Part shown: piece after piece, positions 1-64,000 of the stretch
How the letters are laid out: every line of letters begins with the position of its first letter
Numbering within the stretch: the first letter of the stretch is position 1
Assembly (NCBI GenBank): GCA_944319735.1
Contig: CALUEU010000003.1
Coordinates: 1-64,000, forward strand
DNA: 64,000 bases
Reading direction: 5' to 3'
From: an uncultured Methanomassiliicoccus sp.
GTDB taxonomy: Archaea > Thermoplasmatota > Thermoplasmata > Methanomassiliicoccales > Methanomassiliicoccaceae
Position numbers and translations under genes: made by a program
Notes under the pieces: model-generated
Seen by the model: the letters and a program-made list of their open reading frames with translations, nothing else
Told to the model about the DNA's origin: nothing
Database searches by the model: none

Positions 1-1
1 A

Positions 2-103
2 GCTTCAGTCTTACTAACATTAGCGGTAGCATTCATGATGCTTGTCGTACCACTCTCGACATCTCTGGGGGGGGGGGGTACAGGAAAACAAACTTCGAGA
101 TAA
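2..103 (+). pseudogene. Truncated copy of the adhesin signal-peptide region
   Basis: In the frame starting at base 2 this reads as a hydrophobic secretion signal (LTLAVAFMMLVVPLST) nearly identical to the one that opens the giant protein 186 bases downstream. It runs straight into twelve G and, with the run as given, meets TAA at 101-103. The 5' end lies outside the window. It may be a decayed or phase-off paralogue of the adhesin, the edge of a tandem duplication, or an assembly join. The sequence alone cannot decide. Confidence 0.5.
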
Positions 104-231
104 GCACACAATTCTTCAATTAAATCACATAGAATCAAAGTTTTTTAAAGTGGTTCAGGAGGGATCGTCCTGAACAAATCTCAGATTTTTGCTACTGTCA
201 TTACATTAGCGGTAGCATTCATGATGCTTGT
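17..231 (+). repeat. Direct repeat of 29 bp (17-45 and 203-231)
   Basis: Bases 17-45 and 203-231 are identical and encode the same signal-peptide core in the same frame. Similarity falls off quickly on both sides. This suggests duplication of the 5' end of an adhesin gene or recombination between paralogues sharing a conserved leader. Confidence 0.85.
67..78 (+). repeat. Poly-G tract, 12 G
   Basis: An uninterrupted run of twelve G sits inside the open frame of the truncated signal-peptide copy. Such tracts slip in replication and often switch surface genes. With 12 G the frame stops at 101-103, with 13 G at about 119-121, and with 11 G it reads on to TGA at 171-173. No length fuses it in frame to the downstream giant gene. 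A sequencing-length error is a real alternative. Confidence 0.9.
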
Positions 232-3200
232 AGTTCCTCTGAGCTCCTGCATCACCGACAATACATTTTCATCACATAGCAACAGTGCTCTCAATGAAAT
301 TGATCAACCAAGTGCTCTTACAATACCTGGATCATATACAATTAAATATAATGATCTAAATAATTCTACAACTATTAATGAGTATGACGGAACATTTGCT
401 TATGCTGCAAGGCTTCCAACTGATTGGACAGCACTAGATGGAAAAGTATTCGCAGGATGGAGTAAAACAAATCCCAATTCTGGAGATTTACCATCCACAA
501 TTGGAGAAGAAGTCTCTTCTTCAGCTTATGATTATCTTGTGTATGATGATATAAAATATGATGATAAAGGAATACCAGAAGGTGCAACTATCGAATCTGG
601 TAAATCTGTCTTAAATCTCTATGCTGTATGGATTACGCCCACTAATGACAAATCAAATACAGTATATCTATCACAAACCGGAGACGATAAAAAAGATGGT
701 AAAACTGAATCCACTGCTGTAAAAACTTTTAGTCGAGCATACGCTTTGTTGGATCCTAAGGGGACTACAACAACTAATAGAATAATCATTGTTGATAATT
801 ATACTCCAGGTACAGTTCAGATTAGTAATGATGGAGACATAGGTGTGAGGTTGTGGGATAGTACAAACCACACACCAGCTACAATATGTGGTAAGGATAA
901 CAAATCATCTCTCAATTTTGGTGGTGGCAGCAATAGTAATTCAGGTTTGATACTGAGGGCAGATACTGTTTTTGAAAATATAAAAATAACAAAATCATGC
1001 AGACAAGCATTCTTCTATTGCTGTGGTAACAATTTAACAATGGGAGAAAATATCGATACGAGTTCTATAAAGGACATATCCAATACTGAAAATAATTCAT
1101 ATGCTATCCCGTCTAAGTATCCTGCTTTGACTATATTGGGAGGGGGATATGCGAAAGGATTTGAAAATGAAGATCATGCAGATATCTCATCTTTTGAAGA
1201 AGTCCAAGATCCAAGTAAGTCTAAGGAGGTAGTAATTAAGTTACTGAGCGGAGTTTATGGTAGAGTTTCTGGTTTCGGCCGCAGCTATGAAGATATCATC
1301 AATGATAAGGTAGAAACACTATGCCCCACAATCATTATATCTGATTCTGCAAGGGTCGGTACTTTAGCTGCTGGACATTTAGACAGTAATGCTACAACAG
1401 GTGTCAATTTAACAAGGGATTTCAAAACTGCTAAACTAATTATAAGAACTAATGATGAACCAATATCATATAATGTAAATACATCTCATGATCTTAAAAC
1501 GTCTATTGCAGCAATAAACTTAGTTGGAGGAAACATCGGTAATACTAAAGCAAACACTTTCCTGGGAAATGTTGAAATTTCAATATATTGTGGAAACCTT
1601 GAAAACATATATGGTGCTGGACTTGGCAGATATAGAGCATCAAACAATACCAGTTTCCTATCTCCCACATATATGTCAGGTGAAGTAAAAATATACATTT
1701 GCGGCGGAAATATCGCGGGAAATGTATATGGTGGGGGAGCGGCTGCATCACTAAGCAAAGATGCTGTAATTGGAAGCATGTCATTACCGTCTTCTGTATA
1801 TATACAGATCCAAGATGGAACTATTCATGAAAACATCTTTGGAGGGGGATATGGTAAATCTGATTTTATCCCAAATGACAAGCTCTCTATGCTTAGTGAT
1901 GTAAGTGGACAAGTCATCGGTAACACAAAAGTTGTTGTTTTAGGCGGTATAATCTCTGGAAGTGTTTACGGCGGTGGAGAAGGTATTGATGGATACCAAA
2001 ACATTGCTAAAGTTACAGGCGACACATCTGTTTATGTTTTAAATGGAAACATATCAGGAAACGTCTACGGTGGAGGAAGCATCGCTGTTGTTGAAAAAAG
2101 CACTTCTGTAATGATTGCTGGTGGAACGATCGGCGGAACTGTAGATGGAGGCAGGGTCTTCGGCGGAGGAGAAGGAAATCCCACATCTGACTGGGCCGGC
2201 AAAGTTTCAGGAAGCACAAACGTTACAATTTCTAACGGAACTATCTTAGGCAGCGTTTACGGCGGAGGAGACTTTGGAGTTGTAGGAACTGAAAATGTTT
2301 CTGGTTCATCTACTACCATTAGTATTTCAGGCTCTGACATCGCGGGCAGTGTTTATGGTGGAGGAAAAGGAGATAAGAGCAACATCTCCGATGGATCTCA
2401 GTCGCCGGATCCAAGTACTGAAACAATCTCAAATGAAATCAAAAAAGGCAATGTTTACGGAAATACCTCTGTGACTATTTCAGGCGGTAAAATCGGCTAT
2501 CTGAACGGCAGTTCAGAACAGATTTGGTATGACAGTGAGGACTCTGGAAGCGTTTACGGCGGAGGAAAGTTAGGACTTGTTGTAGGAACAACCGATGTGA
2601 CTATTTCAGGCAATGCAGAAATTCACAGAAACGTCTACGGCGGAGGCAAAGGTCTCAGCAAATCAGTGTTTATTGAAATTAAAGATAATTCAATAAATGC
2701 AAGCCTCTATAACATGACTCAGATTCTGAACGATGCTGATAAAGAAACTATGGAGGGTGCATTATGGTCCAATCCCAGCTTTGTATCCAAATATATCTGG
2801 GAAGGATCAAACGATCTTTCTTCAGGATTTGAACCAATAAATGGTCTCGAAAGTATATCCACCAGTCCTGATGGACACTCAATCTCGAGTAATAAGGTTA
2901 CTGAATATAATTACATCAGACTGACAGTAAAAATCACAAATGAGGTCATCGGTACTGAAAGCATATCAAGCAATGTTATCAGCACATCAGACCCATCAAG
3001 CAATACTAGTAAAGAATCATGGATGGTGGAAAATAGAAAACTGGTGCAGTTTGGAGCAGTCACTGAAGGAACAGAAGTGACTGTTTCAGGAGGTTTAATC
3101 CACACGAATGTCTACGGTGGAGGAAGTTACGCTACTGTAGGAACAATCACCGGTAAAAAAATTACCGACAATTCTGACTACAATTTCAAACATATGATCT

Positions 3201-6200
3201 CAGGTGGTTCAACCAAGGTTACAATCAACGGAGGGCAGATAGGTGTAATTAGCAGCACTCCTGGTGACACTCACTTTGAAGGAGGAAATGTTTTCGGAGG
3301 AGGGATGGGAGAGCCTGACAATGTTACAACAGGCTCTGTAGGACAATCAGCATCCATAATGATCTCTAACGGAACAATCAACGGAAATGTCTACGGCGGA
3401 GGAGAGAACGGTTTCGTAGGTCAAGTCACGATATTAATTTCTCCTATGATGTCTCAGATTCCGTTAAGTGACACTACTAACTTAATCACATATGCGTATG
3501 ATCTCAGGATCTCAGAATCTACAGGAGAAGGCACAATTGGTATAACAAATGTAACAGTCTCAGGCGGAACAGTAGGGAATGAATCTGAGCTCAACAGTGT
3601 AGACTACGGAAATGTCTTCGGTGCAGGAAAGGGTGTGAACGCTACCGTCACAGGAACAAGCAGCGTTGAGATCTCTGGAGCAACAGTAAACGGAAACGTC
3701 TACGGAGGAGGAGACTTAGGTCCTGTAGGACAGCTTACAGGAAGCGCCGCCGGCAAAGACATTTCACTCACAGGCGGAACTGCAAATGTTACAATTAATT
3801 CAGGAACAATTAACGGCAGTGTCTTCGGAGGAGGAAAAGGTCAGTCTGAATTAGTCTCAGCAGAAGCATTGATTCTCGGTACTGTTCAAAAGACCAATGT
3901 AAACATCACTGGAGGAAGCATAAACCGCATTGAGGATCCAAACAATCTAAGAGGCAACGTTTACGGCGGAGGAGAACTGGGACTTGTAGGCGAACTCAAA
4001 GAGCTTGAAGGAACTGCAGATGCTGCAGGCAATCTGAAATTTACCTTCACTGACGGAACAACTTCTGTAACAATTTCAGGAAATAATACAACAATTGCAG
4101 GAAATGTCTTCGGAGGAGGAAAGGGAGAAGACGGAACAACAATTCATTCTGAAGCTCCTCTGACAACAATTATTCTGGGTTCAGTTGCATCAAGCACCGA
4201 GGTTAAGATCTCAGGAAACGTGTCAATCGGGACAGTTAAAAGTGACAATACATTGGAAGACGGTACCGGAAATGTATACGGCGGAGGAGAATTAGGTATC
4301 GTAGGAACTTATCATGATAATGCCGTTGATGGTAAGGATTACAGGTACTACACTGGAGGCAACTCTACCATAGTAATCAGCGGGGGAACGATATACAACA
4401 ACGTATACGGTGGAGGAGAAGGAACTCCAAAGAATGTTCTTTCAGGTGCAGTGGGCAACGCAACAACAATAGTTTCCGGAAGTACAACAATCAAAGGAAA
4501 TGTCTACGGAGGAGGAGCTTACTCAATCGTAGGCGGAACAAGTGTCACCATCGACAGAACTCCAGACAAGAGTAGTGGTAAAATTGATCCCAAGATCATA
4601 GCCGCGAATAACGATGCAAAAGTAAACGTTGTAATTCTCGGCGGAACAATAAAACCTGATGAATCTATTGACTCAACAGGATCTAACTTATTAACGTCCT
4701 CAATGGGAAATGTATTCGGCGGAGGGTACGGCCCTAAAGCAACTGTCGCAGGCAGCACATATGTTTTCATAGGAATGCCGCCGCAGGCCGAAGGTGATGC
4801 TAACCTCACTAATTTGAATAATTTAATACAGAATACTAATCAAACTGCTATCATAATCTTCGGAAACGTCTTCGGCGGCGGAGATATGGGATCGATCGGA
4901 TTCGATGTCAACACTTCTCAGGTAGACACTCCAGAATTCGGCAAAGATTATGGTACCAATAAACCCTCAAATATTTCTTCAAACGTATCAATAAAAACAT
5001 CAGGAGCTACAATCAAAATTGGGGGCAATGGTAATAGCAAAACCGGAAACATCTATGCTGGCGGAAAAGGTGGAGATCTCAACCCTAATCAAAATACGAC
5101 CCTGAAGGGATATGCAATCGTCCACGGAGATTCTAACTTACTTATTGAAGGAACGGGCAATGAAAACATAACGATCACTGGTAGCATTTACGGAGCAGGA
5201 CAGGGTGTTCCAGATGTAACAACTCCTGGAAAAATAGATGTCATTCTCTATGCAGCCGTGACAGGTAATACTTCAATCAGCATTTCAAATGCGAATGTGA
5301 ATAATGTCTACGGTGGAGGACAGCTCAGCATTCTGGGATGGTATTATGATGACTCTAATCCCTCACTACACGGTGCTTCTGATGGAGTTGCAAATAAAGA
5401 TTACAGACATTACACAGGAACTGACACTAAGATAATAATCAATGATTCGATAGTAACGGGAAGCGTCTACGGCGGAGGCATGGGAACTACTGCTAACGCA
5501 ATTTCGGGAGCAGTAGGTGAGTCGACAGTTATCATCGGCGGAGGTTCCACAGTAAGCGGAGACGTCTACGGCGGAGGAGCCTACGCGGTTGTAAGCAACA
5601 AGCTTGTTGTAGACAGAAGTTCTGTTGATAATGATATCCGTCCGACCATAGCAGACTCTGACAACATCTCAAAAGCAATAGTTGTGATATTGAATGCAGA
5701 AATCTCAGGAAACGTCTTCGGCGGAGGATATGGACCGAGAGCAGTAGTCGCAGGCAGCACTCATGTGTTCATAGGAGTTTCCAATGATACTGATTATCCA
5801 TCAAGTCTGACAAGTAATATGGGAAGTGAGTATAAGGCCGTCATCAAAGGAAGCGTCTATGGCGGAGGAAACATGGGTTCCGTCGGTTTCATCGAACATC
5901 TTGAAGGTACTGATAATGAAGAGAGCTTCCTAGATGACTACAAACCGATTCAATCTGTTTCATCAAATGTCATTCTGAGTCTGAATAGTAAAGATACAAA
6001 CTCAATTTCTGTTGGCGGAGATGTCTACGGCGGTGGAAAAGGTGGAGATCTTTACATTCTGAACAATGGAACTACAACCACTATTAAGCCTGATTCAGAT
6101 GGTAAAGTTAGTTTAGACAAAACACTGTACGGATATGCGATTGTACATGGCAATTCAAATGTAAGCATCACAGGCGTATACTTTCCTGGAAAAGCCCCTC

Positions 6201-9200
6201 TATATATAGATATAACAGGAAAAGTCTTCGGAGGAGGAGAAGGAATAGAAGCTTCAGAAGGTCAGAACAGCTTAGACGTCATCGTCTACGCTGCAGTGAC
6301 CAACACCTCTTCTGTAACTGTATCAAATGCACACATTCACGGAGACATCTACGGCGGGGGAAACCTCGGTGTTGTAGGATACTTCATTGATTCTGAAAAA
6401 GATACTAATAAAATCGTCAGAAACTTTACAGGAGAAGACTCAAGTGTAAAGATAAATGCTTCTCTCATTGAAGGAACAGTCTTCGGCGGAGGAAGGGGAA
6501 CAACAAGCAATATTCTTTCAGGTGCTGTCGGAAACACAAACGTCACGATTATGGGTGAAGAAGTAGCTCCTATTAGCGGAAAAGAGATTGCAGCTGCGTC
6601 AACAATTGAAGGCAGCGTATACGGCGGAGGCGCTTATGCACTTGTAGGATCAATGGGCATAACCATAACTGTAACAGATAATGGTGAAAAGAAAAATCCT
6701 ACAGTAACTGAATGCAGCAATAACTCACAAACCAACGTAATAATCCTGAACGCAATCATTAAGTCTACTGAGAACTCCGATTATGGGGGATCAGGAAACG
6801 TCTTCGGCGGAGGATACGGACCAAGAGCAGTAATTGCAGGCAGCACTAACGTCTTCATAGGAAAAGCGGATGGAATCAGCTCTTCAGCGGGTTCATCAGT
6901 AACTATTCACGGCAGTGTCTTCGGCGGAGGAAACATGGGATCAATCGGTGTGATTCCAGGTGTTTTCAGCTTCGATACAGTTGATGACTACTCAAAAGTC
7001 AACTCTGAGCTTGGAAAATACAGAGGCAACACAATAAAAGCAGATGTTAAAGTTGTAATTAATAATGATTCTGATACAATTCACATAATGGGCAACGTCT
7101 ACGGTGGAGGAAAAGGAGGAGACTTAAGAGTCGGTCCAAACGGTGAAGAAGTCAATCTGAAAGGCTATGCAGTGGTTTATGGAACTGCTGAAGTATCTAT
7201 TCATGGAGGCTCCTTAGGAACTGAATCAGAATCAGAGAAGAAGTATAAACTGCAGATTGAAGGCAGTGTCTACGGCGGAGGATTAGGTCTTACCGAAGGA
7301 GTTCAGTCAATACAGTATGCAGAAATCTACGATTCCGCAACTGTGAATATCACTTATGCAAACATCAGAGGCAGTGTCTATGGAGGAGGAGAATTCGGAA
7401 TCATCGGGCACTTTGTAGATGGCACTGCTAAACAGGTTGGTACTTTATACGACGGCAAAATTGTATGGGCTCTCGAGAGAGACTTCTGCGGAGATGCTTT
7501 TTATTACAATAACGGTAAACCAGACCTGGATCAAGGTGGTAACGGATACAAAGGCAAAGCGACAACCTCTGTAACGATTGAAGGTTCTTCGATAAGCGGA
7601 AGTGTTTACGGCGGAGGAAAAGGAAAGGGAACCGTCGGAACTGAGACAAGCGGAAATATTCTCTCAGGTGCAGTTGGAAGAGAGACAAATGCTACAATAA
7701 ACAACGGTACAGCAGTCAGTGGAAATGTCTATGGAGGAGGAGAATTCGGAATCGTCGGTTCAACAACAACCCAAGTGATAATGATCACTTCTGGATTGGA
7801 TAATCCATTCACCGGTTCAAACGTTGATACTGTGTTTGCTGCTTCAGTCATTGTCAACATTCCGCATATCAAACTGACTGGCGATCAAATAGAGCCAAAC
7901 CTTGACATTCAGAATGATGTATGCACTCATGTCAACATCAACGGTGGGACAATCTCAGGCAGCGTCTTCGGAGCAGGCAAGGGAGAAAATCTCAATCCTC
8001 TGCGTGTCTGGACAGAAAAAGACGCAAATGGTAATACAATAAATAAGGCAGAATATAAGTTTGTTGAACATGCTCACGCATACAACAAACTTTCAGTAAT
8101 CGGCAGAACTGAAGTTAATATTTCAAACGGAATTATTAACAAACACGTCTACAGTGGAAGCGAGAACGGAGATGTCGGCGGATTCTCAACCCTCAAACAT
8201 TTAATTCAGTATCTTGCTGATATACATCCTAACCAGCCTATCGATTTGAGTGAATTAGCAAGTCTTGATGCTAAAATACGCGACGATAACATATACACTG
8301 CACCAGATGGCAGCAGTAAAAAGATTCTCAATTATCAGTTCAGCGCTGCATTCGTTAACATCGTAGGTGGAACAATTCACGGAAACGTCTTCGGAGGAGG
8401 ATACTTCGGAGCAATTTACGGTAACACTCATGTGCATATCGGCTGGAACTCCGTAATGCCCTATGATGATGAATCAAACGGAGACTGTCATTATTACAAT
8501 GATTACAATGACGGCAATTATGCCGGTAAACTTCATCCGTTTAAAGATGACAAAAGCAAATATGTCAACAACCTCTTCATCAACGGAACAGTCTTCGCAG
8601 GCGGAGACAGGGGAGATCCTTCAGCTACCACAATAAACTATGATTACATCAGCGTTTACGGTTCATCACATATCTTCGTCAACGGAACAGGATATGCTAC
8701 AGGAACGAATACATCAGGCGAAACAAAGGCAATGTATATTCAGGGCAGCCTGTTCGGCAGCGGAAACTCCTGCAGCACTTTCTATGTAGACAGAGATATG
8801 AGCAGATTTATCACGATAACGAATTATAATGCGATAAACGATCAGAATCAATTCATCATTTACTCGATTCAGAGAGTAACAAACGTTACTCTTGTAAACT
8901 CATCAATAAGGCTTCCAGGAAGGTCCGACGGTTCCAACAGCAACGTTACTGCGTTATACTCGTTGAATCACGTTAACTCATTAACACTCAGATCAGGAAG
9001 CATTCTCATTCTTGACACAATCGTGCAGGATTTAAGAAATATTTACAGCAAGGTAAACAAAGACAGCGATGAGGACGCTCAGTTAAACACTACAAATATC
9101 ATTAGGCTGAATAATGGTATATCTCTCATCGTCGCAGAGCTTCAGATACACGAAGCATCTATCTCTGGTAGTATTTCAGATAATTCAGGCAGTCCGCTTG

Positions 9201-12200
9201 CAGGCGCAGTTATAACATTTGTTACTAATGGAAAGACATACTCTGCCATTGCAGACTCTCAAGGCAGATACACTCTGTCTAAGATACCTCTGAACACTAC
9301 AGGAAAAATTACAGTAGCTAGTAACGGAATTGAAATATACACTCATGATTTGAAAGAGCTGACTGGAGATTTAGAAATCAATTTCCCAAACTCTTCTTCG
9401 TTATTAGAAGTAACAGGTGAAAAAGCAGCTTCATCTACATACATCTTCGGAGAAATCAATGGATACTTCAAGCTGGATCTTCAGAATCCCAAATATTACG
9501 GGGGATATATCTACGGAGAACTGAAGGCTAAAGGAGGATTCGTTTACGGAGAAACCTTCAAAGATGTTGCAACGGGCACTGTGCCTTATACAGATTATAC
9601 TTCTGACGAAGGAGGTTACAGGGTCTGGAAGGCAGGAGGAACGCATCAGAGCTCCACAACGACTCTGATTGCAGACGGCAACAAAAATGAAAAATCGACA
9701 GATCCTGACACTTCTGGATACAATACAGCAACCAGCAGTGCATCTCTGCCGATGACCACCATGGGAACACAGTACAAACTCGTTGGTTATACAGTTTATC
9801 CTTCTCAGGCCACAAGCATCAGCAAACCAGATGAACACAGAAGTCTCACTCTGCTGCCGTATTATGGGGCTGTGGGAGGAGCAGATGGTCTGCCTGCTTC
9901 TGTAGCAGATGTAAACAGTTATTTCGGACTGCATATGGCTGTAAATCCCAACTCCTTCAATCCTGATCCAGTAACAGGCTATCCCGCAGGGCTCTGGATT
10001 GATCCTGATGTTTTTGATTTCAGTGATCCCATCTATGAATCTCCTGCAACAACGATCGGCGGGACGACACTGCCGGAGTTGGATTTCACTTTATATTATA
10101 AAGACGGGGTGAATGTAACAGGATCTGCAGGAACAGTAATCGTATTCGTTCAAGAGATGATTCCGTTTACCGATGCCGACGGCAAAAATACCTTTCTCTT
10201 TGGAGATGAAATACAGATTTCTGTATCGATAGAAACACAGTCTAAGGTGGAAAGTCACGGGACATCTTACAATCAAGAAACTCATCTTTACCCCAGCACT
10301 ACTGGAGAATACTCATGGAATTTCATCATACCGCCGGTAGGAAGCGGGAATGGTTATTATGATGTAACTCTGAAATCTATAACTTCAAACAATGTGACGC
10401 TGAACAACTCTTCATCGGTACCAAACGGAAGCAGTCAGTATCAGCTGATAATGAGCGCTGTTAATAATCAGGACGGTTCAGAGGGATGGGATGGATTTGC
10501 CATTTCAGGAGAATATCTGACAACCGATTCGAAAAACATCGCCATAGGCAGAAGCGACGGCAGATTCAACACGTCTATCGAATTCACGCTTAAAAACGAA
10601 AAAGATTTGAAAAGTTACACGCAGGGAACTGTTATAGCAGTGTTTGGTGTGGACTATTACGCTAAAGGCAGCGCTGAGCCAATTCATTCAACGCTTACCC
10701 TCACCATACATATCGAAAACAGAATCCCGATATATACAGTGGTATTTGACACAGGGGATAGTGCAACAGTCGTGCCTTATCAGCTTGTTGAATTCAATGA
10801 CAAGCCTTACAAGCCGGTTGATCCCAGAAAAATCGTGCCACTTACCCGTGCTAGTCTGATGAACGCTTCCAATCCTGGTGAACTGGTGTTCTTGGGATGG
10901 AAAAACAGTGAAGGAAAGATCGTTGACATTACGCAAGTGCCGGTTGTAGATAATACAACATACATTGCCGTCTGGGCATATAAGCTGACATTTGATCATA
11001 ACGATGGATCAGGATCATCCACAGAAATATATTACGATGGCAGCAATGGATCGGCGACATTGATCGATCCTTCCAGAACGGGATATACATTCAAAGGATG
11101 GTATGAATCAAAAGAATCAGCAAACGCTCATACTGTTGACGGGAAGTCTTCCAATGATTTCAATAACAACTTCTCTCCAACTAGCAATCAGATATATTAT
11201 GCCGGATGGGAAGAAATAAGCTATAATATCACTTTCAATTACAACGGTGGCAATCTCAAGGATGGTGCGACAGGTCCTTCGGATGTATCTGTGCAGATAG
11301 ACGGTACTGTAACTCTGCCTGAAGGAACAATACTCAATCCTCCTAATTCTGGTGACCCCACTAAATCATACAAATTCAATGGTTGGTCATTAAACAAGGA
11401 TGCAAAAGTCGGCAGCAATGGAACTTACATACTTACATCGGAAGATATAACGACATATGCTGTAGAGACTACCCTCACGTTCTATGCTGTATGGTCTGCA
11501 TCTAACAATCATAACGTTACAATCTCTGCAACTCCTAATGGCAGCGCTGATTTCAAGTATGTCATTCATACAAGTGAAACTGTTCCAAGTAATGCTAAAT
11601 ATACAACATACAGCGCTTCTTTCCTTGTCACTGAGGGAAACTATGTCACAATTATGTGCACACCTAAATCAGGGTATGAGTTTACTTCATGGGAAAGCGG
11701 CAGAACAGAAACAACAATAACTGTTCAAATTTCAAGTGATACAGAAATCAAAGCGAACCTTACTGGAAAAAAATATACCGTTACTTTTGCAGTAGAGGGA
11801 GTTAATCCAGGCCAAACAATAAAAGTTCAATATGGACAGAAATATTCATACAATCCTGATACGTCTGATATATCTAATTTATTCCCTTCTGATCCGAAAA
11901 AAGACGCGTATGATTTTGCAGGCTGGTACTCATCAAATCTGAATGAAATGGTCAATTTAGACTCAATAGTGAGAATCGCCGAAGACCATACACTAACAGC
12001 TCAGTTCAAAGCAATTGATTATACAATCATCTTCCACTCAAATTATGTTCCTGATGCTATAAAACAGCAGATATTCAATATCGGTCAGGCAGACTCAACG
12101 CATCTTCTGCCGCAAAACTTATTCGCACGAGATGGACATACATTCAGTGGGTGGGATACAAAATCGAATGGATTAGGAACAGACATACCCGACAGAGCCA

Positions 12201-15200
12201 ACATATTCGAAAAAAATGATAATGGTACATATAAATATCTTGATTTATTTATTACTAATCAATTAAATTTATATGCACAGTGGACGCCAAGCACTTTGAC
12301 TATCACTGTTGGTGATCAGACATACAACGGTAAGGACTGGAGAAACAATCCGGAAAAAATAGTAACAAAGGTCATGCAGGGTACTGATGAGATAACTAGC
12401 GATCTAACTTACGACTGGTTTATTAAAACTGGAAATGAATATGCAAATGTGTCAGATGGTGGAGTAATTGATGCTGGCACGTATTATGTTCAAGTAACGA
12501 ATAAAATAAATAGCGTTAAAAGTGCAATAACGAAGTTTATTATAGAAAAGAGAGATCTATCGAAGGTAATTATTTCTGTTAATGATCCAACCTATGCAGG
12601 CAAAGCACAGAATCCAACATATAATGTATCGGATCTTAATGATGAAAACAAGGAAATCATAACTATAAATGACTACACCACATCATTTTTGGATTCGAGT
12701 GATAATCTCGTTACTGTCCAAAACGTCAACAAATACACACTCAAAATAACTGCCCTTGATGATGGAAATTATACTGGTACTAAAAGCGTTACATTTAATG
12801 TAAAGCCTCTTGACATCAAAATAGTCCCACTTGAATATCAGTGGAAATACTACGGCGATGATTTAACTTACATTTATACAGGTTATGATAACAATACAAA
12901 CCCAAATGCAAATGGGATTGGGTATAAAGTTACTGCAGACCCAAATGGTGATGGAACATATGACACAACAATCACACCTGGAAACGGTGGGTATTCTGAA
13001 CTGACTGGCAGTCTTGGTTTAACAGGCGTAACTGATATTGTATTTGCAGATGCTACAGATTATACAATATCCCAAGGTACGTTGGTGAATAATAATACAA
13101 ATGATCTAAATCCAAACTACACCATATCATTATCAGAGCCTTCAGTCACATTTGAAATTAAAAAATTACCAATCATCATTAAACCTGATGAGCATCAGTG
13201 GAAATACTATGGGGATCTAGACAGCCAGATTCATAAAACTGATGTTGGCGGCCCCATTAGCAATCTAGATGAAATTAGCTACACAGTATCTGCTACAATA
13301 AATGGAAAGCCATCAGAGTGGAAGGATCTTAATGCATGGAATGAAGAATATGCTCCTAGTGATCTAAGCAAACGCACTCCTCTGTTAGGAATCAGCGTTT
13401 CATATGATGGTAGTGAAAATCAATTCAAAGATGTAGGACAATATGACACTACAGTCTCACAATCAGGCAATACAAACTATGACATTTCAATATATGCTGA
13501 TAACAGCGGCAACAAAATTAAATTTGAAATAAAGAAGCTGCCGATATTCATCGTTCCTAAAGCAAATCAGTGGAAGTACTATGGTTATGATCTTACGGAC
13601 CCCTCTAAAATTGATACAACTGGCGACAGCATCTCATGCATATTCATTGGAGAAAAAGATACTCCCTCATTAGATAAATCAAACAAACTTAAATTTGACA
13701 CATATAATTTCAGGTCAAAAGATATAAATCAGAACACATATAAAATTGAATTTACATCTGGCACTTACAAACCATTAGATGGTATTCTTTATTCAAAAAT
13801 GTTAGAAAAAAGTTCAAGTGTAATGAGTAATGGAAACACTCAAGCTCAATATGGGTTTGATATAAGTCACCTTACTAATAAAAATGGAACTGGAGAGGCT
13901 ATAAACACAAATTATGATATCTGGGACATAAACAGATATAATGCGGAGATTCTTTATCCTAAGTCATACAGTAATGAACAGCCTTCATCTGATAAAACAA
14001 TTTTAGGTGCTGGATCTGAGACTATTCCACAAACTGCTAGTCACACTATGGTTGAAGCTAGACCTGTAATCATCAGTTGGTCTGGTGGACCTTACACTTA
14101 TGACGGAAGTAATCAAAAAGAAAAGGTAATTGCAACATATGCCGATGCAGCTGGAACACTGCAAACTTTCTCAACCGATTCATTGTCATTTGAGGGCTCT
14201 GATGGAGTCACAGACTTCTTAGTTGCAGGAGAATATAATGTAACTGCAGATGTTTCTTCTTTGACTGATTATGATTTCGGTATTACAGACACTTCTAAAG
14301 TCACAATGGGTAAAAAATCTCTGACAATCACTCTGAATAATCTAACTACAGAATACAACGGCACAACTTCATTTGCATTCGATCTTCCGAATGATCATAT
14401 CACTCCTAGCGATTTAGCTAGCGGTGATACTATCACTAAAGTAGAAATAAAGACAACAAAAGACGATGTAGGTACTTACCCAATATCTAGCAATGATATT
14501 ACTGTAAGTATCTCAACGACAGATGGCATAAACAACAGAACGAATTGTTATGAGATAAGTGTAACTTCTAGTGGTGATCTCACAATCACTCCGAAAGAAT
14601 TAACAATCTCTGTTGATGGATCTCATGAAAAAATATACGATGGAGATGCAAAACTAACGCTCACGCCATCTATCACAAATGGAAAGATCGGTGCAGACGA
14701 TGTGTCTATAGCATCAGTATCTGCATTATTTGACAATAAGAAGGTAGGCACAGGCAAAGAGATCACACTTACATTTTCACTCTCTGGAACAGATGCAGGC
14801 AATTACAAGTTAAGCTCAGAGTACACTCTGAACAATGGCAGCTATACCTGCAAATACACTGATGGAATAATCACTCCAAAGACGATTGTTATAGAAATCA
14901 CTCAAACAAAACAGTTTGATGGAAACAAATGGCAATATAAATTTGTAGGAACAACTCCAGACTGGCTTGTTACAGGAGATACAATCAAAAGTGGAATATT
15001 GGAAACTACAGATGTGTTGGCTAAAGAATATACTTCTATCGGTACAGATCTTGGAAAAGACTTCATCTGGGCAGAAGGTCTCAATACAATCAATGGAATT
15101 GGAAACTATTCGATAACCTACAATCTGCATGTAACAATTACAGACAAAGACACATACAAAGTAAAATTCGACTCCAACGGTGGCAGCGAAGTAAGCTCAG

Positions 15201-16315
15201 TCGATGTAGCAAGCGGAGAGAAAGTAACTAAACCAGCAGAACCGACAAAATCAGGATATGAATTCAAAGGCTGGTACAAAGACGAAGCATTAACAAAGGA
15301 ATGGGACTTTGAAAACGACGTAGTTACAGCCGACATAACACTATATGCCAAATGGGAACCGAAAGACTCGCCGACTCCGACAATATACAAAGTAGAATAC
15401 AACGCCAACGGAGGAGAAGGAGAAGTTCCGAAGGCGGAACTTCACTTCGCAGGCGAATTTGTAACAGTCAAATCTGCAGATCTCAGGAAAAACGGATACA
15501 CCTTCAAAGGCTGGTGTGACTCAGTAACTCAGACAACTTATCAGCCTGACGAGAAATTCAGAATGCCTTCAAGAGACGTCTGCTTAACAGCAATATGGGA
15601 ATCCGATCCAATATCAGGAAAGGAAGTCTCAGTTACTTTCATCGTTGACAACGAAATCTACGGTATATCGTCAACTCACATACATACAGCATTAAACGGA
15701 GCAATGCAAGCAGACCCTGTCAAAGAAGGATTTGACTTCATAGGCTGGTATACGAAAGACGGAGAGATATTCACAGCAAATACAATCGTAAACGACGACA
15801 TGACTGTATACGCTAAGTTTGAGTTAAACGAAGATTACGTCTTAGTCACTTACATCATTGACAACGAAATCTACATGACGTTAGCATGTAAGAAGACAAA
15901 GATAATCGAACCTAACATCTCAGCAGGAATAGGAAAGGAACTCAATGGCTGGTATACTGATAAAGAGCTGAAGAACAAATTCGACTTCGACACAATAATC
16001 GAAGAAGACTCTTTGACATTATATGCTGAATGGAAAAACAACTCAAACTTCATGATCCTCTTCATCTTCGCATTATTCGCAGGATTCATGGCAGCAGTAG
16101 CAGCATCAACAAAGAGAATATCATTCTACGAAAACAAGAATGACGAAGAGAAATATGCGTCAATAATCATCATCGGAAAAGGAACTCTCAAAGACAGACT
16201 TCCTTCTCATTCAAACAGTAACTTCGAAGGCTGGTACTCAGAATCAGGAGAGTTAATAACAGAAGATACTGAAATAACTCAGAGCATGAAAGTCTATGCT
16301 CGCTGGAAGCATTGA
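221..16315 (+). CDS. Giant adhesin-like surface protein
   Basis: This protein of over 5,300 residues is probably exported and held in the membrane by its C-terminus. In order it shows a signal peptide with a lipobox-like LSSC; about 46 glycine-rich GNVYGGG/GSVFGGG motifs between residues ~480 and ~2,850, typical of a beta-solenoid; a carboxypeptidase-regulatory-like domain (~2,978-3,037); Flg_new/InlB B-repeats ending in GW and AxW (~3,503-4,020); MBG/YDG-like domains with three QWKYYG motifs (~4,024-4,970); more Flg_new repeats (~4,980-5,270); a TM helix at ~5,277-5,297 followed by TKR; and one more Flg_new repeat. ATG 221 is the first standard start, but it cuts the signal peptide. The frame is open from 149, and CTG 170 lies six bases after GGAGGG (158-163), so translation probably begins there. 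Likely role is host or particle adhesion; no ligand can be inferred. Confidence 0.9.
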   Translation: MMLVVPLSSCITDNTFSSHSNSALNEIDQPSALTIPGSYTIKYNDLNNSTTINEYDGTFAYAARLPTDWTALDGKVFAGWSKTNPNSGDLPSTIGEEVSSSAYDYLVYDDIKYDDKGIPEGATIESGKSVLNLYAVWITPTNDKSNTVYLSQTGDDKKDGKTESTAVKTFSRAYALLDPKGTTTTNRIIIVDNYTPGTVQISNDGDIGVRLWDSTNHTPATICGKDNKSSLNFGGGSNSNSGLILRADTVFENIKITKSCRQAFFYCCGNNLTMGENIDTSSIKDISNTENNSYAIPSKYPALTILGGGYAKGFENEDHADISSFEEVQDPSKSKEVVIKLLSGVYGRVSGFGRSYEDIINDKVETLCPTIIISDSARVGTLAAGHLDSNATTGVNLTRDFKTAKLIIRTNDEPISYNVNTSHDLKTSIAAINLVGGNIGNTKANTFLGNVEISIYCGNLENIYGAGLGRYRASNNTSFLSPTYMSGEVKIYICGGNIAGNVYGGGAAASLSKDAVIGSMSLPSSVYIQIQDGTIHENIFGGGYGKSDFIPNDKLSMLSDVSGQVIGNTKVVVLGGIISGSVYGGGEGIDGYQNIAKVTGDTSVYVLNGNISGNVYGGGSIAVVEKSTSVMIAGGTIGGTVDGGRVFGGGEGNPTSDWAGKVSGSTNVTISNGTILGSVYGGGDFGVVGTENVSGSSTTISISGSDIAGSVYGGGKGDKSNISDGSQSPDPSTETISNEIKKGNVYGNTSVTISGGKIGYLNGSSEQIWYDSEDSGSVYGGGKLGLVVGTTDVTISGNAEIHRNVYGGGKGLSKSVFIEIKDNSINASLYNMTQILNDADKETMEGALWSNPSFVSKYIWEGSNDLSSGFEPINGLESISTSPDGHSISSNKVTEYNYIRLTVKITNEVIGTESISSNVISTSDPSSNTSKESWMVENRKLVQFGAVTEGTEVTVSGGLIHTNVYGGGSYATVGTITGKKITDNSDYNFKHMISGGSTKVTINGGQIGVISSTPGDTHFEGGNVFGGGMGEPDNVTTGSVGQSASIMISNGTINGNVYGGGENGFVGQVTILISPMMSQIPLSDTTNLITYAYDLRISESTGEGTIGITNVTVSGGTVGNESELNSVDYGNVFGAGKGVNATVTGTSSVEISGATVNGNVYGGGDLGPVGQLTGSAAGKDISLTGGTANVTINSGTINGSVFGGGKGQSELVSAEALILGTVQKTNVNITGGSINRIEDPNNLRGNVYGGGELGLVGELKELEGTADAAGNLKFTFTDGTTSVTISGNNTTIAGNVFGGGKGEDGTTIHSEAPLTTIILGSVASSTEVKISGNVSIGTVKSDNTLEDGTGNVYGGGELGIVGTYHDNAVDGKDYRYYTGGNSTIVISGGTIYNNVYGGGEGTPKNVLSGAVGNATTIVSGSTTIKGNVYGGGAYSIVGGTSVTIDRTPDKSSGKIDPKIIAANNDAKVNVVILGGTIKPDESIDSTGSNLLTSSMGNVFGGGYGPKATVAGSTYVFIGMPPQAEGDANLTNLNNLIQNTNQTAIIIFGNVFGGGDMGSIGFDVNTSQVDTPEFGKDYGTNKPSNISSNVSIKTSGATIKIGGNGNSKTGNIYAGGKGGDLNPNQNTTLKGYAIVHGDSNLLIEGTGNENITITGSIYGAGQGVPDVTTPGKIDVILYAAVTGNTSISISNANVNNVYGGGQLSILGWYYDDSNPSLHGASDGVANKDYRHYTGTDTKIIINDSIVTGSVYGGGMGTTANAISGAVGESTVIIGGGSTVSGDVYGGGAYAVVSNKLVVDRSSVDNDIRPTIADSDNISKAIVVILNAEISGNVFGGGYGPRAVVAGSTHVFIGVSNDTDYPSSLTSNMGSEYKAVIKGSVYGGGNMGSVGFIEHLEGTDNEESFLDDYKPIQSVSSNVILSLNSKDTNSISVGGDVYGGGKGGDLYILNNGTTTTIKPDSDGKVSLDKTLYGYAIVHGNSNVSITGVYFPGKAPLYIDITGKVFGGGEGIEASEGQNSLDVIVYAAVTNTSSVTVSNAHIHGDIYGGGNLGVVGYFIDSEKDTNKIVRNFTGEDSSVKINASLIEGTVFGGGRGTTSNILSGAVGNTNVTIMGEEVAPISGKEIAAASTIEGSVYGGGAYALVGSMGITITVTDNGEKKNPTVTECSNNSQTNVIILNAIIKSTENSDYGGSGNVFGGGYGPRAVIAGSTNVFIGKADGISSSAGSSVTIHGSVFGGGNMGSIGVIPGVFSFDTVDDYSKVNSELGKYRGNTIKADVKVVINNDSDTIHIMGNVYGGGKGGDLRVGPNGEEVNLKGYAVVYGTAEVSIHGGSLGTESESEKKYKLQIEGSVYGGGLGLTEGVQSIQYAEIYDSATVNITYANIRGSVYGGGEFGIIGHFVDGTAKQVGTLYDGKIVWALERDFCGDAFYYNNGKPDLDQGGNGYKGKATTSVTIEGSSISGSVYGGGKGKGTVGTETSGNILSGAVGRETNATINNGTAVSGNVYGGGEFGIVGSTTTQVIMITSGLDNPFTGSNVDTVFAASVIVNIPHIKLTGDQIEPNLDIQNDVCTHVNINGGTISGSVFGAGKGENLNPLRVWTEKDANGNTINKAEYKFVEHAHAYNKLSVIGRTEVNISNGIINKHVYSGSENGDVGGFSTLKHLIQYLADIHPNQPIDLSELASLDAKIRDDNIYTAPDGSSKKILNYQFSAAFVNIVGGTIHGNVFGGGYFGAIYGNTHVHIGWNSVMPYDDESNGDCHYYNDYNDGNYAGKLHPFKDDKSKYVNNLFINGTVFAGGDRGDPSATTINYDYISVYGSSHIFVNGTGYATGTNTSGETKAMYIQGSLFGSGNSCSTFYVDRDMSRFITITNYNAINDQNQFIIYSIQRVTNVTLVNSSIRLPGRSDGSNSNVTALYSLNHVNSLTLRSGSILILDTIVQDLRNIYSKVNKDSDEDAQLNTTNIIRLNNGISLIVAELQIHEASISGSISDNSGSPLAGAVITFVTNGKTYSAIADSQGRYTLSKIPLNTTGKITVASNGIEIYTHDLKELTGDLEINFPNSSSLLEVTGEKAASSTYIFGEINGYFKLDLQNPKYYGGYIYGELKAKGGFVYGETFKDVATGTVPYTDYTSDEGGYRVWKAGGTHQSSTTTLIADGNKNEKSTDPDTSGYNTATSSASLPMTTMGTQYKLVGYTVYPSQATSISKPDEHRSLTLLPYYGAVGGADGLPASVADVNSYFGLHMAVNPNSFNPDPVTGYPAGLWIDPDVFDFSDPIYESPATTIGGTTLPELDFTLYYKDGVNVTGSAGTVIVFVQEMIPFTDADGKNTFLFGDEIQISVSIETQSKVESHGTSYNQETHLYPSTTGEYSWNFIIPPVGSGNGYYDVTLKSITSNNVTLNNSSSVPNGSSQYQLIMSAVNNQDGSEGWDGFAISGEYLTTDSKNIAIGRSDGRFNTSIEFTLKNEKDLKSYTQGTVIAVFGVDYYAKGSAEPIHSTLTLTIHIENRIPIYTVVFDTGDSATVVPYQLVEFNDKPYKPVDPRKIVPLTRASLMNASNPGELVFLGWKNSEGKIVDITQVPVVDNTTYIAVWAYKLTFDHNDGSGSSTEIYYDGSNGSATLIDPSRTGYTFKGWYESKESANAHTVDGKSSNDFNNNFSPTSNQIYYAGWEEISYNITFNYNGGNLKDGATGPSDVSVQIDGTVTLPEGTILNPPNSGDPTKSYKFNGWSLNKDAKVGSNGTYILTSEDITTYAVETTLTFYAVWSASNNHNVTISATPNGSADFKYVIHTSETVPSNAKYTTYSASFLVTEGNYVTIMCTPKSGYEFTSWESGRTETTITVQISSDTEIKANLTGKKYTVTFAVEGVNPGQTIKVQYGQKYSYNPDTSDISNLFPSDPKKDAYDFAGWYSSNLNEMVNLDSIVRIAEDHTLTAQFKAIDYTIIFHSNYVPDAIKQQIFNIGQADSTHLLPQNLFARDGHTFSGWDTKSNGLGTDIPDRANIFEKNDNGTYKYLDLFITNQLNLYAQWTPSTLTITVGDQTYNGKDWRNNPEKIVTKVMQGTDEITSDLTYDWFIKTGNEYANVSDGGVIDAGTYYVQVTNKINSVKSAITKFIIEKRDLSKVIISVNDPTYAGKAQNPTYNVSDLNDENKEIITINDYTTSFLDSSDNLVTVQNVNKYTLKITALDDGNYTGTKSVTFNVKPLDIKIVPLEYQWKYYGDDLTYIYTGYDNNTNPNANGIGYKVTADPNGDGTYDTTITPGNGGYSELTGSLGLTGVTDIVFADATDYTISQGTLVNNNTNDLNPNYTISLSEPSVTFEIKKLPIIIKPDEHQWKYYGDLDSQIHKTDVGGPISNLDEISYTVSATINGKPSEWKDLNAWNEEYAPSDLSKRTPLLGISVSYDGSENQFKDVGQYDTTVSQSGNTNYDISIYADNSGNKIKFEIKKLPIFIVPKANQWKYYGYDLTDPSKIDTTGDSISCIFIGEKDTPSLDKSNKLKFDTYNFRSKDINQNTYKIEFTSGTYKPLDGILYSKMLEKSSSVMSNGNTQAQYGFDISHLTNKNGTGEAINTNYDIWDINRYNAEILYPKSYSNEQPSSDKTILGAGSETIPQTASHTMVEARPVIISWSGGPYTYDGSNQKEKVIATYADAAGTLQTFSTDSLSFEGSDGVTDFLVAGEYNVTADVSSLTDYDFGITDTSKVTMGKKSLTITLNNLTTEYNGTTSFAFDLPNDHITPSDLASGDTITKVEIKTTKDDVGTYPISSNDITVSISTTDGINNRTNCYEISVTSSGDLTITPKELTISVDGSHEKIYDGDAKLTLTPSITNGKIGADDVSIASVSALFDNKKVGTGKEITLTFSLSGTDAGNYKLSSEYTLNNGSYTCKYTDGIITPKTIVIEITQTKQFDGNKWQYKFVGTTPDWLVTGDTIKSGILETTDVLAKEYTSIGTDLGKDFIWAEGLNTINGIGNYSITYNLHVTITDKDTYKVKFDSNGGSEVSSVDVASGEKVTKPAEPTKSGYEFKGWYKDEALTKEWDFENDVVTADITLYAKWEPKDSPTPTIYKVEYNANGGEGEVPKAELHFAGEFVTVKSADLRKNGYTFKGWCDSVTQTTYQPDEKFRMPSRDVCLTAIWESDPISGKEVSVTFIVDNEIYGISSTHIHTALNGAMQADPVKEGFDFIGWYTKDGEIFTANTIVNDDMTVYAKFELNEDYVLVTYIIDNEIYMTLACKKTKIIEPNISAGIGKELNGWYTDKELKNKFDFDTIIEEDSLTLYAEWKNNSNFMILFIFALFAGFMAAVAASTKRISFYENKNDEEKYASIIIIGKGTLKDRLPSHSNSNFEGWYSESGELITEDTEITQSMKVYARWKH
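1690..8790 (+). repeat. GNVYGGG beta-solenoid coding repeats
   Basis: About 46 degenerate copies of a unit encoding roughly 'T-V-x-I-S-G-G-x-I-x-G-N-V-Y-G-G-G', spaced 80 to 250 bases. From about 4330 a higher-order unit of about 1.02-1.07 kb recurs, beginning near 4330, 5391, 6413 and 7470. Its landmarks keep their order: an (R)YYTG/RNFTG segment, GAVG, GGGAYxxV, GGGYGPRAxxAGST, GGGNMGS, GGGKGGDL and AAVT. This is repeat expansion at two scales. Confidence 0.9.
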
Positions 16316-16367
16316 CTTCCAGAAACTCTTTCATTAAATGCAAAATAAGAATTCAAAATCATAAAAA

Positions 16368-16396
16368 CAGGCAGATTGAACACACCCTTCTGCCTG
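16368..16396 (+). terminator. Hairpin downstream of the giant adhesin gene
   Basis: Perfect 7-bp stem CAGGCAG (16368-16374) with CTGCCTG (16390-16396) and a 15-base loop, followed by AAATTTTC, 53 bases after the adhesin stop. It probably ends that transcript before the tRNA. Confidence 0.55.
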
Positions 16397-16470
16397 AAAT
16401 TTTCTTCAATCTCATAGTATCACACATGGTAACATTCAAATACTATCTATCTATGATACTGTAGATACAT

Positions 16471-16545
16471 AGCGGGGTAGGGTAGCCAGGATATCCCGTC
16501 GGGCTCATAACCCGGAGACCGGTCGTTCAAATCGACTCCCCGCTA
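16471..16545 (+). tRNA. Initiator tRNA-Met (CAT)
   Basis: A 75-base cloverleaf without intron. The acceptor AGCGGGG (16471-16477) pairs with CCCCGCT near the 3' end; the anticodon loop CTCATAA carries CAT; the T-loop is TTCAAAT. The A1:U72 closing pair and the three G:C pairs at the bottom of the anticodon stem (GGG/CCC) mark it as an archaeal initiator rather than elongator Met tRNA. CCA is not encoded. Confidence 0.95.
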
Positions 16546-16624
16546 CTTTTCTTTATTATCAGGATCAAGTATCTTTTTACTATCGAAAGATATAAAATAG
16601 CGTGGATACACACTCCTGTTTGCA

Positions 16625-18076
16625 ATGATCAATCTTCCTTCTTCATCTGATGTCCTCATCATCGGCGGCGGAGCTACCGGAGCTGGCATAGCAAGAGATT
16701 TGGCTATGAGGGGAGCAAGTGTAGTCCTTATAGAGAAAGGAGACTTCTGTGCCGGAGCATCAGGTTCAAACCATGGTATGCTGCACAGCGGAGCAAGGTA
16801 TGCTTCTTCAGACAAAGAAAGTGCAAGGGAATGTGCAGAAGAAAACGACATTCTCAAGAGAACAGCATCTGCTTATATCGAGGACACAGGCGGTTTCTTC
16901 GTTGCACTGCCGGAAGATGAGGGGAGTTTCACAGACAGCTTTCAATCAAACTGCAGAGCCGCAGGGATATACACAAGAGAGCTGGCACCTGAAGAAGTTT
17001 TGAGGGAAGAACCATTATTGAATCCTGACATTACAAGGGCCTTTGAGGTAAAGGATGCAGCCGTAGATCCCTTCATGCTTGTGAACGCAACCATCGCCTC
17101 AGCAAGAGCGGCGGGAGCAGTTATCACCAATTATTCCAAGGCAGTCTCAATGAATCTGGGAGATGAAGGAATAGAAAGTGTCAGGATAGAAAGGGCGGGA
17201 AGAACATGCGAAATAAAGCCGCAGCTGGTAATCAATGCGGCGGGAGCATGGGCTGGCAGCATAGCGGCCATGGCGGGACAGAACCTTGAAGTGGGGGTCG
17301 ACAAGGGAACAATGGCAGTCGTGGACGGCAGAGCAGCAAATCATCTGATCAACAGATTGAGAAAACCTGCAGATGCAGACATTCTCGTACCTCACAGGTC
17401 AGCAACAATCGTGGGAACAACTTCATCTCCGGGAGACCTGAACCGCATCAGACCGACAGCAGAGGAAGTGGAAAACCTGCTGAGGGAAGCATCGAAGACA
17501 ATCATCGGCCTGCACTCAATGAGAACTGTAAGAGCTTATTCAGGCGTCAGGCCGTTAGCTGGAGCGGGAGGCAGAAACGCCTCAAGGAACTTCAACGTCA
17601 CGAAGCATGAGAACAGCAATATGATTAGCGTAGTAGGGGGAAAATTAACAACTTACAGGCTGATCGCGCAGAAAGTGGCAGATGAAGCCGCAGGATTTTT
17701 AGGAATAAGCTCAGCGTGCAGGACGGACAGAGAGGAACTGCCTGTCTTAGAGAAATTCCGTTCAAAGCAGGAAGTATGCAGCTGTGAGATGGTTTCAAGG
17801 GACTCACTGATTGAATGGTCTAAATCGGACGATGTAACATGCGCAGCCGACTTGATGAGAAGGACACGGGCCGGCATGGGGTATTGCCAGTCCGGTCTGT
17901 GCGCATTCGACATAGTTTCCTGCATGGAGGGAGACCCGGTGCAGATGCTGCAGGATTTTCTTTCAGAGAGATGGAAGGGAGAGGAAGCAGTTCTTTACGA
18001 CCAGCAGCTGAGGCAGGAAGTTTTCAAATCCCACCTCTTCAAAGTTTACAACATTGATCACAGCGGAGGGAACTGA
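16625..18076 (+). CDS. glpA: Glycerol-3-phosphate dehydrogenase subunit A (GlpA-like)
   Basis: FAD-dependent oxidation of glycerol-3-phosphate to dihydroxyacetone phosphate. The N-terminus has the dinucleotide fold (LIIGGGATGAGIARDLAMRG, residues ~11-30), followed by GlpA/GlpD signatures (SGSNHGMLHSGARY; VVGGKLTTYR). The C-terminal part has a BFD-like [2Fe-2S] cysteine set (CSC near 379-381; CQSGLC near 418-423). At 483 residues it is shorter than the E. coli enzyme (about 540). It begins an operon with glpB and glpC; glpB starts directly at the stop. It lies 79 bases after tRNA-Met on the same strand. A relative acting on another polyol phosphate is possible. Confidence 0.9.
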   Translation: MINLPSSSDVLIIGGGATGAGIARDLAMRGASVVLIEKGDFCAGASGSNHGMLHSGARYASSDKESARECAEENDILKRTASAYIEDTGGFFVALPEDEGSFTDSFQSNCRAAGIYTRELAPEEVLREEPLLNPDITRAFEVKDAAVDPFMLVNATIASARAAGAVITNYSKAVSMNLGDEGIESVRIERAGRTCEIKPQLVINAAGAWAGSIAAMAGQNLEVGVDKGTMAVVDGRAANHLINRLRKPADADILVPHRSATIVGTTSSPGDLNRIRPTAEEVENLLREASKTIIGLHSMRTVRAYSGVRPLAGAGGRNASRNFNVTKHENSNMISVVGGKLTTYRLIAQKVADEAAGFLGISSACRTDREELPVLEKFRSKQEVCSCEMVSRDSLIEWSKSDDVTCAADLMRRTRAGMGYCQSGLCAFDIVSCMEGDPVQMLQDFLSERWKGEEAVLYDQQLRQEVFKSHLFKVYNIDHSGGN

Positions 18077-19063
18077 ATGGACTGTGATGTTCTGGTAGTC
18101 GGGGGAGGAGCTGCAGGCTGCACCATGTCATACAGACTTTCCAAGGCCGGCATGAATGTGGCATTGGTCACTTCAGGAACACCAGCGACGGCAATGTCCT
18201 GCGGCAGAATCAAGGTCACAGAGGAAAACAAAGAGCTCAGACAGTTCATCAGACAGGCGGGAGAAAAATACGGGCTGTTCACAGAGGAAAGAGAAGTTCA
18301 GGCATACACCAACAAAGGAACATTGTACAGCCAGTCATTTTTATCAGACTATGATGACAGCTCTCAGGCCCGGGCGGCGGCAGGAATTGAAGGAAACAAG
18401 GATTTCAACCCTGATCTTGCAGCAAGGATCACCGGCAGACTCACTCCCTACTGGATCAGACAGGCGGATCTGGATGAGACGGCAGAATCTCTCAAAGAGA
18501 TACCTGAAGAAATGATTATCATTCCCCCTCTCTTTGACATCAGACACTATAGATCATCAATGAAAAAACTAGAAGAACAAAGCGGCAGGAAGCTGAGGGA
18601 AGCCGTGACGCCGCTGTCTCTGCCGGGAAAACGTCTGCATGAATGTCTTATTCAGGCAGCAAAAGCAGCAGGCACCAGGGTCTTAGAAGGAAGAAAAGTC
18701 ACAGACATCACAGCGCAGTCAGCATTGATTCAGTCAGGAATAAGGGAGCAGGAGATGACTTACGGCGCACTGGTGCTGGCAGGAGGCAACCTCATCAGCG
18801 GCGGTTTGGTTTTGGATGGGAACATGGTTAGAGAGCCGCTGTTGGGAATAAACGTTACAGAGGTTGCATCGACCAGGCTCAGATCGGCAGAGTTAACTGA
18901 AGCGCTGTCGTCTGGAATATGCGCCCACGGCTGCAGAGCGGCAGCGGGAGTCTATGCCTGCGGATCGATCGTGGCAGGAATGTCTTATCCGCTGAATAAG
19001 GGGCTCTGGGATGTCATGCTCAATGCCTGGAATGCTGCGGAAAAGGTGAGGGATGCCCTATGA
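18077..19063 (+). CDS. glpB: Glycerol-3-phosphate dehydrogenase subunit B (GlpB-like)
   Basis: Flavoprotein subunit thought to pass electrons from GlpA to GlpC. It opens with a Rossmann motif (DVLVVGGGAAGCTMSYRLSK, residues 3-22) and has GlpB-like features near the C-terminus, including a GCRAAAGVYACGSIVAG segment. At 328 residues it is clearly shorter than E. coli GlpB (about 419), so part of the substrate-domain equivalent is reduced. The start follows the glpA stop without a gap, and its stop overlaps the start of glpC (ATGA), so the three are probably translated in concert. Confidence 0.85.
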   Translation: MDCDVLVVGGGAAGCTMSYRLSKAGMNVALVTSGTPATAMSCGRIKVTEENKELRQFIRQAGEKYGLFTEEREVQAYTNKGTLYSQSFLSDYDDSSQARAAAGIEGNKDFNPDLAARITGRLTPYWIRQADLDETAESLKEIPEEMIIIPPLFDIRHYRSSMKKLEEQSGRKLREAVTPLSLPGKRLHECLIQAAKAAGTRVLEGRKVTDITAQSALIQSGIREQEMTYGALVLAGGNLISGGLVLDGNMVREPLLGINVTEVASTRLRSAELTEALSSGICAHGCRAAAGVYACGSIVAGMSYPLNKGLWDVMLNAWNAAEKVRDAL

Positions 19064-20037
19064 ACGGCTGTATAAAGTGCGGAGAATGTCTTACAGCCTG
19101 TCACGCTTACAGACATTTAAGAGATCAATTCTCAGGACCGAGAAGACTGGCAGTAGAATATCCGCGGTTCAATGACACTTCAGAGGAAGCATTCATCTGC
19201 ACCACCTGCGGCTACTGCGAGGAAGTATGTCCCTCAGAACTCGCCATCACTCAAGCCATTGTGCAGATGAGGGGAAAGATGTTCCCTCCTCAGAACGAAG
19301 GACAGAAGAAAGTTCTTGAACTGGCATACAGAACAGATCACTCTGTTGAACCTAAGGAGTACAGTGCCCCTGAAAAAGGAAAAACTTTACTATTTCCAGG
19401 CTGCGTGGGAAAAGGCAGGCTGGCCGGCAGACCGGAAGAGGTAATCAAGCTGCTGACAGCCGCCGGAGCGGAGCCCTATATTCATCCTGGCTTAGTCTGC
19501 TGTGGTTCTCCCTTATCGAAAATGGGTGCAGCGGAAGAAGTGGAAAGGCTGAAAAACATAAACTATCCGCTTCTCTCAGAGGCTGAAAAGGTTGTGACGG
19601 TCTGTCCCGGTTGTACTACGATGATCAACAAGTCCTACGGCATCGCCGCTTTGCACATTCTGGAATATCTTCAGGATGCAGAGTTAAACTTCATTGACGG
19701 AGATGATGTCAGAGTTTATCTGCACCATCCGTGTCATTTGTCACGGGGAGTAGGGCCGCACGTGATGGATATTGCCAAAGAAATCCTAGACTCAATGCCC
19801 GGCGTTACAGTATTGGACTGTGGCAGCGAGAAAGACTGCTGCGGAGGCGGAGGAGGCGTTTTAGCTGCTTATCCAAGGGAAGCATATGCCACCGCAGATC
19901 TAAAGGTTAAAGAGGCTCAGGAAGCAGGCGCAGATCTGATTGTGGCACCATGCCCCTTCTGCGCGGTGAATTTGAGAAGACCTAAAAGGCTGAAAGCTGT
20001 GGAGATGTCTGAATTCCTCTGTTCAAGGCTGAAATGA
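19060..20037 (+). CDS. glpC: Glycerol-3-phosphate dehydrogenase subunit C (GlpC/HdrD-like Fe-S protein)
   Basis: Electron-transfer subunit. Two [4Fe-4S] motifs open the protein (CIKCGECLTAC near residues 4-14; CTTCGYCEEVC near 47-57). Two CCG cysteine-rich domains follow (FPGCVG...CCGS and HHPCHLSRG...DCCGGGGG), as in GlpC, GlcF and HdrD. At 325 residues it is shorter than E. coli GlpC (about 396). No TM segment is visible, so docking is by amphipathic contact or to another protein. Because CCG domains also occur in heterodisulfide reductase, its electrons could enter the methanogenic CoM-S-S-CoB pathway. That last point is inference. Confidence 0.88.
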   Translation: MNGCIKCGECLTACHAYRHLRDQFSGPRRLAVEYPRFNDTSEEAFICTTCGYCEEVCPSELAITQAIVQMRGKMFPPQNEGQKKVLELAYRTDHSVEPKEYSAPEKGKTLLFPGCVGKGRLAGRPEEVIKLLTAAGAEPYIHPGLVCCGSPLSKMGAAEEVERLKNINYPLLSEAEKVVTVCPGCTTMINKSYGIAALHILEYLQDAELNFIDGDDVRVYLHHPCHLSRGVGPHVMDIAKEILDSMPGVTVLDCGSEKDCCGGGGGVLAAYPREAYATADLKVKEAQEAGADLIVAPCPFCAVNLRRPKRLKAVEMSEFLCSRLK

Positions 20038-20091
20038 TTTTAAGTTAGTGGTATACTGTCAAAAGCAACATATACTTCACAATGAGTGCAG

Positions 20092-20316
20092 AATTAAGGG
20101 CTGAGGTGGCCGTCCTGAGGGCCGGTATAGTAGAACCACGCTTTCGACTGACTTATCGCCAGTCGACAACTATCACAATCGAATCATTGACTGTGACAAT
20201 TGTACACAGAACCACGGAAAAACGTGGCGCTATACCACCTCCTCCCGAGGGTCTGACCCGCAGAGAAGATTTGAGCTTCACCTCTGCAGAGTCAGCTCAA
20301 CCTCTTTTGGGCAGCT
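20092..20316 (+). ncRNA. Structured RNA of unknown class
   Basis: No convincing protein, but dense complementarity. A long-range stem GGTATAG (20124-20130)/CTATACC (20230-20236) encloses three hairpins: TCGACTG/CAGTCGA (20144-20150/20160-20166), CTGTG/CACAG (20191-20195/20205-20209) and CCACG/CGTGG (20212-20216/20223-20227). Outside it are GGCC/GGCC (20108-20111/20120-20123), GCAGAG/CTCTGC (20260-20265/20282-20287) and a 3' hairpin GCTCAA/TTGGGC (20295-20300/20307-20312). A TATA-like ACATATACTT lies at about 20068-20077, some 20-25 bases before the RNA. I looked for the RNase P core (GAGGAAAGUC) and the SRP domain IV signature on both strands and found neither. Ends are estimates. From 20317 to 20524 the sequence is AT-rich with no gene that I can see. 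Confidence 0.55.
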
Positions 20317-20524
20317 ATTATTATATAATTCATATTTAATTTATCTGGCATTATTGTTTCAATCAGTCTTGTTTAATGTTGATGACACTGATTTTTTTTA
20401 CATATCTCATTTTCTAGAACTTTTTTCTGTGAGATATTTTTTAACTACATTTTTGCAGGCCAGCATGTTTTTCATAATTATAGCATGTGACTATGATCTG
20501 CAAATCTTCAAATAGTCATCTACC

Positions 20525-20749
20525 GTGTGTGAAATCGTGAACACAGAACCTATTAGTTGCATATCGTGCGTGTATATGGATAAGAGGCCTGAGTCTACAA
20601 TGCAGGGAGGGCTCCTCTATTGTCAGAAAAAGAGGTTGGTAATCCGCCCCAAGACCTCATGCGACGTTTACATCAAGGCCACCGCAAAGAACGTAGAGAG
20701 CATGAAAGCAGCGCTTTACGGAAAAATAAACCCCAATGATGTAGAATAA
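20525..20749 (+). CDS. Small cysteine protein, hypothetical
   Basis: A 74-residue protein with four spaced cysteines that could bind a metal (CISC near residues 12-15, C near 33, C near 46) and a basic middle. I do not recognise a family. It starts with GTG; a second GTG four codons on is possible, and neither has a clear Shine-Dalgarno site, so the transcript may be leaderless. It precedes the amino-sugar pair by 86 bases on the same strand. Confidence 0.65.
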   Translation: MCEIVNTEPISCISCVYMDKRPESTMQGGLLYCQKKRLVIRPKTSCDVYIKATAKNVESMKAALYGKINPNDVE

Positions 20750-20835
20750 GTGAGGAGCGCGGAGTCTCCGCCTCCGATGATTTTTCGAAGTTTTTTCTAA
20801 AACTATATTTCCTACCTGCTGAAAAGTAGTACTCC

Positions 20836-22011
20836 GTGGGGAGTTTGAAAGCAGTAATCCTTGCTGCAGGCGAGGGCATAAGGCTGCGTCCGTTTACAAT
20901 GTCAAGGCCTAAGGCGATGATTCCCATAGGGAACAAGCCGGTATTGGAGCATATAGTGCATTCGTTAGTTGCCAATGGTATTACAGACATCGTCATTGTC
21001 GTAGGATACTTTGAGAATACGATCATGTCTCACTTTGGAGACGGGCGTAACTTCGGGGCTAAGATCACGTATGTATCTCAATCGAGGCCGATCGGCACAG
21101 CACATGCAGTCTTTTCAGCATGGGATATTCTGAAAGACGAGGAAAGGGTAATCGTTCTGGCAGGTGACAATTTTATTGATAAAAATACAGTAGCGTCAGC
21201 GCTGAACGGAGAGCCTCCTTTGGCGGTAGTCACTGAAAGCATCATGCCTTCAAAGTACGGCGTCGTATCTCTGAAAGACAACAGGATCATCTCCATTGTA
21301 GAAAAGCCGGAAACAAATTTCAGCAATATCATCAGCACTGGAATATATTTACTTGATAAACAAACACTAAACTTTTTCAGCAATGCTTCAGAAGTCTCAG
21401 CCCTTGGAATTTCAGAAGTGCTTTCCTCTCACTTAGATCAGATATGCATGTCAGCAGTCAAAACGGACGGAAGCTGGGCAGATGCAGTCTACCCTCAAGA
21501 TCTGGTAAAACTAAATGATATGGCTCTGGAAAACATAAGCAGGCTTACACAGGGAACGATTGAACAGGGAGTGGTTCTGAAAGGAAATGTCTCTATTGGA
21601 GAGGGAAGCAGAATCAGAGCAGGATGTTACATTGAAGGTCCGGTAGTCATAGGAGAAAACTGCGATGTGGGACCTAATGTTACGATCTCATCATTCACCA
21701 GCATAGGCAATGATGTGCAGATCGGACCTTATTCCTGCATTTCCGGCAGCGTGCTGATGGATAACATTGCAGTAGGGACGCACTGTCACATCTGCAGATC
21801 GGCAGTGGACTGCGGAGTTGAGATGGGATCATCAGTTTTGGCTGACGGAATAGCAAGAGGGAGAGACCGTGCGGGAGTGATGATCGGACAGGATTCTTGG
21901 ATAGGTTCGGGAACAGTGTTTTTTCCCAATGTCATTGTAGGTTCGGAATGCAGAGTAAGCAGCGGCTCGACAGTCAGAAGCAGTCTTGAAAACAGGAGCA
22001 TTGTGGTATAA
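20836..22011 (+). CDS. glmU: Bifunctional sugar-1-phosphate nucleotidylyltransferase/acetyltransferase (GlmU-like)
   Basis: Makes a nucleotide-activated sugar, most likely UDP-GlcNAc from glucosamine-1-phosphate. The N-terminal nucleotidyltransferase domain carries the pyrophosphorylase motif AAGEGIRLRPFTMSRPKAM (residues ~10-28). The C-terminal half (from ~240) has hexapeptide repeats of a left-handed beta-helix (VSIGEGSRIRAGCYIEG; VVIGENCDVGPNVTI), as in the archaeal two-domain enzymes. The start is GTG; a TTG three codons later is possible. Its TAA overlaps the ATG of glmS by one base, which ties it to the hexosamine pathway. It could instead use glucose-1-phosphate. Confidence 0.85.
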   Translation: MGSLKAVILAAGEGIRLRPFTMSRPKAMIPIGNKPVLEHIVHSLVANGITDIVIVVGYFENTIMSHFGDGRNFGAKITYVSQSRPIGTAHAVFSAWDILKDEERVIVLAGDNFIDKNTVASALNGEPPLAVVTESIMPSKYGVVSLKDNRIISIVEKPETNFSNIISTGIYLLDKQTLNFFSNASEVSALGISEVLSSHLDQICMSAVKTDGSWADAVYPQDLVKLNDMALENISRLTQGTIEQGVVLKGNVSIGEGSRIRAGCYIEGPVVIGENCDVGPNVTISSFTSIGNDVQIGPYSCISGSVLMDNIAVGTHCHICRSAVDCGVEMGSSVLADGIARGRDRAGVMIGQDSWIGSGTVFFPNVIVGSECRVSSGSTVRSSLENRSIVV

Positions 22012-23801
22012 TGTGCGGAATTGTAGGCTATGCGGGAACAAGAGATGCACAGCAGGTTCTTGTCGACGGTCTGCAGCGTCTGGAATACAGGGGCTATGAT
22101 TCCGCAGGAATTGCTGTAGTAAATGAAAGTGAACTGCAGGTTTTCAAGGACAAAGGAGATGTAGCAAAGCTTACCGGCAATATGCCGGCAATGGAAGGAT
22201 GTTTAGGAATCGGCCATACGCGATGGGCTACATGCGGAAAGCCTTCAAAAGAGAATGCTCATCCCATGGTTGATTGTAAGAACTGCATCGCATTAGTTCA
22301 CAACGGCATTATTGAGAACAGAGTGGAACTTAGAGACAGGCTGGAAAGCCTGGGACACGTATTTACTTCAGAAACAGACACAGAAGTGCTTGTGCATCTT
22401 TTAGAAGAATACTATGACGGAAACTTAAGAGATGCTTTGACAAGAGCACTGGATAACGTCAAAGGTACTTATGCGGTAGCGGCAGTAAAAAAAGGCACAA
22501 ATGAAATAGTTGCTGCAAGGAAAGAAAATCCTTTGATTGTAGGACTGGGATCAGAAGAAAACTTCATAGCTTCAGATGTGACAGCTGTTTTAAATTACAC
22601 AAATAAAGTAATTTACATTGAAGACGGAGAGACATTAGTGCTGACGCCTTCAGGCGTAGAGATATTTAATGATAAAGGAGAAAAAATAAACAAAGATTAC
22701 ATCACGGTTTCATGGACAGCGGAAGATGCTCAGAAGGGAGGCTTTGAGCATTACATGCTGAAAGAGATCTTTGAGCAGCCTTCAGCAATTCATGATTCCT
22801 TGTTGGGAAACTTTGATAAGATCATGTCTTCTGACTTCCTGCCTTCACAGGACTTTTCATCAGTGAAGCTGATTGCCTGCGGAACATCATTCAATGCTTC
22901 ATTAGTAGGAAAATATGCAATTGAATATCTTGCAGGTATTCCTGTCACTGTAGAATTAGCATCAGAGTGCAGATATTCAAGCGAAACAAGGGAAGATCCG
23001 TTGGTTATTTTGGTAACTCAGTCAGGAGAGACGGCGGATACCCTGGCGGCAGCAAGGCTGGCAAAGAAGAGAGGACACCGCACTTTGGCAGTTACTAATG
23101 TAGTCGGGTCAACGATAACAAGAGAGGTGGACAATGTTCTCTACACGCAGGCAGGACCGGAAATCGGCGTGGCGGCAACGAAAACTTATGTGACTCAGTT
23201 GATGGCCATGTATATGCTGGCATTGAAATTGGGAAAGTCCAGAACCTTAAGGCGTGATGAAATTCATCGTTATACCCATGGCTTAAAATCAATGCCAAGG
23301 ACAGTCTCTAACGTTCTTTCAAAATCTGACGAAATATGTGACGCTGTAGGCATGCTGACAAATGCACAGAGTGCATTTTTCTTAGGCAGACATATCAATT
23401 ACCCAACAATGCTGGAAGGCGCTTTGAAGCTAAAAGAAATATCATATATTCATGCAGAAGGATATGCTGCAGGAGAGCTGAAACACGGTCCGTTGGCCCT
23501 ATTGGACAGCAATACACCTACAGTCGCATCATGTGTCTGGGACATGTCATATGAAAAAATGCTTTCTGCGATTTCAGAGGTAGCAGCAAGGGACAGCCCT
23601 GTACTGGGAATAGGAATAGAAGGCGACAGAGACTTGGAGGCAATAGTTGACAGAATGATCTGCATTCCTGAAGTGGAAGGGATTTTGTCTCCCATTCCGC
23701 TCACAGTTGTTGTGCAGCTTATTGCATATCATACCGCCAGAAAACGCGGCTGCCCGATTGACAGGCCTAAGAATCTGGCTAAAAGCGTAACAGTCGATTA
23801 G
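22011..23801 (+). CDS. glmS: Glutamine--fructose-6-phosphate aminotransferase
   Basis: Converts fructose-6-phosphate and glutamine to glucosamine-6-phosphate. It opens MCGIVGYAG with the catalytic N-terminal nucleophile Cys2, and the glutaminase domain includes GHTRWATCG. Two SIS sugar-isomerase domains follow (ACGTSFNAS; TQSGETADT; FFLGRHINYP). It ends in the family tail KSVTVD at residue 596, full length. The stop is UAG, one of only two in the window; the conserved tail shows it is a real stop. It overlaps the convergent nuclease gene tail to tail by four bases. Confidence 0.97.
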   Translation: MCGIVGYAGTRDAQQVLVDGLQRLEYRGYDSAGIAVVNESELQVFKDKGDVAKLTGNMPAMEGCLGIGHTRWATCGKPSKENAHPMVDCKNCIALVHNGIIENRVELRDRLESLGHVFTSETDTEVLVHLLEEYYDGNLRDALTRALDNVKGTYAVAAVKKGTNEIVAARKENPLIVGLGSEENFIASDVTAVLNYTNKVIYIEDGETLVLTPSGVEIFNDKGEKINKDYITVSWTAEDAQKGGFEHYMLKEIFEQPSAIHDSLLGNFDKIMSSDFLPSQDFSSVKLIACGTSFNASLVGKYAIEYLAGIPVTVELASECRYSSETREDPLVILVTQSGETADTLAAARLAKKRGHRTLAVTNVVGSTITREVDNVLYTQAGPEIGVAATKTYVTQLMAMYMLALKLGKSRTLRRDEIHRYTHGLKSMPRTVSNVLSKSDEICDAVGMLTNAQSAFFLGRHINYPTMLEGALKLKEISYIHAEGYAAGELKHGPLALLDSNTPTVASCVWDMSYEKMLSAISEVAARDSPVLGIGIEGDRDLEAIVDRMICIPEVEGILSPIPLTVVVQLIAYHTARKRGCPIDRPKNLAKSVTVD

Positions 23802-24604
23802 ACTCTTACATTGTTGGGAATTTCTTCCGGGCAGATTACATCCTCAGGACATTTTTCGATAGGAAGGCTGCAGATGTTTCTGTCCATAATCTCAATTCCT
23901 GGAGGGGATTCAAGATCGTCGATGAAGCCGAACCAGTAGACGACGATTCCGTTGCCGAACATCTCAACATATTTTGAAAGCTGTCCTTTGAAATTCTTAT
24001 TAAATTCTATTTTATCTCCAAAAGAAGCTTTAGATTCGATCCAGTTTACAACGCGTCCGTTTATTTTGACTGGTTCATTCAACAAACAGTCTGGAGTTTT
24101 AGAGAATTTTCCACGTAGATCATTTTCAGTGCGGTATCCTAGTTCGTTATCGGTAAGCCAGTTCTGAAGCATTTCTTCACCCCACTGGCCTCTTTTGACT
24201 TGAATGTCATTTCCCCAAGGAGAATAGATACTGTCTGCTTTCACGATCTCCAGAATCTCTTTTTTTAACCGTTGGTCTGCTATCGTTTCAGGCTCTCTCA
24301 CATAACTCCAGTATTGCTTTTTGGAATGCCCACTCTGCTGGAACAGCATCAGACCGGTCAAGATTGGAGAGAAATCCCATTTTTGCGCTATACTCAAAAT
24401 ACTTTTTCCAGATTTCCACTCACGCAGCATTTTGGGAAGGTTTCTTTTTATTATGTGATGGCGTTTCATTGTTTTACGCACTGTACGCTGAGTGTAGATG
24501 ACATTCAGAAGCTCTCTGTCCAAATCGTTTTGGGCAGCTAGTCTGTCAACATCAGACTCCGTCTCCAACTCGTCGTAGATACGTTTGTAATCTTCCAATT
24601 TCAT
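23798..24604 (-). CDS. CDIN1 (C15orf41)-like TPD-motif nuclease
   Basis: This 268-residue protein resembles the archaeal relatives of human CDAN1-interacting nuclease 1. The N-terminal half is helical and HTH-like (MLREWKSGKSILSIAQKWDF, residues ~59-78). The C-terminal half has the order of a PD-(D/E)xK fold: QWGEEML (~139-145), the name-giving TPD in KTPDCLL (~169-175) and WIESKAS (~188-194) supplying E-x-K. All three catalytic elements look intact. Function in archaea is not established; Holliday-junction-resolvase-like nuclease activity is expected from the fold. Stand-alone gene, convergent with glmS. Confidence 0.8.
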   Translation of the reverse strand: MKLEDYKRIYDELETESDVDRLAAQNDLDRELLNVIYTQRTVRKTMKRHHIIKRNLPKMLREWKSGKSILSIAQKWDFSPILTGLMLFQQSGHSKKQYWSYVREPETIADQRLKKEILEIVKADSIYSPWGNDIQVKRGQWGEEMLQNWLTDNELGYRTENDLRGKFSKTPDCLLNEPVKINGRVVNWIESKASFGDKIEFNKNFKGQLSKYVEMFGNGIVVYWFGFIDDLESPPGIEIMDRNICSLPIEKCPEDVICPEEIPNNVRV

Positions 24605-24782
24605 GATTCTGACCCTTTTTGACAGGTTAGAAGCTAGAAGGGAACTTCAATCTTAAACGTATCGTTATTGTTTCACTTTGCAAATTGACATCTGGTTGTA
24701 ATTAGTACAAATATCCTTTGCTCAAAATATGCAGGGTGCACATATATCCAAAAAAATTTAAATCATTAATGTTCATGAATGA

Positions 24783-24819
24783 CGCAAGCCCGTTTGCGGG
24801 CAAAAGCATCCTTGCGGTG
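24783..24819 (+). promoter_or_regulatory. Two-tier hairpin touching the ribosome-binding site
   Basis: CGCAA (24783-24787) pairs with TTGCG (24812-24816), stacked on GCCCG (24788-24792)/CGGGC (24797-24801) with a TTTG loop. The ten bases 24802-24811 form a one-sided bulge. The 3' strand runs into GGTG (24816-24819), the likely Shine-Dalgarno for the ATG at 24825. Folding could limit translation of the two membrane proteins downstream. It matches no riboswitch class I know. Confidence 0.5.
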
Positions 24820-24824
24820 TTGAC

Positions 24825-25313
24825 ATGTCTAAAATTAAGTATGTATGTGCCCCAGCTTCGTCGTCTTGGCTTCCGCCGGCGATCAACGACTCAAAGTGCT
24901 GGTTGTGTTATGCTAAATTTTCTTTATTCATTACTTTCCCGCTGGGATTGATTCTTGGATTTTACTTTTTGTTCAGTAGCACAATTCTTCTGGGCGAAGT
25001 TCTTATCTGTGTAGCAGCAGTTTCAGTAATTCTCATTCTGTTGACAAATCCCCTGATTATAAAATCCATGAATGAAGGCCGCTTCGGACAGGCTAACAGA
25101 TATCTGAAATGTTTTTCAGTTGTCGCTTTATTCTGTATGATTTTCCCTGGAGTGGTCTACTTCATTGCTTATAAAAAAATACAGCCTGTTTTTAAGCCTC
25201 AGACACAGCGTTATCCAACCAACTATTATGACAGTCCCAGAAGCTACCCTCCAAACGTAAACGAAGGTGAAGAACTGTCACCCGAAGAAGGTTTCATCAT
25301 GTCAAAGAAATGA
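24825..25313 (+). CDS. Membrane protein, hypothetical
   Basis: A 162-residue protein with three probable TM segments (about residues 31-50, 54-74 and 96-116) and a polar, proline/tyrosine-rich tail that I expect to face the cytosol. A short N-terminal stretch contains a CWLC pair (~25-28). No family recognised. Probably co-transcribed with the next small membrane protein (12 bases away) and controlled through the hairpin just upstream. Confidence 0.75.
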   Translation: MSKIKYVCAPASSSWLPPAINDSKCWLCYAKFSLFITFPLGLILGFYFLFSSTILLGEVLICVAAVSVILILLTNPLIIKSMNEGRFGQANRYLKCFSVVALFCMIFPGVVYFIAYKKIQPVFKPQTQRYPTNYYDSPRSYPPNVNEGEELSPEEGFIMSKK

Positions 25314-25325
25314 GGGCTGAAAAGC

Positions 25326-25619
25326 TTGTTAAGCATTTTCGAGATAATCATGCTGGTCTGTTTCGGAGCAGCATGGCCCTTTTCTATCTATAATTCGTGG
25401 AGATCTAAGTCTACAAAGGGAAAGAGTGTAATTTTTCTGATAACACTTATGATTGGTTATGTTGCCGGCATCATCAACAAGTTATACTACAGCTATGACG
25501 CTGTAATCTACCTGTATATTCTGAACCTTGTGATGGTATTCATCGACACCTGCCTGTGGGTAAGAAACCGCAGAATTGAGCGTGAAAGCAAAGAGCAGGA
25601 ATCAATGATCTATGCCTGA
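25326..25619 (+). CDS. Small SemiSWEET/PQ-loop-like membrane protein
   Basis: A 97-residue protein with three TM helices and a basic C-terminus. The first helix has GAAWPFSIYNSWRSKSTKG (residues ~14-32), where a proline inside the helix followed by N and basic residues recalls PQ-loop or SemiSWEET half-transporters, which act as dimers. The assignment is tentative and the substrate unknown. The start is TTG, with a GAGGGCTGA stretch about 5-14 bases before it. Follows the other membrane protein closely. Confidence 0.75.
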   Translation: MLSIFEIIMLVCFGAAWPFSIYNSWRSKSTKGKSVIFLITLMIGYVAGIINKLYYSYDAVIYLYILNLVMVFIDTCLWVRNRRIERESKEQESMIYA

Positions 25620-25736
25620 AACAGAAGATTATTCCTTATCTGTTAAAAATAATAATCATCGCTTAACTCTAAAAATCGTTAAATCTGGCATAGAGTTAAT
25701 ATCAAATATAAAATTAATAAAAAAATGGGAAGATGC

Positions 25737-26786
25737 TTACTGCATCTTGGCCATTGATTCTTTGAGAGCTTCAAGATTTTCAGGATGTTTCTCGAAGTAT
25801 TCCCTTACAGGAGCAAGATAGTCGCTGAGTGCTTTAGCAACGCCGTTCTTTAAGTCTAAGGGATGAAGTTCCTGAGCAAGGTAGGTTTTTTCAAGCTCTT
25901 TATATGAATTGAATTCAAGGTTGCCACCGAATTTCTCAGGTCTCTCAATGACAAGATTTCCTCCCCTGCCGAATATGATGTATTTGCATACGGACAATAC
26001 GGGATTTCCTTCAGCTTCAGGAGGGCAGAAAGCCTTCTTCATCTTTCTCTGAATATCTTCTGCGCTGTCATGAATAAGGATATTGCTGTCTGGATGTGAT
26101 TTAGACATCTTTCCGCTGATTGGATCCATCCTGTTCATGCCGCTGAGACCGGGAATCAAAGGTGTGTGGATAGCCACAGGAACTTTCCAGTCAAGTTTTT
26201 CAGCTGCTTCTCTGGCAAGCATGTGTGCCCTGCGCTGGTCAATACCGGCGTATGCCACATCGATATCCATTACAAAGATGTCGGCAGCCTGCATGAGTGG
26301 GTACAAGAACTTTGAAGAGTCAAGCTCGGCATCATCTTCCTTGCGGCCCATGATGGTCATGGCACGCTTTATTCTGGAAAGGGAGGTAACCTTTCCTACT
26401 TTGATTACTGTCTCCCAGTAACTGTTTTTCTCCATGATTTCAGAGGCGAGAACAAAGTTGACTTTGTCCATCGGGACTCCGAGAGCGGCGAAGCAGTCTC
26501 CCATATATCTGGCGCAGAGGCGGATTCTTTCAATATCTCCTCCGAGCTTGTCATTGATACGGGCATGCCAGTCAGCCATGAAAATAGTGAGTTCAAAGTC
26601 TGCATCGATGAAGTCGCGCATCTTGCTGGCACACAGGGCCCAGCCCAGATGCACAAGCCCAGAAGGCTCGAATCCGATATACGCCCGCGGTTTTTCTTTT
26701 TTGGACAGCAGAGCTTTCAGATCCTCTTCTGTCACAGTTTCTTCTGTGTTGCGTAACAGCAGGCTTAATCTTTCTTCGGCATTCAT
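25737..26786 (-). CDS. tyrS: Tyrosyl-tRNA synthetase
   Basis: Charges tRNA-Tyr. This is an archaeal-type class I synthetase of 349 residues without the bacterial C-terminal S4 domain. The HIGH-equivalent is SGLVHLGWA (~42-50), and the KMSKS loop is GKMSKSHPDS. The tyrosine pocket region IFVMDIDVAYAGIDQRRAH is typical. A TATA-like CTTTATACAT on the minus strand about 30 bases upstream of ATG implies a very short leader. Stand-alone gene. Confidence 0.97.
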   Translation of the reverse strand: MNAEERLSLLLRNTEETVTEEDLKALLSKKEKPRAYIGFEPSGLVHLGWALCASKMRDFIDADFELTIFMADWHARINDKLGGDIERIRLCARYMGDCFAALGVPMDKVNFVLASEIMEKNSYWETVIKVGKVTSLSRIKRAMTIMGRKEDDAELDSSKFLYPLMQAADIFVMDIDVAYAGIDQRRAHMLAREAAEKLDWKVPVAIHTPLIPGLSGMNRMDPISGKMSKSHPDSNILIHDSAEDIQRKMKKAFCPPEAEGNPVLSVCKYIIFGRGGNLVIERPEKFGGNLEFNSYKELEKTYLAQELHPLDLKNGVAKALSDYLAPVREYFEKHPENLEALKESMAKMQ

Positions 26787-26936
26787 TTTGATCGAATTTG
26801 CGTATCGTAAGAATGTATAAAGCTATTCCGCTATACACTGTCTAGCACGTGTACCGGATTAAACAAACATATGATTATGATAATATATCTCACGTAATTA
26901 AAAAGAAGAATGGAAGCTTGGAAGCTTCACTGAAAA

Positions 26937-27248
26937 TCATTTAATTTTTACTGCAGTTCCGTAGGCCAGGATTTCAGCGGCACCGGCAGCAACCATTGAG
27001 CTGGTGTATCTGACGTTAATAATGGCGTCTGCAGTCAGGCTTTCAGCTTCTTCCACCATGCGCTTGGTGGCAAGAGCTCTGGCCTCGTTGAGCATCTGCG
27101 TGTAAGCACTTAATTCTCCTCCGACCATGGATTTGAATCCCTGTGTAATGTCACGGCCGATGTTCTTTGTCTGGATTGTGCTGCCCTTTACGATGCCTAA
27201 TAATTCTATCTCCTTGCCAGGAATGTATTCAATATTTGTCAAGATCAT
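26937..27248 (-). CDS. YbjQ/UPF0145 family protein
   Basis: A 103-residue member of the YbjQ family, whose biochemical role is unknown; members form oligomeric rings. Landmarks are IPGKEIELLGIVKGST, a GGEL turn, and the final segment ADAIINVRYTSS...GTAVKI. It overlaps the preceding membrane-protein gene by 20 bases, so the two are translated as a pair, downstream of nrdJ. Confidence 0.9.
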   Translation of the reverse strand: MILTNIEYIPGKEIELLGIVKGSTIQTKNIGRDITQGFKSMVGGELSAYTQMLNEARALATKRMVEEAESLTADAIINVRYTSSMVAAGAAEILAYGTAVKIK

Positions 27249-27453
27249 CTTCGACTCCGCTCCTGATTTCCTTAATACGTTCTATTAGCACATATACTGA
27301 TGCGACTATGCATATTGCGGGTATGCTCAGCCCCATTATTGCAACAATAAGCGGCATTCCGTCGTCTATTGCTACCCAGAGTGCGCCGAATGCTATGAAG
27401 TATAGCAACAACAGCACTGTGATCACAACAGGTGCAATCATTCGTTTATCCAT
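27229..27453 (-). CDS. Small two-TM membrane protein
   Basis: A 74-residue protein with two TM helices (residues ~6-29 and 34-58) and a charged cytosolic tail (RIKEIRSGVEDDLDKY). Not recognised further. It sits between nrdJ (10 bases upstream) and ybjQ (overlapping), so it may anchor the YbjQ oligomer at the membrane. That is inference from order only. Confidence 0.75.
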   Translation of the reverse strand: MDKRMIAPVVITVLLLLYFIAFGALWVAIDDGMPLIVAIMGLSIPAICIVASVYVLIERIKEIRSGVEDDLDKY

Positions 27454-27463
27454 TCAACCACCT

Positions 27464-29710
27464 TCAATTGCATTTGCTGTAACCACATTGCCTGCATATA
27501 ACACATCCGCCCTCATGCTCAACGGCTGCTCCGCACTCGGGACAGAATTTGATCATATGTGTCAATACCTGATCATTTTCCATTAGGCTGCTGACGCTTA
27601 TGGCCTCAGGATCCCAGTAACCTAGTTCGATGTGCTTGTTGTAAATTTTCTCAATTGTTCTGGCTATTGCATCAGGGCAGGAAGTGCATTTCAACCCAGG
27701 CTGTCTGACGGTCGAAGGACATCTGATTCCTTTCAACTGGCTGACAATCGTCTTTACATCAATACCGCTGCGGAGTGCGATTGATGCAAGTCTTGAAGTA
27801 GCCTCGCTCTGGCTGGGGCATCCTCCAGCTTTTCCTGTGTTGGTGAAAATCTCGCAGATTCCCTTGTCATCGTAATTGGCAGTGATGTACAGTTTGCCAC
27901 AGCCGATCTGTACACGCTCTGTAACGCCGGATACAACATCGGGTCTACCGCGGGGAACAATTCTTCCGGGAAGCTCTTCTGCCGGTATTTCCTCGTCTTT
28001 GTTGACTTTGCCGATATTCAGCACCTGCTCGTCACGGCTTCCGTCTCTGTAGATGGTAACTCCTTTACATCCTAGTATGAAAGCGAGCTTGTAGACTTCT
28101 GCCACATCCTCTTTGGTAGCAGAATGGCTGAAGTTTACAGTCTTGGAGACTGCATTATCGGTGTATTTTTGGAATGCAGCCTGCATCCTTATGTGATCCT
28201 CAGGACTGATATCATGGCTGGAAACAAACACTCTGCGGATATCCTCAGGAATTTCTTCAATGTGGGCAATGCTTCCTTCTTTGGCAATGCGCCTCATGAG
28301 GGTTTCACTGTAAAGACCTCTCTTTTCCAGCTCTTCCCTGAGAACAGAGTTCACTTCAAGCATCTCTGTTCCGTCCATGATATTTCTTACAAACACATAT
28401 CCGAAAATCGGCTCAACTCCTGAAGAGCATTCAGCAATGATAGAAAGCGTTCCAGTAGGCGCTATGGTGGTAATGGTTCCGTTCCTCTGCGGCTTGTCTT
28501 TAGGCAAAATGCTCTCTTCAAACAGTGGGAAAGGCCCTCTTTTAACGGCTATCCTCTGGCTTTCTTCTCTTCCTTTGTCGTTAATAAACTTCATCAGGCG
28601 CTCTCCGAGCTCAATGGCCTCTGTGGAATTGTAGGGAATCTTCATCATCAGAAGGCTGTCAGCCCATCCCATGACTCCAAGGCCGATTTTTCTTGTTTGT
28701 TTGGTGGTGAAGTCTATTTCTTCAATTGGATACTTGTTGACATCTATAACATTGTCAAGGAAATGCACTGCATTTTTTACCGTATTCTCTAATTTCTCCC
28801 AGTCAAACTCCCAGGAGTCCTCAGTCTTTTTCAGCATCTTGGTGAGGTTGATTGATCCTAAGTTGCAGCTTTCATACGGCAGTAAAGGCTGTTCTCCGCA
28901 GGGATTTGTAGATTCGATCTCTCCCTGAGAAGGAACAATATTATCGCGGTTCAGCCTGTCTAAGAAAATAATGCCTGGTTCTCCATTGCGCCATGCAGCC
29001 TCAACGATTTTGTTGAAGACTTTGGCAGCGTTGAGTTTCCCTATTGTTTCTTTGGTATGCGGATCTATAAGGTCATAATCTTCTCCCTTTTCAGCCGCTT
29101 TCATGAAAGCTTCAGTGAGTCCTACTGAAATGTTGAAGTTGGTAATTTCTTTATTGTCAGACTTGCAGTCTATGAATTTCAGAATATCTGGGTGGTCTAT
29201 GCGGAGAATTCCCATATTGGCGCCGCGCCTTGATCCTCCCTGCTTCACAGCTTCAGTGGCGACATTGAAGACCTTCATGAAGCTGATGGGTCCGCTGGCT
29301 ACTCCGCCGGTTGAATTTACGACACTGCCTTCGCAGCGAAGTCTGGAGAACGAGAATCCCGTACCTCCGCCGCTTTTGTGGATCAAAGCCGCCTGCTTGA
29401 TAGCTTCAAAAATAGACTCCATGCTGTCATCTACAGGCAGAACAAAGCATGCTGACAACTGACCCAAATCTTTGCCGGCATTCATCAATGTCGGAGAGTT
29501 GGGCAGGAATTCCAGCTTTGTCATCATCTCATAGAATACTTTAGCGAGTTCATCAACATCCTCGCCATTTTCGTATATTTTTTCGCTGGAGGCTATTGCA
29601 TTTGCCACTCTGTGGAACATGCCATCGACAGTTTCGATCGTGTTCCCGTCCTTGTCCTTTATCAAATACCTTCTTTCAAGGACAACCTGTGCATTCTTTG
29701 AAATTCCCAT
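27464..29710 (-). CDS. nrdJ: Adenosylcobalamin-dependent ribonucleotide reductase (class II)
   Basis: Reduces ribonucleotides to deoxyribonucleotides using a B12 radical, so no separate radical subunit is needed. The 748 residues include the N-terminal cysteine region (LGQLSACFVLP), the glycine-rich loop KSGGGTGFSFSRLRCEG, the active-site stretch NPCGEQPLLPYESCNLGSI and FGYVFVRNIMDG. The C-terminal tail has CTSCPDA and a zinc-ribbon-like CPECGAA...CVICRQCG. Minus-strand GGTGAG lies close before the ATG, and a TATA-like TTTATAAT lies about 75 bases upstream. Its B12 dependence fits the corrinoid economy of methylotrophic methanogens. Confidence 0.97.
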   Translation of the reverse strand: MGISKNAQVVLERRYLIKDKDGNTIETVDGMFHRVANAIASSEKIYENGEDVDELAKVFYEMMTKLEFLPNSPTLMNAGKDLGQLSACFVLPVDDSMESIFEAIKQAALIHKSGGGTGFSFSRLRCEGSVVNSTGGVASGPISFMKVFNVATEAVKQGGSRRGANMGILRIDHPDILKFIDCKSDNKEITNFNISVGLTEAFMKAAEKGEDYDLIDPHTKETIGKLNAAKVFNKIVEAAWRNGEPGIIFLDRLNRDNIVPSQGEIESTNPCGEQPLLPYESCNLGSINLTKMLKKTEDSWEFDWEKLENTVKNAVHFLDNVIDVNKYPIEEIDFTTKQTRKIGLGVMGWADSLLMMKIPYNSTEAIELGERLMKFINDKGREESQRIAVKRGPFPLFEESILPKDKPQRNGTITTIAPTGTLSIIAECSSGVEPIFGYVFVRNIMDGTEMLEVNSVLREELEKRGLYSETLMRRIAKEGSIAHIEEIPEDIRRVFVSSHDISPEDHIRMQAAFQKYTDNAVSKTVNFSHSATKEDVAEVYKLAFILGCKGVTIYRDGSRDEQVLNIGKVNKDEEIPAEELPGRIVPRGRPDVVSGVTERVQIGCGKLYITANYDDKGICEIFTNTGKAGGCPSQSEATSRLASIALRSGIDVKTIVSQLKGIRCPSTVRQPGLKCTSCPDAIARTIEKIYNKHIELGYWDPEAISVSSLMENDQVLTHMIKFCPECGAAVEHEGGCVICRQCGYSKCN

Positions 29711-30050
29711 AGACTCACCGAATTTTAAAATTTAATACATTCACATTTTAAAGCTGTTTGGATTGCTGCATCTTTAATTATAAACGTTTCCACTAAATTA
29801 CACTCTCATCAACAAGTGCCTTGTATAATTTACGAATTCTCTGTATAAACAATAGTAAATAGAAACTATTTCCAATAATAATACTGCTATTAGTAATACT
29901 GGATAATTAACTGCATCTATCACTCAACATCAGATATTAGTTTACAAAAATCAAAAATAACACTGAGATATCAGGACTATTTAAGTAATTAAATATGAAT
30001 TAATTATCAATTTTGATAATTAAAAATTAAATGCTGAAGAATAATTAACA
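29711..30050. other. Non-coding gap, 340 bases
   Basis: Very AT-rich. The right part of nrdJ control lies at 29711-29790. An AT palindrome AATTATCA/TGATAATT at about 30002-30021 may end the minus-strand MoaD-like transcript. I see no gene or structured RNA in the rest. Confidence 0.6.
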
Positions 30051-30332
30051 TTATCCGCCAGCAGTCATAGGCAGAACAGAAACCACATCTCCGTCTTTGA
30101 TTTTGCTTTCTAATCCTTCTAAGCCTTCGATGTTTCTGCCGTTTATCAATATGAATATCAAATCTGAGAGAGAACCGCCGGGGAAGAGGATCTTTTTCAT
30201 GTCTTCCCCGAATTCTTCAATAAGCTTGTTGAGAAAGTCTTCAGCGGTACAGCCTTCAAACTCCATGTTCATCTGGTTCTGCTTGGTGATGGCAGAGATG
30301 TTTCCGAAGGTGCGGAAGACGATTGAAGTCAT
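30051..30332 (-). CDS. MoaD/ThiS-family ubiquitin-like protein
   Basis: A 93-residue beta-grasp protein ending in the characteristic diglycine (PMTAGG), the site that is adenylated and thiocarboxylated in sulfur carriers or conjugated in SAMPs. Other family landmarks are ILINGRNIEGLEGLESK and the loop KDGDVVSVLP. Its ATG directly follows the stop of the flavoprotein gene upstream. Role could be molybdopterin, tungstopterin or other sulfur transfer, or protein conjugation; no partner E1 or MoaE lies in this window. Confidence 0.88.
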   Translation of the reverse strand: MTSIVFRTFGNISAITKQNQMNMEFEGCTAEDFLNKLIEEFGEDMKKILFPGGSLSDLIFILINGRNIEGLEGLESKIKDGDVVSVLPMTAGG

Positions 30333-31682
30333 TTACAGATTCCTCATTAGATTCTCAGCTGCCACGCATACCACGTCTCTGACCATTGAAGTCGGAGGGC
30401 AGTATGCATTCTCAAAGGAGCTGACGAACTCATCAACAGTAACTCCCTTCATGATTGCAGCTGTGAGCCAATTGATTCTTCCATTTATGTCTTCTTTGCC
30501 TAAGATCTGAGCACCTACAATGCGGCGACTCTCTTTCTCAGCAAGAAGTTTTACTACCACATTGGTTCCGCCTGGGTAGTATCTCGCACGGCTGGATCCT
30601 TCTGCAGATCCTTCAACAACCTGCAGGCCGTAGTAATCAGCCAGACCTTTAGAGAGGCCGGTTCCTGCAATCTGAACATCGCCGACTTGGGAAATCCAGG
30701 CGCTTAAAACAGCAGGGAATGTGGCATATCCGCCGGCAGCATTGATTCCAGCTACACGTCCCTGCCTAACCGCAGTGGCACCCAGCTGGCTCATAGTGGG
30801 GCCGGGAGCAGCTGCACTCTCGCACATGACAACGTCGCCTGCCAGGTATACGTCCTTGACGACTCTGCCTCTGCGGTAAGGCTGCAATGTGGATGTGACG
30901 TGAACTGCACCGAGAGGACCTATCTCAAATCCCAGCTGATTAGGTATCTGCAGATTTGCTCTTACACCGGTAGCCATAATCACCATGTCACACTTGTATT
31001 CCTTGTCTCCAACAACGACACTCTCTACCTTTCCATTTCCTTTAATGGCTCCAAGTGGTTTTCCCATTAGGAATTCAACACCTTCTTTTTCAAGCTCAGC
31101 CTGAACCTTGGCAGCCATGTCTGCATCGCAGATTCTCGGAATGACTTGAGGAAACATCTCGGCTACAATAACCTTCATTCCAGCATGTTTGAGCGCTACA
31201 GCAATCTCCAGGCCGATAACTCCCCCGCCTGCAACGACAACAGTCTTGCAGGTTTTCATTGCTTCCTGGATCATCATGCCGTCTTTTATGAAGCGGACTT
31301 TAAAGACACCGGGAAGGTCTGCACCTTCAATCGGCGGAACAAACACTGTACCGCCGGTAGCCAAAATCAAAGAATCATAAGGTATCGAGGAACCGTCTTC
31401 AAGTGTGACTGTTTTAGCCTCAGAATCAACAGAAGCTACCTTTGTCTTCACCCTGACATCAATGTTCCTCTCATTTTTGTAGAATGCTGGATCGTGCATC
31501 ACGATTGACTGGAAATCTTTTATCTTCCCCTCGAGGACGAATGGAATTGCACACGGGGAGTATGAGATGTATTCCTCTTCAGTGAATACTGTAATCTCAG
31601 CTTCTTTGTCAGTCGCTCTTGCTGAGGATGCAGCAGTCATTCCTGCTGCTCCTGACCCGATCACAACGATCTTTCTAGCCAT
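30333..31682 (-). CDS. CoA-disulfide reductase/NADH oxidase-like flavoprotein
   Basis: A 449-residue FAD/NAD(P)H pyridine nucleotide-disulfide oxidoreductase. FAD fold IVVIGSGAAGMTAASSAR (residues ~5-22); the single redox cysteine in SYSPCAIPF (~40-48), typical of CoA-disulfide reductase and Nox/Npr enzymes; NAD fold VVVAGGGVIGLEIAVAL (~148-164); second FAD motif VYLAGDVV; C-terminal dimerisation domain with YCPPTS. It may reduce CoA, CoM or persulfide-type disulfides. Operon with the MoaD-like gene suggests sulfur metabolism. Confidence 0.88.
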   Translation of the reverse strand: MARKIVVIGSGAAGMTAASSARATDKEAEITVFTEEEYISYSPCAIPFVLEGKIKDFQSIVMHDPAFYKNERNIDVRVKTKVASVDSEAKTVTLEDGSSIPYDSLILATGGTVFVPPIEGADLPGVFKVRFIKDGMMIQEAMKTCKTVVVAGGGVIGLEIAVALKHAGMKVIVAEMFPQVIPRICDADMAAKVQAELEKEGVEFLMGKPLGAIKGNGKVESVVVGDKEYKCDMVIMATGVRANLQIPNQLGFEIGPLGAVHVTSTLQPYRRGRVVKDVYLAGDVVMCESAAAPGPTMSQLGATAVRQGRVAGINAAGGYATFPAVLSAWISQVGDVQIAGTGLSKGLADYYGLQVVEGSAEGSSRARYYPGGTNVVVKLLAEKESRRIVGAQILGKEDINGRINWLTAAIMKGVTVDEFVSSFENAYCPPTSMVRDVVCVAAENLMRNL

Positions 31683-31787
31683 ACGTATACCTTTAATCTA
31701 GGCATATGATGGCCTTATTATAAACTTACCATCGCTTCAGGCCGAAAGGTAATTAATGTTAGTCGGCTGTCTTGCGCTGATCAGATT

Positions 31788-32783
31788 ATGGCTAAACTAA
31801 GGAAGGAAGATCTCCAGACTCCCGTGAGTACATGGCGGGAAAAGGATATGATCAATTCAGAAAAGGTAGATGCTTTCGTCATCATTCTGCGTACAACAGG
31901 GTGCTGGTGGGCTCATAAGAAGGGCTGCACCATGTGCGGATATAACACCGTAAGTGCACCGGTGACTGAGGAAGATTTGCGGGTCCAGCTCTCCAAGGCT
32001 TTAGAAAAGTACTGCAATGAAAAAATGGTCAAGATCTATACTTCCGGCTCATTTTTAGATGACAAGGAGATTCCCAGTGCGGTAAGGAAGGACATATTCG
32101 AGTTATTCGCTCCTGCACAGAGGATCCTCTTTGAGTCCCGTCCTGAATTCGTCACCGAAGAAAACTTAGCTTCAGTGGTCAAAGAGAGGTCGGCAGTCGC
32201 CATAGGTCTGGAAAGCGCCAACGATGAAATCCTCAAGAAATGCATCCGCAAAGGTTTCACCGTCGGAGATTATGAACAGGCAGCCAGAGTTCTGAATAAG
32301 TTTAATATTCCTCTGAGAACCTACCTGCTTCTCAAGCCTCCATACCTGACTGAAAGAGCAGCTGTGGAGGATGCCAAAGCTTCAGTGAAGTATGCGGCCC
32401 AGTTTTCAGAAAGCGTCAGTGTCAATCCAGTCAATGTTCAGCGTAGCACATTGGTGGAATCCATATGGTCAAGAGGAAGCTATGCCCCGCCGATGATCTG
32501 GTCATTGATTGAAGTCTTAAAGGATGGTTCCGGCAGAGAAGGCTGCAGGCTGCTTTCTTCACCTTCAGGAGGAGGAGCCGCAAGAGGAGTTCACAACTGC
32601 GGAAAATGCGATAAGGCTCTGCTTTCAGCAATAGAGAAATTCTCTTACTCCCAGAACCCGGCAGAATTTGAGAAAGTCGACTGTGAGTGCCGCAGCGAAT
32701 GGAAAGCCCTGATTGAACTTCAAGATCTGATGTTTACCAGCGTAGACGTAAAAAAGCACGTTTCAGAGAATTTAGTCGAATAA
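31788..32783 (+). CDS. raSEA: Archaeosine synthase radical-SAM subunit (RaSEA)
   Basis: Acts with ArcS to convert lysine-modified preQ0 into archaeosine at position 15 of archaeal tRNA. The cluster motif is GCWWAHKKGCTMCGY (residues ~38-52), the spaced cysteines seen in this family rather than plain CxxxCxxC. Other landmarks are YTSGSFLDD, VAIGLESAND and the late HNCGKCD, with CEC near the C-terminus. 331 residues, usual length. Stand-alone, divergent from the flavoprotein with 105 bases between. Confidence 0.9.
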   Translation: MAKLRKEDLQTPVSTWREKDMINSEKVDAFVIILRTTGCWWAHKKGCTMCGYNTVSAPVTEEDLRVQLSKALEKYCNEKMVKIYTSGSFLDDKEIPSAVRKDIFELFAPAQRILFESRPEFVTEENLASVVKERSAVAIGLESANDEILKKCIRKGFTVGDYEQAARVLNKFNIPLRTYLLLKPPYLTERAAVEDAKASVKYAAQFSESVSVNPVNVQRSTLVESIWSRGSYAPPMIWSLIEVLKDGSGREGCRLLSSPSGGGAARGVHNCGKCDKALLSAIEKFSYSQNPAEFEKVDCECRSEWKALIELQDLMFTSVDVKKHVSENLVE

Positions 32784-32847
32784 AAAGACCTATGAGAAAC
32801 AGTTTAGTATAATCGCAGTATTAATGTAATTGTAAATTGTGGTCAAA

Positions 32848-33057
32848 ATGGAAGCTAGAGAAGAGAGTAACGATTACGATCTGACATTCGGTCTGACGGA
32901 TGACGAATTAACAGAGCGTTTCGTACAAGCTGTCAGGCTAGCCATAGAGAGAGACAAAATCATGGGCATACCAGTTATTCGTGTCGATGCGGATGGTAAG
33001 ATCTATAAAGAATATCCAGACGGGCACTTGGAACATGTCGCTGCCTCTAAAGCCTGA
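32848..33057 (+). CDS. Small acidic protein, possible antitoxin partner
   Basis: A 69-residue protein: acidic N-terminus (LTFGLTDDELTERFV), a helix, then a beta-hairpin-like end (IPVIRVDADGKIYKEYPDG). I know of no named family with certainty. It overlaps the next gene, a zeta-toxin-like kinase, by 23 bases in another frame, an order common in toxin-antitoxin pairs. ATG 32848 chosen; a GTG three codons upstream at 32839 is possible. Confidence 0.65.
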   Translation: MEAREESNDYDLTFGLTDDELTERFVQAVRLAIERDKIMGIPVIRVDADGKIYKEYPDGHLEHVAASKA

Positions 33058-33601
33058 GATTATTGTATTTGCAGGGCCGAACGGCTCCGGTAAGAGCACT
33101 ATTGCTAAAATGATTAAGATTATTGAGCCGTATGTCAATGCAGACGAGATCAAAAAGTTTAATCAATGTTCTGATCTAGAGGCTGCAGAGCAAGCAGACC
33201 GAATGCGTGAAAATCTCCTCAGTGAAAACAGGAGTTTTACCTTTGAGACTGTAATGTCGACTGACAGGAATCTCAAATTGTTGACAAAAGCAAAAGACAA
33301 AGGGTATTTTATAAGAACGATTTATGTGCTGACTTCAAATCCACAAATTAATATTTCACGTATTGATATGAGAGCGTCTCGTGGAGATCATAATGTACCA
33401 GAAGATAAAGTAATATCAAGATACAATCGCGCTCTAACTTTGATACCCGACCTTGTTGAAATTTCAGATATTTGCCATATTTATGATAATTCAGATGTGC
33501 CTTTCCGCATTTTCAAAAAACGGAAGGATCAGTATTTTTATTGGGAAAATCAGTTTTGGGATAAAGTGAAGATAGAAGCTCTCACCGGGCATCTATTTTA
33601 A
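33035..33601 (+). CDS. Zeta-toxin-like P-loop kinase
   Basis: A 188-residue P-loop protein of the zeta-toxin/COG4185 kind. Walker A GPNGSGKST is at residues 14-22, NADEI follows, then FTFETVMST and the basic ASRGDHNVPEDKV lid-like segment. Zeta toxins phosphorylate UDP-amino sugars or other small substrates; the substrate here is unknown. The frame opens earlier (32981), but those residues fall within the neighbour and are not zeta-like, so ATG 33035, just before the conserved core, is chosen. Expression is probably coupled to the overlapping small gene. Confidence 0.8.
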   Translation: MSLPLKPEIIVFAGPNGSGKSTIAKMIKIIEPYVNADEIKKFNQCSDLEAAEQADRMRENLLSENRSFTFETVMSTDRNLKLLTKAKDKGYFIRTIYVLTSNPQINISRIDMRASRGDHNVPEDKVISRYNRALTLIPDLVEISDICHIYDNSDVPFRIFKKRKDQYFYWENQFWDKVKIEALTGHLF

Positions 33602-33690
33602 TGACGTTTCTTGCAAAGGAAGCAAAGCAATATTATATGACATAATATTAGGGAATACTTCTGCTGACTTAGCATCAGGAGGCATTATAC

Positions 33691-34011
33691 TTGAAATTCG
33701 ATATAAAAAGAGGGCACGGAGCACAGTTGGAAGGAGACGGATTGAAAAACTTGATGATCGAATCATTCGGGGATATCAAAGAAGAAAACGGTGCATACGT
33801 TACCTCATTCGGAGCAACGACTAGATTTGAAGTCAAATTCCTCAGCAAGTCTGAGCTTGAAGTTAACAGCGAATCCGACAAGAATGCTTCCGAAGAAGCG
33901 ATGGTCGAATCCAACCGCAAATACAACGATTTCATGCTAAAAGCTACTGGTTTTTCATCAAAAGAGCGTTCCAAGAGAATGCAGAAAAAAGCTAAAGAAG
34001 GTAAGCTTTAA
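33691..34011 (+). CDS. Small conserved archaeal protein (DUF5611-like)
   Basis: A 106-residue, charged, soluble protein beginning with a KFDIKRGH strand and ending in a lysine-rich helix (SKERSKRMQKKAKEGKL). From memory it resembles the methanogen DUF5611 family of unknown function. TTG start, preceded by AGGAGG (33677-33682) at good spacing. It sits just upstream of the ribosomal superoperon, separated by a hairpin and a promoter. Confidence 0.8.
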   Translation: MKFDIKRGHGAQLEGDGLKNLMIESFGDIKEENGAYVTSFGATTRFEVKFLSKSELEVNSESDKNASEEAMVESNRKYNDFMLKATGFSSKERSKRMQKKAKEGKL

Positions 34012-34022
34012 CACTCTTTTTC

Positions 34023-34055
34023 GGCTGCCCCAAACACGGCTTTTATGGGGTAGCC
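34023..34055 (+). terminator. 10-bp hairpin before the r-protein promoter
   Basis: GGCTGCCCCA (34023-34032) pairs with TGGGGTAGCC (34046-34055), one G:T pair, loop of 13 bases. It lies 12 bases after the DUF5611-like stop and 26 bases before the TATA box, so it likely separates the two transcripts. There is no T-run after it. Confidence 0.5.
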
Positions 34056-34081
34056 AGTACCTTAAATCTCAAGTCATTATG

Positions 34082-34090
34082 TTTATATAC
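34082..34090 (+). promoter_or_regulatory. TATA box of the ribosomal superoperon
   Basis: TTTATATAC is a strong archaeal TATA element. Transcription is expected about 25 bases on, near 34110, leaving a leader of about 190 nt before the L3 start codon. Confidence 0.75.
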
Positions 34091-34109
34091 AAGAACTCTT
34101 ATCGGACTC

Positions 34110-34300
34110 TAAGCTGAACGCGCTGAGGACGTTCGACCAGACGCTATGGGCAATGTCATATCATCCCAACTTCCCCTCTATTTCCATTCTCGGGGGGTGA
34201 ATACCGCGCCACGGTCGGAGGTGCTGACTCGCACTACGTGTTATGTCAGAGGGCGCTAGCAACAGAGAGTGGATTCTCTCAATAGACGAGAGGGAGAACC
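34110..34300 (+). promoter_or_regulatory. Long leader of the L3 operon with competing hairpins
   Basis: About 190 untranslated bases. CTGAC/GTCAG with an inner CAC/GTG makes one hairpin (about 34222-34247). Near the start codon CTCTC (34276-34280) can pair either with GAGAG upstream (34265-34269) or with GAGAG downstream (34288-34292). The second fold covers the purine-rich stretch just before ATG 34301. This arrangement would suit translational feedback by a ribosomal protein, but the effector is unknown. Confidence 0.5.
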
Positions 34301-35299
34301 ATGCCGAACAAAAGACGTCCAAGAAGAGGCTCGAAGGCGTACTCGCCACGAAAAAGAGCCATTAGCCAAACACCTAGATTAGATACTTGGCCAGAGATTA
34401 GCGAAGGCCCTAAACTTCAGGGCTTTGCCGGTTACAAAGCCGGAATGACTCATGCGTTCATGGTCGATGACCGCAAAACAAGTCTCACCGCTAAACAGGA
34501 AATCCAGATCCCAGTTACTGTTCTAGAAGTGCCACCAATGAAAGTGGCAGCTGTAAGAGTATATGAGAATACCCGCTACGGGCTCCGCACTGTCGGAGAA
34601 GCCTGGGCACCATCCGTGGACTCGCTCCTTAAGAAGCGCTTGCCTATTCCAAAGAATTACAATGCTGAGGAAGCCTGGGCAAAGCTGGCAGAGAAGGATA
34701 TCGCTGATGTCCGCGTGCTCACATACACACAGCCTAAGTTAGTGACTGGTGTTCCTAAGAAAGTTCCTGAACTTATGGAAACCCGCATCGGCGGAGGAAC
34801 TATCGATGAGAGACTTGCCTACGCAAAGGAAATCCTGGGCAAAGAAGTATCAATTTCTGATTTTGCAAAGAATGGTGCATTAGTTGATGTGGCTGCAGTC
34901 ACCAAAGGAAAAGGTTTCCAGGGTGCAGTCAAGAGGTGGGGAGTAAAACTTCTGTCCCACAAGAACTCAAAGCACCGCAGAATGATCGGTACCCTCGGTC
35001 CAAAGAGGCCCGGACTTGTTCGTCCAACTGTGCCTCAGTCTGGTCAGATGGGTTACCACCAGCGTACAGAATTCAACAAGCGTATCATTAAGATCGGAGA
35101 AAGCGGCGAAGAAGTCAACCCCAAGGGAGGATTCCTCCACTACGGTTCAGTCCGCAACAACTATCTCCTTATCTACGGTTCTGTGCCAGGTCCCACAAAG
35201 AGACTGATCCGCATCAGGGATCCAGTAAGGCCTACAAAAGTATCTGGAGATGCACCTGACGTTGTTTACATCTCAACAGAATCCAAGCAGGGGGCTTGA
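34301..35299 (+). CDS. rpl3: Ribosomal protein uL3
   Basis: Large-subunit protein near the peptidyl-transferase centre. 332 residues, archaeal length. Landmarks are the basic N-terminus RRPRRGSKAYSPRKRA, FAGYKAGMTHAFM and the loop TKGKGFQGAVKRWG, which reaches the catalytic core. First gene of the superoperon, and therefore the likely point of leader control; L4 starts five bases after its stop. Confidence 0.98.
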   Translation: MPNKRRPRRGSKAYSPRKRAISQTPRLDTWPEISEGPKLQGFAGYKAGMTHAFMVDDRKTSLTAKQEIQIPVTVLEVPPMKVAAVRVYENTRYGLRTVGEAWAPSVDSLLKKRLPIPKNYNAEEAWAKLAEKDIADVRVLTYTQPKLVTGVPKKVPELMETRIGGGTIDERLAYAKEILGKEVSISDFAKNGALVDVAAVTKGKGFQGAVKRWGVKLLSHKNSKHRRMIGTLGPKRPGLVRPTVPQSGQMGYHQRTEFNKRIIKIGESGEEVNPKGGFLHYGSVRNNYLLIYGSVPGPTKRLIRIRDPVRPTKVSGDAPDVVYISTESKQGA

Positions 35300-35304
35300 A
35301 CTAA

Positions 35305-36069
35305 ATGGCAAGTGTAAATGTATATTCAGTAGACGGCAAAACCGTCAAAAGTGTGGAGCTCCCCGCAGCATTTTCTACAGAGTACCGTCCAGACCTCATC
35401 CACAAAGCTGTTGTAGCAGAGCAGGCCAACAAGCGCCAGCCTTATGGACCAAGCGAAAAAGCTGGTATGAGACATGCAGTTTCTCAGTGGGGAAAAGGCC
35501 GCGGAACTTCACGTGTTCAAAGGCTTACACAGGGCAACAAAGCTGCCGAATCTCCTAACAACGTAGGAGGAAGGCGTGCATTCCCACCAAAGCCAGAGAA
35601 AGATTATTCTAAGAAGATGAACAGGAAAGAGAAGCAGCTCGCAAAGCTGTCAGCCCTAGCTGCTGTTGCCAACCCTGAGATCGTAAAGAACAGGGGACAC
35701 CGCTTTGATGAAAATGTAACTCTTCCTTTGGTTGTAGAGAATGATTTTGAGAAGATTGCAACAACCGCAGAGGCAATTGCAGTCTTTGAGAGCTTAGGCG
35801 TATATGACGACCTTGTCAGAGCAAAAGACGGAAAGAAAATCCGTGCAGGCAGAGGAAAAATGAGAGGCAGAAAATACCGCACTCCCAGAAGCATCCTCGT
35901 CGTTGTCTCTGAAAATGAAGCTCCTATCTTCAAGGGCGTACACAACCTCCCTGGTGTCGAAGTCGTATCTACCAGCGGACTAAGCGCAGGAAAACTCGCT
36001 CCTGGCGGAGCTGCAGGTCGCCTGACTGTATTCACTGAGTCTGCACTCGAACAGACCGGAGGCTGGTAA
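35305..36069 (+). CDS. rpl4: Ribosomal protein uL4
   Basis: Lines the exit tunnel with its extended loop. 254 residues with the archaeal features RPDLIHKAVVAEQANKRQPY, the basic tunnel loop (WGKGRGTSRVQRLTQGN) and GKMRGRKYRTPRSILVV. GGGG (35291-35294) lies upstream of the ATG. Next gene begins two bases after the stop. Confidence 0.98.
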   Translation: MASVNVYSVDGKTVKSVELPAAFSTEYRPDLIHKAVVAEQANKRQPYGPSEKAGMRHAVSQWGKGRGTSRVQRLTQGNKAAESPNNVGGRRAFPPKPEKDYSKKMNRKEKQLAKLSALAAVANPEIVKNRGHRFDENVTLPLVVENDFEKIATTAEAIAVFESLGVYDDLVRAKDGKKIRAGRGKMRGRKYRTPRSILVVVSENEAPIFKGVHNLPGVEVVSTSGLSAGKLAPGGAAGRLTVFTESALEQTGGW

Positions 36070-36071
36070 TC

Positions 36072-36353
36072 ATGCCTAAAGATTCAGTTTTAATTCATCC
36101 ATACGTCACAGAAAAGACGATGAACTTCATGAGCGGAACCCCTACCCAGAAGTTCAAAGACGGAAACAAAATCGAATTCCTTGTTACAAGGGACGCCAAC
36201 AAGGCCGAGATCAAAGCAGACTTTGAAAGACACTTTGATGTAAAAGTCGAGAAGGTGTGGACAAGGATCACAAAGAACGGAAAGCGTGCTACGATTAAAC
36301 TCGCTGAGGGATACTCGGCAGAAGACATCGGCATGAGAATTGGAGTGTTCTGA
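36072..36353 (+). CDS. rpl23: Ribosomal protein uL23
   Basis: Tunnel-exit protein that docks SRP and the Sec translocon. 93 residues: IHPYVTEKTMNFM at the start, then IEFLVTRDANKAEIKADFE and a KVWTRIT strand typical of uL23. Somewhat longer in the first loop than many archaeal homologues (about 82-86). Confidence 0.97.
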   Translation: MPKDSVLIHPYVTEKTMNFMSGTPTQKFKDGNKIEFLVTRDANKAEIKADFERHFDVKVEKVWTRITKNGKRATIKLAEGYSAEDIGMRIGVF

Positions 36354-36361
36354 GGGATATT

Positions 36362-37060
36362 ATGGGTAAGCAACTCAGACAACAGAGACGTGGACGCGGA
36401 GGATCTCAGTATCGCTCCCCAAGCCACAGGCACGTCGGTGACATCAAGTATCCTAGATTGGATGCTTCTACCGGCAAGATTGAAGATTTCGTTCATGCCC
36501 CTGGGAGAAACGGACCTCTAGCAAAAGTTGATTTCAACGGTGAGAAGGTCCTTATGATCGCAGCTGAAGGAATGATGGTCGGAAACAATGTCACATTCGG
36601 TGACAACACCGCAGACCGCATACCTGGAAGTGTCATATCACTTTCAAACATTCCTGAAGGAAGCTTTGTTTACAATATTGAAGGACAGCCCGGAGACGGT
36701 GGAAAATTCGTGCGCACAGCAGGTACCTCCGCAACCGTCGTCAGCAGAGGCAACAAAGTAGTTCTCCTCATGCCTTCCGGTGAGTTCAAATCATTCGATC
36801 CCCGCTGCCGTGCAACAATCGGTGTTGTAGCTGGTGGCGGTTTGAAAGAAAAACCATTCGCTAAATCAGGTAACAAATATCACGCATACCGCAGCAAGAG
36901 TAAGGCCTATTTCAAGGTGAAAGGTATCGCCATGAACGCTGTAGACCACCCACATGGTGGTGGAGGTCACCCACACGTTGGTGTCCCGAGCACAGTAAGT
37001 AGGAACGCTGCTCCTGGACGTAAGGTAGGACGCCTGTCTCCTAAGAGAAGGAGGAAGTGA
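36362..37060 (+). CDS. rpl2: Ribosomal protein uL2
   Basis: Needed for subunit association and peptidyl transfer. 232 residues: basic start GKQLRQQRRGRGGSQYRSPS, the conserved AMNAVDHPHGGGGHPHVG with its catalytic-centre histidine (near 205), and a basic C-terminus. Complete. Confidence 0.98.
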   Translation: MGKQLRQQRRGRGGSQYRSPSHRHVGDIKYPRLDASTGKIEDFVHAPGRNGPLAKVDFNGEKVLMIAAEGMMVGNNVTFGDNTADRIPGSVISLSNIPEGSFVYNIEGQPGDGGKFVRTAGTSATVVSRGNKVVLLMPSGEFKSFDPRCRATIGVVAGGGLKEKPFAKSGNKYHAYRSKSKAYFKVKGIAMNAVDHPHGGGGHPHVGVPSTVSRNAAPGRKVGRLSPKRRRK

Positions 37061-37064
37061 TCAT

Positions 37065-37529
37065 ATGGCAAAAGCTACTAAATATGGCAATCCAAAATCT
37101 GCACGCAGAAAGCAGCGTAAGAAGAAGGGAGGCATTGCCGCCCGCAGGAAGAAGGAGTTCACCTATCGTGGATATTCCATGGAGGAGTTACTCGAGATGC
37201 CTTTCGATGAGATGGTATCATTGCTGCCTTGCAGAATCCGCAGGACCCTTGGAAGGGGAATGAATGACGAGCAGAGCACTGCTTTTGAGACTCTCAGAAC
37301 AAGCGACAAAGAGATCATCAAGACTCACCGCCGTGACGTTCCAATTATACCACAGTTCGTTGGCAAGAGAGTTTCAGTTTACAATGGAAAAGAATTCATT
37401 GAGTTTGAAATCAAGCCCGAGATGATCGGACACTTTACCGGTGAATTCAGTATGACTAGAGGAGATGTCAAGCACTCCGGACCTGGTGTAGGTGCTACCA
37501 GAGGTTCCAAGTTCTTGCCGCTGAAGTGA
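37065..37529 (+). CDS. rps19: Ribosomal protein uS19
   Basis: Head protein of the small subunit. 154 residues; archaeal N-terminal extension rich in K/R (SARRKQRKKKGGIAARRKKE), then FTYRGYSMEELLEMPFDEM, THRRDVPIIPQFVGK and the final GVGATRGSKFLPLK. Starts four bases after rpl2. Confidence 0.98.
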   Translation: MAKATKYGNPKSARRKQRKKKGGIAARRKKEFTYRGYSMEELLEMPFDEMVSLLPCRIRRTLGRGMNDEQSTAFETLRTSDKEIIKTHRRDVPIIPQFVGKRVSVYNGKEFIEFEIKPEMIGHFTGEFSMTRGDVKHSGPGVGATRGSKFLPLK

Positions 37530-37539
37530 GGTTGATTAA

Positions 37540-37986
37540 ATGGCTGGATATACACAATATGCTAACCCTGATGTAACCTCCAAGGCGATTGGCAAAGAAA
37601 TGCCAATCTCCCCTAAAGACTCAAGAGAAATCTGCCGTATGATCAGGGGCAAGAAGGTAAACGTAGCTATCCAAATGCTGGAAGAAGTAATCGACCTCAA
37701 GAGGCCTGTTCCTTTCAAGCGCTACAATTCCGGTGTTGCCCACAAACCAAACGTGGGACCTGGAAGATACCCTAAGAAATCTGCACAAGCTATCCTCGGC
37801 GTCATTGAAAGCGCCAAGCACAATGCAGAATACAAGGGCCTCGACGCAGACAACATGAGGATTACCGTAATCGCAGCAACCCTTGGTCGCACAATTCCTG
37901 GATACATGCCCCGTGCTCACGGTCGCAGTACCCAGTGGAATCATCAGACCGTAAACATCGAAGTAATTCTTGAGGAGGTTGAGTGA
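37540..37986 (+). CDS. rpl22: Ribosomal protein uL22
   Basis: Tunnel and surface protein of the large subunit, 148 residues. Landmarks are GKEMPISPKDSREICRMIRGK, PVPFKRYNSGVAHK and the terminal PRAHGRSTQWNHQTVNIEVI that reaches into the tunnel. Its stop lies just before the chosen rps3 ATG. Confidence 0.98.
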   Translation: MAGYTQYANPDVTSKAIGKEMPISPKDSREICRMIRGKKVNVAIQMLEEVIDLKRPVPFKRYNSGVAHKPNVGPGRYPKKSAQAILGVIESAKHNAEYKGLDADNMRITVIAATLGRTIPGYMPRAHGRSTQWNHQTVNIEVILEEVE

Positions 37987-37988
37987 AC

Positions 37989-38780
37989 ATGGCAAGCGAA
38001 AGGAAATTTATCGCTGAGAACACACGCAGGGTTCTTCTCAAGGAATACCTGATGAAAGAAGTCACAAGAGCCGGTTTCGGAGGTCTTGATGTCCAGCGTA
38101 CTCCTATGGGTACAAGGGTCACACTCATCACAGAGCGTCCAGGTATCATCATCGGACGCCGTGGTGCAGCTATCAAAAACCTCACCCGTGCTATTGAGGA
38201 AGACTTCAACTTCGACAACCCTCAGGTAGAGGTCCAGGAAGTTGACAATCCTAACCTGAACGCTCAGATTATGGCTGAAAAACTAGCATTCGCCTTAGAA
38301 CGCGGCTGGCACTTCAGACGTGCAGGCCACTCTACAATCCGCAGAGTCATGGACAGCGGTGCTCGTGGATGCCACATTATCGTTGCCGGTAAACTCACCG
38401 GTCAGAGACACAGAACTGAGAAATTCAAAGAGGGATACATAAAATTCTGTGGCGAACCAAAGATCCAGGATGTTGACAAAGGCTACGCAGTAGCAAAACT
38501 CAAACCCGGTGTAATTGGTGTCACAGTTGAGATTATGCGCCCCAATTCCAAACTGCCTGATGAGATTGACGTTACATCTCCAGCTGAGGCAGTAGAAAAA
38601 TTCCCAGAATTAGCAGCACTCATGGAGAAGAAGGACGATTTCCGTCCAGTTGAACTCAAGAGTGAGGCACCTGTGGAAGAACCTGTCGAGGAACCAGCAG
38701 CCGAACCAGTTGAGGCAGAGGCTCCAGTGGCAGAAGAACCCCAGATTGAAGAAACTGAAAACCAGGGAGGTGAGCAGTAA
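37989..38780 (+). CDS. rps3: Ribosomal protein uS3
   Basis: Small-subunit protein at the mRNA entry site with a KH domain (ITERPGIIIGRRGAAIKNLT, residues ~45-64) and a C-terminal S3 domain (GEPKIQDVDKGYAVAKLKPG). The last ~35 residues form a Glu/Pro/Ala-rich acidic tail unlike the basic body. ATG 37989 is chosen; GTG 37983, overlapping the rpl22 stop, is an alternative. GGAGG lies at 37974-37978. Confidence 0.97.
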   Translation: MASERKFIAENTRRVLLKEYLMKEVTRAGFGGLDVQRTPMGTRVTLITERPGIIIGRRGAAIKNLTRAIEEDFNFDNPQVEVQEVDNPNLNAQIMAEKLAFALERGWHFRRAGHSTIRRVMDSGARGCHIIVAGKLTGQRHRTEKFKEGYIKFCGEPKIQDVDKGYAVAKLKPGVIGVTVEIMRPNSKLPDEIDVTSPAEAVEKFPELAALMEKKDDFRPVELKSEAPVEEPVEEPAAEPVEAEAPVAEEPQIEETENQGGEQ

Positions 38781-38983
38781 TGGCACTTCTCAGGACTTCA
38801 GAGATCAGGGAAATGACTGCTGAAGAGCGGTCAAAAACACTAGCAGAGCTCCGAGGCGAACTAATGCACGAACGCGGGACCGCTGCCATGGGTGGTGCTC
38901 CTGCCAACCCCGGAAAAATCAGGGCCCTTAGGACAAACATTGCTAGGATCCAAACCATCCAGAAGGAGGAGGAGAAGAACTAA
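38780..38983 (+). CDS. rpl29: Ribosomal protein uL29
   Basis: Small two-helix protein near the tunnel exit, 67 residues: LRTSEIREMTAEERSKTL, then LMHERGTAAMGGAPANPGKI and IRALRTNIARIQTI. Start and stop both overlap their neighbours by one base (TAATG). Confidence 0.96.
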   Translation: MALLRTSEIREMTAEERSKTLAELRGELMHERGTAAMGGAPANPGKIRALRTNIARIQTIQKEEEKN

Positions 38984-39282
38984 TGGCGGAAATTTGTCCG
39001 GTATGTGGGCTACCCAAAGAGCTGTGCATGTGTGAAGAAATCGCACGCGAGCAGCAAACAGTTAGAATAAGCACAGATAGCAGGCGTTATGGAAAAATCG
39101 TCACCGTTGTCGAAGGCATCGATGAGAATGATATTGACATGGACGACCTCGCAAAGAAATTAAAAAGCAAGTGTGCTGCAGGCGGTACTGTCAAAGAAGG
39201 ACGTATCGAGCTCCAGGGTGACCATAAGAAGAAGGTCAAAGAAGTCCTCGAACAGATGGGCTTCAAAACGGACGTAAGATGA
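38983..39282 (+). CDS. Translation initiation factor aIF1 (SUI1)
   Basis: Start-codon selection factor, 99 residues. N-terminal zinc-like CPVCGLPKELCMC (~5-17) and the SUI1 core (KIVTVVEGIDENDIDMDDLA; CAAGGTVKEGRIELQGDH). Usual position between L29 and the RNase P subunit in archaea. Its discrimination matters here because two genes in this window seem to use CTG or ATT starts. Confidence 0.95.
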   Translation: MAEICPVCGLPKELCMCEEIAREQQTVRISTDSRRYGKIVTVVEGIDENDIDMDDLAKKLKSKCAAGGTVKEGRIELQGDHKKKVKEVLEQMGFKTDVR

Positions 39283-39539
39283 AAGTGAATAAGAGGAATC
39301 TCATGAGGTCGGAATTCATTGGTATGGATGTAGAAGTTCAGTCTCTCGGCTGCGGAAATTTCTGCGGTGCGATCGTAGACGAATCAAAGAATACATTCAC
39401 CATCCGCAAAGGGGACAGGGAAGTAACAGTTCCCAAGTCCAGTAGCGAATTCCTGTTCACATACCAGGGCGAATCCGTCCTGATTCATGGATCGGAGATC
39501 CAGTACCGACCTGAGGATCGGATTAAAAAAATAAGGTGA
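39279..39539 (+). CDS. rnp1: Ribonuclease P protein component 1 (Rpp29/Pop4)
   Basis: Protein subunit of archaeal RNase P, with an Sm-like barrel: [21 protein letters not shown] and the strand [16 protein letters not shown]. 86 residues, usual length. Overlaps aIF1 by four bases (ATGA). Confidence 0.93.
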
Positions 39540-39544
39540 TCCCA

Positions 39545-39874
39545 ATGGCTAACGAAGTCAAGGATATCGGAATCGATGTTAAATCTCCAGAGGCTACCTG
39601 CAGCGATAAGCACTGCCCATTCCACGGCGAATTATCACTCAGAGGCCAAATCATCGAAGGGGTTGTCGTCTCAACAAAGATGGGCAAAACTGCGGTGGTG
39701 GAGCGTAACTATCTGAATTATGTAGAGAAGTATGAAAGATATGAGAAGAGAACAAGCCGTTACTCAGCTCACAATCCTCCATGTTTGGATGTGAAAGTCG
39801 GCGACCATGTAAAAATCATGGAATGCCGCCAGCTGAGCAAGACTGTCTCTTTCGTGATCGTTGAAAAGAGGTAA
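39545..39874 (+). CDS. rps17: Ribosomal protein uS17
   Basis: Small-subunit OB-fold protein. 109 residues; the archaeal N-terminal part with [16 protein letters not shown], then [17 protein letters not shown] and [27 protein letters not shown] directly before ATG 39545 decides the start; GTG 39536 would add three residues and is less likely. Confidence 0.97.
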
Positions 39875-39879
39875 TGACA

Positions 39880-40278
39880 ATGAAAGGTATTGCCGGAAGA
39901 CAGACTCACGGATCCCAAACCGGAACCGTGCTCAACGTTATCGACAACACGGGCGCTAAAACGATCGCGATCATCACAGTTCCCAGGTACCATGGTACAA
40001 GCCGCAGGTACCCCAAGGCTGGTGTAGGTGACATAGTTATTGCGTCCGTGAAGAAAGGTACTCCAGAAATGAGACGTCAGGTTGTATATGCCGTCATTGT
40101 ACGTCAGCGCAGGCCATTCCGCCGTGCAGATGGAATGATGATTTCATTCGAAGACAACGCCGCCGTTATCACCACGGAGGAAGGCGAGACTAAAGGTACA
40201 GATATCAAAGGGCCTGTAGCAAGAGAAGCCGCAGAAAGATGGCCTCGTATTGCTGCCACAGCCTCCACGATCATCTGA
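39880..40278 (+). CDS. rpl14: Ribosomal protein uL14
   Basis: Intersubunit-bridge protein, 132 residues: LNVIDNTGAKTIAIITV, the basic loop and PVAREAAERWPRIAATASTII at the end, all archaeal. ATG 39880 has AGAGGT seven bases upstream; ATG 39874, overlapping the rps17 stop, would add two residues. Confidence 0.97.
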   Translation: MKGIAGRQTHGSQTGTVLNVIDNTGAKTIAIITVPRYHGTSRRYPKAGVGDIVIASVKKGTPEMRRQVVYAVIVRQRRPFRRADGMMISFEDNAAVITTEEGETKGTDIKGPVAREAAERWPRIAATASTII

Positions 40279-40287
40279 GGTGAAAAT

Positions 40288-40662
40288 ATGGTACAGAGTA
40301 GCAAAACCCGTAAACAAAGAAAGGCCTTCTACAACGCACCTACTCACATCCGCAGAAAGATGGTCTCTTCTCACCTCAGTGACGAACTACGCAAGGATCT
40401 GAGAATCCATGCTGTACAGGTCGTCAAAGGTGACACTGTAAGAGTAATGCGTGGTGACGAGGACGTCGTTGATGTTGAAGGAAAGGTTACACACGTTGAT
40501 ACAAAGAGTGGCAGGATCGTAATCGAAGGAGTAACCATCGCTAAAGCAGATGGAACCATGGTTGCACGTCCAGTTCACGCTTCCAAAGTAGAAATTACAA
40601 AACTTAACCTATCTGACCCAATGCGCAAAGAGAGTCTCTCCAAGAAGGAGGTTTCACAATGA
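40288..40662 (+). CDS. rpl24: Ribosomal protein uL24
   Basis: Early assembly protein of the large subunit, 124 residues, KOW motif in GDTVRVMRGDEDVVDVEGKV (~50-69), preceded by the archaeal APTHIRRKMVSSHLSDELRK. GAGGTGAAA before the ATG. Overlaps rps4e by four bases. Confidence 0.97.
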   Translation: MVQSSKTRKQRKAFYNAPTHIRRKMVSSHLSDELRKDLRIHAVQVVKGDTVRVMRGDEDVVDVEGKVTHVDTKSGRIVIEGVTIAKADGTMVARPVHASKVEITKLNLSDPMRKESLSKKEVSQ

Positions 40663-41369
40663 GCAATGAAATGAAAAGATTGACCGCGCCTAGGAGCTGG
40701 CCGGTAAAGAGGAAAACCTCTACTTGGATTACAAAACCCTCTCCTGGTGCACACTCACTCGAAGAGAGCATACCTGTAACTGTAGTTATGAGGGATATGC
40801 TTGGTCTTGCAGAGACTGCTAAAGAAGTTCGTCTCATGCTTCAGAAGAAAATGATCAAGATTGACGGTAAGACCGCACGCAGCCCTAAACAAGGAATGGG
40901 TCTGATGGATGTCTTAGGCCTGCCGACAATTAACTCATATTACCGCATGGTCCTCGATAAGAGGGGAAAACTCCAGATGGTAAAGATCTCTGAAGAGGAA
41001 GCCAGCTGGAAGCTTGCCCGTATCGATGACAAGAAAACAATCACAGGCGGAAAGACACAGTTGAATCTCCATGACGGAAGAAACATTGTTCTGGACGCTA
41101 ACCAGTACAAAACTGGCGATGTATTAAAGATCACAATTCCCGAACAGAAAATCCTTGCATCCTATTCTCTTGAGAAAGGAAACACCGCACTGATCACATC
41201 TGGTGCAAATGTAGGAAACATCGCTGTTGTTGAGGAATATGAGATAACAAGGTTACCTTCTGAGAACCTCGTAAAGTTCACAGATGGAAAGTACACCACA
41301 AAATGCAACGTGTTCATCGTCGGAAACAAAGCTTCCGAGATCGCGCTGCCTGAGGAGGCAGTTCTATGA
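40659..41369 (+). CDS. rps4e: Ribosomal protein eS4
   Basis: Archaeal/eukaryotic small-subunit protein of 236 residues. It has MKRLTAPRSWPVKRK at the N-terminus, an S4-like RNA-binding segment (KKMIKIDGKTARSPKQGMGLMD), a central eS4 domain, and a KOW-like C-terminal part (GANVGNIAVVEEYEI). Overlaps rpl5 by four bases. Confidence 0.97.
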   Translation: MSNEMKRLTAPRSWPVKRKTSTWITKPSPGAHSLEESIPVTVVMRDMLGLAETAKEVRLMLQKKMIKIDGKTARSPKQGMGLMDVLGLPTINSYYRMVLDKRGKLQMVKISEEEASWKLARIDDKKTITGGKTQLNLHDGRNIVLDANQYKTGDVLKITIPEQKILASYSLEKGNTALITSGANVGNIAVVEEYEITRLPSENLVKFTDGKYTTKCNVFIVGNKASEIALPEEAVL

Positions 41370-41881
41370 GCAGCGATGTAATGCGTGTACCTCGTATTGA
41401 AAAAGTCGTTGTAAACATCGGTGTCGGAGAAGCTGGAGAACGTCTGAACAAAGCTCAGAAAGTTCTCAACATGGTTACCGAACAGACACCAGTGATTACA
41501 ACAGCCAAAGTCACCAACCGTGACTTGGGTGTAAGAAATGGAATGCCAATCGGATGCAAAGTCACCCTCAGGGGAGAAGCGGCTTCAAAATTCCTGATAA
41601 AAGCATTGTCAATCAGGGAAGGAAGGGTTGCAGCATATTCCTTTGATAAAGAGGGAAACATGTCATTTGGTATCTCTGATTATACCGACTTCGAAGGTAT
41701 GAAATACGACCCTGAAATCGGAATATTCGGAATGGACATCAGCGTGGTATTTATGAGGCCAGGCTACAGGGTGTCCAAAAGGCGCATCATGCCAAAGAAA
41801 GTCCCTGCACATCACCGTGTTACCAGGGATGAGGCCATCAATTTCATGAAAACCCAATACAACGTTGAGGTGGTCGAGTGA
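41366..41881 (+). CDS. rpl5: Ribosomal protein uL5
   Basis: 5S-rRNA-binding protein of the central protuberance, 171 residues: [60 protein letters not shown] overlap with the next gene, rps14. Confidence 0.98.
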
Positions 41882-42024
41882 AGACAAAGAAAGAGTTCGG
41901 ACGAAAGAAAGGCTGCCAGCGTTGCGGAAGGAAGCGCGGTATCGTGCGCCGCTATGGCATGCATCTCTGCAGGCAATGCTTCCGTGAGGTTGCACCAGAG
42001 ATTGGATTTAAAAAATATAGCTGA
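41878..42024 (+). CDS. rps14: Ribosomal protein uS14 (zinc-binding)
   Basis: A 48-codon gene that starts with GTG inside the end of rpl5 (GTGA overlap) and is easily missed. It encodes a basic protein beginning [18 protein letters not shown] and ending EIGFKKYS. Two cysteine pairs, CQRC and CRQC, form the zinc site of type-Z uS14. Position between L5 and S8 is the standard one. Confidence 0.96.
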
Positions 42025-42034
42025 GGTGATATAA

Positions 42035-42424
42035 ATGCAAAGCGATCCACTTAACGACGCAATGTCGACCATCAAAAACGCAGCCTCAGTTGGTAAGAGT
42101 GAATGCACCATCTGCCCATCTTCCAAATTAATCGGAAGAGTCCTCAAAGTTATGCAGGAATACGGCTACATCAACCAGTTTGAGTTCGTCGAAGACGGCA
42201 AAGCTGGATTATTCAAGATTAGCTTAGATGGTAAGATCAACGACTGCGGTGTAATCAAGCCAAGGCACTCAGTGCAGAAGAACGACTTAGAACGCTTCGA
42301 GTCCAGGTACCTGCCCGCTCAGGACTTTGGTGTACTCATACTAACAACCACAGCTGGTGTAGTGAGCCACACTAAAGCAAAAGAGATGGGTGTAGGCGGA
42401 AAACTCCTAGCCTACGTATACTGA
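42035..42424 (+). CDS. rps8: Ribosomal protein uS8
   Basis: Primary binder of the 16S central domain, 129 residues: [20 protein letters not shown] at the start, the ending [20 protein letters not shown] and [17 protein letters not shown] is 6-13 bases before the ATG. Confidence 0.98.
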
Positions 42425-42433
42425 GGGAGTAAA

Positions 42434-42988
42434 ATGACACTTGCTGGAATAATTGAAGAAACAATAGAGTTGCCAAAGGGCGTCAGCGCTTCCATCAGTG
42501 ACGAAGCCGTCGTGACAATCAATGGACCCAAAGGGAAATTGGAGAGGGATTTCTTCAATCCTAAGACTAAGGTGGTCTTAAATGGAGATCACATTGTAGT
42601 CAGCTGCAAATTCCCTAAAGTGAAGGACAAAGCCATGATAGGCACCTTTGCTTCCCATATCAGAAACATGATTGAAGGTGTAACCCTTGGATTTGAGTAT
42701 GAAATGAAAATTGTCTACTCTCACTTCCCTATGAAGACATCCATCAAAGGAGACACATTTATCATTGAGAATTTCATTGGAGAGCGTTCCCCACGTAACG
42801 CTAAAATCTATCCTGGCGTTAAAGTTCAGGTAAAGGGTGCAGATGTATCCGTTACCGGAATTGATCTAGAAGCCGTCAGTCAGACAGCAGCCAACATCGA
42901 GAGAGCCACCCACATCAAAGGCTACGATCCTAGGGTGTTCCAGGATGGAATTTACATAACCTCTAAAGGAAAGAAGGTGAGCCAATGA
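42434..42988 (+). CDS. rpl6: Ribosomal protein uL6
   Basis: Large-subunit protein near the sarcin-ricin loop, 184 residues with two tandem L6 folds. INGPKGKLERDFFNP marks the first; GERSPRNAKIYPGVKVQVKG and FQDGIYITSKGKK mark the second. Overlaps rpl32e by four bases. Confidence 0.97.
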   Translation: MTLAGIIEETIELPKGVSASISDEAVVTINGPKGKLERDFFNPKTKVVLNGDHIVVSCKFPKVKDKAMIGTFASHIRNMIEGVTLGFEYEMKIVYSHFPMKTSIKGDTFIIENFIGERSPRNAKIYPGVKVQVKGADVSVTGIDLEAVSQTAANIERATHIKGYDPRVFQDGIYITSKGKKVSQ

Positions 42989-43467
42989 GTAAGAAAGACA
43001 AAGAACAGCAGGCTGCTGAGGCAGAAGTCGTCGAATCTCAGGTTGTTGAGTCTGGCGATTATGTCGTCAACAAAAAGCCTGAGCTCGACGCTCGTACCAA
43101 AGAGCTGCTTGACCTTCGTTACTATATGAATCACAAGCGTGTGAAGTTCTACCGTCAGGAATGGTTCCGTTTCTCCCGTCTCGGACAGAAATGGAGACGC
43201 CCCCGCGGTATTCACAGCAAAATGCGCAGACACTACAAGTACCGCCCCAATGTGGTCAGTATCGGATACCGCGGTCCCCGCGATGTTCGTGGATATCATC
43301 CATCTGGATTCAAAGAAGTCCTTATTTGGAATACTGAAGACCTCGACCGCATCAACCCTGCCACCGAAGCAGTCAGAATCGGAGGAAGTGTTGGGGCAAA
43401 AAAGAGAACAGCTATTCAGGCAAAAGCTGACACTCTCGGCATCAGAGTATTGAACAGGACGGTGTAA
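42985..43467 (+). CDS. rpl32e: Ribosomal protein eL32
   Basis: Archaeal/eukaryotic large-subunit protein, 160 residues. The conserved core is WFRFSRLGQKWRRPRGIHSK and YRGPRDVRGYHPSGF. An N-terminal acidic extension of about 35 residues (EQQAAEAEVVESQVVE) precedes it. Confidence 0.96.
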   Translation: MSKKDKEQQAAEAEVVESQVVESGDYVVNKKPELDARTKELLDLRYYMNHKRVKFYRQEWFRFSRLGQKWRRPRGIHSKMRRHYKYRPNVVSIGYRGPRDVRGYHPSGFKEVLIWNTEDLDRINPATEAVRIGGSVGAKKRTAIQAKADTLGIRVLNRTV

Positions 43468-43469
43468 AT

Positions 43470-43928
43470 ATGGATCTTAAGAACCAAAAACGCATGGCCG
43501 CCGATATTCTTGGATGTGGTGTCAACCGTGTCTGGATTGATCCTAACAAAATTGAGGAACTGTCTGATGCAATCACTCGTGCAGATATACGCACAGCTAT
43601 TGAATCTGGAACAATCAAAGCTCTTCCCGTCCGTGGAAATTCCCGCGGCCGTATAAGGCACAACCTTGCACAGCGCAAAAAAGGAAGACAGCGCGGTCCT
43701 GGAAGCAGGAAGGGTAAAACTGGAGCTAGATCTCCAAGAAAGAGACGCTGGATCCAAACAATCCGTCCAATCAGGGCAGAATTGAAAGAACTAAGAGACA
43801 CAGGAAAGATTTCCAAACAGACCTACCGTTTGTTTTACAGGAAAGCTAAGGGAGGTCAGTTCAAGAGCCGTAACCACCTGTTGTCACACATGAAAGCCTC
43901 TGGATATTTACAAGAGGAGGAACAGTAA
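43470..43928 (+). CDS. rpl19e: Ribosomal protein eL19
   Basis: Very basic large-subunit protein of 152 residues with a long C-terminal helix. Landmarks are KRMAADILGCGVNRVWIDP, SRGRIRHNLAQRKKGRQRGP and YRKAKGGQFKSRNHL. Lies directly between L32e and L18 as in other archaea. Confidence 0.97.
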   Translation: MDLKNQKRMAADILGCGVNRVWIDPNKIEELSDAITRADIRTAIESGTIKALPVRGNSRGRIRHNLAQRKKGRQRGPGSRKGKTGARSPRKRRWIQTIRPIRAELKELRDTGKISKQTYRLFYRKAKGGQFKSRNHLLSHMKASGYLQEEEQ

Positions 43929-44429
43929 ATGGCAACCGGTCCAAGATACAGGGTAGCTTTCCGCAGAAGAAGGGAAGGCAAAACCGATTACAGGCAGAGA
44001 CAGCGCCTTCTCCGTTCTCATATTCCGAGAGCGGTTGTGCGCATGTCCTCTAAGAACACTTACGTTCAGTTCATCGCTTACGACGAAACAGGAGACAAAA
44101 TTCTCGCTTCAGCCTCATCCAAAGAGCTTGCAAAGTTCGGATGGACAGCAGCAACTGGAAATCTTCCAGCAGCATACCTTACCGGATACTTAGCCGGTCT
44201 GAGGGCTGTCAAAAATGAAGCTGATGAAGCAGTACTTGATATTGGTCTCAGGACGCCAGTAAAGGGAGGCAACATATTCGCCACTCTCAAAGGAATGCTT
44301 GACGCTGGTGTAGACATACCTCACGGAGAGGAAGTGATTCCTTCAGAGGACAGACTCGCAGGCAAGCACATTAATGACGATCTCGAAGCGATGATCGAGG
44401 AAGTCAAGAGCCGTATGGAGGCTGATTAA
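43929..44429 (+). CDS. rpl18: Ribosomal protein uL18
   Basis: 5S rRNA binder, 166 residues: [40 protein letters not shown] and the archaeal late segment [20 protein letters not shown]. The start follows the rpl19e stop with no gap. Confidence 0.97.
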
Positions 44430-44430
44430 A

Positions 44431-45120
44431 ATGGCCGAATGGACTCCAAAAACAAGATTGGGAAAGATGGTCTTCAGCGGTGAAGTCACCACCATGAGCC
44501 AAGCTCTTGCTACAAAACTCCCTCTGAGAGAACCAGAGATCGTAGATGCTCTTCTTCCAGATCTTAAAGATGAAGTTCTTGATCTCAACATGGTTCAGAG
44601 AATGACTGACTCAGGTCGTAGAGTAAAATTTGCTGTAACCTGTGTAGTAGGAAATGGAGATGGATTTGTTGGAATTGGCCGTGCTAAGGGAAAAGAAGTC
44701 GGGCCGACTATCCGCAAGGCTATCGATAATGCGAAATTGAACATAATTGAAATTAAGAGGGGCTGCGGTTCATGGGAATGCGGCTGCGGTTCAGCACACT
44801 CTCTTCCATTTACAGTTCTGGGAAAATCCGGATCTGTAGAGGTTACATTCAAACCCGCTCCAAGAGGAATCGGTTTGGCTGTAGGAGATGTTGCAAAGAG
44901 CATCCTGCACCTTGCAGGTGTAAAAGACTCCTGGGGATTTGCCCGTGGACACACAAAGACCACTGTCAACTATGCCTTAGCAGTCTTTGACGCTCTCAAA
45001 AGAACTTCAGAAGTCCGTGTATCCGAAGCTCAGGAAAAAGCACTCAAGATCATCAGCGGACCTGCACAGATCCACCAGGACGTCATCTCTGCAGAGGACC
45101 TTCAAGAGAGGGGAGCGTGA
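44431..45120 (+). CDS. rps5: Ribosomal protein uS5
   Basis: Accuracy and mRNA-entry protein, 229 residues. Double-stranded RNA-binding fold with [20 protein letters not shown] (~71-90), then the S5 C-domain with [20 protein letters not shown]. It has the archaeal insert rich in G and C residues ([14 protein letters not shown], ~110-123). Confidence 0.97.
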
Positions 45121-45125
45121 TTTAG

Positions 45126-45590
45126 ATGGCATTTGCTGTAATCAGGGTCCGTGGACACAAAAACATCAACAAAGATATCGAGGACACCATGAATATGCTC
45201 CGTCTTACCCGTGTAAACCACTGCGTGATCATTCCAGAGAACGCTGTGATGAAAGGTATGCTTCAAAAGAGCAAAGACTTCATTACCTGGGGAGAAGTTT
45301 CCGAAGAGACTCTCGCCAAGATGATCAAAGTCCGCGGCAAACTCATGGGTGACAAACCTATCGATGATGAATACGTGTCACAGAATTCACAATTCGCTTC
45401 AATAGACGAATTTGTAAAGAGTGTAGTGAACGATGAGGTCAAGTACGCCTCACTTAAGGACGTCAAACCTATCTTCAGGCTCCACCCTCCAAGGCAGGGA
45501 TATGAAGCTGTAAAGAAGGACATCAAAACCCACGGTTCCTTGGGATACCGCGGCGAGAAGATCAACGCCCTTATCGAGAAAATGCTGTGA
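45126..45590 (+). CDS. rpl30: Ribosomal protein uL30
   Basis: Large-subunit protein of 154 residues, the long archaeal form. It begins FAVIRVRGHKNINKDIEDTM, contains TWGEVSEETLAKMIKVRGK and ends with FRLHPPRQGYEAVKKDIKTH...GSLGYRG. Confidence 0.97.
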   Translation: MAFAVIRVRGHKNINKDIEDTMNMLRLTRVNHCVIIPENAVMKGMLQKSKDFITWGEVSEETLAKMIKVRGKLMGDKPIDDEYVSQNSQFASIDEFVKSVVNDEVKYASLKDVKPIFRLHPPRQGYEAVKKDIKTHGSLGYRGEKINALIEKML

Positions 45591-45600
45591 GGTGGAAAAA

Positions 45601-46029
45601 ATGCCAAGCAGAACAAATAAATTCAGAGGCAGAAGGACACACGGTCGCGGTAAAAAGAGTGGAAGGGGAGCAGGTAAAATGGGAGGACACGGCAATGCCG
45701 GTCTTCTCAAGCACAAATATATGTGGGTGCTCAAAAACGATCCCTTGCACTTCGGTCGCCATGGTTTCAAACGTCCTCAAAAAATGGTCTCTGCCAAAAT
45801 AGCCATTAACTTGTCTACAATGGAAGAGCAACTTGAAGACTATATGAAACAAGGCTTCGCCGTGGAACAAGACGGTAAAGTCAAGATAAATCTCACCAGC
45901 ATGGGTGTTGATAAACTCTTGGGCTTTGGAAATGTCTCAAAATCCTATGATGTAACTGTTGCCGAAACCTCCGCTCTCGCTAGAGAGAAGATCGAAGCTG
46001 CCGGCGGCAGTATCGTAGAAGAACTCTAA
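45601..46029 (+). CDS. rpl15: Ribosomal protein uL15
   Basis: Late assembly protein, 142 residues. Glycine/basic N-terminal loop (FRGRRTHGRGKKSGRGAGKM), then LGFGNVSKSYDVTVAETSA. GAGGTGG just upstream supports ATG 45601 over an in-frame GTG at 45592. Confidence 0.97.
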   Translation: MPSRTNKFRGRRTHGRGKKSGRGAGKMGGHGNAGLLKHKYMWVLKNDPLHFGRHGFKRPQKMVSAKIAINLSTMEEQLEDYMKQGFAVEQDGKVKINLTSMGVDKLLGFGNVSKSYDVTVAETSALAREKIEAAGGSIVEEL

Positions 46030-46045
46030 ACCATCCAGTGATACT

Positions 46046-47623
46046 ATGGCCTATGAACAGAAGAGTGTACTGTATAAGTTGAAGCCGATCTCAGATAGGC
46101 TACCCGCAATCAAGCGTCCTGAAGGGCATGTCCACTTCAGGACCAAGATTATGTGGGTCGTTCTGATGCTCGTCCTCTACTTTATAATGACTAACATTTA
46201 CCTGTATGGTTTGGATCAATCAAATATCCTCGATATTTTTGGTCCATACCGAACTATCCTTGCCGGTTCTCAAGGATCTCTAATGCACCTTGGTATTGGT
46301 CCGATAGTTACTGCATCTATTATCATGCAGCTGTTCGTAGGTGCAAAAATCATCAAATTAGATCTTACTGACGATCAGGACAAGTCCGTTTACCAGAGCA
46401 CACAGAAGCTCCTGGTAATCGCGATGATCGTCATTGAATCTGTACCGCAAGTGTTCGGATACCTTACTCCTTCACCATCTCTGATTTCAGGTCTGGATGG
46501 TGTTGTAGGCTCAACAGGTCTGATCAGCGGTGGCACGCTAGCGGCATTCATAATTGTGCTGCAATTGTGTATAGGTTCGTATCTCGTATTCCTCATGGAT
46601 GAAGTGATATCGAAGTGGGGAATAGGTAGCGGTATATCATTGTTCATCGCAGCGGGTGTCGCGGAAGCCATATTCACGGGTACGTTGAATTGGAATCCTG
46701 TAGACAGCGGCGATCTGAGCTTGAGTAATCCGCCGGCAGGAACGATTCCGAAGACGTTCTTCTATATCTTCAACATGTCTTCGGCGCAGATGGCAGGTGG
46801 TGGTTACGAATCGATATTGCTGCAACAGCCTAATCCGATGATAGCTCTGATAGGTACGATAATCATCTTCCTATTCGTGGCATACATCGAATCGTCAAGG
46901 ATCGAACTGCCATTGGCACATGGATCAGCTCGTGGAGCAAGAGGAAGATATCCAATCAAATTACTCTACGCTTCAAACATACCTGTCATCTTAATGTCCG
47001 CTCTCTTAGCCAACTTCAGTATCATCTCCCTGCTGTTGTATACAAACCCTACCCTGGAAGGAATTCCACTGATAGGTCACAACGACTGGATTGGATACTA
47101 TCCGGATGGCACAACGACGGCGCAAGGTGGTTTGGCATGGTATCTGTCGACACCTAACGGTCTCTCAGGTTGGTTGTTACCGATCTTGGATCCGGCGCAA
47201 TATGGTAGCTATGCGTATGGACATAGTCCGTTGCAAGTTATCGCCAAGATATTCGTCTACTTCGGAGTGATGGTATTTGGTTCCATATTGTTCGCCAAGT
47301 TCTGGATCATGACGACAAACATGGGTCCCGAATCAGTCGCAAGACAGATAGAATCATCAGGTATGCAGATCCCAGGTTTCAGACGAGATCCGAGAGTTCT
47401 GAAACGTGTGCTAGAGAGGTATATTCCGGTAGTAACGGTCCTGTCTGGTGCAATTGTGGGAGCACTTGCAGCTGGAGCCGATCTCATTGGTACGGTAGGT
47501 AATGCATCAGGTACTGGTGTGTTGCTTGCGGTGGGTATCTTAATCCACTTCTACGAAGCAATGGGTCGCGAACAGATGATGGAAATGCATCCTATGCTAA
47601 GGGGATTCTTCGGGGGTGAGTAA
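46046..47623 (+). CDS. secY: Protein translocase SecY
   Basis: Channel subunit of the Sec translocon in the membrane, ten TM helices, 525 residues. The plug-region sequence DIFGPYRTILAGSQGS and the TM2/TM3 part IGPIVTASIIMQLFVGAK are clear; the later conserved loop is ARQIESSGMQIPGFRRDPR. It sits after L15 as in other archaea. A stretch of about 46550-47560 has, by eye, more TTG, ACG and GGT codons than its neighbours. Confidence 0.97.
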   Translation: MAYEQKSVLYKLKPISDRLPAIKRPEGHVHFRTKIMWVVLMLVLYFIMTNIYLYGLDQSNILDIFGPYRTILAGSQGSLMHLGIGPIVTASIIMQLFVGAKIIKLDLTDDQDKSVYQSTQKLLVIAMIVIESVPQVFGYLTPSPSLISGLDGVVGSTGLISGGTLAAFIIVLQLCIGSYLVFLMDEVISKWGIGSGISLFIAAGVAEAIFTGTLNWNPVDSGDLSLSNPPAGTIPKTFFYIFNMSSAQMAGGGYESILLQQPNPMIALIGTIIIFLFVAYIESSRIELPLAHGSARGARGRYPIKLLYASNIPVILMSALLANFSIISLLLYTNPTLEGIPLIGHNDWIGYYPDGTTTAQGGLAWYLSTPNGLSGWLLPILDPAQYGSYAYGHSPLQVIAKIFVYFGVMVFGSILFAKFWIMTTNMGPESVARQIESSGMQIPGFRRDPRVLKRVLERYIPVVTVLSGAIVGALAAGADLIGTVGNASGTGVLLAVGILIHFYEAMGREQMMEMHPMLRGFFGGE

Positions 47624-47694
47624 TCATTCCCGTTAATCCCCCACCACAAATCCCTTCCTATACTCCACCAGTCAATACGAAGAAAAACAACAGC

Positions 47695-48327
47695 ATGCTA
47701 GTGACAATGCTGATGTTCGTCTTCGCCATGTTCATCCTGTTTGATCAGAACATCCGTAACATGCTGGGAGAATTTGTAGGATATGCTTTAGATCCTACAT
47801 TAGGAGCATTGGGACAGAATGATCCCGTGCCGGCTCTATTTTTGACTGGTATGATAATGATAGGTCTGAGCACAATCGTCAGACACTTTGCAACAGACTA
47901 TGTCAAACAGGCTGAGACGCAGAAGATCACTAGTGCATTCAACAAAGAATTAAGATCTGCTTATCAGGAAAACAACAAGTACAAAATCAAGAAAATGACT
48001 GAAATGCAGCAGGAAATGATGCAGAAATCGATGGATCTGTCAACAGGACAGATGAAGATTATGCCGATCACAATGATCATCATCGTTCCTTTCTTTGCAT
48101 GGATTGGTGTGTTTTGTGCAGGCTTAGCCGGCGATGTTTCGACAATCAGTGTTCCATGGGCAGATGTTGACTTAAACGGTAGAATCGGACCATTCTTCAA
48201 TTGGATGCTGTTATATTCCGCTATAAGCATACCATTCGGTCAGCTGCTGTCTCGTCTCTTGAGATTCCTGATGTTCAGGAAAAGACTCAAGGAAATTGAG
48301 AGCACTGAAGCTGAGGCAGCCCAATGA
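47695..48327 (+). CDS. EMC3/TMCO1/YidC-superfamily membrane insertase (DUF106)
   Basis: Archaeal relative of Oxa1/YidC and EMC3 that helps insert membrane proteins next to SecY. Three TM helices (residues ~1-20, ~45-65, ~120-145 and a final one near 180) flank a charged coiled-coil (QAETQKITSAFNKELRSAYQ...MTEMQQEMMQKSMD). ATG 47695 is the first standard codon, but it falls inside the first helix. The upstream frame back to ATT 47626 reads PVNPPPQIPSYTPPVNTKK, a typical cytosolic lead, and ATT is preceded by GGGGGTGA (47612-47619). The real start is probably there. The gene would then follow secY by 2 bases. Confidence 0.85.
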   Translation: MLVTMLMFVFAMFILFDQNIRNMLGEFVGYALDPTLGALGQNDPVPALFLTGMIMIGLSTIVRHFATDYVKQAETQKITSAFNKELRSAYQENNKYKIKKMTEMQQEMMQKSMDLSTGQMKIMPITMIIIVPFFAWIGVFCAGLAGDVSTISVPWADVDLNGRIGPFFNWMLLYSAISIPFGQLLSRLLRFLMFRKRLKEIESTEAEAAQ

Positions 48328-48848
48328 AAATCACAATAAGCGGACCGCCCGGATCTGGAAAGACCACGGTCTGCACTCTTCTTGGAGAGCGGCTAAATTA
48401 TGAAGTAGTCGTCTCCGGAAATATTTTTAGACAACTTGCAAAAGAACGCAATATGTCATTAGCTGACTTTGGATCTCTTTGTTCTACCGATCCTAAAGTT
48501 GACAAAGAGCTTGATTCTAAAATGGTAGAGATTGCAAAATCTGCAGACAATATCATTTTAGAAGGAAGGCTCACTGCTTACATGCTTTCTTCAAATAACA
48601 TCCCCGCATTCAAAATTTATCTGCATGCATCAGAAGATGTCAGGGCTGCAAGGGTCGTCAACAGAGAAGGCGGCACTAATGAGCAGCGCAAAGCAGAAAT
48701 CATTGAACGGGAAACCTGTGAAGCATTGAGATATAAAAATTATTATAATATCGATATCAAGGATACATCTGTATATGATTTGGTTATTGATTCTTCTATG
48801 CTAACTCCTGAGGAAATAGTTGAAATTATCATCTCCAAGGTGTCGTGA
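48324..48848 (+). CDS. cmk: Cytidylate kinase (archaeal type)
   Basis: Phosphorylates CMP/dCMP. 174 residues, P-loop ISGPPGSGKTTVC (~4-16), then LEGRLTAYML (~76-85) and the lid VNREGGTNEQRKAEI. Overlaps the insertase gene by four bases. Neighbour of cbf5, as in most archaea. Confidence 0.95.
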   Translation: MKITISGPPGSGKTTVCTLLGERLNYEVVVSGNIFRQLAKERNMSLADFGSLCSTDPKVDKELDSKMVEIAKSADNIILEGRLTAYMLSSNNIPAFKIYLHASEDVRAARVVNREGGTNEQRKAEIIERETCEALRYKNYYNIDIKDTSVYDLVIDSSMLTPEEIVEIIISKVS

Positions 48849-48850
48849 TT

Positions 48851-49807
48851 ATGTCTGAAATGCTTATCCGTGACAAAAGCCCTCTTCCCTTAAATGCAGG
48901 AAAAAAACCGTCTGAACGCACTATCGAAGAGCTTTTGGATGCAGGTGTAATCAATATGGATAAGCCTCAGGGCCCAACATCACACCAGGCTACGGCATGG
49001 GTACGAGAGATCCTTGGTGTGGAAAAGATTGGCCACGGCGGTACATTGGATCCTAAAGTTTCGGGAGTTCTGCCAATAGCTACAGGACGAGCAGTCAGAT
49101 CTGTAAATCTCACACTGAAATCTGAAAAGGAATACGTCTGCGTAATGAGGCTTCATCGTGATGCTGATGAAAAAGAAATCAGAGAAGTGATCTCTACCTT
49201 TGTAGGGCGGATTTATCAAGTGCCCCCTGTAAGATCTGCAGTAAAAAGACAGCTGAGAATCAGGACGATTCATTACATAAATATCATTGAAATCGTCGGT
49301 CGCAACGTTCTTTTCAGAGTCGGATGCGATGCTGGTACATACATACGGACATTATGTGTCGATATCGGTGATGCACTGGGTGTGGGAGCAACCATGGAAG
49401 ATCTTAGGAGAACCAAGTCTGGTTCTATGCTTGAGAATGATGCTGTTACTCTGCAGGATATAAAAGATGCATATGTTATGTGGAAAGAGGAAAACGACGA
49501 GGCTTGGCTACGCAGTATCGTCAAACCATTTGAAGTTCTATTTGATCCTCTTCCAAAAGTTATTGTCAAGGACAGTGCAGTTGATGCAGTCTGCCATGGT
49601 GCCGATTTAGCTGCTGTTGGTATAGCTCAAATAGACTCTTCAATTCAGAAGGAAACTGCAGTAGCAATGTTCACCTTCAAAGGCGAAGCTATTGGAGTAG
49701 GATCAGCAAAAATGTCCTGCGAAGAGATGATGAAAGCTAAAGAAGGCATCGCTGTAAAGACTGAGCGTGTTTACATGCCGGCAGGAACCTACCCTAAAAC
49801 TTGGTAG
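48851..49807 (+). CDS. cbf5: tRNA/rRNA pseudouridine synthase Cbf5
   Basis: Catalytic subunit of H/ACA RNPs; also modifies tRNA U55. 318 residues. Motif I GHGGTLDPKVSGVLPIATG holds the catalytic Asp (near 66); YVCVMRLHRDAD and the DAGTYIRTLC segment follow; the C-terminal PUA domain is present (DSAVDAVCHGADLAAVGI). ATG 48851 has AAGGTG upstream; GTG 48845 would add two residues. It ends in UAG, one of two in the window. The presence of Cbf5 implies H/ACA guide RNAs elsewhere. Confidence 0.96.
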   Translation: MSEMLIRDKSPLPLNAGKKPSERTIEELLDAGVINMDKPQGPTSHQATAWVREILGVEKIGHGGTLDPKVSGVLPIATGRAVRSVNLTLKSEKEYVCVMRLHRDADEKEIREVISTFVGRIYQVPPVRSAVKRQLRIRTIHYINIIEIVGRNVLFRVGCDAGTYIRTLCVDIGDALGVGATMEDLRRTKSGSMLENDAVTLQDIKDAYVMWKEENDEAWLRSIVKPFEVLFDPLPKVIVKDSAVDAVCHGADLAAVGIAQIDSSIQKETAVAMFTFKGEAIGVGSAKMSCEEMMKAKEGIAVKTERVYMPAGTYPKTW

Positions 49808-49993
49808 GTAATTAATTCTAGTTATAATTCTTATTAACTATGGTTATTTCAATTTAATTCATATTTAAATATACATTATTTTTTATTTCTTTTAGCCAGA
49901 GTGTGCATCGTATTCAAAATTTCTACTTCATGTATTCAATATATCAATGTACAGTTATTTTTATTTTATTATCCTTACTTAATTTAAAGTTTT

Positions 49994-50010
49994 GGATGGA
50001 TGAACCATCC
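49994..50010. promoter_or_regulatory. Inverted repeat upstream of the corrinoid operon
   Basis: GGATGG (49994-49999), five-base gap, CCATCC (50005-50010): a perfect 6-bp dyad. It lies about 18 bases before a TATA-like TTATTATATAC (50027-50037), where activators or repressors usually bind. It could also be a weak terminator hairpin for the cbf5 transcript. The remainder of 49808-50108 is very AT-rich and shows nothing else. Confidence 0.45.
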
Positions 50011-50108
50011 GTATTATTAATCATTGTTATTATATACTCATAAATTAAATATCGTACAGCTTAAAATATGAATAATGGATTGTGTAATTTATTATTCAAT
50101 TTTAAGAT

Positions 50109-50168
50109 AGCTTACTGGATAAGCTAGTCGGCCATAATCATGTGTTATCCAGATGGGAGAATATGGCC
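50109..50168 (+). promoter_or_regulatory. Putative pseudoknot leader of the methyltransferase operon
   Basis: Three pairings lie in 60 bases, ending 20 bases before the start codon. P1: AGCTTA (50109-50114)/TAAGCT (50120-50125). P2: CTGGATAA (50115-50122)/TTATCCAG (50145-50152). P3: GGCCATA (50130-50136)/TATGGCC (50162-50168). P2 and P3 interleave as a classic H-type pseudoknot with loops of 7, 8 and 9 bases. P1 shares its 3' strand with P2, so it excludes it. The GGGGG ribosome-binding site follows at 50177-50181. This looks like a switch acting on translation; ligand unknown. Confidence 0.55.
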
Positions 50169-50188
50169 TTCATTATGGGGGAAAATAC

Positions 50189-50839
50189 ATGAGTAGTAGA
50201 GAGGAACTCTTAGACAAATTAGCGAATGCGGTAGTGAGTGGGAAGGTAGATATGGCAAAGGAAGGAGCTCAGGAAGTATTGGCTGCTGGGAACAGCGTAC
50301 TGACTGCACTCGATGCAATCAACGAAGGCCTTGTTAAGGGGATGTCCATCGTTGGTGATAAGTACGCTGCATACCAGGTCTACCTCCCACAGGTCTTAAT
50401 GTCTGCCCACACAATGTATGGCGGTCTTGACATTTTACTGCCCGCTATACCCAAATCAGAAGTAGAAAACAGAAAGAAATGCCTAATTGCAGTTGTTGAA
50501 GGCGATGTTCACGATATTGGGAAGAACATAGTCAAAACAATGATCACTGCTTCAGGATTTGATGTAAACGATCTGGGAAAAGATGTACCCGTGCAGAAAA
50601 TCGTGGAAACAGCAGAAGCAGACCAGACCAATGTTGTTGCGATGAGCACTCTCATGACTCCAACCATGGATGGTATGAAAGCAACAATCGACGGCCTCAT
50701 CGAAAGCGGATATCGTTCTAAATGCAAAGTGATAATCGGCGGTGCACCCACGTCCCCGTCCTTTGCTGAGACGATCGGTGCCGATTACAGAGGTGCAAAC
50801 GCGCAAGATGCAGCATCTTACCTCAAAGAGGTGCTGTGA
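50189..50839 (+). CDS. Methyltransferase corrinoid protein (MtbC/MtaC-like)
   Basis: Cobalamin-binding methyl carrier of 216 residues. An N-terminal four-helix cap domain is followed by the Rossmann B12 domain. The base-off ligand motif is GDVHDIGKNIV, with D106, H108 and G111 giving DxHxxG; GGAPTSPSFA supplies the later nucleotide-tail loop. ATG 50189 is chosen because GGGGG precedes it at about seven bases and 216 residues is family-typical; an in-frame ATG at 50153 lies within the leader structure. The methyltransferase gene follows after one base, so they act together. It cannot be assigned to methylamine, methanol or thiol pathways from sequence alone. Confidence 0.93.
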   Translation: MSSREELLDKLANAVVSGKVDMAKEGAQEVLAAGNSVLTALDAINEGLVKGMSIVGDKYAAYQVYLPQVLMSAHTMYGGLDILLPAIPKSEVENRKKCLIAVVEGDVHDIGKNIVKTMITASGFDVNDLGKDVPVQKIVETAEADQTNVVAMSTLMTPTMDGMKATIDGLIESGYRSKCKVIIGGAPTSPSFAETIGADYRGANAQDAASYLKEVL

Positions 50840-50840
50840 G

Positions 50841-51929
50841 ATGGCTGCTGAAATGTCTCATCTTGAAAGGGCATCAGCAGCTTTAGCAAATGAAGAAGTT
50901 GATAGGCTTACAATCTATCCAATCGCATGCGGTGTCTGCAGAAAACTCATAGGTGATGGAAATATCACATACAGACAGTGGGTAAACGATCCAAAGCTGT
51001 TTGCCCAGGCTTTCATAGAGGGTCAGAAATATTTCGATCTTGACTTTGCGATCGGCCTTATGGACCTGTCAGTCATGGCAGGTGACTTAGGCGCAGGCGT
51101 TAGGATGGATGAACAGAATACGCCGTTTGTCGATAAACACATTGTAAACGGGCCTGAAGATTATGAGAAGTTCGAAGTCCCGGATATAAAAAAAGGAAGA
51201 TCTGCAGTCCTCCTCGAAGGAACTAAGATATTTGCAGATGCCCTCAATGATCAAGTGATAACAGCTGGATTTATAGAAGGTCCTCTCCTCGCTCTCTCCC
51301 AGTCTGCCGGTGCAGAGAGAATGTTTATGGATATCTTCACAAATCCTTCTGCAGTCCACAAGGCACTGGAAATCATGACTGATTATGACGCACAGATGGT
51401 TGAGGGATTTGCAAAAACAGGCGTCAAAGGTCTCTGCTGGGATTACCTGTGGGGAAATTACGCCTGTCTCGGTGATGCAGAATATCACGAATTTGAGGCG
51501 GATAAGTATGCATCAAAACTAAACAAGATGACAGTAGACAACGGTATGGCTATGTGTATTCACAACTGCGCCGATCTGCCCCATCTTGACACACAGATCA
51601 AAGAATTCAAACCTTCAATCTATTCAATGGCTTACTATCCTTTAATCAGTGACTCTCCTTCTGCCTCCCAAGTTATTGAGAAAGGATATGCAGACCATTG
51701 TCTGGTTGCAGGCCAGGTAGATCCACAAGTATTCATCAGATCCTCTGCTGAAGATGTGGCAAAGATAACTACCAATCTGTGTCAGGAAGTCAAAACTGCG
51801 CTGTGCAAACGCAATCTCAAATCCAGCTACTGCATCGCAAGCGGTTGTGAGATTCCTCCTGATATCAACTGCAAGCTGGAGAATATCAAATCAATGGTTG
51901 ACACAGCAAAGGTTGAAGGACGCATGTAA
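50841..51929 (+). CDS. UroD-fold corrinoid methyltransferase (MtaA/MtbA/CmuA family)
   Basis: A 362-residue TIM-barrel protein of the uroporphyrinogen-decarboxylase superfamily. Members move methyl groups between a substrate, a corrinoid protein and CoM. Zinc ligands are H241-N-C243 (CIHNCADL) and C336 (ASGCEIPPD). In MtaA/MtbA such zinc activates the CoM thiol; in CmuA, MtsA and vanillate demethylases related proteins attack the methyl donor. With only a corrinoid protein beside it and no MtmB/MtbB/MttB/MtaB-like gene nearby, it could be the substrate-specific enzyme itself. ATG 50841 starts at MAAEMSHLERASAAL; longer frames read back into the corrinoid gene and are not credible. Confidence 0.9.
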   Translation: MAAEMSHLERASAALANEEVDRLTIYPIACGVCRKLIGDGNITYRQWVNDPKLFAQAFIEGQKYFDLDFAIGLMDLSVMAGDLGAGVRMDEQNTPFVDKHIVNGPEDYEKFEVPDIKKGRSAVLLEGTKIFADALNDQVITAGFIEGPLLALSQSAGAERMFMDIFTNPSAVHKALEIMTDYDAQMVEGFAKTGVKGLCWDYLWGNYACLGDAEYHEFEADKYASKLNKMTVDNGMAMCIHNCADLPHLDTQIKEFKPSIYSMAYYPLISDSPSASQVIEKGYADHCLVAGQVDPQVFIRSSAEDVAKITTNLCQEVKTALCKRNLKSSYCIASGCEIPPDINCKLENIKSMVDTAKVEGRM

Positions 51930-51997
51930 GCGCCTTCACCCAAACCCTTTTTATTTTATATTAATATTAAACATAATACTTCAGCGGGGACGAATCT

Positions 51998-52315
51998 ATG
52001 ATGAACAACGGATTCTATGAATCAATGAGGCAGAAAGGATTCTCATACAACACTACTAATTCAATCAAGAAGTTTAAATGTCCGTATTGTGGTTTTGAAT
52101 TCTCTCTGGTATATGCAAGGACATTTGCATGTCAGGGATGTTCAGAAGCAAACAAAGGCTGCCCCAAAGTGAGGTGCGCTAAGTGCGATACAGAATTTTG
52201 GATCAAGGAAATGCCTAATGTATACAACGATTATCAACAGCGTGATCTAGCTCAGCATATCTCAGGTATTGTAAAAAAATATAACGATGATATGGGATAT
52301 GTGCATAATCGGTGA
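51998..52315 (+). CDS. Cysteine-rich mini-protein in the methyltransferase operon
   Basis: A 105-residue protein with seven or more ordered cysteines: CPYC (~27-30), CQGC (~45-48), GCPKVRCAKC (~53-62). The pattern CxxC...CxxC...C...CxxC resembles small methanogen proteins found beside Feo iron transport genes and other zinc-ribbon-like proteins. It could bind zinc or an Fe-S cluster. The gene lies 68 bases after the methyltransferase and six before the ASKHA ATPase, so a role in metal supply or electron transfer to the activator is possible. No enzymatic motif. Confidence 0.8.
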   Translation: MMNNGFYESMRQKGFSYNTTNSIKKFKCPYCGFEFSLVYARTFACQGCSEANKGCPKVRCAKCDTEFWIKEMPNVYNDYQQRDLAQHISGIVKKYNDDMGYVHNR

Positions 52316-52321
52316 TTCGCA

Positions 52322-54331
52322 ATGGAGCTTGGGCTGGGGATAGATACTGGTGGAACATACACAGATGCAGTTTTGATAGATCTCGAATCAAATAACATAA
52401 TCTCGAAAGCAAAGGCATTGACTACAAGGGATGACCTTTCGATAGGCATAAGAAATTCCTTGAAACTGTTTGATAAATCTTTACTGAAGAAAGTCAGCAT
52501 GGTTTCTCTTTCTTCTACTTTAGCAACCAATTCAGTAGTGGAAGGGAAAGGATGCCGTGTAGGTGTGATCTCAGTCGGTAGAGACTTTGATAAATCAATC
52601 ATTGCTGACGAAAGCATAACAATCTCCGGCGGGCATGATCTCAACGGTGCAGAGCTAAATTCCCTTGATATTGTGAGTGCTGAGAAATTCATGAATTCCA
52701 TTAAGAATAAAGTGGACAGTCTTGCCATAACCAGTTATCTCAGTGTCAGGAATCCGGAGCATGAGCTTATTCTAAAGGAGTTAGCAACAAAAATTCTAGA
52801 TCTTCCGGTGGTCTGTGGCCATGAACTTTCCTCAAGTCTTGGATTTAATGAGCGGACTCTCACTTCAGTAATGAATGCAAGATTAATTCCAATTATAAAA
52901 GAATTAATAAATTCAATGAAGAGTGTAATGTCAGAATATGCCATAGATGCTCCACTCATGATTGTAAAAGGAGACGGCTCCCTAATGAATGATGAAGTGG
53001 CTGTAGAGAGACCTGTAGAAACAGTTCTTTCAGGTCCGGCAGCAAGCATGATCGGTGCAAAGACTCTTACAGGTCTCAACGATGCAATCGTCATGGATAT
53101 GGGTGGCACTACTACAGATATAGGAATTTTAAGAAACGGTCAGCCCAGGCTTGAAAAGGAAGGTGCCATGATCGGAGGGAAGAGAACAAGAGTTCTCGCT
53201 GCTGAAATTTACACTTCCGGCATAGGTGGAGACAGCAGGATCGTTGTAAAAGGAAATAAGTTTTCCTTAACTCCTCTGAGGGTAATGCCATTGTGTATTG
53301 CCGCAACCAAATGGCCTCAGCTGCTGTCCAGGTTAGAAGAAATCTCCCAGAGATGCTTTTTCTTCAATTTAGAAAGCATCAATGTTAACAACATTGTACA
53401 GGATATTGAATTTTTTGTTAAAATAAAAGATATTAAAGACGCTCCGCTGTCTGAAAATGACTGTAAGTTTCTGGAATATGTTTCCAAAGAGCCATTTTCC
53501 TTAAGTGAAGCGGGTGCATCGTTAAATCTCCACCCATTTGCATTCAACGTGTCAAAGATGGAAGAACTGGGAATAATCCAGCGTATTGGTCTGACTCCTA
53601 CTGATATTCTGCATGCAGACGGAAGTTATATTGAGTATGACCGTAAAGCTTCAGAATATGGTGTGAAACATCAGGCTTTGAAAATGAATATGCCGCCTGA
53701 AGATTTTCTTTCTTTTGCTAAAGAAAAGGTGATTGAAAAACTATCAGAAGAACTTCTTAAGAAATTATTTTTAGAGAATATAGGAACATTTGAAATGGAT
53801 GAAGTCTCAAAATCATTGATAAACAGAGCAATTTCAGGATTATCAGATGATTTCAGCTGTTCCATCTCTCTGAATCTGCCGATAATTGGTATCGGGGCAC
53901 CAGTGTCTGCTTATTATCCACAAATGTCTAAGAAACTCAATGCAAAATTGCTTCTTCCAGAATATTCTGAAGTAGGGAATGCTATCGGAGCAGTCACAGG
54001 AAGTGTCATAGAGCAGGTAGAGATTCTTATCAAACCGGTTTCCGGTTCCAGAATGATTGATGATCCCAACTGTACTCTGTTTGCTACTTTTGGAAAATAT
54101 GAGTATGAAAAATGGAGCGAGGCCGTGAAGGACGGCAAGGCTCTGGGATGTGAGTATGTTAAAAACAGAGCTCTTAAGTCAGGGGCATCAAACGTGGATA
54201 TCAACATCGTTCAGGACGACAGGGAATACACGGTAGGAATGGAATATTCTGACAGTAAAATTCTTATGGAGACTGTTTTGACGATCACTGCTATCGGAAA
54301 ACCCAATCAATTCTTTGTCGAGGAAGCTTAA
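52322..54331 (+). CDS. Hydantoinase/oxoprolinase (HyuA)-family ASKHA ATPase
   Basis: A 669-residue protein with the HyuA arrangement: phosphate loop 1 GIDTGGTYTDAVLID (~5-19), loop 2 VMDMGGTTTDIGIL (~258-271) and an adenosine-side segment EVGNAIGAVTG. A winged-helix-like insert lies at ~385-440. HyuA and oxoprolinases open cyclic amides with ATP. In archaea, relatives lie next to corrinoid methyltransferases, where ASKHA ATPases of other subfamilies (RACo/DUF4445) reactivate Co(II) corrinoid. I therefore propose an activator role, with cyclic N-methyl-imide hydrolysis as the rival idea. It has no Fe-S cysteines of its own. Confidence 0.88.
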   Translation: MELGLGIDTGGTYTDAVLIDLESNNIISKAKALTTRDDLSIGIRNSLKLFDKSLLKKVSMVSLSSTLATNSVVEGKGCRVGVISVGRDFDKSIIADESITISGGHDLNGAELNSLDIVSAEKFMNSIKNKVDSLAITSYLSVRNPEHELILKELATKILDLPVVCGHELSSSLGFNERTLTSVMNARLIPIIKELINSMKSVMSEYAIDAPLMIVKGDGSLMNDEVAVERPVETVLSGPAASMIGAKTLTGLNDAIVMDMGGTTTDIGILRNGQPRLEKEGAMIGGKRTRVLAAEIYTSGIGGDSRIVVKGNKFSLTPLRVMPLCIAATKWPQLLSRLEEISQRCFFFNLESINVNNIVQDIEFFVKIKDIKDAPLSENDCKFLEYVSKEPFSLSEAGASLNLHPFAFNVSKMEELGIIQRIGLTPTDILHADGSYIEYDRKASEYGVKHQALKMNMPPEDFLSFAKEKVIEKLSEELLKKLFLENIGTFEMDEVSKSLINRAISGLSDDFSCSISLNLPIIGIGAPVSAYYPQMSKKLNAKLLLPEYSEVGNAIGAVTGSVIEQVEILIKPVSGSRMIDDPNCTLFATFGKYEYEKWSEAVKDGKALGCEYVKNRALKSGASNVDINIVQDDREYTVGMEYSDSKILMETVLTITAIGKPNQFFVEEA

Positions 54332-54399
54332 ACAGCTTCCTTTCATTCATATAATGCATTTAATTAAAAATTACAGATGCAGATTTCCGCATCTGACAA

Positions 54400-54777
54400 T
54401 CAATCTTTTTCAAAGGTTATACTTACAGACCCTACACTTTGAGTCCTTGATTTTGATAGCATGCCTAATTCGAGCCAGGCAGCATGGATAATTGCAGATG
54501 GAACAAGGCATGTTGCTGAACAGTGTTCTCTTCGTTTAGGGTCCATAACTGCACTGTTGGTGAGAGTTGTAACATCGTCCACGCTTATCTTATCAAAACC
54601 ATCTATGTATTTTTTGACATTTATGCAGTCTGTTTCAAACGAAAGTTCAATCTCTCCCGCATCATTCAAAGAAGCTATTACTTTGGTCTTCTTAGCACAG
54701 ACATTCATATTAGCTGTAACCGTGGAGGTCATTTTTACCGCAGATGTATATCTGCCTGCAGAGTTATAACTTTTCAT
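54400..54777 (-). CDS. Small cysteine-containing protein (DUF6951-like)
   Basis: A 125-residue protein with a beta-rich first half. Conserved-looking cysteines occur in NVCAKK, TDCINVKKY and HCSATCLVPSAIIHAAWLEL. From memory this layout fits DUF6951, known in methanogens and anaerobes and without assigned function. It shares an ATGA overlap with the MFS transporter upstream and ends 68 bases from the HyuA gene, facing it. It may bind a metal or corrinoid-related ligand, but that is speculation. Confidence 0.8.
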   Translation of the reverse strand: MKSYNSAGRYTSAVKMTSTVTANMNVCAKKTKVIASLNDAGEIELSFETDCINVKKYIDGFDKISVDDVTTLTNSAVMDPKRREHCSATCLVPSAIIHAAWLELGMLSKSRTQSVGSVSITFEKD

Positions 54778-55952
54778 TTTATTAATCTGAATGGTTTACC
54801 TTCTTCTTTATTCAGTATCGAGCGAGCCACAGCAATGCAGATGAATGCCCCTGCAGTTCCGATAGCTCCTGCATAACCTATTGCTTTTACATCTACGGAA
54901 TTGTAGAGAGGAGTGAATGCTACTGGAGCCAAAGCATAACCGCTGTACCTTACGGTATTGAATATGGATGAAACAGCTCCTTTGTATCTTGGAGAAATCT
55001 CTACAGACGTGGCTAACATAGAAGACCAGGAAAATGAAGTGCCGATTCTAAGCAAAGACAGCGTAATGATGTACTCAATAATGTTAGATGAAAGAGTAAT
55101 CAAAATCAAAGCGGCTATCATGATGGAAAAGCCCATCGCGGAACCAAAAAATCTGCCAAATTTATCACTCACTCTGCCGCTGAACGGACTTATGGCAACT
55201 CCTGATAATCCCGCTATTCCCAGAACTATTCCGATGTAACTCTCATCAAGTCTGAGTGGAGGAAGTGAAAGCAGGTCGGAAACAAACGACATCATACCAA
55301 TGTATGATAAAAATGTAAGAAATCCAGCAATGCATAGGGGAACGATTCCTTTTGATCGAGCTCCTTTTTTCAATACTGTGGCAACTCCTTCTTTGGGGCG
55401 TTCGGTTACACGATCATTTTCAAACAGCTTCAAAAACAGAAAGAGGGCAATTAAAGCATAAATTCCTGTAAATACAAACACTCCGCGCCAGTCTATTAAT
55501 GCCATAACTCCGGCTACAATCGGACCAGAAGCCACACCTGCTGCACTGGCACCGTTTGAGTAACCCATCGCCTTTCCTAATTCCTCATGCGGAACTATGT
55601 CTCCCAACAGTGCCTGCAGTATGGGTTGGACAAGTGCAAAACCTGCTCCTTGCACAGCTCGTCCGGCAAGAAATACTCCCAGATCTGGACTGAAAACAAT
55701 CACCGCACTGCCAACTGCAAATATGCCTAGTCCTGCAGTGGCAATCTGTCGTCTGCCATAAGAATCTGAAGTAGCTCCGCTTATCAGCATCAGCAGTGCA
55801 TAGGGAATCATGTATGCAGTTACAGAAGTCAGTATCTGCGGGGCTGTAGCGTCAAACGCGCCTTTAAGATCAGGCACTAAAGCTAGTACAGCGTTTGTGC
55901 TGAATGGACTTACAAATGATGTGAGATATATGAGTGTAAGGCGGCTATTCAA
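54774..55952 (-). CDS. MFS transporter
   Basis: A 392-residue major-facilitator permease with twelve TM helices. The loop-2 signature is GATSDSYGRRQIATAG (~59-74), with the repeat in the second half as GRVSDKFGRFFG. DHA1-like drug or metabolite exporter by general look; substrate not predictable. The start is TTG (minus strand), since no ATG precedes the first helix. Operon with the DUF6951-like gene, convergent with the methyltransferase operon, so it could carry that pathway's substrate. Confidence 0.92.
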   Translation of the reverse strand: MNSRLTLIYLTSFVSPFSTNAVLALVPDLKGAFDATAPQILTSVTAYMIPYALLMLISGATSDSYGRRQIATAGLGIFAVGSAVIVFSPDLGVFLAGRAVQGAGFALVQPILQALLGDIVPHEELGKAMGYSNGASAAGVASGPIVAGVMALIDWRGVFVFTGIYALIALFLFLKLFENDRVTERPKEGVATVLKKGARSKGIVPLCIAGFLTFLSYIGMMSFVSDLLSLPPLRLDESYIGIVLGIAGLSGVAISPFSGRVSDKFGRFFGSAMGFSIMIAALILITLSSNIIEYIITLSLLRIGTSFSWSSMLATSVEISPRYKGAVSSIFNTVRYSGYALAPVAFTPLYNSVDVKAIGYAGAIGTAGAFICIAVARSILNKEEGKPFRLIK

Positions 55953-56011
55953 CTATAAATCCAGGTGAGATTTAGGTTGATATGCCATGCCCGCTCAAAG
56001 TTTGATAAAAT

Positions 56012-56368
56012 TCAATTAGAGTAGTCTAACTTGCCTTTTTCATTATACCCCTGAACTCTCAAAGGCCTGCTCAAAGCCGCTTCAATTGTCAGAGATGCAT
56101 CTTTCTTCTCTTCGTCAGGAACTATGATGGTAACATCGTAATCGTCTGCAGTCTCTCCATACTCTTCGATTGTGATTTCATCATACCAGCCTCCTTCCGG
56201 CTCTATGAACTCAAAAGCGACTATTTCTTCACTAGATGGTTCGATAATTCTTATCAGTCCCCTCATACCGTCTTCTGTGTCCATGCAGTCGCTGTCAATT
56301 ATAAGATTAGGATTATTTTTCTTCAAAAGTGCTAAACGTGTCTCTATGATTTCTTCAATGATCTCCAT
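56012..56368 (-). CDS. Acidic hypothetical protein
   Basis: A 118-residue, strongly acidic, soluble protein, not recognised. It begins with a helix (MEIIEEIIETRLALLKK) and continues in alternating strands (GLIRIIEPSSEEIVAFEFIE; YDVTIIVPDEEKKDASLTI). Short acidic proteins of this sort are common in Methanomassiliicoccales. Separate from the MFS gene by 59 bases on the same strand. Confidence 0.7.
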   Translation of the reverse strand: MEIIEEIIETRLALLKKNNPNLIIDSDCMDTEDGMRGLIRIIEPSSEEIVAFEFIEPEGGWYDEITIEEYGETADDYDVTIIVPDEEKKDASLTIEAALSRPLRVQGYNEKGKLDYSN

Positions 56369-56442
56369 AGTAATCTGATTTCAATTAAGCTATCAAACCA
56401 CTTAAGCGTAGTGATTAATCTATAGAATACACTCACCTCATT

Positions 56443-57003
56443 ATGCTAGATAAGCTGAGAGAAAGCCTTGCTGATGTGCAGATCATTAAAAAAGGAGATT
56501 ACAGCTACTTTATCCACCCGCTTGCAGACGGGATTCCAAGCATAAGTGCAGATTTATTAAATGAAATTGCAGATGAGATTGTGAAAAAGATTCCCAGATG
56601 CAATCTTATTCTGTCTCCAGAAGCAATGGGCATCCCGCTTGCCACTGCTGTTTCTATGAAAACATCAATTCCTTACAGTATAATCAGGAAGAGATCTTAT
56701 GGCATTCCCGGCGAAGTCTGCATAAAACAGCGCACTGGTTATTCTCAGAGCATGATGTATGTAAATGGCATATCGAACGGAGATGAAATCGTAATCATCG
56801 ATGACATCATTTCTACCGGTGGTACTATCCGTGCCATAATCCCTGCTTTAAAATCAGTCGGAGCTCAGGTTAAAGGCGTTGTAGTTTTATTTAATAAAAA
56901 TCATGGTGCAGAGAAAGCATCTCAAGATCTCGGTATCAGCATTGAAAGCCTGGTTGATGTTGAAGTTGTAGATGATAAGATAAGTTTCTCCATTCGTCAA
57001 TAA
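56443..57003 (+). CDS. hpt: Hypoxanthine/guanine phosphoribosyltransferase
   Basis: Purine salvage: attaches PRPP to hypoxanthine or guanine. 186 residues of the archaeal Hpt family, related in sequence to adenine PRTs. The start MLDKLRESLADVQIIKKGDY and IHPLADGIPSIS are family-typical; the PRPP loop is VIIDDIISTGGTIRA (~117-131). Confidence 0.93.
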   Translation: MLDKLRESLADVQIIKKGDYSYFIHPLADGIPSISADLLNEIADEIVKKIPRCNLILSPEAMGIPLATAVSMKTSIPYSIIRKRSYGIPGEVCIKQRTGYSQSMMYVNGISNGDEIVIIDDIISTGGTIRAIIPALKSVGAQVKGVVVLFNKNHGAEKASQDLGISIESLVDVEVVDDKISFSIRQ

Positions 57004-57034
57004 TCTTAAAAATTTCCAAATCATACAGCGGACC

Positions 57035-57511
57035 GTGTCTAAAATAACATTAAGAAAAGTAATTGCAGATGAGATTGAAGAACTGTCTTCCTTGGCCCAT
57101 CAAATTTGGAGAGAATGCTTTCCAGGTATGATATCTGATGAACAGATCGAATATATGCTGGAAAAGTTTCAGTCTGTAAAGGCGATAACTGAGCAGATGC
57201 AGAATGGGTATGACTACTACTTTCTCATCTACGAAGGGGAAACTGCAGGTTATACGGGCATAAGGGAATATTCTGACGAAGTATTTCTGAGCAAGATCTA
57301 CGTGATTGATAGATTCCGCGGAAAAGGAATCGCGTCTGAAGCAGTCAGCAAAATTGTGGAAATCGGGAAGCCGATCACTCTGACAGTAAACCGTGGTAAT
57401 TTCCGTGCAATCAATGCATATGAAAAAATGGGTTTCGTCAAAGTCAGTGAACAGAAGACCGACATAGGCAGTGGATTCATCATGGATGACTATGTCATGC
57501 AGTTGGGCTAA
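57035..57511 (+). CDS. GNAT family N-acetyltransferase
   Basis: 158 residues with the acetyl-CoA loop VIDRFRGKGIASEAV (~90-104) and the late GNAT strand VNRGNFRAINAYEKMGFV. Acceptor unknown; small-molecule or peptide N-terminus possible. GTG start, 31 bases after hpt, perhaps the same transcript. Confidence 0.9.
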   Translation: MSKITLRKVIADEIEELSSLAHQIWRECFPGMISDEQIEYMLEKFQSVKAITEQMQNGYDYYFLIYEGETAGYTGIREYSDEVFLSKIYVIDRFRGKGIASEAVSKIVEIGKPITLTVNRGNFRAINAYEKMGFVKVSEQKTDIGSGFIMDDYVMQLG

Positions 57512-57571
57512 TTGCCAAAAGTGAATTTTAGACACATTTTATTAATATACATCTGTGCATGAAAGCCGAGA

Positions 57572-58540
57572 ATGGGTAAAAAGTCTCAGATTGTCTTATC
57601 GAACGGTGTCGAAGTCTCAGGGGCCGGCAGATATCTTTTCGACGCTCAATTTATTGAATCTGAGGGAATACACTGCATTTCTCATGCACATTCAGATCAT
57701 CTGCCAAGAAAGATCAGTAAAGGAGAGGCAGTGTGTTCGGAGACTACTCTGAGATGTATCAATGAATGTACTAAACATCAGATTTCCCTTAGATCTGATC
57801 CTAACATTGAAATGTTCAATGCCGGCCATATGGCTGGTTCATCAATGTTTAGATTAAATATTGATGGAGAAACGATACTGTACACAGGCGACTTTTCTAC
57901 AAAAGACAGGTTTGGGGTAGAAGGAGCTAAACCGCATAAGACAGACATTTTGATCATTGAATCTACATTTGGGAAGCCTGAGTATGTTTTTCCTCCGCAG
58001 GAGGAAATGGGTGCAATAATTCATGACTGGGTGGAAGACAACCTTGCCCAAAATAAGTCTGTGGCCCTATATTCATACCCTTTTGGAAAATCTCAAGATC
58101 TTCTGAGAATCCTCTATGATCTGGACCCTCTGCTCGATGACTCAGTCTCAAGAGCTACTTCATCCGCTTGTCCAGAACTGTCATTCAGGAAGTATTCAGA
58201 AGAGGAAAACCTGAAAGAGCCTTTCGTATTAATCTCCAGACCTTACTCCAGAAAAAAATCTATGGAGGCCCCCTGGAGGAGGCCTGATATGCAAACGGCA
58301 GCTGTTTCAGGATGGGCTATGAACCCTTCTTACAAATATATGGCAGGAGTCAACGAAGCCTTTCCTCTTTCAGATCATGCAGGCTTTGACGAGCTGATTA
58401 AATTTGCAGAATGCTGCAATCCTTCTCTTGTGCTGACACATCATGGGTTTGCCACTGAGCTTGCAATGGAAATACGCAACAGGCTGGGAATTGATGCTCG
58501 CCCGCTGGTCAGGGGACAATGCAGCATATTTGATTTTTGA
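57572..58540 (+). CDS. Metallo-beta-lactamase-fold nuclease (SNM1/CPSF-like)
   Basis: A 322-residue exonuclease-like protein. Zinc motif HAHSDHLP (~38-45), then GHMAGSSMF, YTGDFSTKDR, SDHAGFDEL and LTHHGF, the set seen in beta-CASP/SNM1-type DNA or RNA nucleases. The C-terminus is QCSIFDF (58517-58537), fitting the PCNA-interacting pattern Q-x-x-I-x-x-F, which would place it on the sliding clamp in DNA repair. Its end abuts the next (minus-strand) gene with no gap. Confidence 0.85.
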   Translation: MGKKSQIVLSNGVEVSGAGRYLFDAQFIESEGIHCISHAHSDHLPRKISKGEAVCSETTLRCINECTKHQISLRSDPNIEMFNAGHMAGSSMFRLNIDGETILYTGDFSTKDRFGVEGAKPHKTDILIIESTFGKPEYVFPPQEEMGAIIHDWVEDNLAQNKSVALYSYPFGKSQDLLRILYDLDPLLDDSVSRATSSACPELSFRKYSEEENLKEPFVLISRPYSRKKSMEAPWRRPDMQTAAVSGWAMNPSYKYMAGVNEAFPLSDHAGFDELIKFAECCNPSLVLTHHGFATELAMEIRNRLGIDARPLVRGQCSIFDF

Positions 58541-59200
58541 TTACTGCAGTTCCCACAAACCGTTGATTTCTTTGACTTTTCCTAGACATTTCAGGTCGTG
58601 CAGAGTTTTGGAGATCAGGTTGTTGGAAGGTTCTATCTGGAACTGATCTGAGAAAGCACTCTGAATATCCTTTGTACTTCTCGGCTCATACAATGTCTTT
58701 GGCAGGATCGTTCTCATGTCTTCATGTACATTCCAGGGGAAGATGAACCATGTCCAGTCATTTCCAGAAATATTGTATGAATACACATCAGGAACATATT
58801 CAGAGTGTCCAATGTGTATCAAAGCAGCGCTCATCACTTCTGCAGGTTTTTTCTGTTTTACATGATCAACTGCCAGCTTCAAAGAAGCACCGGTGTCGGT
58901 TATATCATCAATAACCAGAACTTTTTCCCCTGTAACATCAGTTATCAGTTCCTGTGTCAATAGTGCATTACCGTCTGGGTTAGCCGTGACTCCCCAGTGC
59001 TCTGTTTTTACTGCATACAGCTTTTTTACAAGAAGTTCATCACATAGAATCCTGGCCGGAACCCACCCACCTCGAGTCAAGCCGACTATTACTTCGGGTT
59101 TGTAATCTGCTCCTCTAACCTTATCAGCTACATCAGCGCACCATTCTGTAATTTCATCATATGTTACCAGTTTGCATTTAAAGCTCTCAACGTCTGCCAT
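58541..59200 (-). CDS. Phosphoribosyltransferase with C-terminal HTH-like domain
   Basis: 219 residues. The first ~150 form a xanthine/guanine-type PRT: EVIVGLTRGGWVPARILCDE and PRPP loop KVLVIDDITDTGASLK (~93-108). The remaining part (IQSAFSDQFQIEPSNNLIS...LKCLGKVKEINGLWEL) looks like a winged helix. Such fusions may couple purine salvage to gene control. Stand-alone. Confidence 0.88.
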   Translation of the reverse strand: MADVESFKCKLVTYDEITEWCADVADKVRGADYKPEVIVGLTRGGWVPARILCDELLVKKLYAVKTEHWGVTANPDGNALLTQELITDVTGEKVLVIDDITDTGASLKLAVDHVKQKKPAEVMSAALIHIGHSEYVPDVYSYNISGNDWTWFIFPWNVHEDMRTILPKTLYEPRSTKDIQSAFSDQFQIEPSNNLISKTLHDLKCLGKVKEINGLWELQ

Positions 59201-59232
59201 ATCTATCCCCGCTTTATTGAATATATAGAATA

Positions 59233-60204
59233 TTATCTTTTACACTTGTTTTCTCCTTCAGAAGATATAAATCTAAAGAAATCCAGCGATCTGATCATGC
59301 AGATGTTTAGATGAGCTTCTACATCTCCTTTTCCAGTGAGTCCAGCGGCTCCTGCGTGACCTCCGCCTACTCCGTTAGTCTCATCTGTAATGTCATTTAG
59401 AATCTTGCCTAAATGAAATCCTTTCTGAACCAGATCCTGCTTGGCTCTGGCGCTGATTCTAAACTCATCCTTTCTCTGAGATCCGACAAAAGCGACATCA
59501 GCACCGACATTGATCATAGCTTTACAGACCGAACCTTCGTGAGAACTTCTCTGAGATATTGCAGCTATATAATCTCCAATTCTTTCAAACTTCATGTTCT
59601 GTGCGCCTTTCAGCTGTGACACTCTCTCAGAAACATCCTGTTTGAGATCTGTAAGGCTTATAACATCCTTCATCTCAATCTGAGCTTCATCCAGCAGATC
59701 TGCAAAGCTTCTCATCATCATTGAGTCGGCAAATTTGAAATGTCCGCTGTCTGTCACCATTGCAGCAGCAAGTACTAGGCCGGTCTTTTTATCCATCTTA
59801 AAATCAACATGCTTTAGAATATCTATGATGACTTCTGCACAGCTTTTTCTATTCTCATCACAGAGCGACAAACATCCTTCCCAATCGCCGCTGATTGCAT
59901 GGTGGTCTATCGCCACACACTCAATTTCTGACAAGTCTATATTTACTTGGTCGCGTGAAGAGCAGTCTACCACAACCGCATAATCATATTCAGAAATGTC
60001 AGGATTCTCAATAACCTCTATTGAAAGCTTATCGGCAACTGCTTTTGCTACGCGATCCATGCCGCCAGGCGCTCCGATGTATGTATCAGGAAAGCCTTGC
60101 GATAGGGCATAAGCCGATCCCAAAGCGTCAGGGTCTGCATTGCCGTGCATTAAAACTATTTTTTTGCCGCTGCTGAGCTTTGCAGCAATCTCATCAATCA
60201 TCAA
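59233..60204 (-). CDS. DHH-family phosphoesterase (NrnA/RecJ-like)
   Basis: 323 residues with Mn-dependent DHH motifs: MHGNADPDALGSA (~19-31), YAVVVDCSSRD, AIDHHAISGDW and the DHHA1 signature GVGGGHAGAAG (~289-299). Likely degrades short oligonucleotides or 3'-phosphoadenosine phosphate; cyclic dinucleotides are another possible substrate. Second ATG one codon in is equally good. Confidence 0.9.
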   Translation of the reverse strand: MMIDEIAAKLSSGKKIVLMHGNADPDALGSAYALSQGFPDTYIGAPGGMDRVAKAVADKLSIEVIENPDISEYDYAVVVDCSSRDQVNIDLSEIECVAIDHHAISGDWEGCLSLCDENRKSCAEVIIDILKHVDFKMDKKTGLVLAAAMVTDSGHFKFADSMMMRSFADLLDEAQIEMKDVISLTDLKQDVSERVSQLKGAQNMKFERIGDYIAAISQRSSHEGSVCKAMINVGADVAFVGSQRKDEFRISARAKQDLVQKGFHLGKILNDITDETNGVGGGHAGAAGLTGKGDVEAHLNICMIRSLDFFRFISSEGENKCKR

Positions 60205-60280
60205 TAGAAGTATACCAAACGGATATTATTACTTATTTAGCTAAAAAACATATAAATGCTCCCGGAGGAGCGTAAAAGAT

Positions 60281-60655
60281 TTACTGACTATCTAATGGAA
60301 GACCAGTGGAAATGGCTCTGTTAATCTGCTCTTGCATGGTCTGATATTTTTCTCTCAGAGCTTTTTCCTGTCTCTCTACGCCTTTTAAGCGGATCTCAAG
60401 AGTCTCTTTGCTTTCTTCCAGATCTTTAAGAACTGACTCTTTACCATCTGCTTTAATCATCAAGGAACCTGCGTTCTTGTAGATTACTGCATCCTGAGGA
60501 GCTTTACCAAGCTCTTCAACGGTACGTGTCATCTCTCTAACCTGTGCATCCATCTGAAGTTTTTGCGTAAGTACTGCCTGCAACTGCTGTTGAAGTTGCT
60601 GGAATTGTGCAATTTGATTCTGAACTTGTGGGCTTACACTGTCCATATTAGTCAC
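60281..60655 (-). CDS. pfdB: Prefoldin subunit beta
   Basis: Jellyfish-shaped chaperone subunit, 124 residues: two long coiled-coil arms (QNQIAQFQQLQQQLQAVLTQ; LEIRLKGVERQEKALREKY) with a beta-hairpin between (AVIYKNAGSLMIKAD). Last gene of the SBDS-to-prefoldin operon; overlaps pcc1 by eight bases. Confidence 0.96.
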   Translation of the reverse strand: MTNMDSVSPQVQNQIAQFQQLQQQLQAVLTQKLQMDAQVREMTRTVEELGKAPQDAVIYKNAGSLMIKADGKESVLKDLEESKETLEIRLKGVERQEKALREKYQTMQEQINRAISTGLPLDSQ

Positions 60656-60881
60656 CTGCTATTTTTGCGATATCTTCTGAAACCGCTATCCATCTTAAGT
60701 ATGAGTTGAGAGCTGCCCTCAACGCACCGATGTCTGCTGCATCGATACTTAATGTAATCCCTCCGTTTTCACGAGATATCTCTACGTGTGTTCTTGGGAC
60801 TTCCCTTCCTATTTCCGGAAAGAGGGCAGACCAAACTGCTGCTTCATGCGGGGTATCTAAATGAAGGACTGCCTTCGGCAA
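60648..60881 (-). CDS. pcc1: KEOPS subunit Pcc1
   Basis: Small subunit of the KEOPS complex that makes t6A37 in tRNA; 77 residues. HLDTPHEAAVWSALFPEIGR, then the strand ITLSIDAADIGALRAALNSY typical of Pcc1. TTG start, six bases after the rpoP stop. Confidence 0.9.
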   Translation of the reverse strand: MPKAVLHLDTPHEAAVWSALFPEIGREVPRTHVEISRENGGITLSIDAADIGALRAALNSYLRWIAVSEDIAKIAGD

Positions 60882-60887
60882 TCCGAT

Positions 60888-61022
60888 TCACCTAGCCTTT
60901 ACAACCTTCTTTACGTTCGGTCTTTCTTTATAAAAGATTTTAGAACCGCATTTTTCGCATTGAATTCCAACTGCATTGATGTTGGAACGAATAGGTTCGT
61001 TACATTTCCCGCATTTGTACAT
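60888..61022 (-). CDS. rpoP: RNA polymerase subunit P (Rpb12/RpoP)
   Basis: A 44-residue zinc-ribbon subunit, too small for most gene finders: MYKCGKCNEPIRSNI, then CEKCGSKIFYKERPNVKK. Two CxxC pairs bind zinc. Standard place between L37Ae and Pcc1 in the archaeal exosome operon. Confidence 0.95.
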   Translation of the reverse strand: MYKCGKCNEPIRSNINAVGIQCEKCGSKIFYKERPNVKKVVKAR

Positions 61023-61024
61023 GT

Positions 61025-61315
61025 TCACTCACCGTTCTTTTCTACATCAACCTGACTAGCTTTAGCGAGTGTAGCTCCAGAGGTGTCCTTTTTGGACAAT
61101 GGAGAGTATGCGCTTGCAGCGAATTTTGCAGAACACTTGGAACATTCCCAAACGCCGCTGCTGACTCTTTTCACATTATTCCTGTGGCATACTGGACACT
61201 CGTGTTTCGCACGCCTAACCTTCATGATGTCACGGGTACGGTTCCTTACGACTACACCGTAACGGGTACCGAAACTTCCCGAACTTCCTACTTTTTCAGT
61301 GGACTTGGACGACAT
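61025..61315 (-). CDS. rpl37ae: Ribosomal protein eL43 (L37Ae)
   Basis: Large-subunit zinc ribbon, 96 residues: GSFGTRYGVVVRNRTRDIMK, then CPVC...WECSKCSAKF (two CxxC). ATG 61315 has GGGTGAGA before it; the longer in-frame start inside rrp42 is rejected. Confidence 0.96.
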   Translation of the reverse strand: MSSKSTEKVGSSGSFGTRYGVVVRNRTRDIMKVRRAKHECPVCHRNNVKRVSSGVWECSKCSAKFAASAYSPLSKKDTSGATLAKASQVDVEKNGE

Positions 61316-61320
61316 TATTC

Positions 61321-62091
61321 TCACCCAATGAGTTTTCTGAGTTCTTTGCTTATGCAAAGAGATGAATCGATCACTTGCTTAACTTCTTCTAGCGTGAATG
61401 CACCAGAAAGACCTTTCTGCATAGCCCTTATGTCGCCGTTCTCATCAGTGGTGACTGTAAGGCGTGCATCTGCGACCTTTTCTTCGTCGAGAGTCGGGTC
61501 AAACAATATAGAGTTTTCTATTTTTACTGCGGTTGTCTGAATCGGCAGATGCTTAATTGGTAGTGGGTAATTCTCGCCTTTTTCACGTTCTGCAGCCGGG
61601 ACAATTGTTGTAGATAGAGCAGCTGCAGCCGCTAAGAAGCATGCATCAAACAGATTCCCGTCATAATCAAGGACATAGATGTCTAAGAAATTGATCCAAA
61701 CTTCTTCACCCTCAGCTATGCAGAGTTTCTGAAGATCGATCATTTCACTCTCTCTTATACCGCGATCAACCACACGTGCTAATTCAATGGCACCTGCATC
61801 TGGCGGTCCAGCTTCAAAGTCTGGAGACGCCATTGGTATAAGTTCTGTGTTAGTAGTAAGAACTCCGCGGTCTGGTGTGTCTGGGAATGGAGTTCCGACA
61901 TCCATTTTGATTCCAGCAAGTACTTCGGTCTTTCCGAGTTTCACTCTTGCTGATCCTTGTGCACTTTCGATGCAGTTGGTCTCAATCTGGATTTCTCTGT
62001 ATTCATTGGCTTCTCTTCCATCAACCCTGCGACCCATTTGAAGAAGTTTATTGATGTATTCTCTCTTGATTTCTGCTATTCCTTCGGACAT
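61321..62091 (-). CDS. rrp42: Exosome complex subunit Rrp42
   Basis: Non-catalytic RNase PH-like subunit of the archaeal exosome ring; 256 residues. GRRVDGREANEYREIQIETN at the start, then GVLTTNTELIPMASPDFE. It lacks the phosphate-binding residues of Rrp41 but shapes its active site. ATG 62091 overlaps the rrp41 stop (TGATG); a GTG one codon upstream is less likely. Confidence 0.96.
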   Translation of the reverse strand: MSEGIAEIKREYINKLLQMGRRVDGREANEYREIQIETNCIESAQGSARVKLGKTEVLAGIKMDVGTPFPDTPDRGVLTTNTELIPMASPDFEAGPPDAGAIELARVVDRGIRESEMIDLQKLCIAEGEEVWINFLDIYVLDYDGNLFDACFLAAAAALSTTIVPAAEREKGENYPLPIKHLPIQTTAVKIENSILFDPTLDEEKVADARLTVTTDENGDIRAMQKGLSGAFTLEEVKQVIDSSLCISKELRKLIG

Positions 62092-62879
62092 CACTCATCA
62101 CCTTCTTCACTGGGTTCTTCATAAACAGCGGCTTCTGGTTCCTCTGCATCTTCAGACTGAATAGAGTATTTACGTTTCAGAGCATCCTTTTGGATCTCGT
62201 AAACCTTCTCACAGGCTTTTTTGCCGTATTCCAATGCAGTGTTGAATTCGTCCATGGTCATATGGCCGTCCATCTGCATGAGGAGAATTTCACCGGTTCT
62301 GGGAATCATAGCGATTGGCAGATCGGCATTTCCAAAGTTATCTTCTTCTTTGTTAAGATCAAGAACTATGTGGCCATCAGCTTTGCCTATTGCCACAGCA
62401 GGAACGAGATCTCTCATGGGAATACCTGCATCGGCCAGTGCTACTGATGCAGCAGTCAATCCTGCACATCTGGTACCGGCGTTAGCCTGAAGAACTTCAA
62501 TATATACATCAATAGAAGCCCTTGGGTAATTCTCTGTGAAAATTACATATTCGAGAGCTTCAGATATGATCTTGGAAATTTCAATAGATCTCCTGTCTGG
62601 ACCCGGTCTTTTCCTGTCAGACACAGAGAATGATAGCATGTTGTATTTGCACTGCACAATTGCCTTTGTAGGATTCTGCATGTGCCTCGGGTGGCATTCT
62701 CTTGGACCATAGACAGCACACAATACCTTGTTTTTACCCCATTCAAGGTATGCAGACCCGTCTGCATTATTTAATACGCCGGCTTCAATTTTTAAAGGAC
62801 GCATATCTTCTGCAGTCCTTCCGTCAATTCTAATTCCATCTTTATTAACTAATTCAATATCAGTTGTCATTCCAGACAT
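62091..62879 (-). CDS. rrp41: Exosome complex exonuclease Rrp41
   Basis: Catalytic 3'-5' phosphorolytic subunit; 262 residues. [20 protein letters not shown], then [29 protein letters not shown] and [20 protein letters not shown]. The Arg-rich stretches and D/E of the active site are intact. Its C-terminus carries an unusual acidic tail of about 20 residues ([20 protein letters not shown]). Confidence 0.97.
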
Positions 62880-62888
62880 GATTACACC

Positions 62889-63587
62889 TCACTCTGATTC
62901 TTGTACTGGTTGGGCTACAGATTCTAAATATGCTTTCACTCTATCAGTAAGTCCAGAAGAGTGAGCCGCTTCATCAATCATCTTAATTGCATGGTATGCA
63001 TAGCCGATATTTTCTGTCTCCCCATCGAGCCAGATTCTGCCGTTTTGTCCGACAAATACTCTGCAGTTTGTATATCCTTTTATTAATTGTATCATAGAGC
63101 CACTTTTTCCAATGACTCTTGGGACTTTGTGGGGAGCAATCTCAACAATCTCTCCTCCCTGAAGTTTTCTAAGCCCCTGTTCTTTCATGGTCACTTGAAC
63201 TTTCATTGTTTCATCGACCATGAGGATTTTTACAAGCAGAGCGTCGCCAATTCTCATGTAACGGGAAGTGTCCCCGAATTCGACCCTCCAAGGCACCTCA
63301 TTAACATGCAGTGGTGCTGGATACGGTGAGTTTATTTCAATCAGCCAGTTTGAAGGACCAACGTCCTCCACAATTCCAATTACATTGTCCCCTACATTTG
63401 GAATATATCTGCCACTCAGGGGAACAACATTGACATAGTTTGATTTGACTGTTTTAAATCCCATTATTGCAGAATAAATATTCCCATCAGAAACATATGT
63501 GCCAGCACCGGCTTTGAGCTTCTCTCCTTCAAGAAGCTCCCCGGGCATGACAACTTGACGGGATGATTTTGAAAATTCTTCATTCAT
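62889..63587 (-). CDS. rrp4: Exosome RNA-binding subunit Rrp4
   Basis: Cap subunit of the exosome, 232 residues: N-terminal domain (RQVVMPGELLEGEKLKAGAG), S1 domain (VGDNVIGIVEDVGPSNWLIE) and KH domain (VPRVIGKSGSMIQLIKG). ATG 63587 with AGGAGA upstream is preferred over an ATA/GTG start further up. Confidence 0.96.
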   Translation of the reverse strand: MNEEFSKSSRQVVMPGELLEGEKLKAGAGTYVSDGNIYSAIMGFKTVKSNYVNVVPLSGRYIPNVGDNVIGIVEDVGPSNWLIEINSPYPAPLHVNEVPWRVEFGDTSRYMRIGDALLVKILMVDETMKVQVTMKEQGLRKLQGGEIVEIAPHKVPRVIGKSGSMIQLIKGYTNCRVFVGQNGRIWLDGETENIGYAYHAIKMIDEAAHSSGLTDRVKAYLESVAQPVQESE

Positions 63588-63637
63588 TTTTAATCTCCTA
63601 ATTATCACGGTATTTATTATTGTATATTAAAATAGTC

Positions 63638-64000
63638 TTAGAACCCAGCTTTCATTATTTTGGTTTCTACGTCTCCTTTAGTTCTTTCTGCTAGGGTTGC
63701 AAGAAAATCATCTCTGAGACCCGCGGGCAATTCGACAACTCCGATCCATCCCCCTTGGGGAGACCATTCTTCTTTTATTACTTTCCCACCCTGAGTTATA
63801 CAATCGTAACATTTCCCGTAGTTCTCACCAGACAGCTTTATGGCTATCTTGACTTTATCAAATTTAATCGGTATCAATGGACGAAGTGCTTTTAGCACCA
63901 TTTCTACCTGTGAATCTACAGATTTAAATGGATCAATATGTATCTTAGCTTCTTCCATAGCCAGCTCAATTCTGGCAGGAGGATGAGGGGCCTGAGTCTG
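63638..64000 (-). CDS. Ribosome maturation protein SBDS (aSdo1), partial
   Basis: C-terminal half only; the 5' end lies beyond the window. The frame is open to the edge and reads [19 protein letters not shown], exactly the SBDS central segment, so the internal ATG at 63958 is not the start. In the cell it helps release anti-association factor aIF6 from new 50S subunits. Directly upstream of rrp4, as in most archaea. Confidence 0.95.

Follow-up and report, generated by a model that had tools for sequence, protein, structure and literature searches.

The question raised by this locus is which methyl donor is served by a compact set of four genes, and what a HyuA-like ATPase does beside a corrinoid methyl carrier. 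In the window, a stretch of 64,000 nucleotides from an uncultured Methanomassiliicoccus sp., four intact genes, designated here COR, UROD, CYS and HYU, were found on the forward strand (Table 1), separated by 1 bp (COR-UROD), 68 bp (UROD-CYS) and 6 bp (CYS-HYU). The first-pass annotation had taken them for one cassette, and comparison with related genomes agreed with this, as the unit COR-UROD-(CobW-His)-CYS-HYU recurs in many relatives within the Methanomassiliicoccales. Orthologs of UROD and CYS were found together in 72 of the 147 genomes of the order and apart in five (72/4/1/70; Fisher p=8e-36); this genome-wide co-occurrence, together with the recurring unit, indicates that the linkage of the genes is not due to chance.

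Table 1. Positions in the window of the cassette genes and the features flanking them.
Feature	Position	Strand	Description
Leader	49808..50188	+	5' of the cassette; AT-rich, 25% GC
COR	50189..50839	+	Corrinoid-binding methyl carrier, 216 aa
UROD	50841..51929	+	UroD-fold methyltransferase, 362 aa
CYS	51998..52315	+	Cys-rich protein, 105 aa
HYU	52322..54331	+	HyuA-like ASKHA ATPase, 669 aa
DUF6951 protein	54400..54777	-	125 aa; PF22263, 4.1e-16; convergent neighbour of HYU
MFS transporter	54774-55952	-	

The leader is presumed to be the promoter region. No Rfam riboswitch or other Rfam match was detected between positions 46000 and 60000, leader included, promoter-motif matches near the cassette were at chance level, and six terminator-like sites were counted against 2.9 expected. 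The cassettes of relatives also include genes for a CobW GTPase, a His-rich protein and a DUF1638 protein, and in many relatives the CobW and His-rich genes are adjacent, whereas the cassette in the window has neither beside it. This copy looks horizontally acquired; gene identities point to its transfer, while composition gave no sign of transfer (GC 0.42 versus 0.44). The DUF6951 protein is likely to be associated with the cassette, because DUF6951 genes adjoin HYU in relatives and one is the last gene of an mtsD cluster in the Methanosarcinaceae (locus L229, 13403-13735). The MFS transporter was considered as an MtpP-like partner and rejected, since it has no conserved linkage to the cassette.

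UROD (PF01208, E=1.4e-42) was scored far under cut-off by the models for MtaA, MtbA, CmuA and HemE, with 45.5 bits against the NCBIfam equivalog for MtaA (cut-off 400) and 58.1 bits against that for MtbA (cut-off 600). In the phylogenetic tree, which was computed without MtsA of Methanosarcina barkeri itself, UROD was sister to the UroD half of the fused Methanosarcina proteins MtsD, MtsF and MtsH (support 100/98) and not nested inside them, and its identity to this domain was 35-39%, versus 20-25% to MtaA and MtbA. The profile scores, and a position in the tree outside the MtaA/MtbA clade, rule out UROD being MtaA, MtbA or HemE. The single Methanosarcina protein that was assigned by score to the MtaA/CmuA family, and by score is neither MtaA nor MtbA, fell with MtaA and MtbA and not with UROD. 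Furthermore, UROD carries the zinc ligands of the zinc thiol methyltransferases of the UroD superfamily, as a conserved His-x-Cys...Cys triad, the same as that of MtsD/F/H (His241, 51561-51563; Cys243, 51567-51569; Cys336, 51846-51848). The earlier proposal that the UroD protein acts on the substrate itself gained support from this grouping, as MtsD/F/H are UroD proteins that act directly on the substrate. Of the two outcomes named beforehand as fatal to the first-pass proposal, four genes that do not co-occur elsewhere and a UroD protein firmly among MtbA or MtaA, neither was seen.

COR was identified as a corrinoid methyl carrier of the MtbC/MtsB type by its B12-binding domains (PF02310, 9e-24; PF02607, 2.5e-19) and by the sequence DVHDIG at residue 106 (50504-50521), a base-off corrinoid motif of the DxHxxG lower-ligand type; its score against TIGR02370 was 197.9 bits, under the cut-off of 215.3. 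COR is 43-46% identical to the N-terminal, corrinoid half of the fused Methanosarcina proteins. A quick tree of corrinoid proteins gave the link to MtsD/F/H loose support only, as COR was separated from them by other corrinoid proteins of the order.

COR and UROD form the sister lineage of the two halves of MtsD/F/H (MA0859, MA4384 and MA4558), which are single chains of about 640 amino acids, whereas here two genes are present, the TGA of COR (50837-50839) being followed by the ATG of UROD at 50841. The use of a separate corrinoid carrier with a UroD-fold methyltransferase resembles MtsA/MtsB of M. barkeri, in which MtsA carries out both half-reactions, according to work cited in PMC4153887 and PMC7374477. 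We therefore read the cassette, with a probability of about 0.6, as a split methylsulfide (methylthiol):coenzyme M methyltransferase of the MtsD/F/H type with its own accessory proteins; what had been proposed as a new system is best regarded as a split relative of a known one. It differs from MtsD/F/H in the addition of CYS (and of CobW and the His-rich protein in relatives), and in that a methylsulfide substrate is here deduced. UROD would bind an S-methyl substrate (candidates being dimethylsulfide, methanethiol or a similar thioether), would move its methyl group to the Co(I) form of COR and would then transfer the methyl group from methyl-Co(III) to zinc-activated coenzyme M, a step that would feed H2-dependent methyl-reducing methanogenesis. 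The donor, dimethylsulfide (DMS) or methanethiol, is suggested by kinship at the 35-39% identity given above. The direction of transfer and the roles given below to HYU and CYS are likewise inferred, whereas the zinc triad, the conserved gene set, its relationship to MtsD/F/H and the linkage of HYU to corrinoid genes are shown by the sequences.

The intact zinc triad, which is of the coenzyme M type, is also consistent with UROD catalysing the second half-reaction only, from methyl-COR to coenzyme M, with COR receiving its methyl group from a substrate methyltransferase whose gene lies elsewhere, or from methyl-tetrahydrofolate or methyl-tetrahydromethanopterin. A precedent is CmtA of M. acetivorans (MA4384, identical to MtsF), which has been described as a methyl-tetrahydrosarcinapterin:coenzyme M methyltransferase (PMC7374477). 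However, no substrate or pterin methyltransferase was found in the cassette or in its conserved neighbourhood across the order, and the nearest relatives of UROD include MtsD and MtsH, which are assigned to the use of DMS or methanethiol (PMC7374477). A role in the second half-reaction only is considered rather unlikely.

The type 1 mlp clusters described by Kountz and Balskus likewise combine UroD methyltransferase homologs with a corrinoid protein, and they were proposed to act on S- or Se-methyl compounds (PMC10418091). They contain three Mlps and a Ram/RACE gene, whereas the cassette has one UroD protein and no Ram/RACo gene, and has CYS and HYU instead.

HYU was matched by PF05378 (Hydant_A_N, 3.2e-29) and by PF01968 (Hydantoinase_A, 7e-31), the latter over the first half of the model only. 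Its AlphaFold2 model (pLDDT 90.4) gave the best Foldseek matches to N-methylhydantoinase, acetone carboxylase beta and caprolactamase (E 1e-22 to 1e-26), and the phosphate/ATP motifs DTGGT (52343-52357) and DMGGT (53096-53110), invariant in the family as DTGGT and GGT, are in place, so that HYU has a HyuA-like ASKHA fold with ATP motifs. Since these enzymes are the nearest solved folds, HYU might, as had been suggested, open an N-methylated cyclic amide and free a methylated amine as substrate. The likeness to HyuA, acetone carboxylase beta and caprolactamase alpha lies in the ATP motifs and in the fold, with TM-scores by query length of 0.56-0.63, but structural identity is 13-16%, the domain match is partial and HYU is without HyuB. 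This obligatory partner (PF02538) gave no match in the genome of the window and was found in one of the 147 genomes of the order, which largely refutes a lactam- or hydantoin-opening role, and it is corrinoid genes to which HYU is linked. The role is thus highly improbable and was dropped.

The first-pass annotation had also proposed that HYU, with CYS as electron carrier, replaces RamA as the reductive activator that returns Co(II) to Co(I). RACo is indeed missing from the cassette, HYU has an ASKHA fold that weakly matches those of the ATP-driven activators HgdC and HadI (1hux, 4ehu), and some bacterial MttB-COR-HYU cassettes are without RACo in the locus DNA examined (L126 and L128, for example). 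The absence of RamA holds for the cassette and not for the genome, in which four RACo/RamA matches lie elsewhere, one of them adjoining an MtaA-like UroD gene and a corrinoid protein gene; RACo/RamA was found in 146 of the 147 Methanomassiliicoccales genomes. In addition, RACo shares a cassette with HYU in eight bacterial loci and in the mtsD cluster L229, and HYU often adjoins a RACo. Like RamA and RACo, HYU is an ATP-dependent ASKHA protein tied to corrinoid methyltransferases, but it has no iron-sulfur motif, no clustered Cys and no match to PF14574 (RACo_C_ter), and, in the data examined, CYS occurs in a single order while HYU is widespread. Substitution for RamA was dropped as quite improbable, RACo being near-universal and co-located with HYU elsewhere.

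HYU is genuinely linked to corrinoid systems in general, and this link has received little study. In 42 Methanosarcinaceae genomes the fused gene is followed directly by a HYU-family gene, as is the case for M. acetivorans mtsD, and for 43 of the 54 fused genes in these genomes it is on the same strand at less than 1 kb (median 227 bp). The gene order is mtsD-HYU-Cpn60-CobW in M. acetivorans and mtsD-HYU-Cpn60-RACo-CobW-DUF6951 at L229. Bacterial HYU loci include genes for COR, MttB-family methyltransferases, pterin methyltransferases, DUF1638 and RACo. As in the cassette, a HYU-family member of 668 aa is part of a corrinoid methyltransferase cluster in the glycine-betaine mtg clusters (MtgB/MtgC/MtgA), as in strain DCMF, where this HyuA-like protein was raised with the substrate (LFC -7.2; PMC9768040); these clusters differ in having an MttB-type methyltransferase, a tetrahydrofolate acceptor and no CYS.

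The fold and ATP motifs of HYU are those of ASKHA enzymes that phosphorylate their substrates, and HYU might act not on COR but on the substrate or product of the cassette, through a kinase-like activation of the kind seen in the carbonyl phosphorylation by HyuA and acetone carboxylase. One HYU family, however, accompanies both MttB/MtgB-type and UroD/Mts-type systems, whose methyl donors differ chemically. This agrees better with a shared partner than with a shared substrate, and action of HYU on the substrate or product is improbable. UroD-type and MttB-type systems have COR in common, which points to COR as the target of HYU. Within the split MtsD/F/H-type reading, an ATP-dependent maturase or reactivase of the corrinoid protein is the role that fits best, unproven as it is. 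HYU would be an ATP-dependent accessory of the corrinoid protein and would most likely drive cofactor loading or the rescue of inactive COR, together with a separately encoded RamA, rather than being the electron-transfer agent itself.

CYS has seven Cys (28, 31, 45, 48, 55, 60 and 63; 52079-52186) conserved over 24 homologs and is probably metal-binding. Profile searches with CYS gave no significant family, its profile gave no convincing solved relative, and its AlphaFold2 model (pLDDT 63.6) was too poor to use. Metal handling, for the corrinoid site or for the zinc methyltransferase, is the probable role of CYS, and of CobW and the His-rich protein where relatives have them.

Several observations were counted against the reading as a split MtsD/F/H-type system. 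These were the assignment of the substrate by kinship at 35-39% identity only; the pterin-dependent role described for MtsF/CmtA; the report that growth on methyl sulfides is not known for any isolate of the Methanomassiliicoccales (PMC10805028); HYU paralogs that sit away from corrinoid genes, in the genome of the window (C1:361491) and in rhizobia; reactivation by RamA-type proteins, named as corrinoid reactivators with no HyuA in work cited in PMC5764234; and the absent CobW and His-rich genes.

The Methanomassiliicoccales inhabit guts and wetlands and depend on methyl compounds for methanogenesis. MtsD/F/H homologs have been described from them, with in situ expression of methyl-sulfide genes (PMC10805028), and the cassette provides a defined gene set for testing the use of methyl sulfides in this order. 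We tentatively suggest, as a real possibility short of an even chance, that proteins of the HYU family act generally, and so far unrecognised, as ATP-dependent maturases or reactivases of corrinoid methyl carriers, beside RamA in archaea and bacteria and in both UroD-type and MttB-type systems, and that CYS, CobW and the His-rich protein may form a dedicated metal-handling branch in the Methanomassiliicoccales. The HyuA-like ATPase downstream of M. acetivorans mtsD and in many corrinoid cassettes has been assigned no role in the literature searched, and its role is testable in genetically tractable strains.

The first-pass annotation had placed genes for a corrinoid protein (COR), a UroD-fold methyltransferase (UROD), a Cys-rich mini-protein (CYS) and a HyuA-like ASKHA ATPase (HYU) in one cassette, and its coordinates were correct: the genes are co-directional, with intergenic gaps of 1, 68 and 6 bp. 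The COR start at 50189 was preferred over a longer ATG at 50153 because GGGGG lies just 5' of the former.

Cassette genes and adjoining genes in the window
Gene	Position	Strand or orientation	Remark
COR	50189-50839	+	intact reading frame
UROD	50841-51929	+	intact reading frame
CYS	51998-52315	+	intact reading frame
HYU	52322-54331	+	intact reading frame
DUF6951 gene	54400-54777	convergent to HYU	neighbour of HYU
MFS transporter, Bcr/CflA drug-efflux type	54774-55952	-	adjoins the cassette on the opposite strand; linkage not conserved

UROD scored below the cut-off of every known model (score/cut-off in bits: MtaA, 45.5/400; MtbA, 58.1/600; MtaA/CmuA, 68/235; HemE, 26.7/303). In a tree of all UroD proteins of the window's genome and of one Methanosarcina genome, the cassette URODs formed a single clade (support 100/99), whose sister (100/98) was the UroD domain of three fused Methanosarcina corrinoid-UroD proteins. 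UROD is 35-39% identical to the fused proteins versus 20-25% to MtaA and MtbA, and the ligands His241-x-Cys243 and Cys336 are conserved. Assignment of UROD to MtaA or MtbA was rejected on these scores and on the tree, where both of them and the remaining paralogs were placed elsewhere.

The genome carrying the fused genes, at 1.019, 5.412 and 5.613 Mb, is with little doubt M. acetivorans C2A, and we take the three genes to be those for MtsD, MtsF and MtsH. Their positions fit the locus-tag order of MA0859 (MtsD), MA4384 (MtsF) and MA4558 (MtsH) (PMC7374477). A HyuA-like gene 10 kb beyond the MtsF gene fits MA4395 and MA4396, which are described as 'predicted hydantoinases' (PMC11619418).

Across 42 Methanosarcinaceae genomes, HYU was found on the same strand and less than 1 kb downstream of 43 of 54 fused genes (median gap, 227 bp). 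Of the 11 exceptions, seven (several at a contig edge) were on contigs without any HYU match, and four, two of them MtsH-type, were on contigs where HYU lay farther off. HYU is the partner of MtsD. The gene order is mtsD-HYU-Cpn60 paralog-CobW in M. acetivorans (L224) and mtsD-HYU-Cpn60-RACo-CobW-DUF6951 in a second genome (G179, L229). DUF6951, present in the second of these clusters, also adjoins HYU convergently in the window; two distant archaeal lineages thus have one set of families around their MtsD-type proteins. The Cpn60/TCP-1 chaperonin paralog (L224 6322-7929, L229 8583-10217) separates HYU from CobW in the first cluster and from RACo in the second, a hint that there may be a module dedicated to folding or maturation. 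In Methanosarcinaceae (G147-G260) the HYU family is strongly expanded: most large Methanosarcina genomes have some 9-14 copies, and M. acetivorans has 12.

Among 147 genomes of Methanomassiliicoccales, HYU relatives were found in 130, UROD orthologs (E<=1e-60) in 76, CYS orthologs (E<=1e-28) in 73, and both of the latter in 72 (Fisher p=8e-36). Of the four UROD-only genomes, two have the cassette at the edge of a contig, as does the single CYS-only genome. Relatives have the fuller gene order COR-UROD-CobW GTPase-His-rich protein-CYS-HYU-DUF1638, and some have CobN and ChlI-like chelatase genes nearby. Cassette-type CobW and UROD tend to be present in the same genomes (60/16/3/68, p=2e-22). 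This CobW was not found in the window's genome, where the best match was 39% identical; that genome does carry, at 117.5 kb of contig C4, a CobW gene that is more distant and has a His-rich-like gene behind it. In six loci of family f6 (L063, L064, L070, L101, L102 and L108), paired small DGC-domain proteins directly adjoin HYU.

Cbf5, encoded next to the cassette, is 73-78% identical to the genome's own family versus 54-61% to family f5, while UROD (up to 76% to f5 versus 59-63% to the genome's own family), HYU (64% versus ~52%) and COR (72% versus ~53%) show the reverse, and the HYU and COR of the window group among f5 members in their trees. The cassette block was thus probably acquired horizontally from the Methanomethylophilaceae-like lineage, although its composition is unremarkable. 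Cbf5 and the cassette together span 48845-54331, and in two f5 genomes (G104 and G108) the cassette is also near Cbf5, in the other orientation.

CYS, with its seven conserved Cys, probably binds metal. Almost all genomes of the order have a distant paralog. In the window's genome this paralog belongs to a separate system, apparently a core one, which lies outside the window at 89.4-98.5 kb of contig C3 (L085 7374-16503) and includes another odd UroD (398 aa), a DVU_1557-type redox protein, the radical SAM protein TrsS and a DVU_1553-type CoA ligase.

For HYU in bacteria, a scan of named genomes yielded 80 loci. In anaerobes the neighbours were MttB-family methyltransferases (PF06253), corrinoid proteins, pterin methyltransferases (PF00809), DUF1638 and RACo, and HYU and RACo occurred together in eight loci. 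The gene order of locus L128 is nearly identical to that of the glycine-betaine cluster of strain DCMF, MtgC-MtgB-MtgC-MtgB-668-aa HyuA-MtgA-MtgB, in which the HyuA-like protein was far more abundant with glycine betaine (LFC -7.2) (PMC9768040). Rhizobial and roseobacter relatives are away from corrinoid genes, adjoining a malate synthase gene in rhizobia (L156, L161, L164, L199 and others) and lying near a glutamate synthase gene in roseobacters. The second HYU of the window's genome (C1:361491-363431; L231 8492-10441; 37% identical) also has no corrinoid gene nearby; its neighbours encode a TauE/SafE exporter and a DUF1634 protein.

MtsD/F/H homologs were already reported in Methanomassiliicoccales (PMC10805028), and HyuA-like genes were already drawn in betaine clusters (PMC9768040). 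A literature search found no description of the split cassette, of the CYS, CobW and His-rich additions or of HYU function, which is weak evidence because only open-licence papers were covered.

The ASKHA phosphate motifs are kept in HYU, and its predicted structure is confident (pLDDT 90.4) and resembles N-methylhydantoinase, acetone carboxylase beta and caprolactamase. No Fe-S motif was found in its sequence, and no HyuB in the window's genome (1.77 Mb, 99.5% complete). One HYU family accompanies UroD-type as well as MttB-type systems, so that what these have in common is the corrinoid protein. Given the chaperonin, CobW, DUF1638 and RACo around HYU, the most economical reading, an inference, is that HYU would work together with RamA in the ATP-driven maturation or reactivation of that protein.
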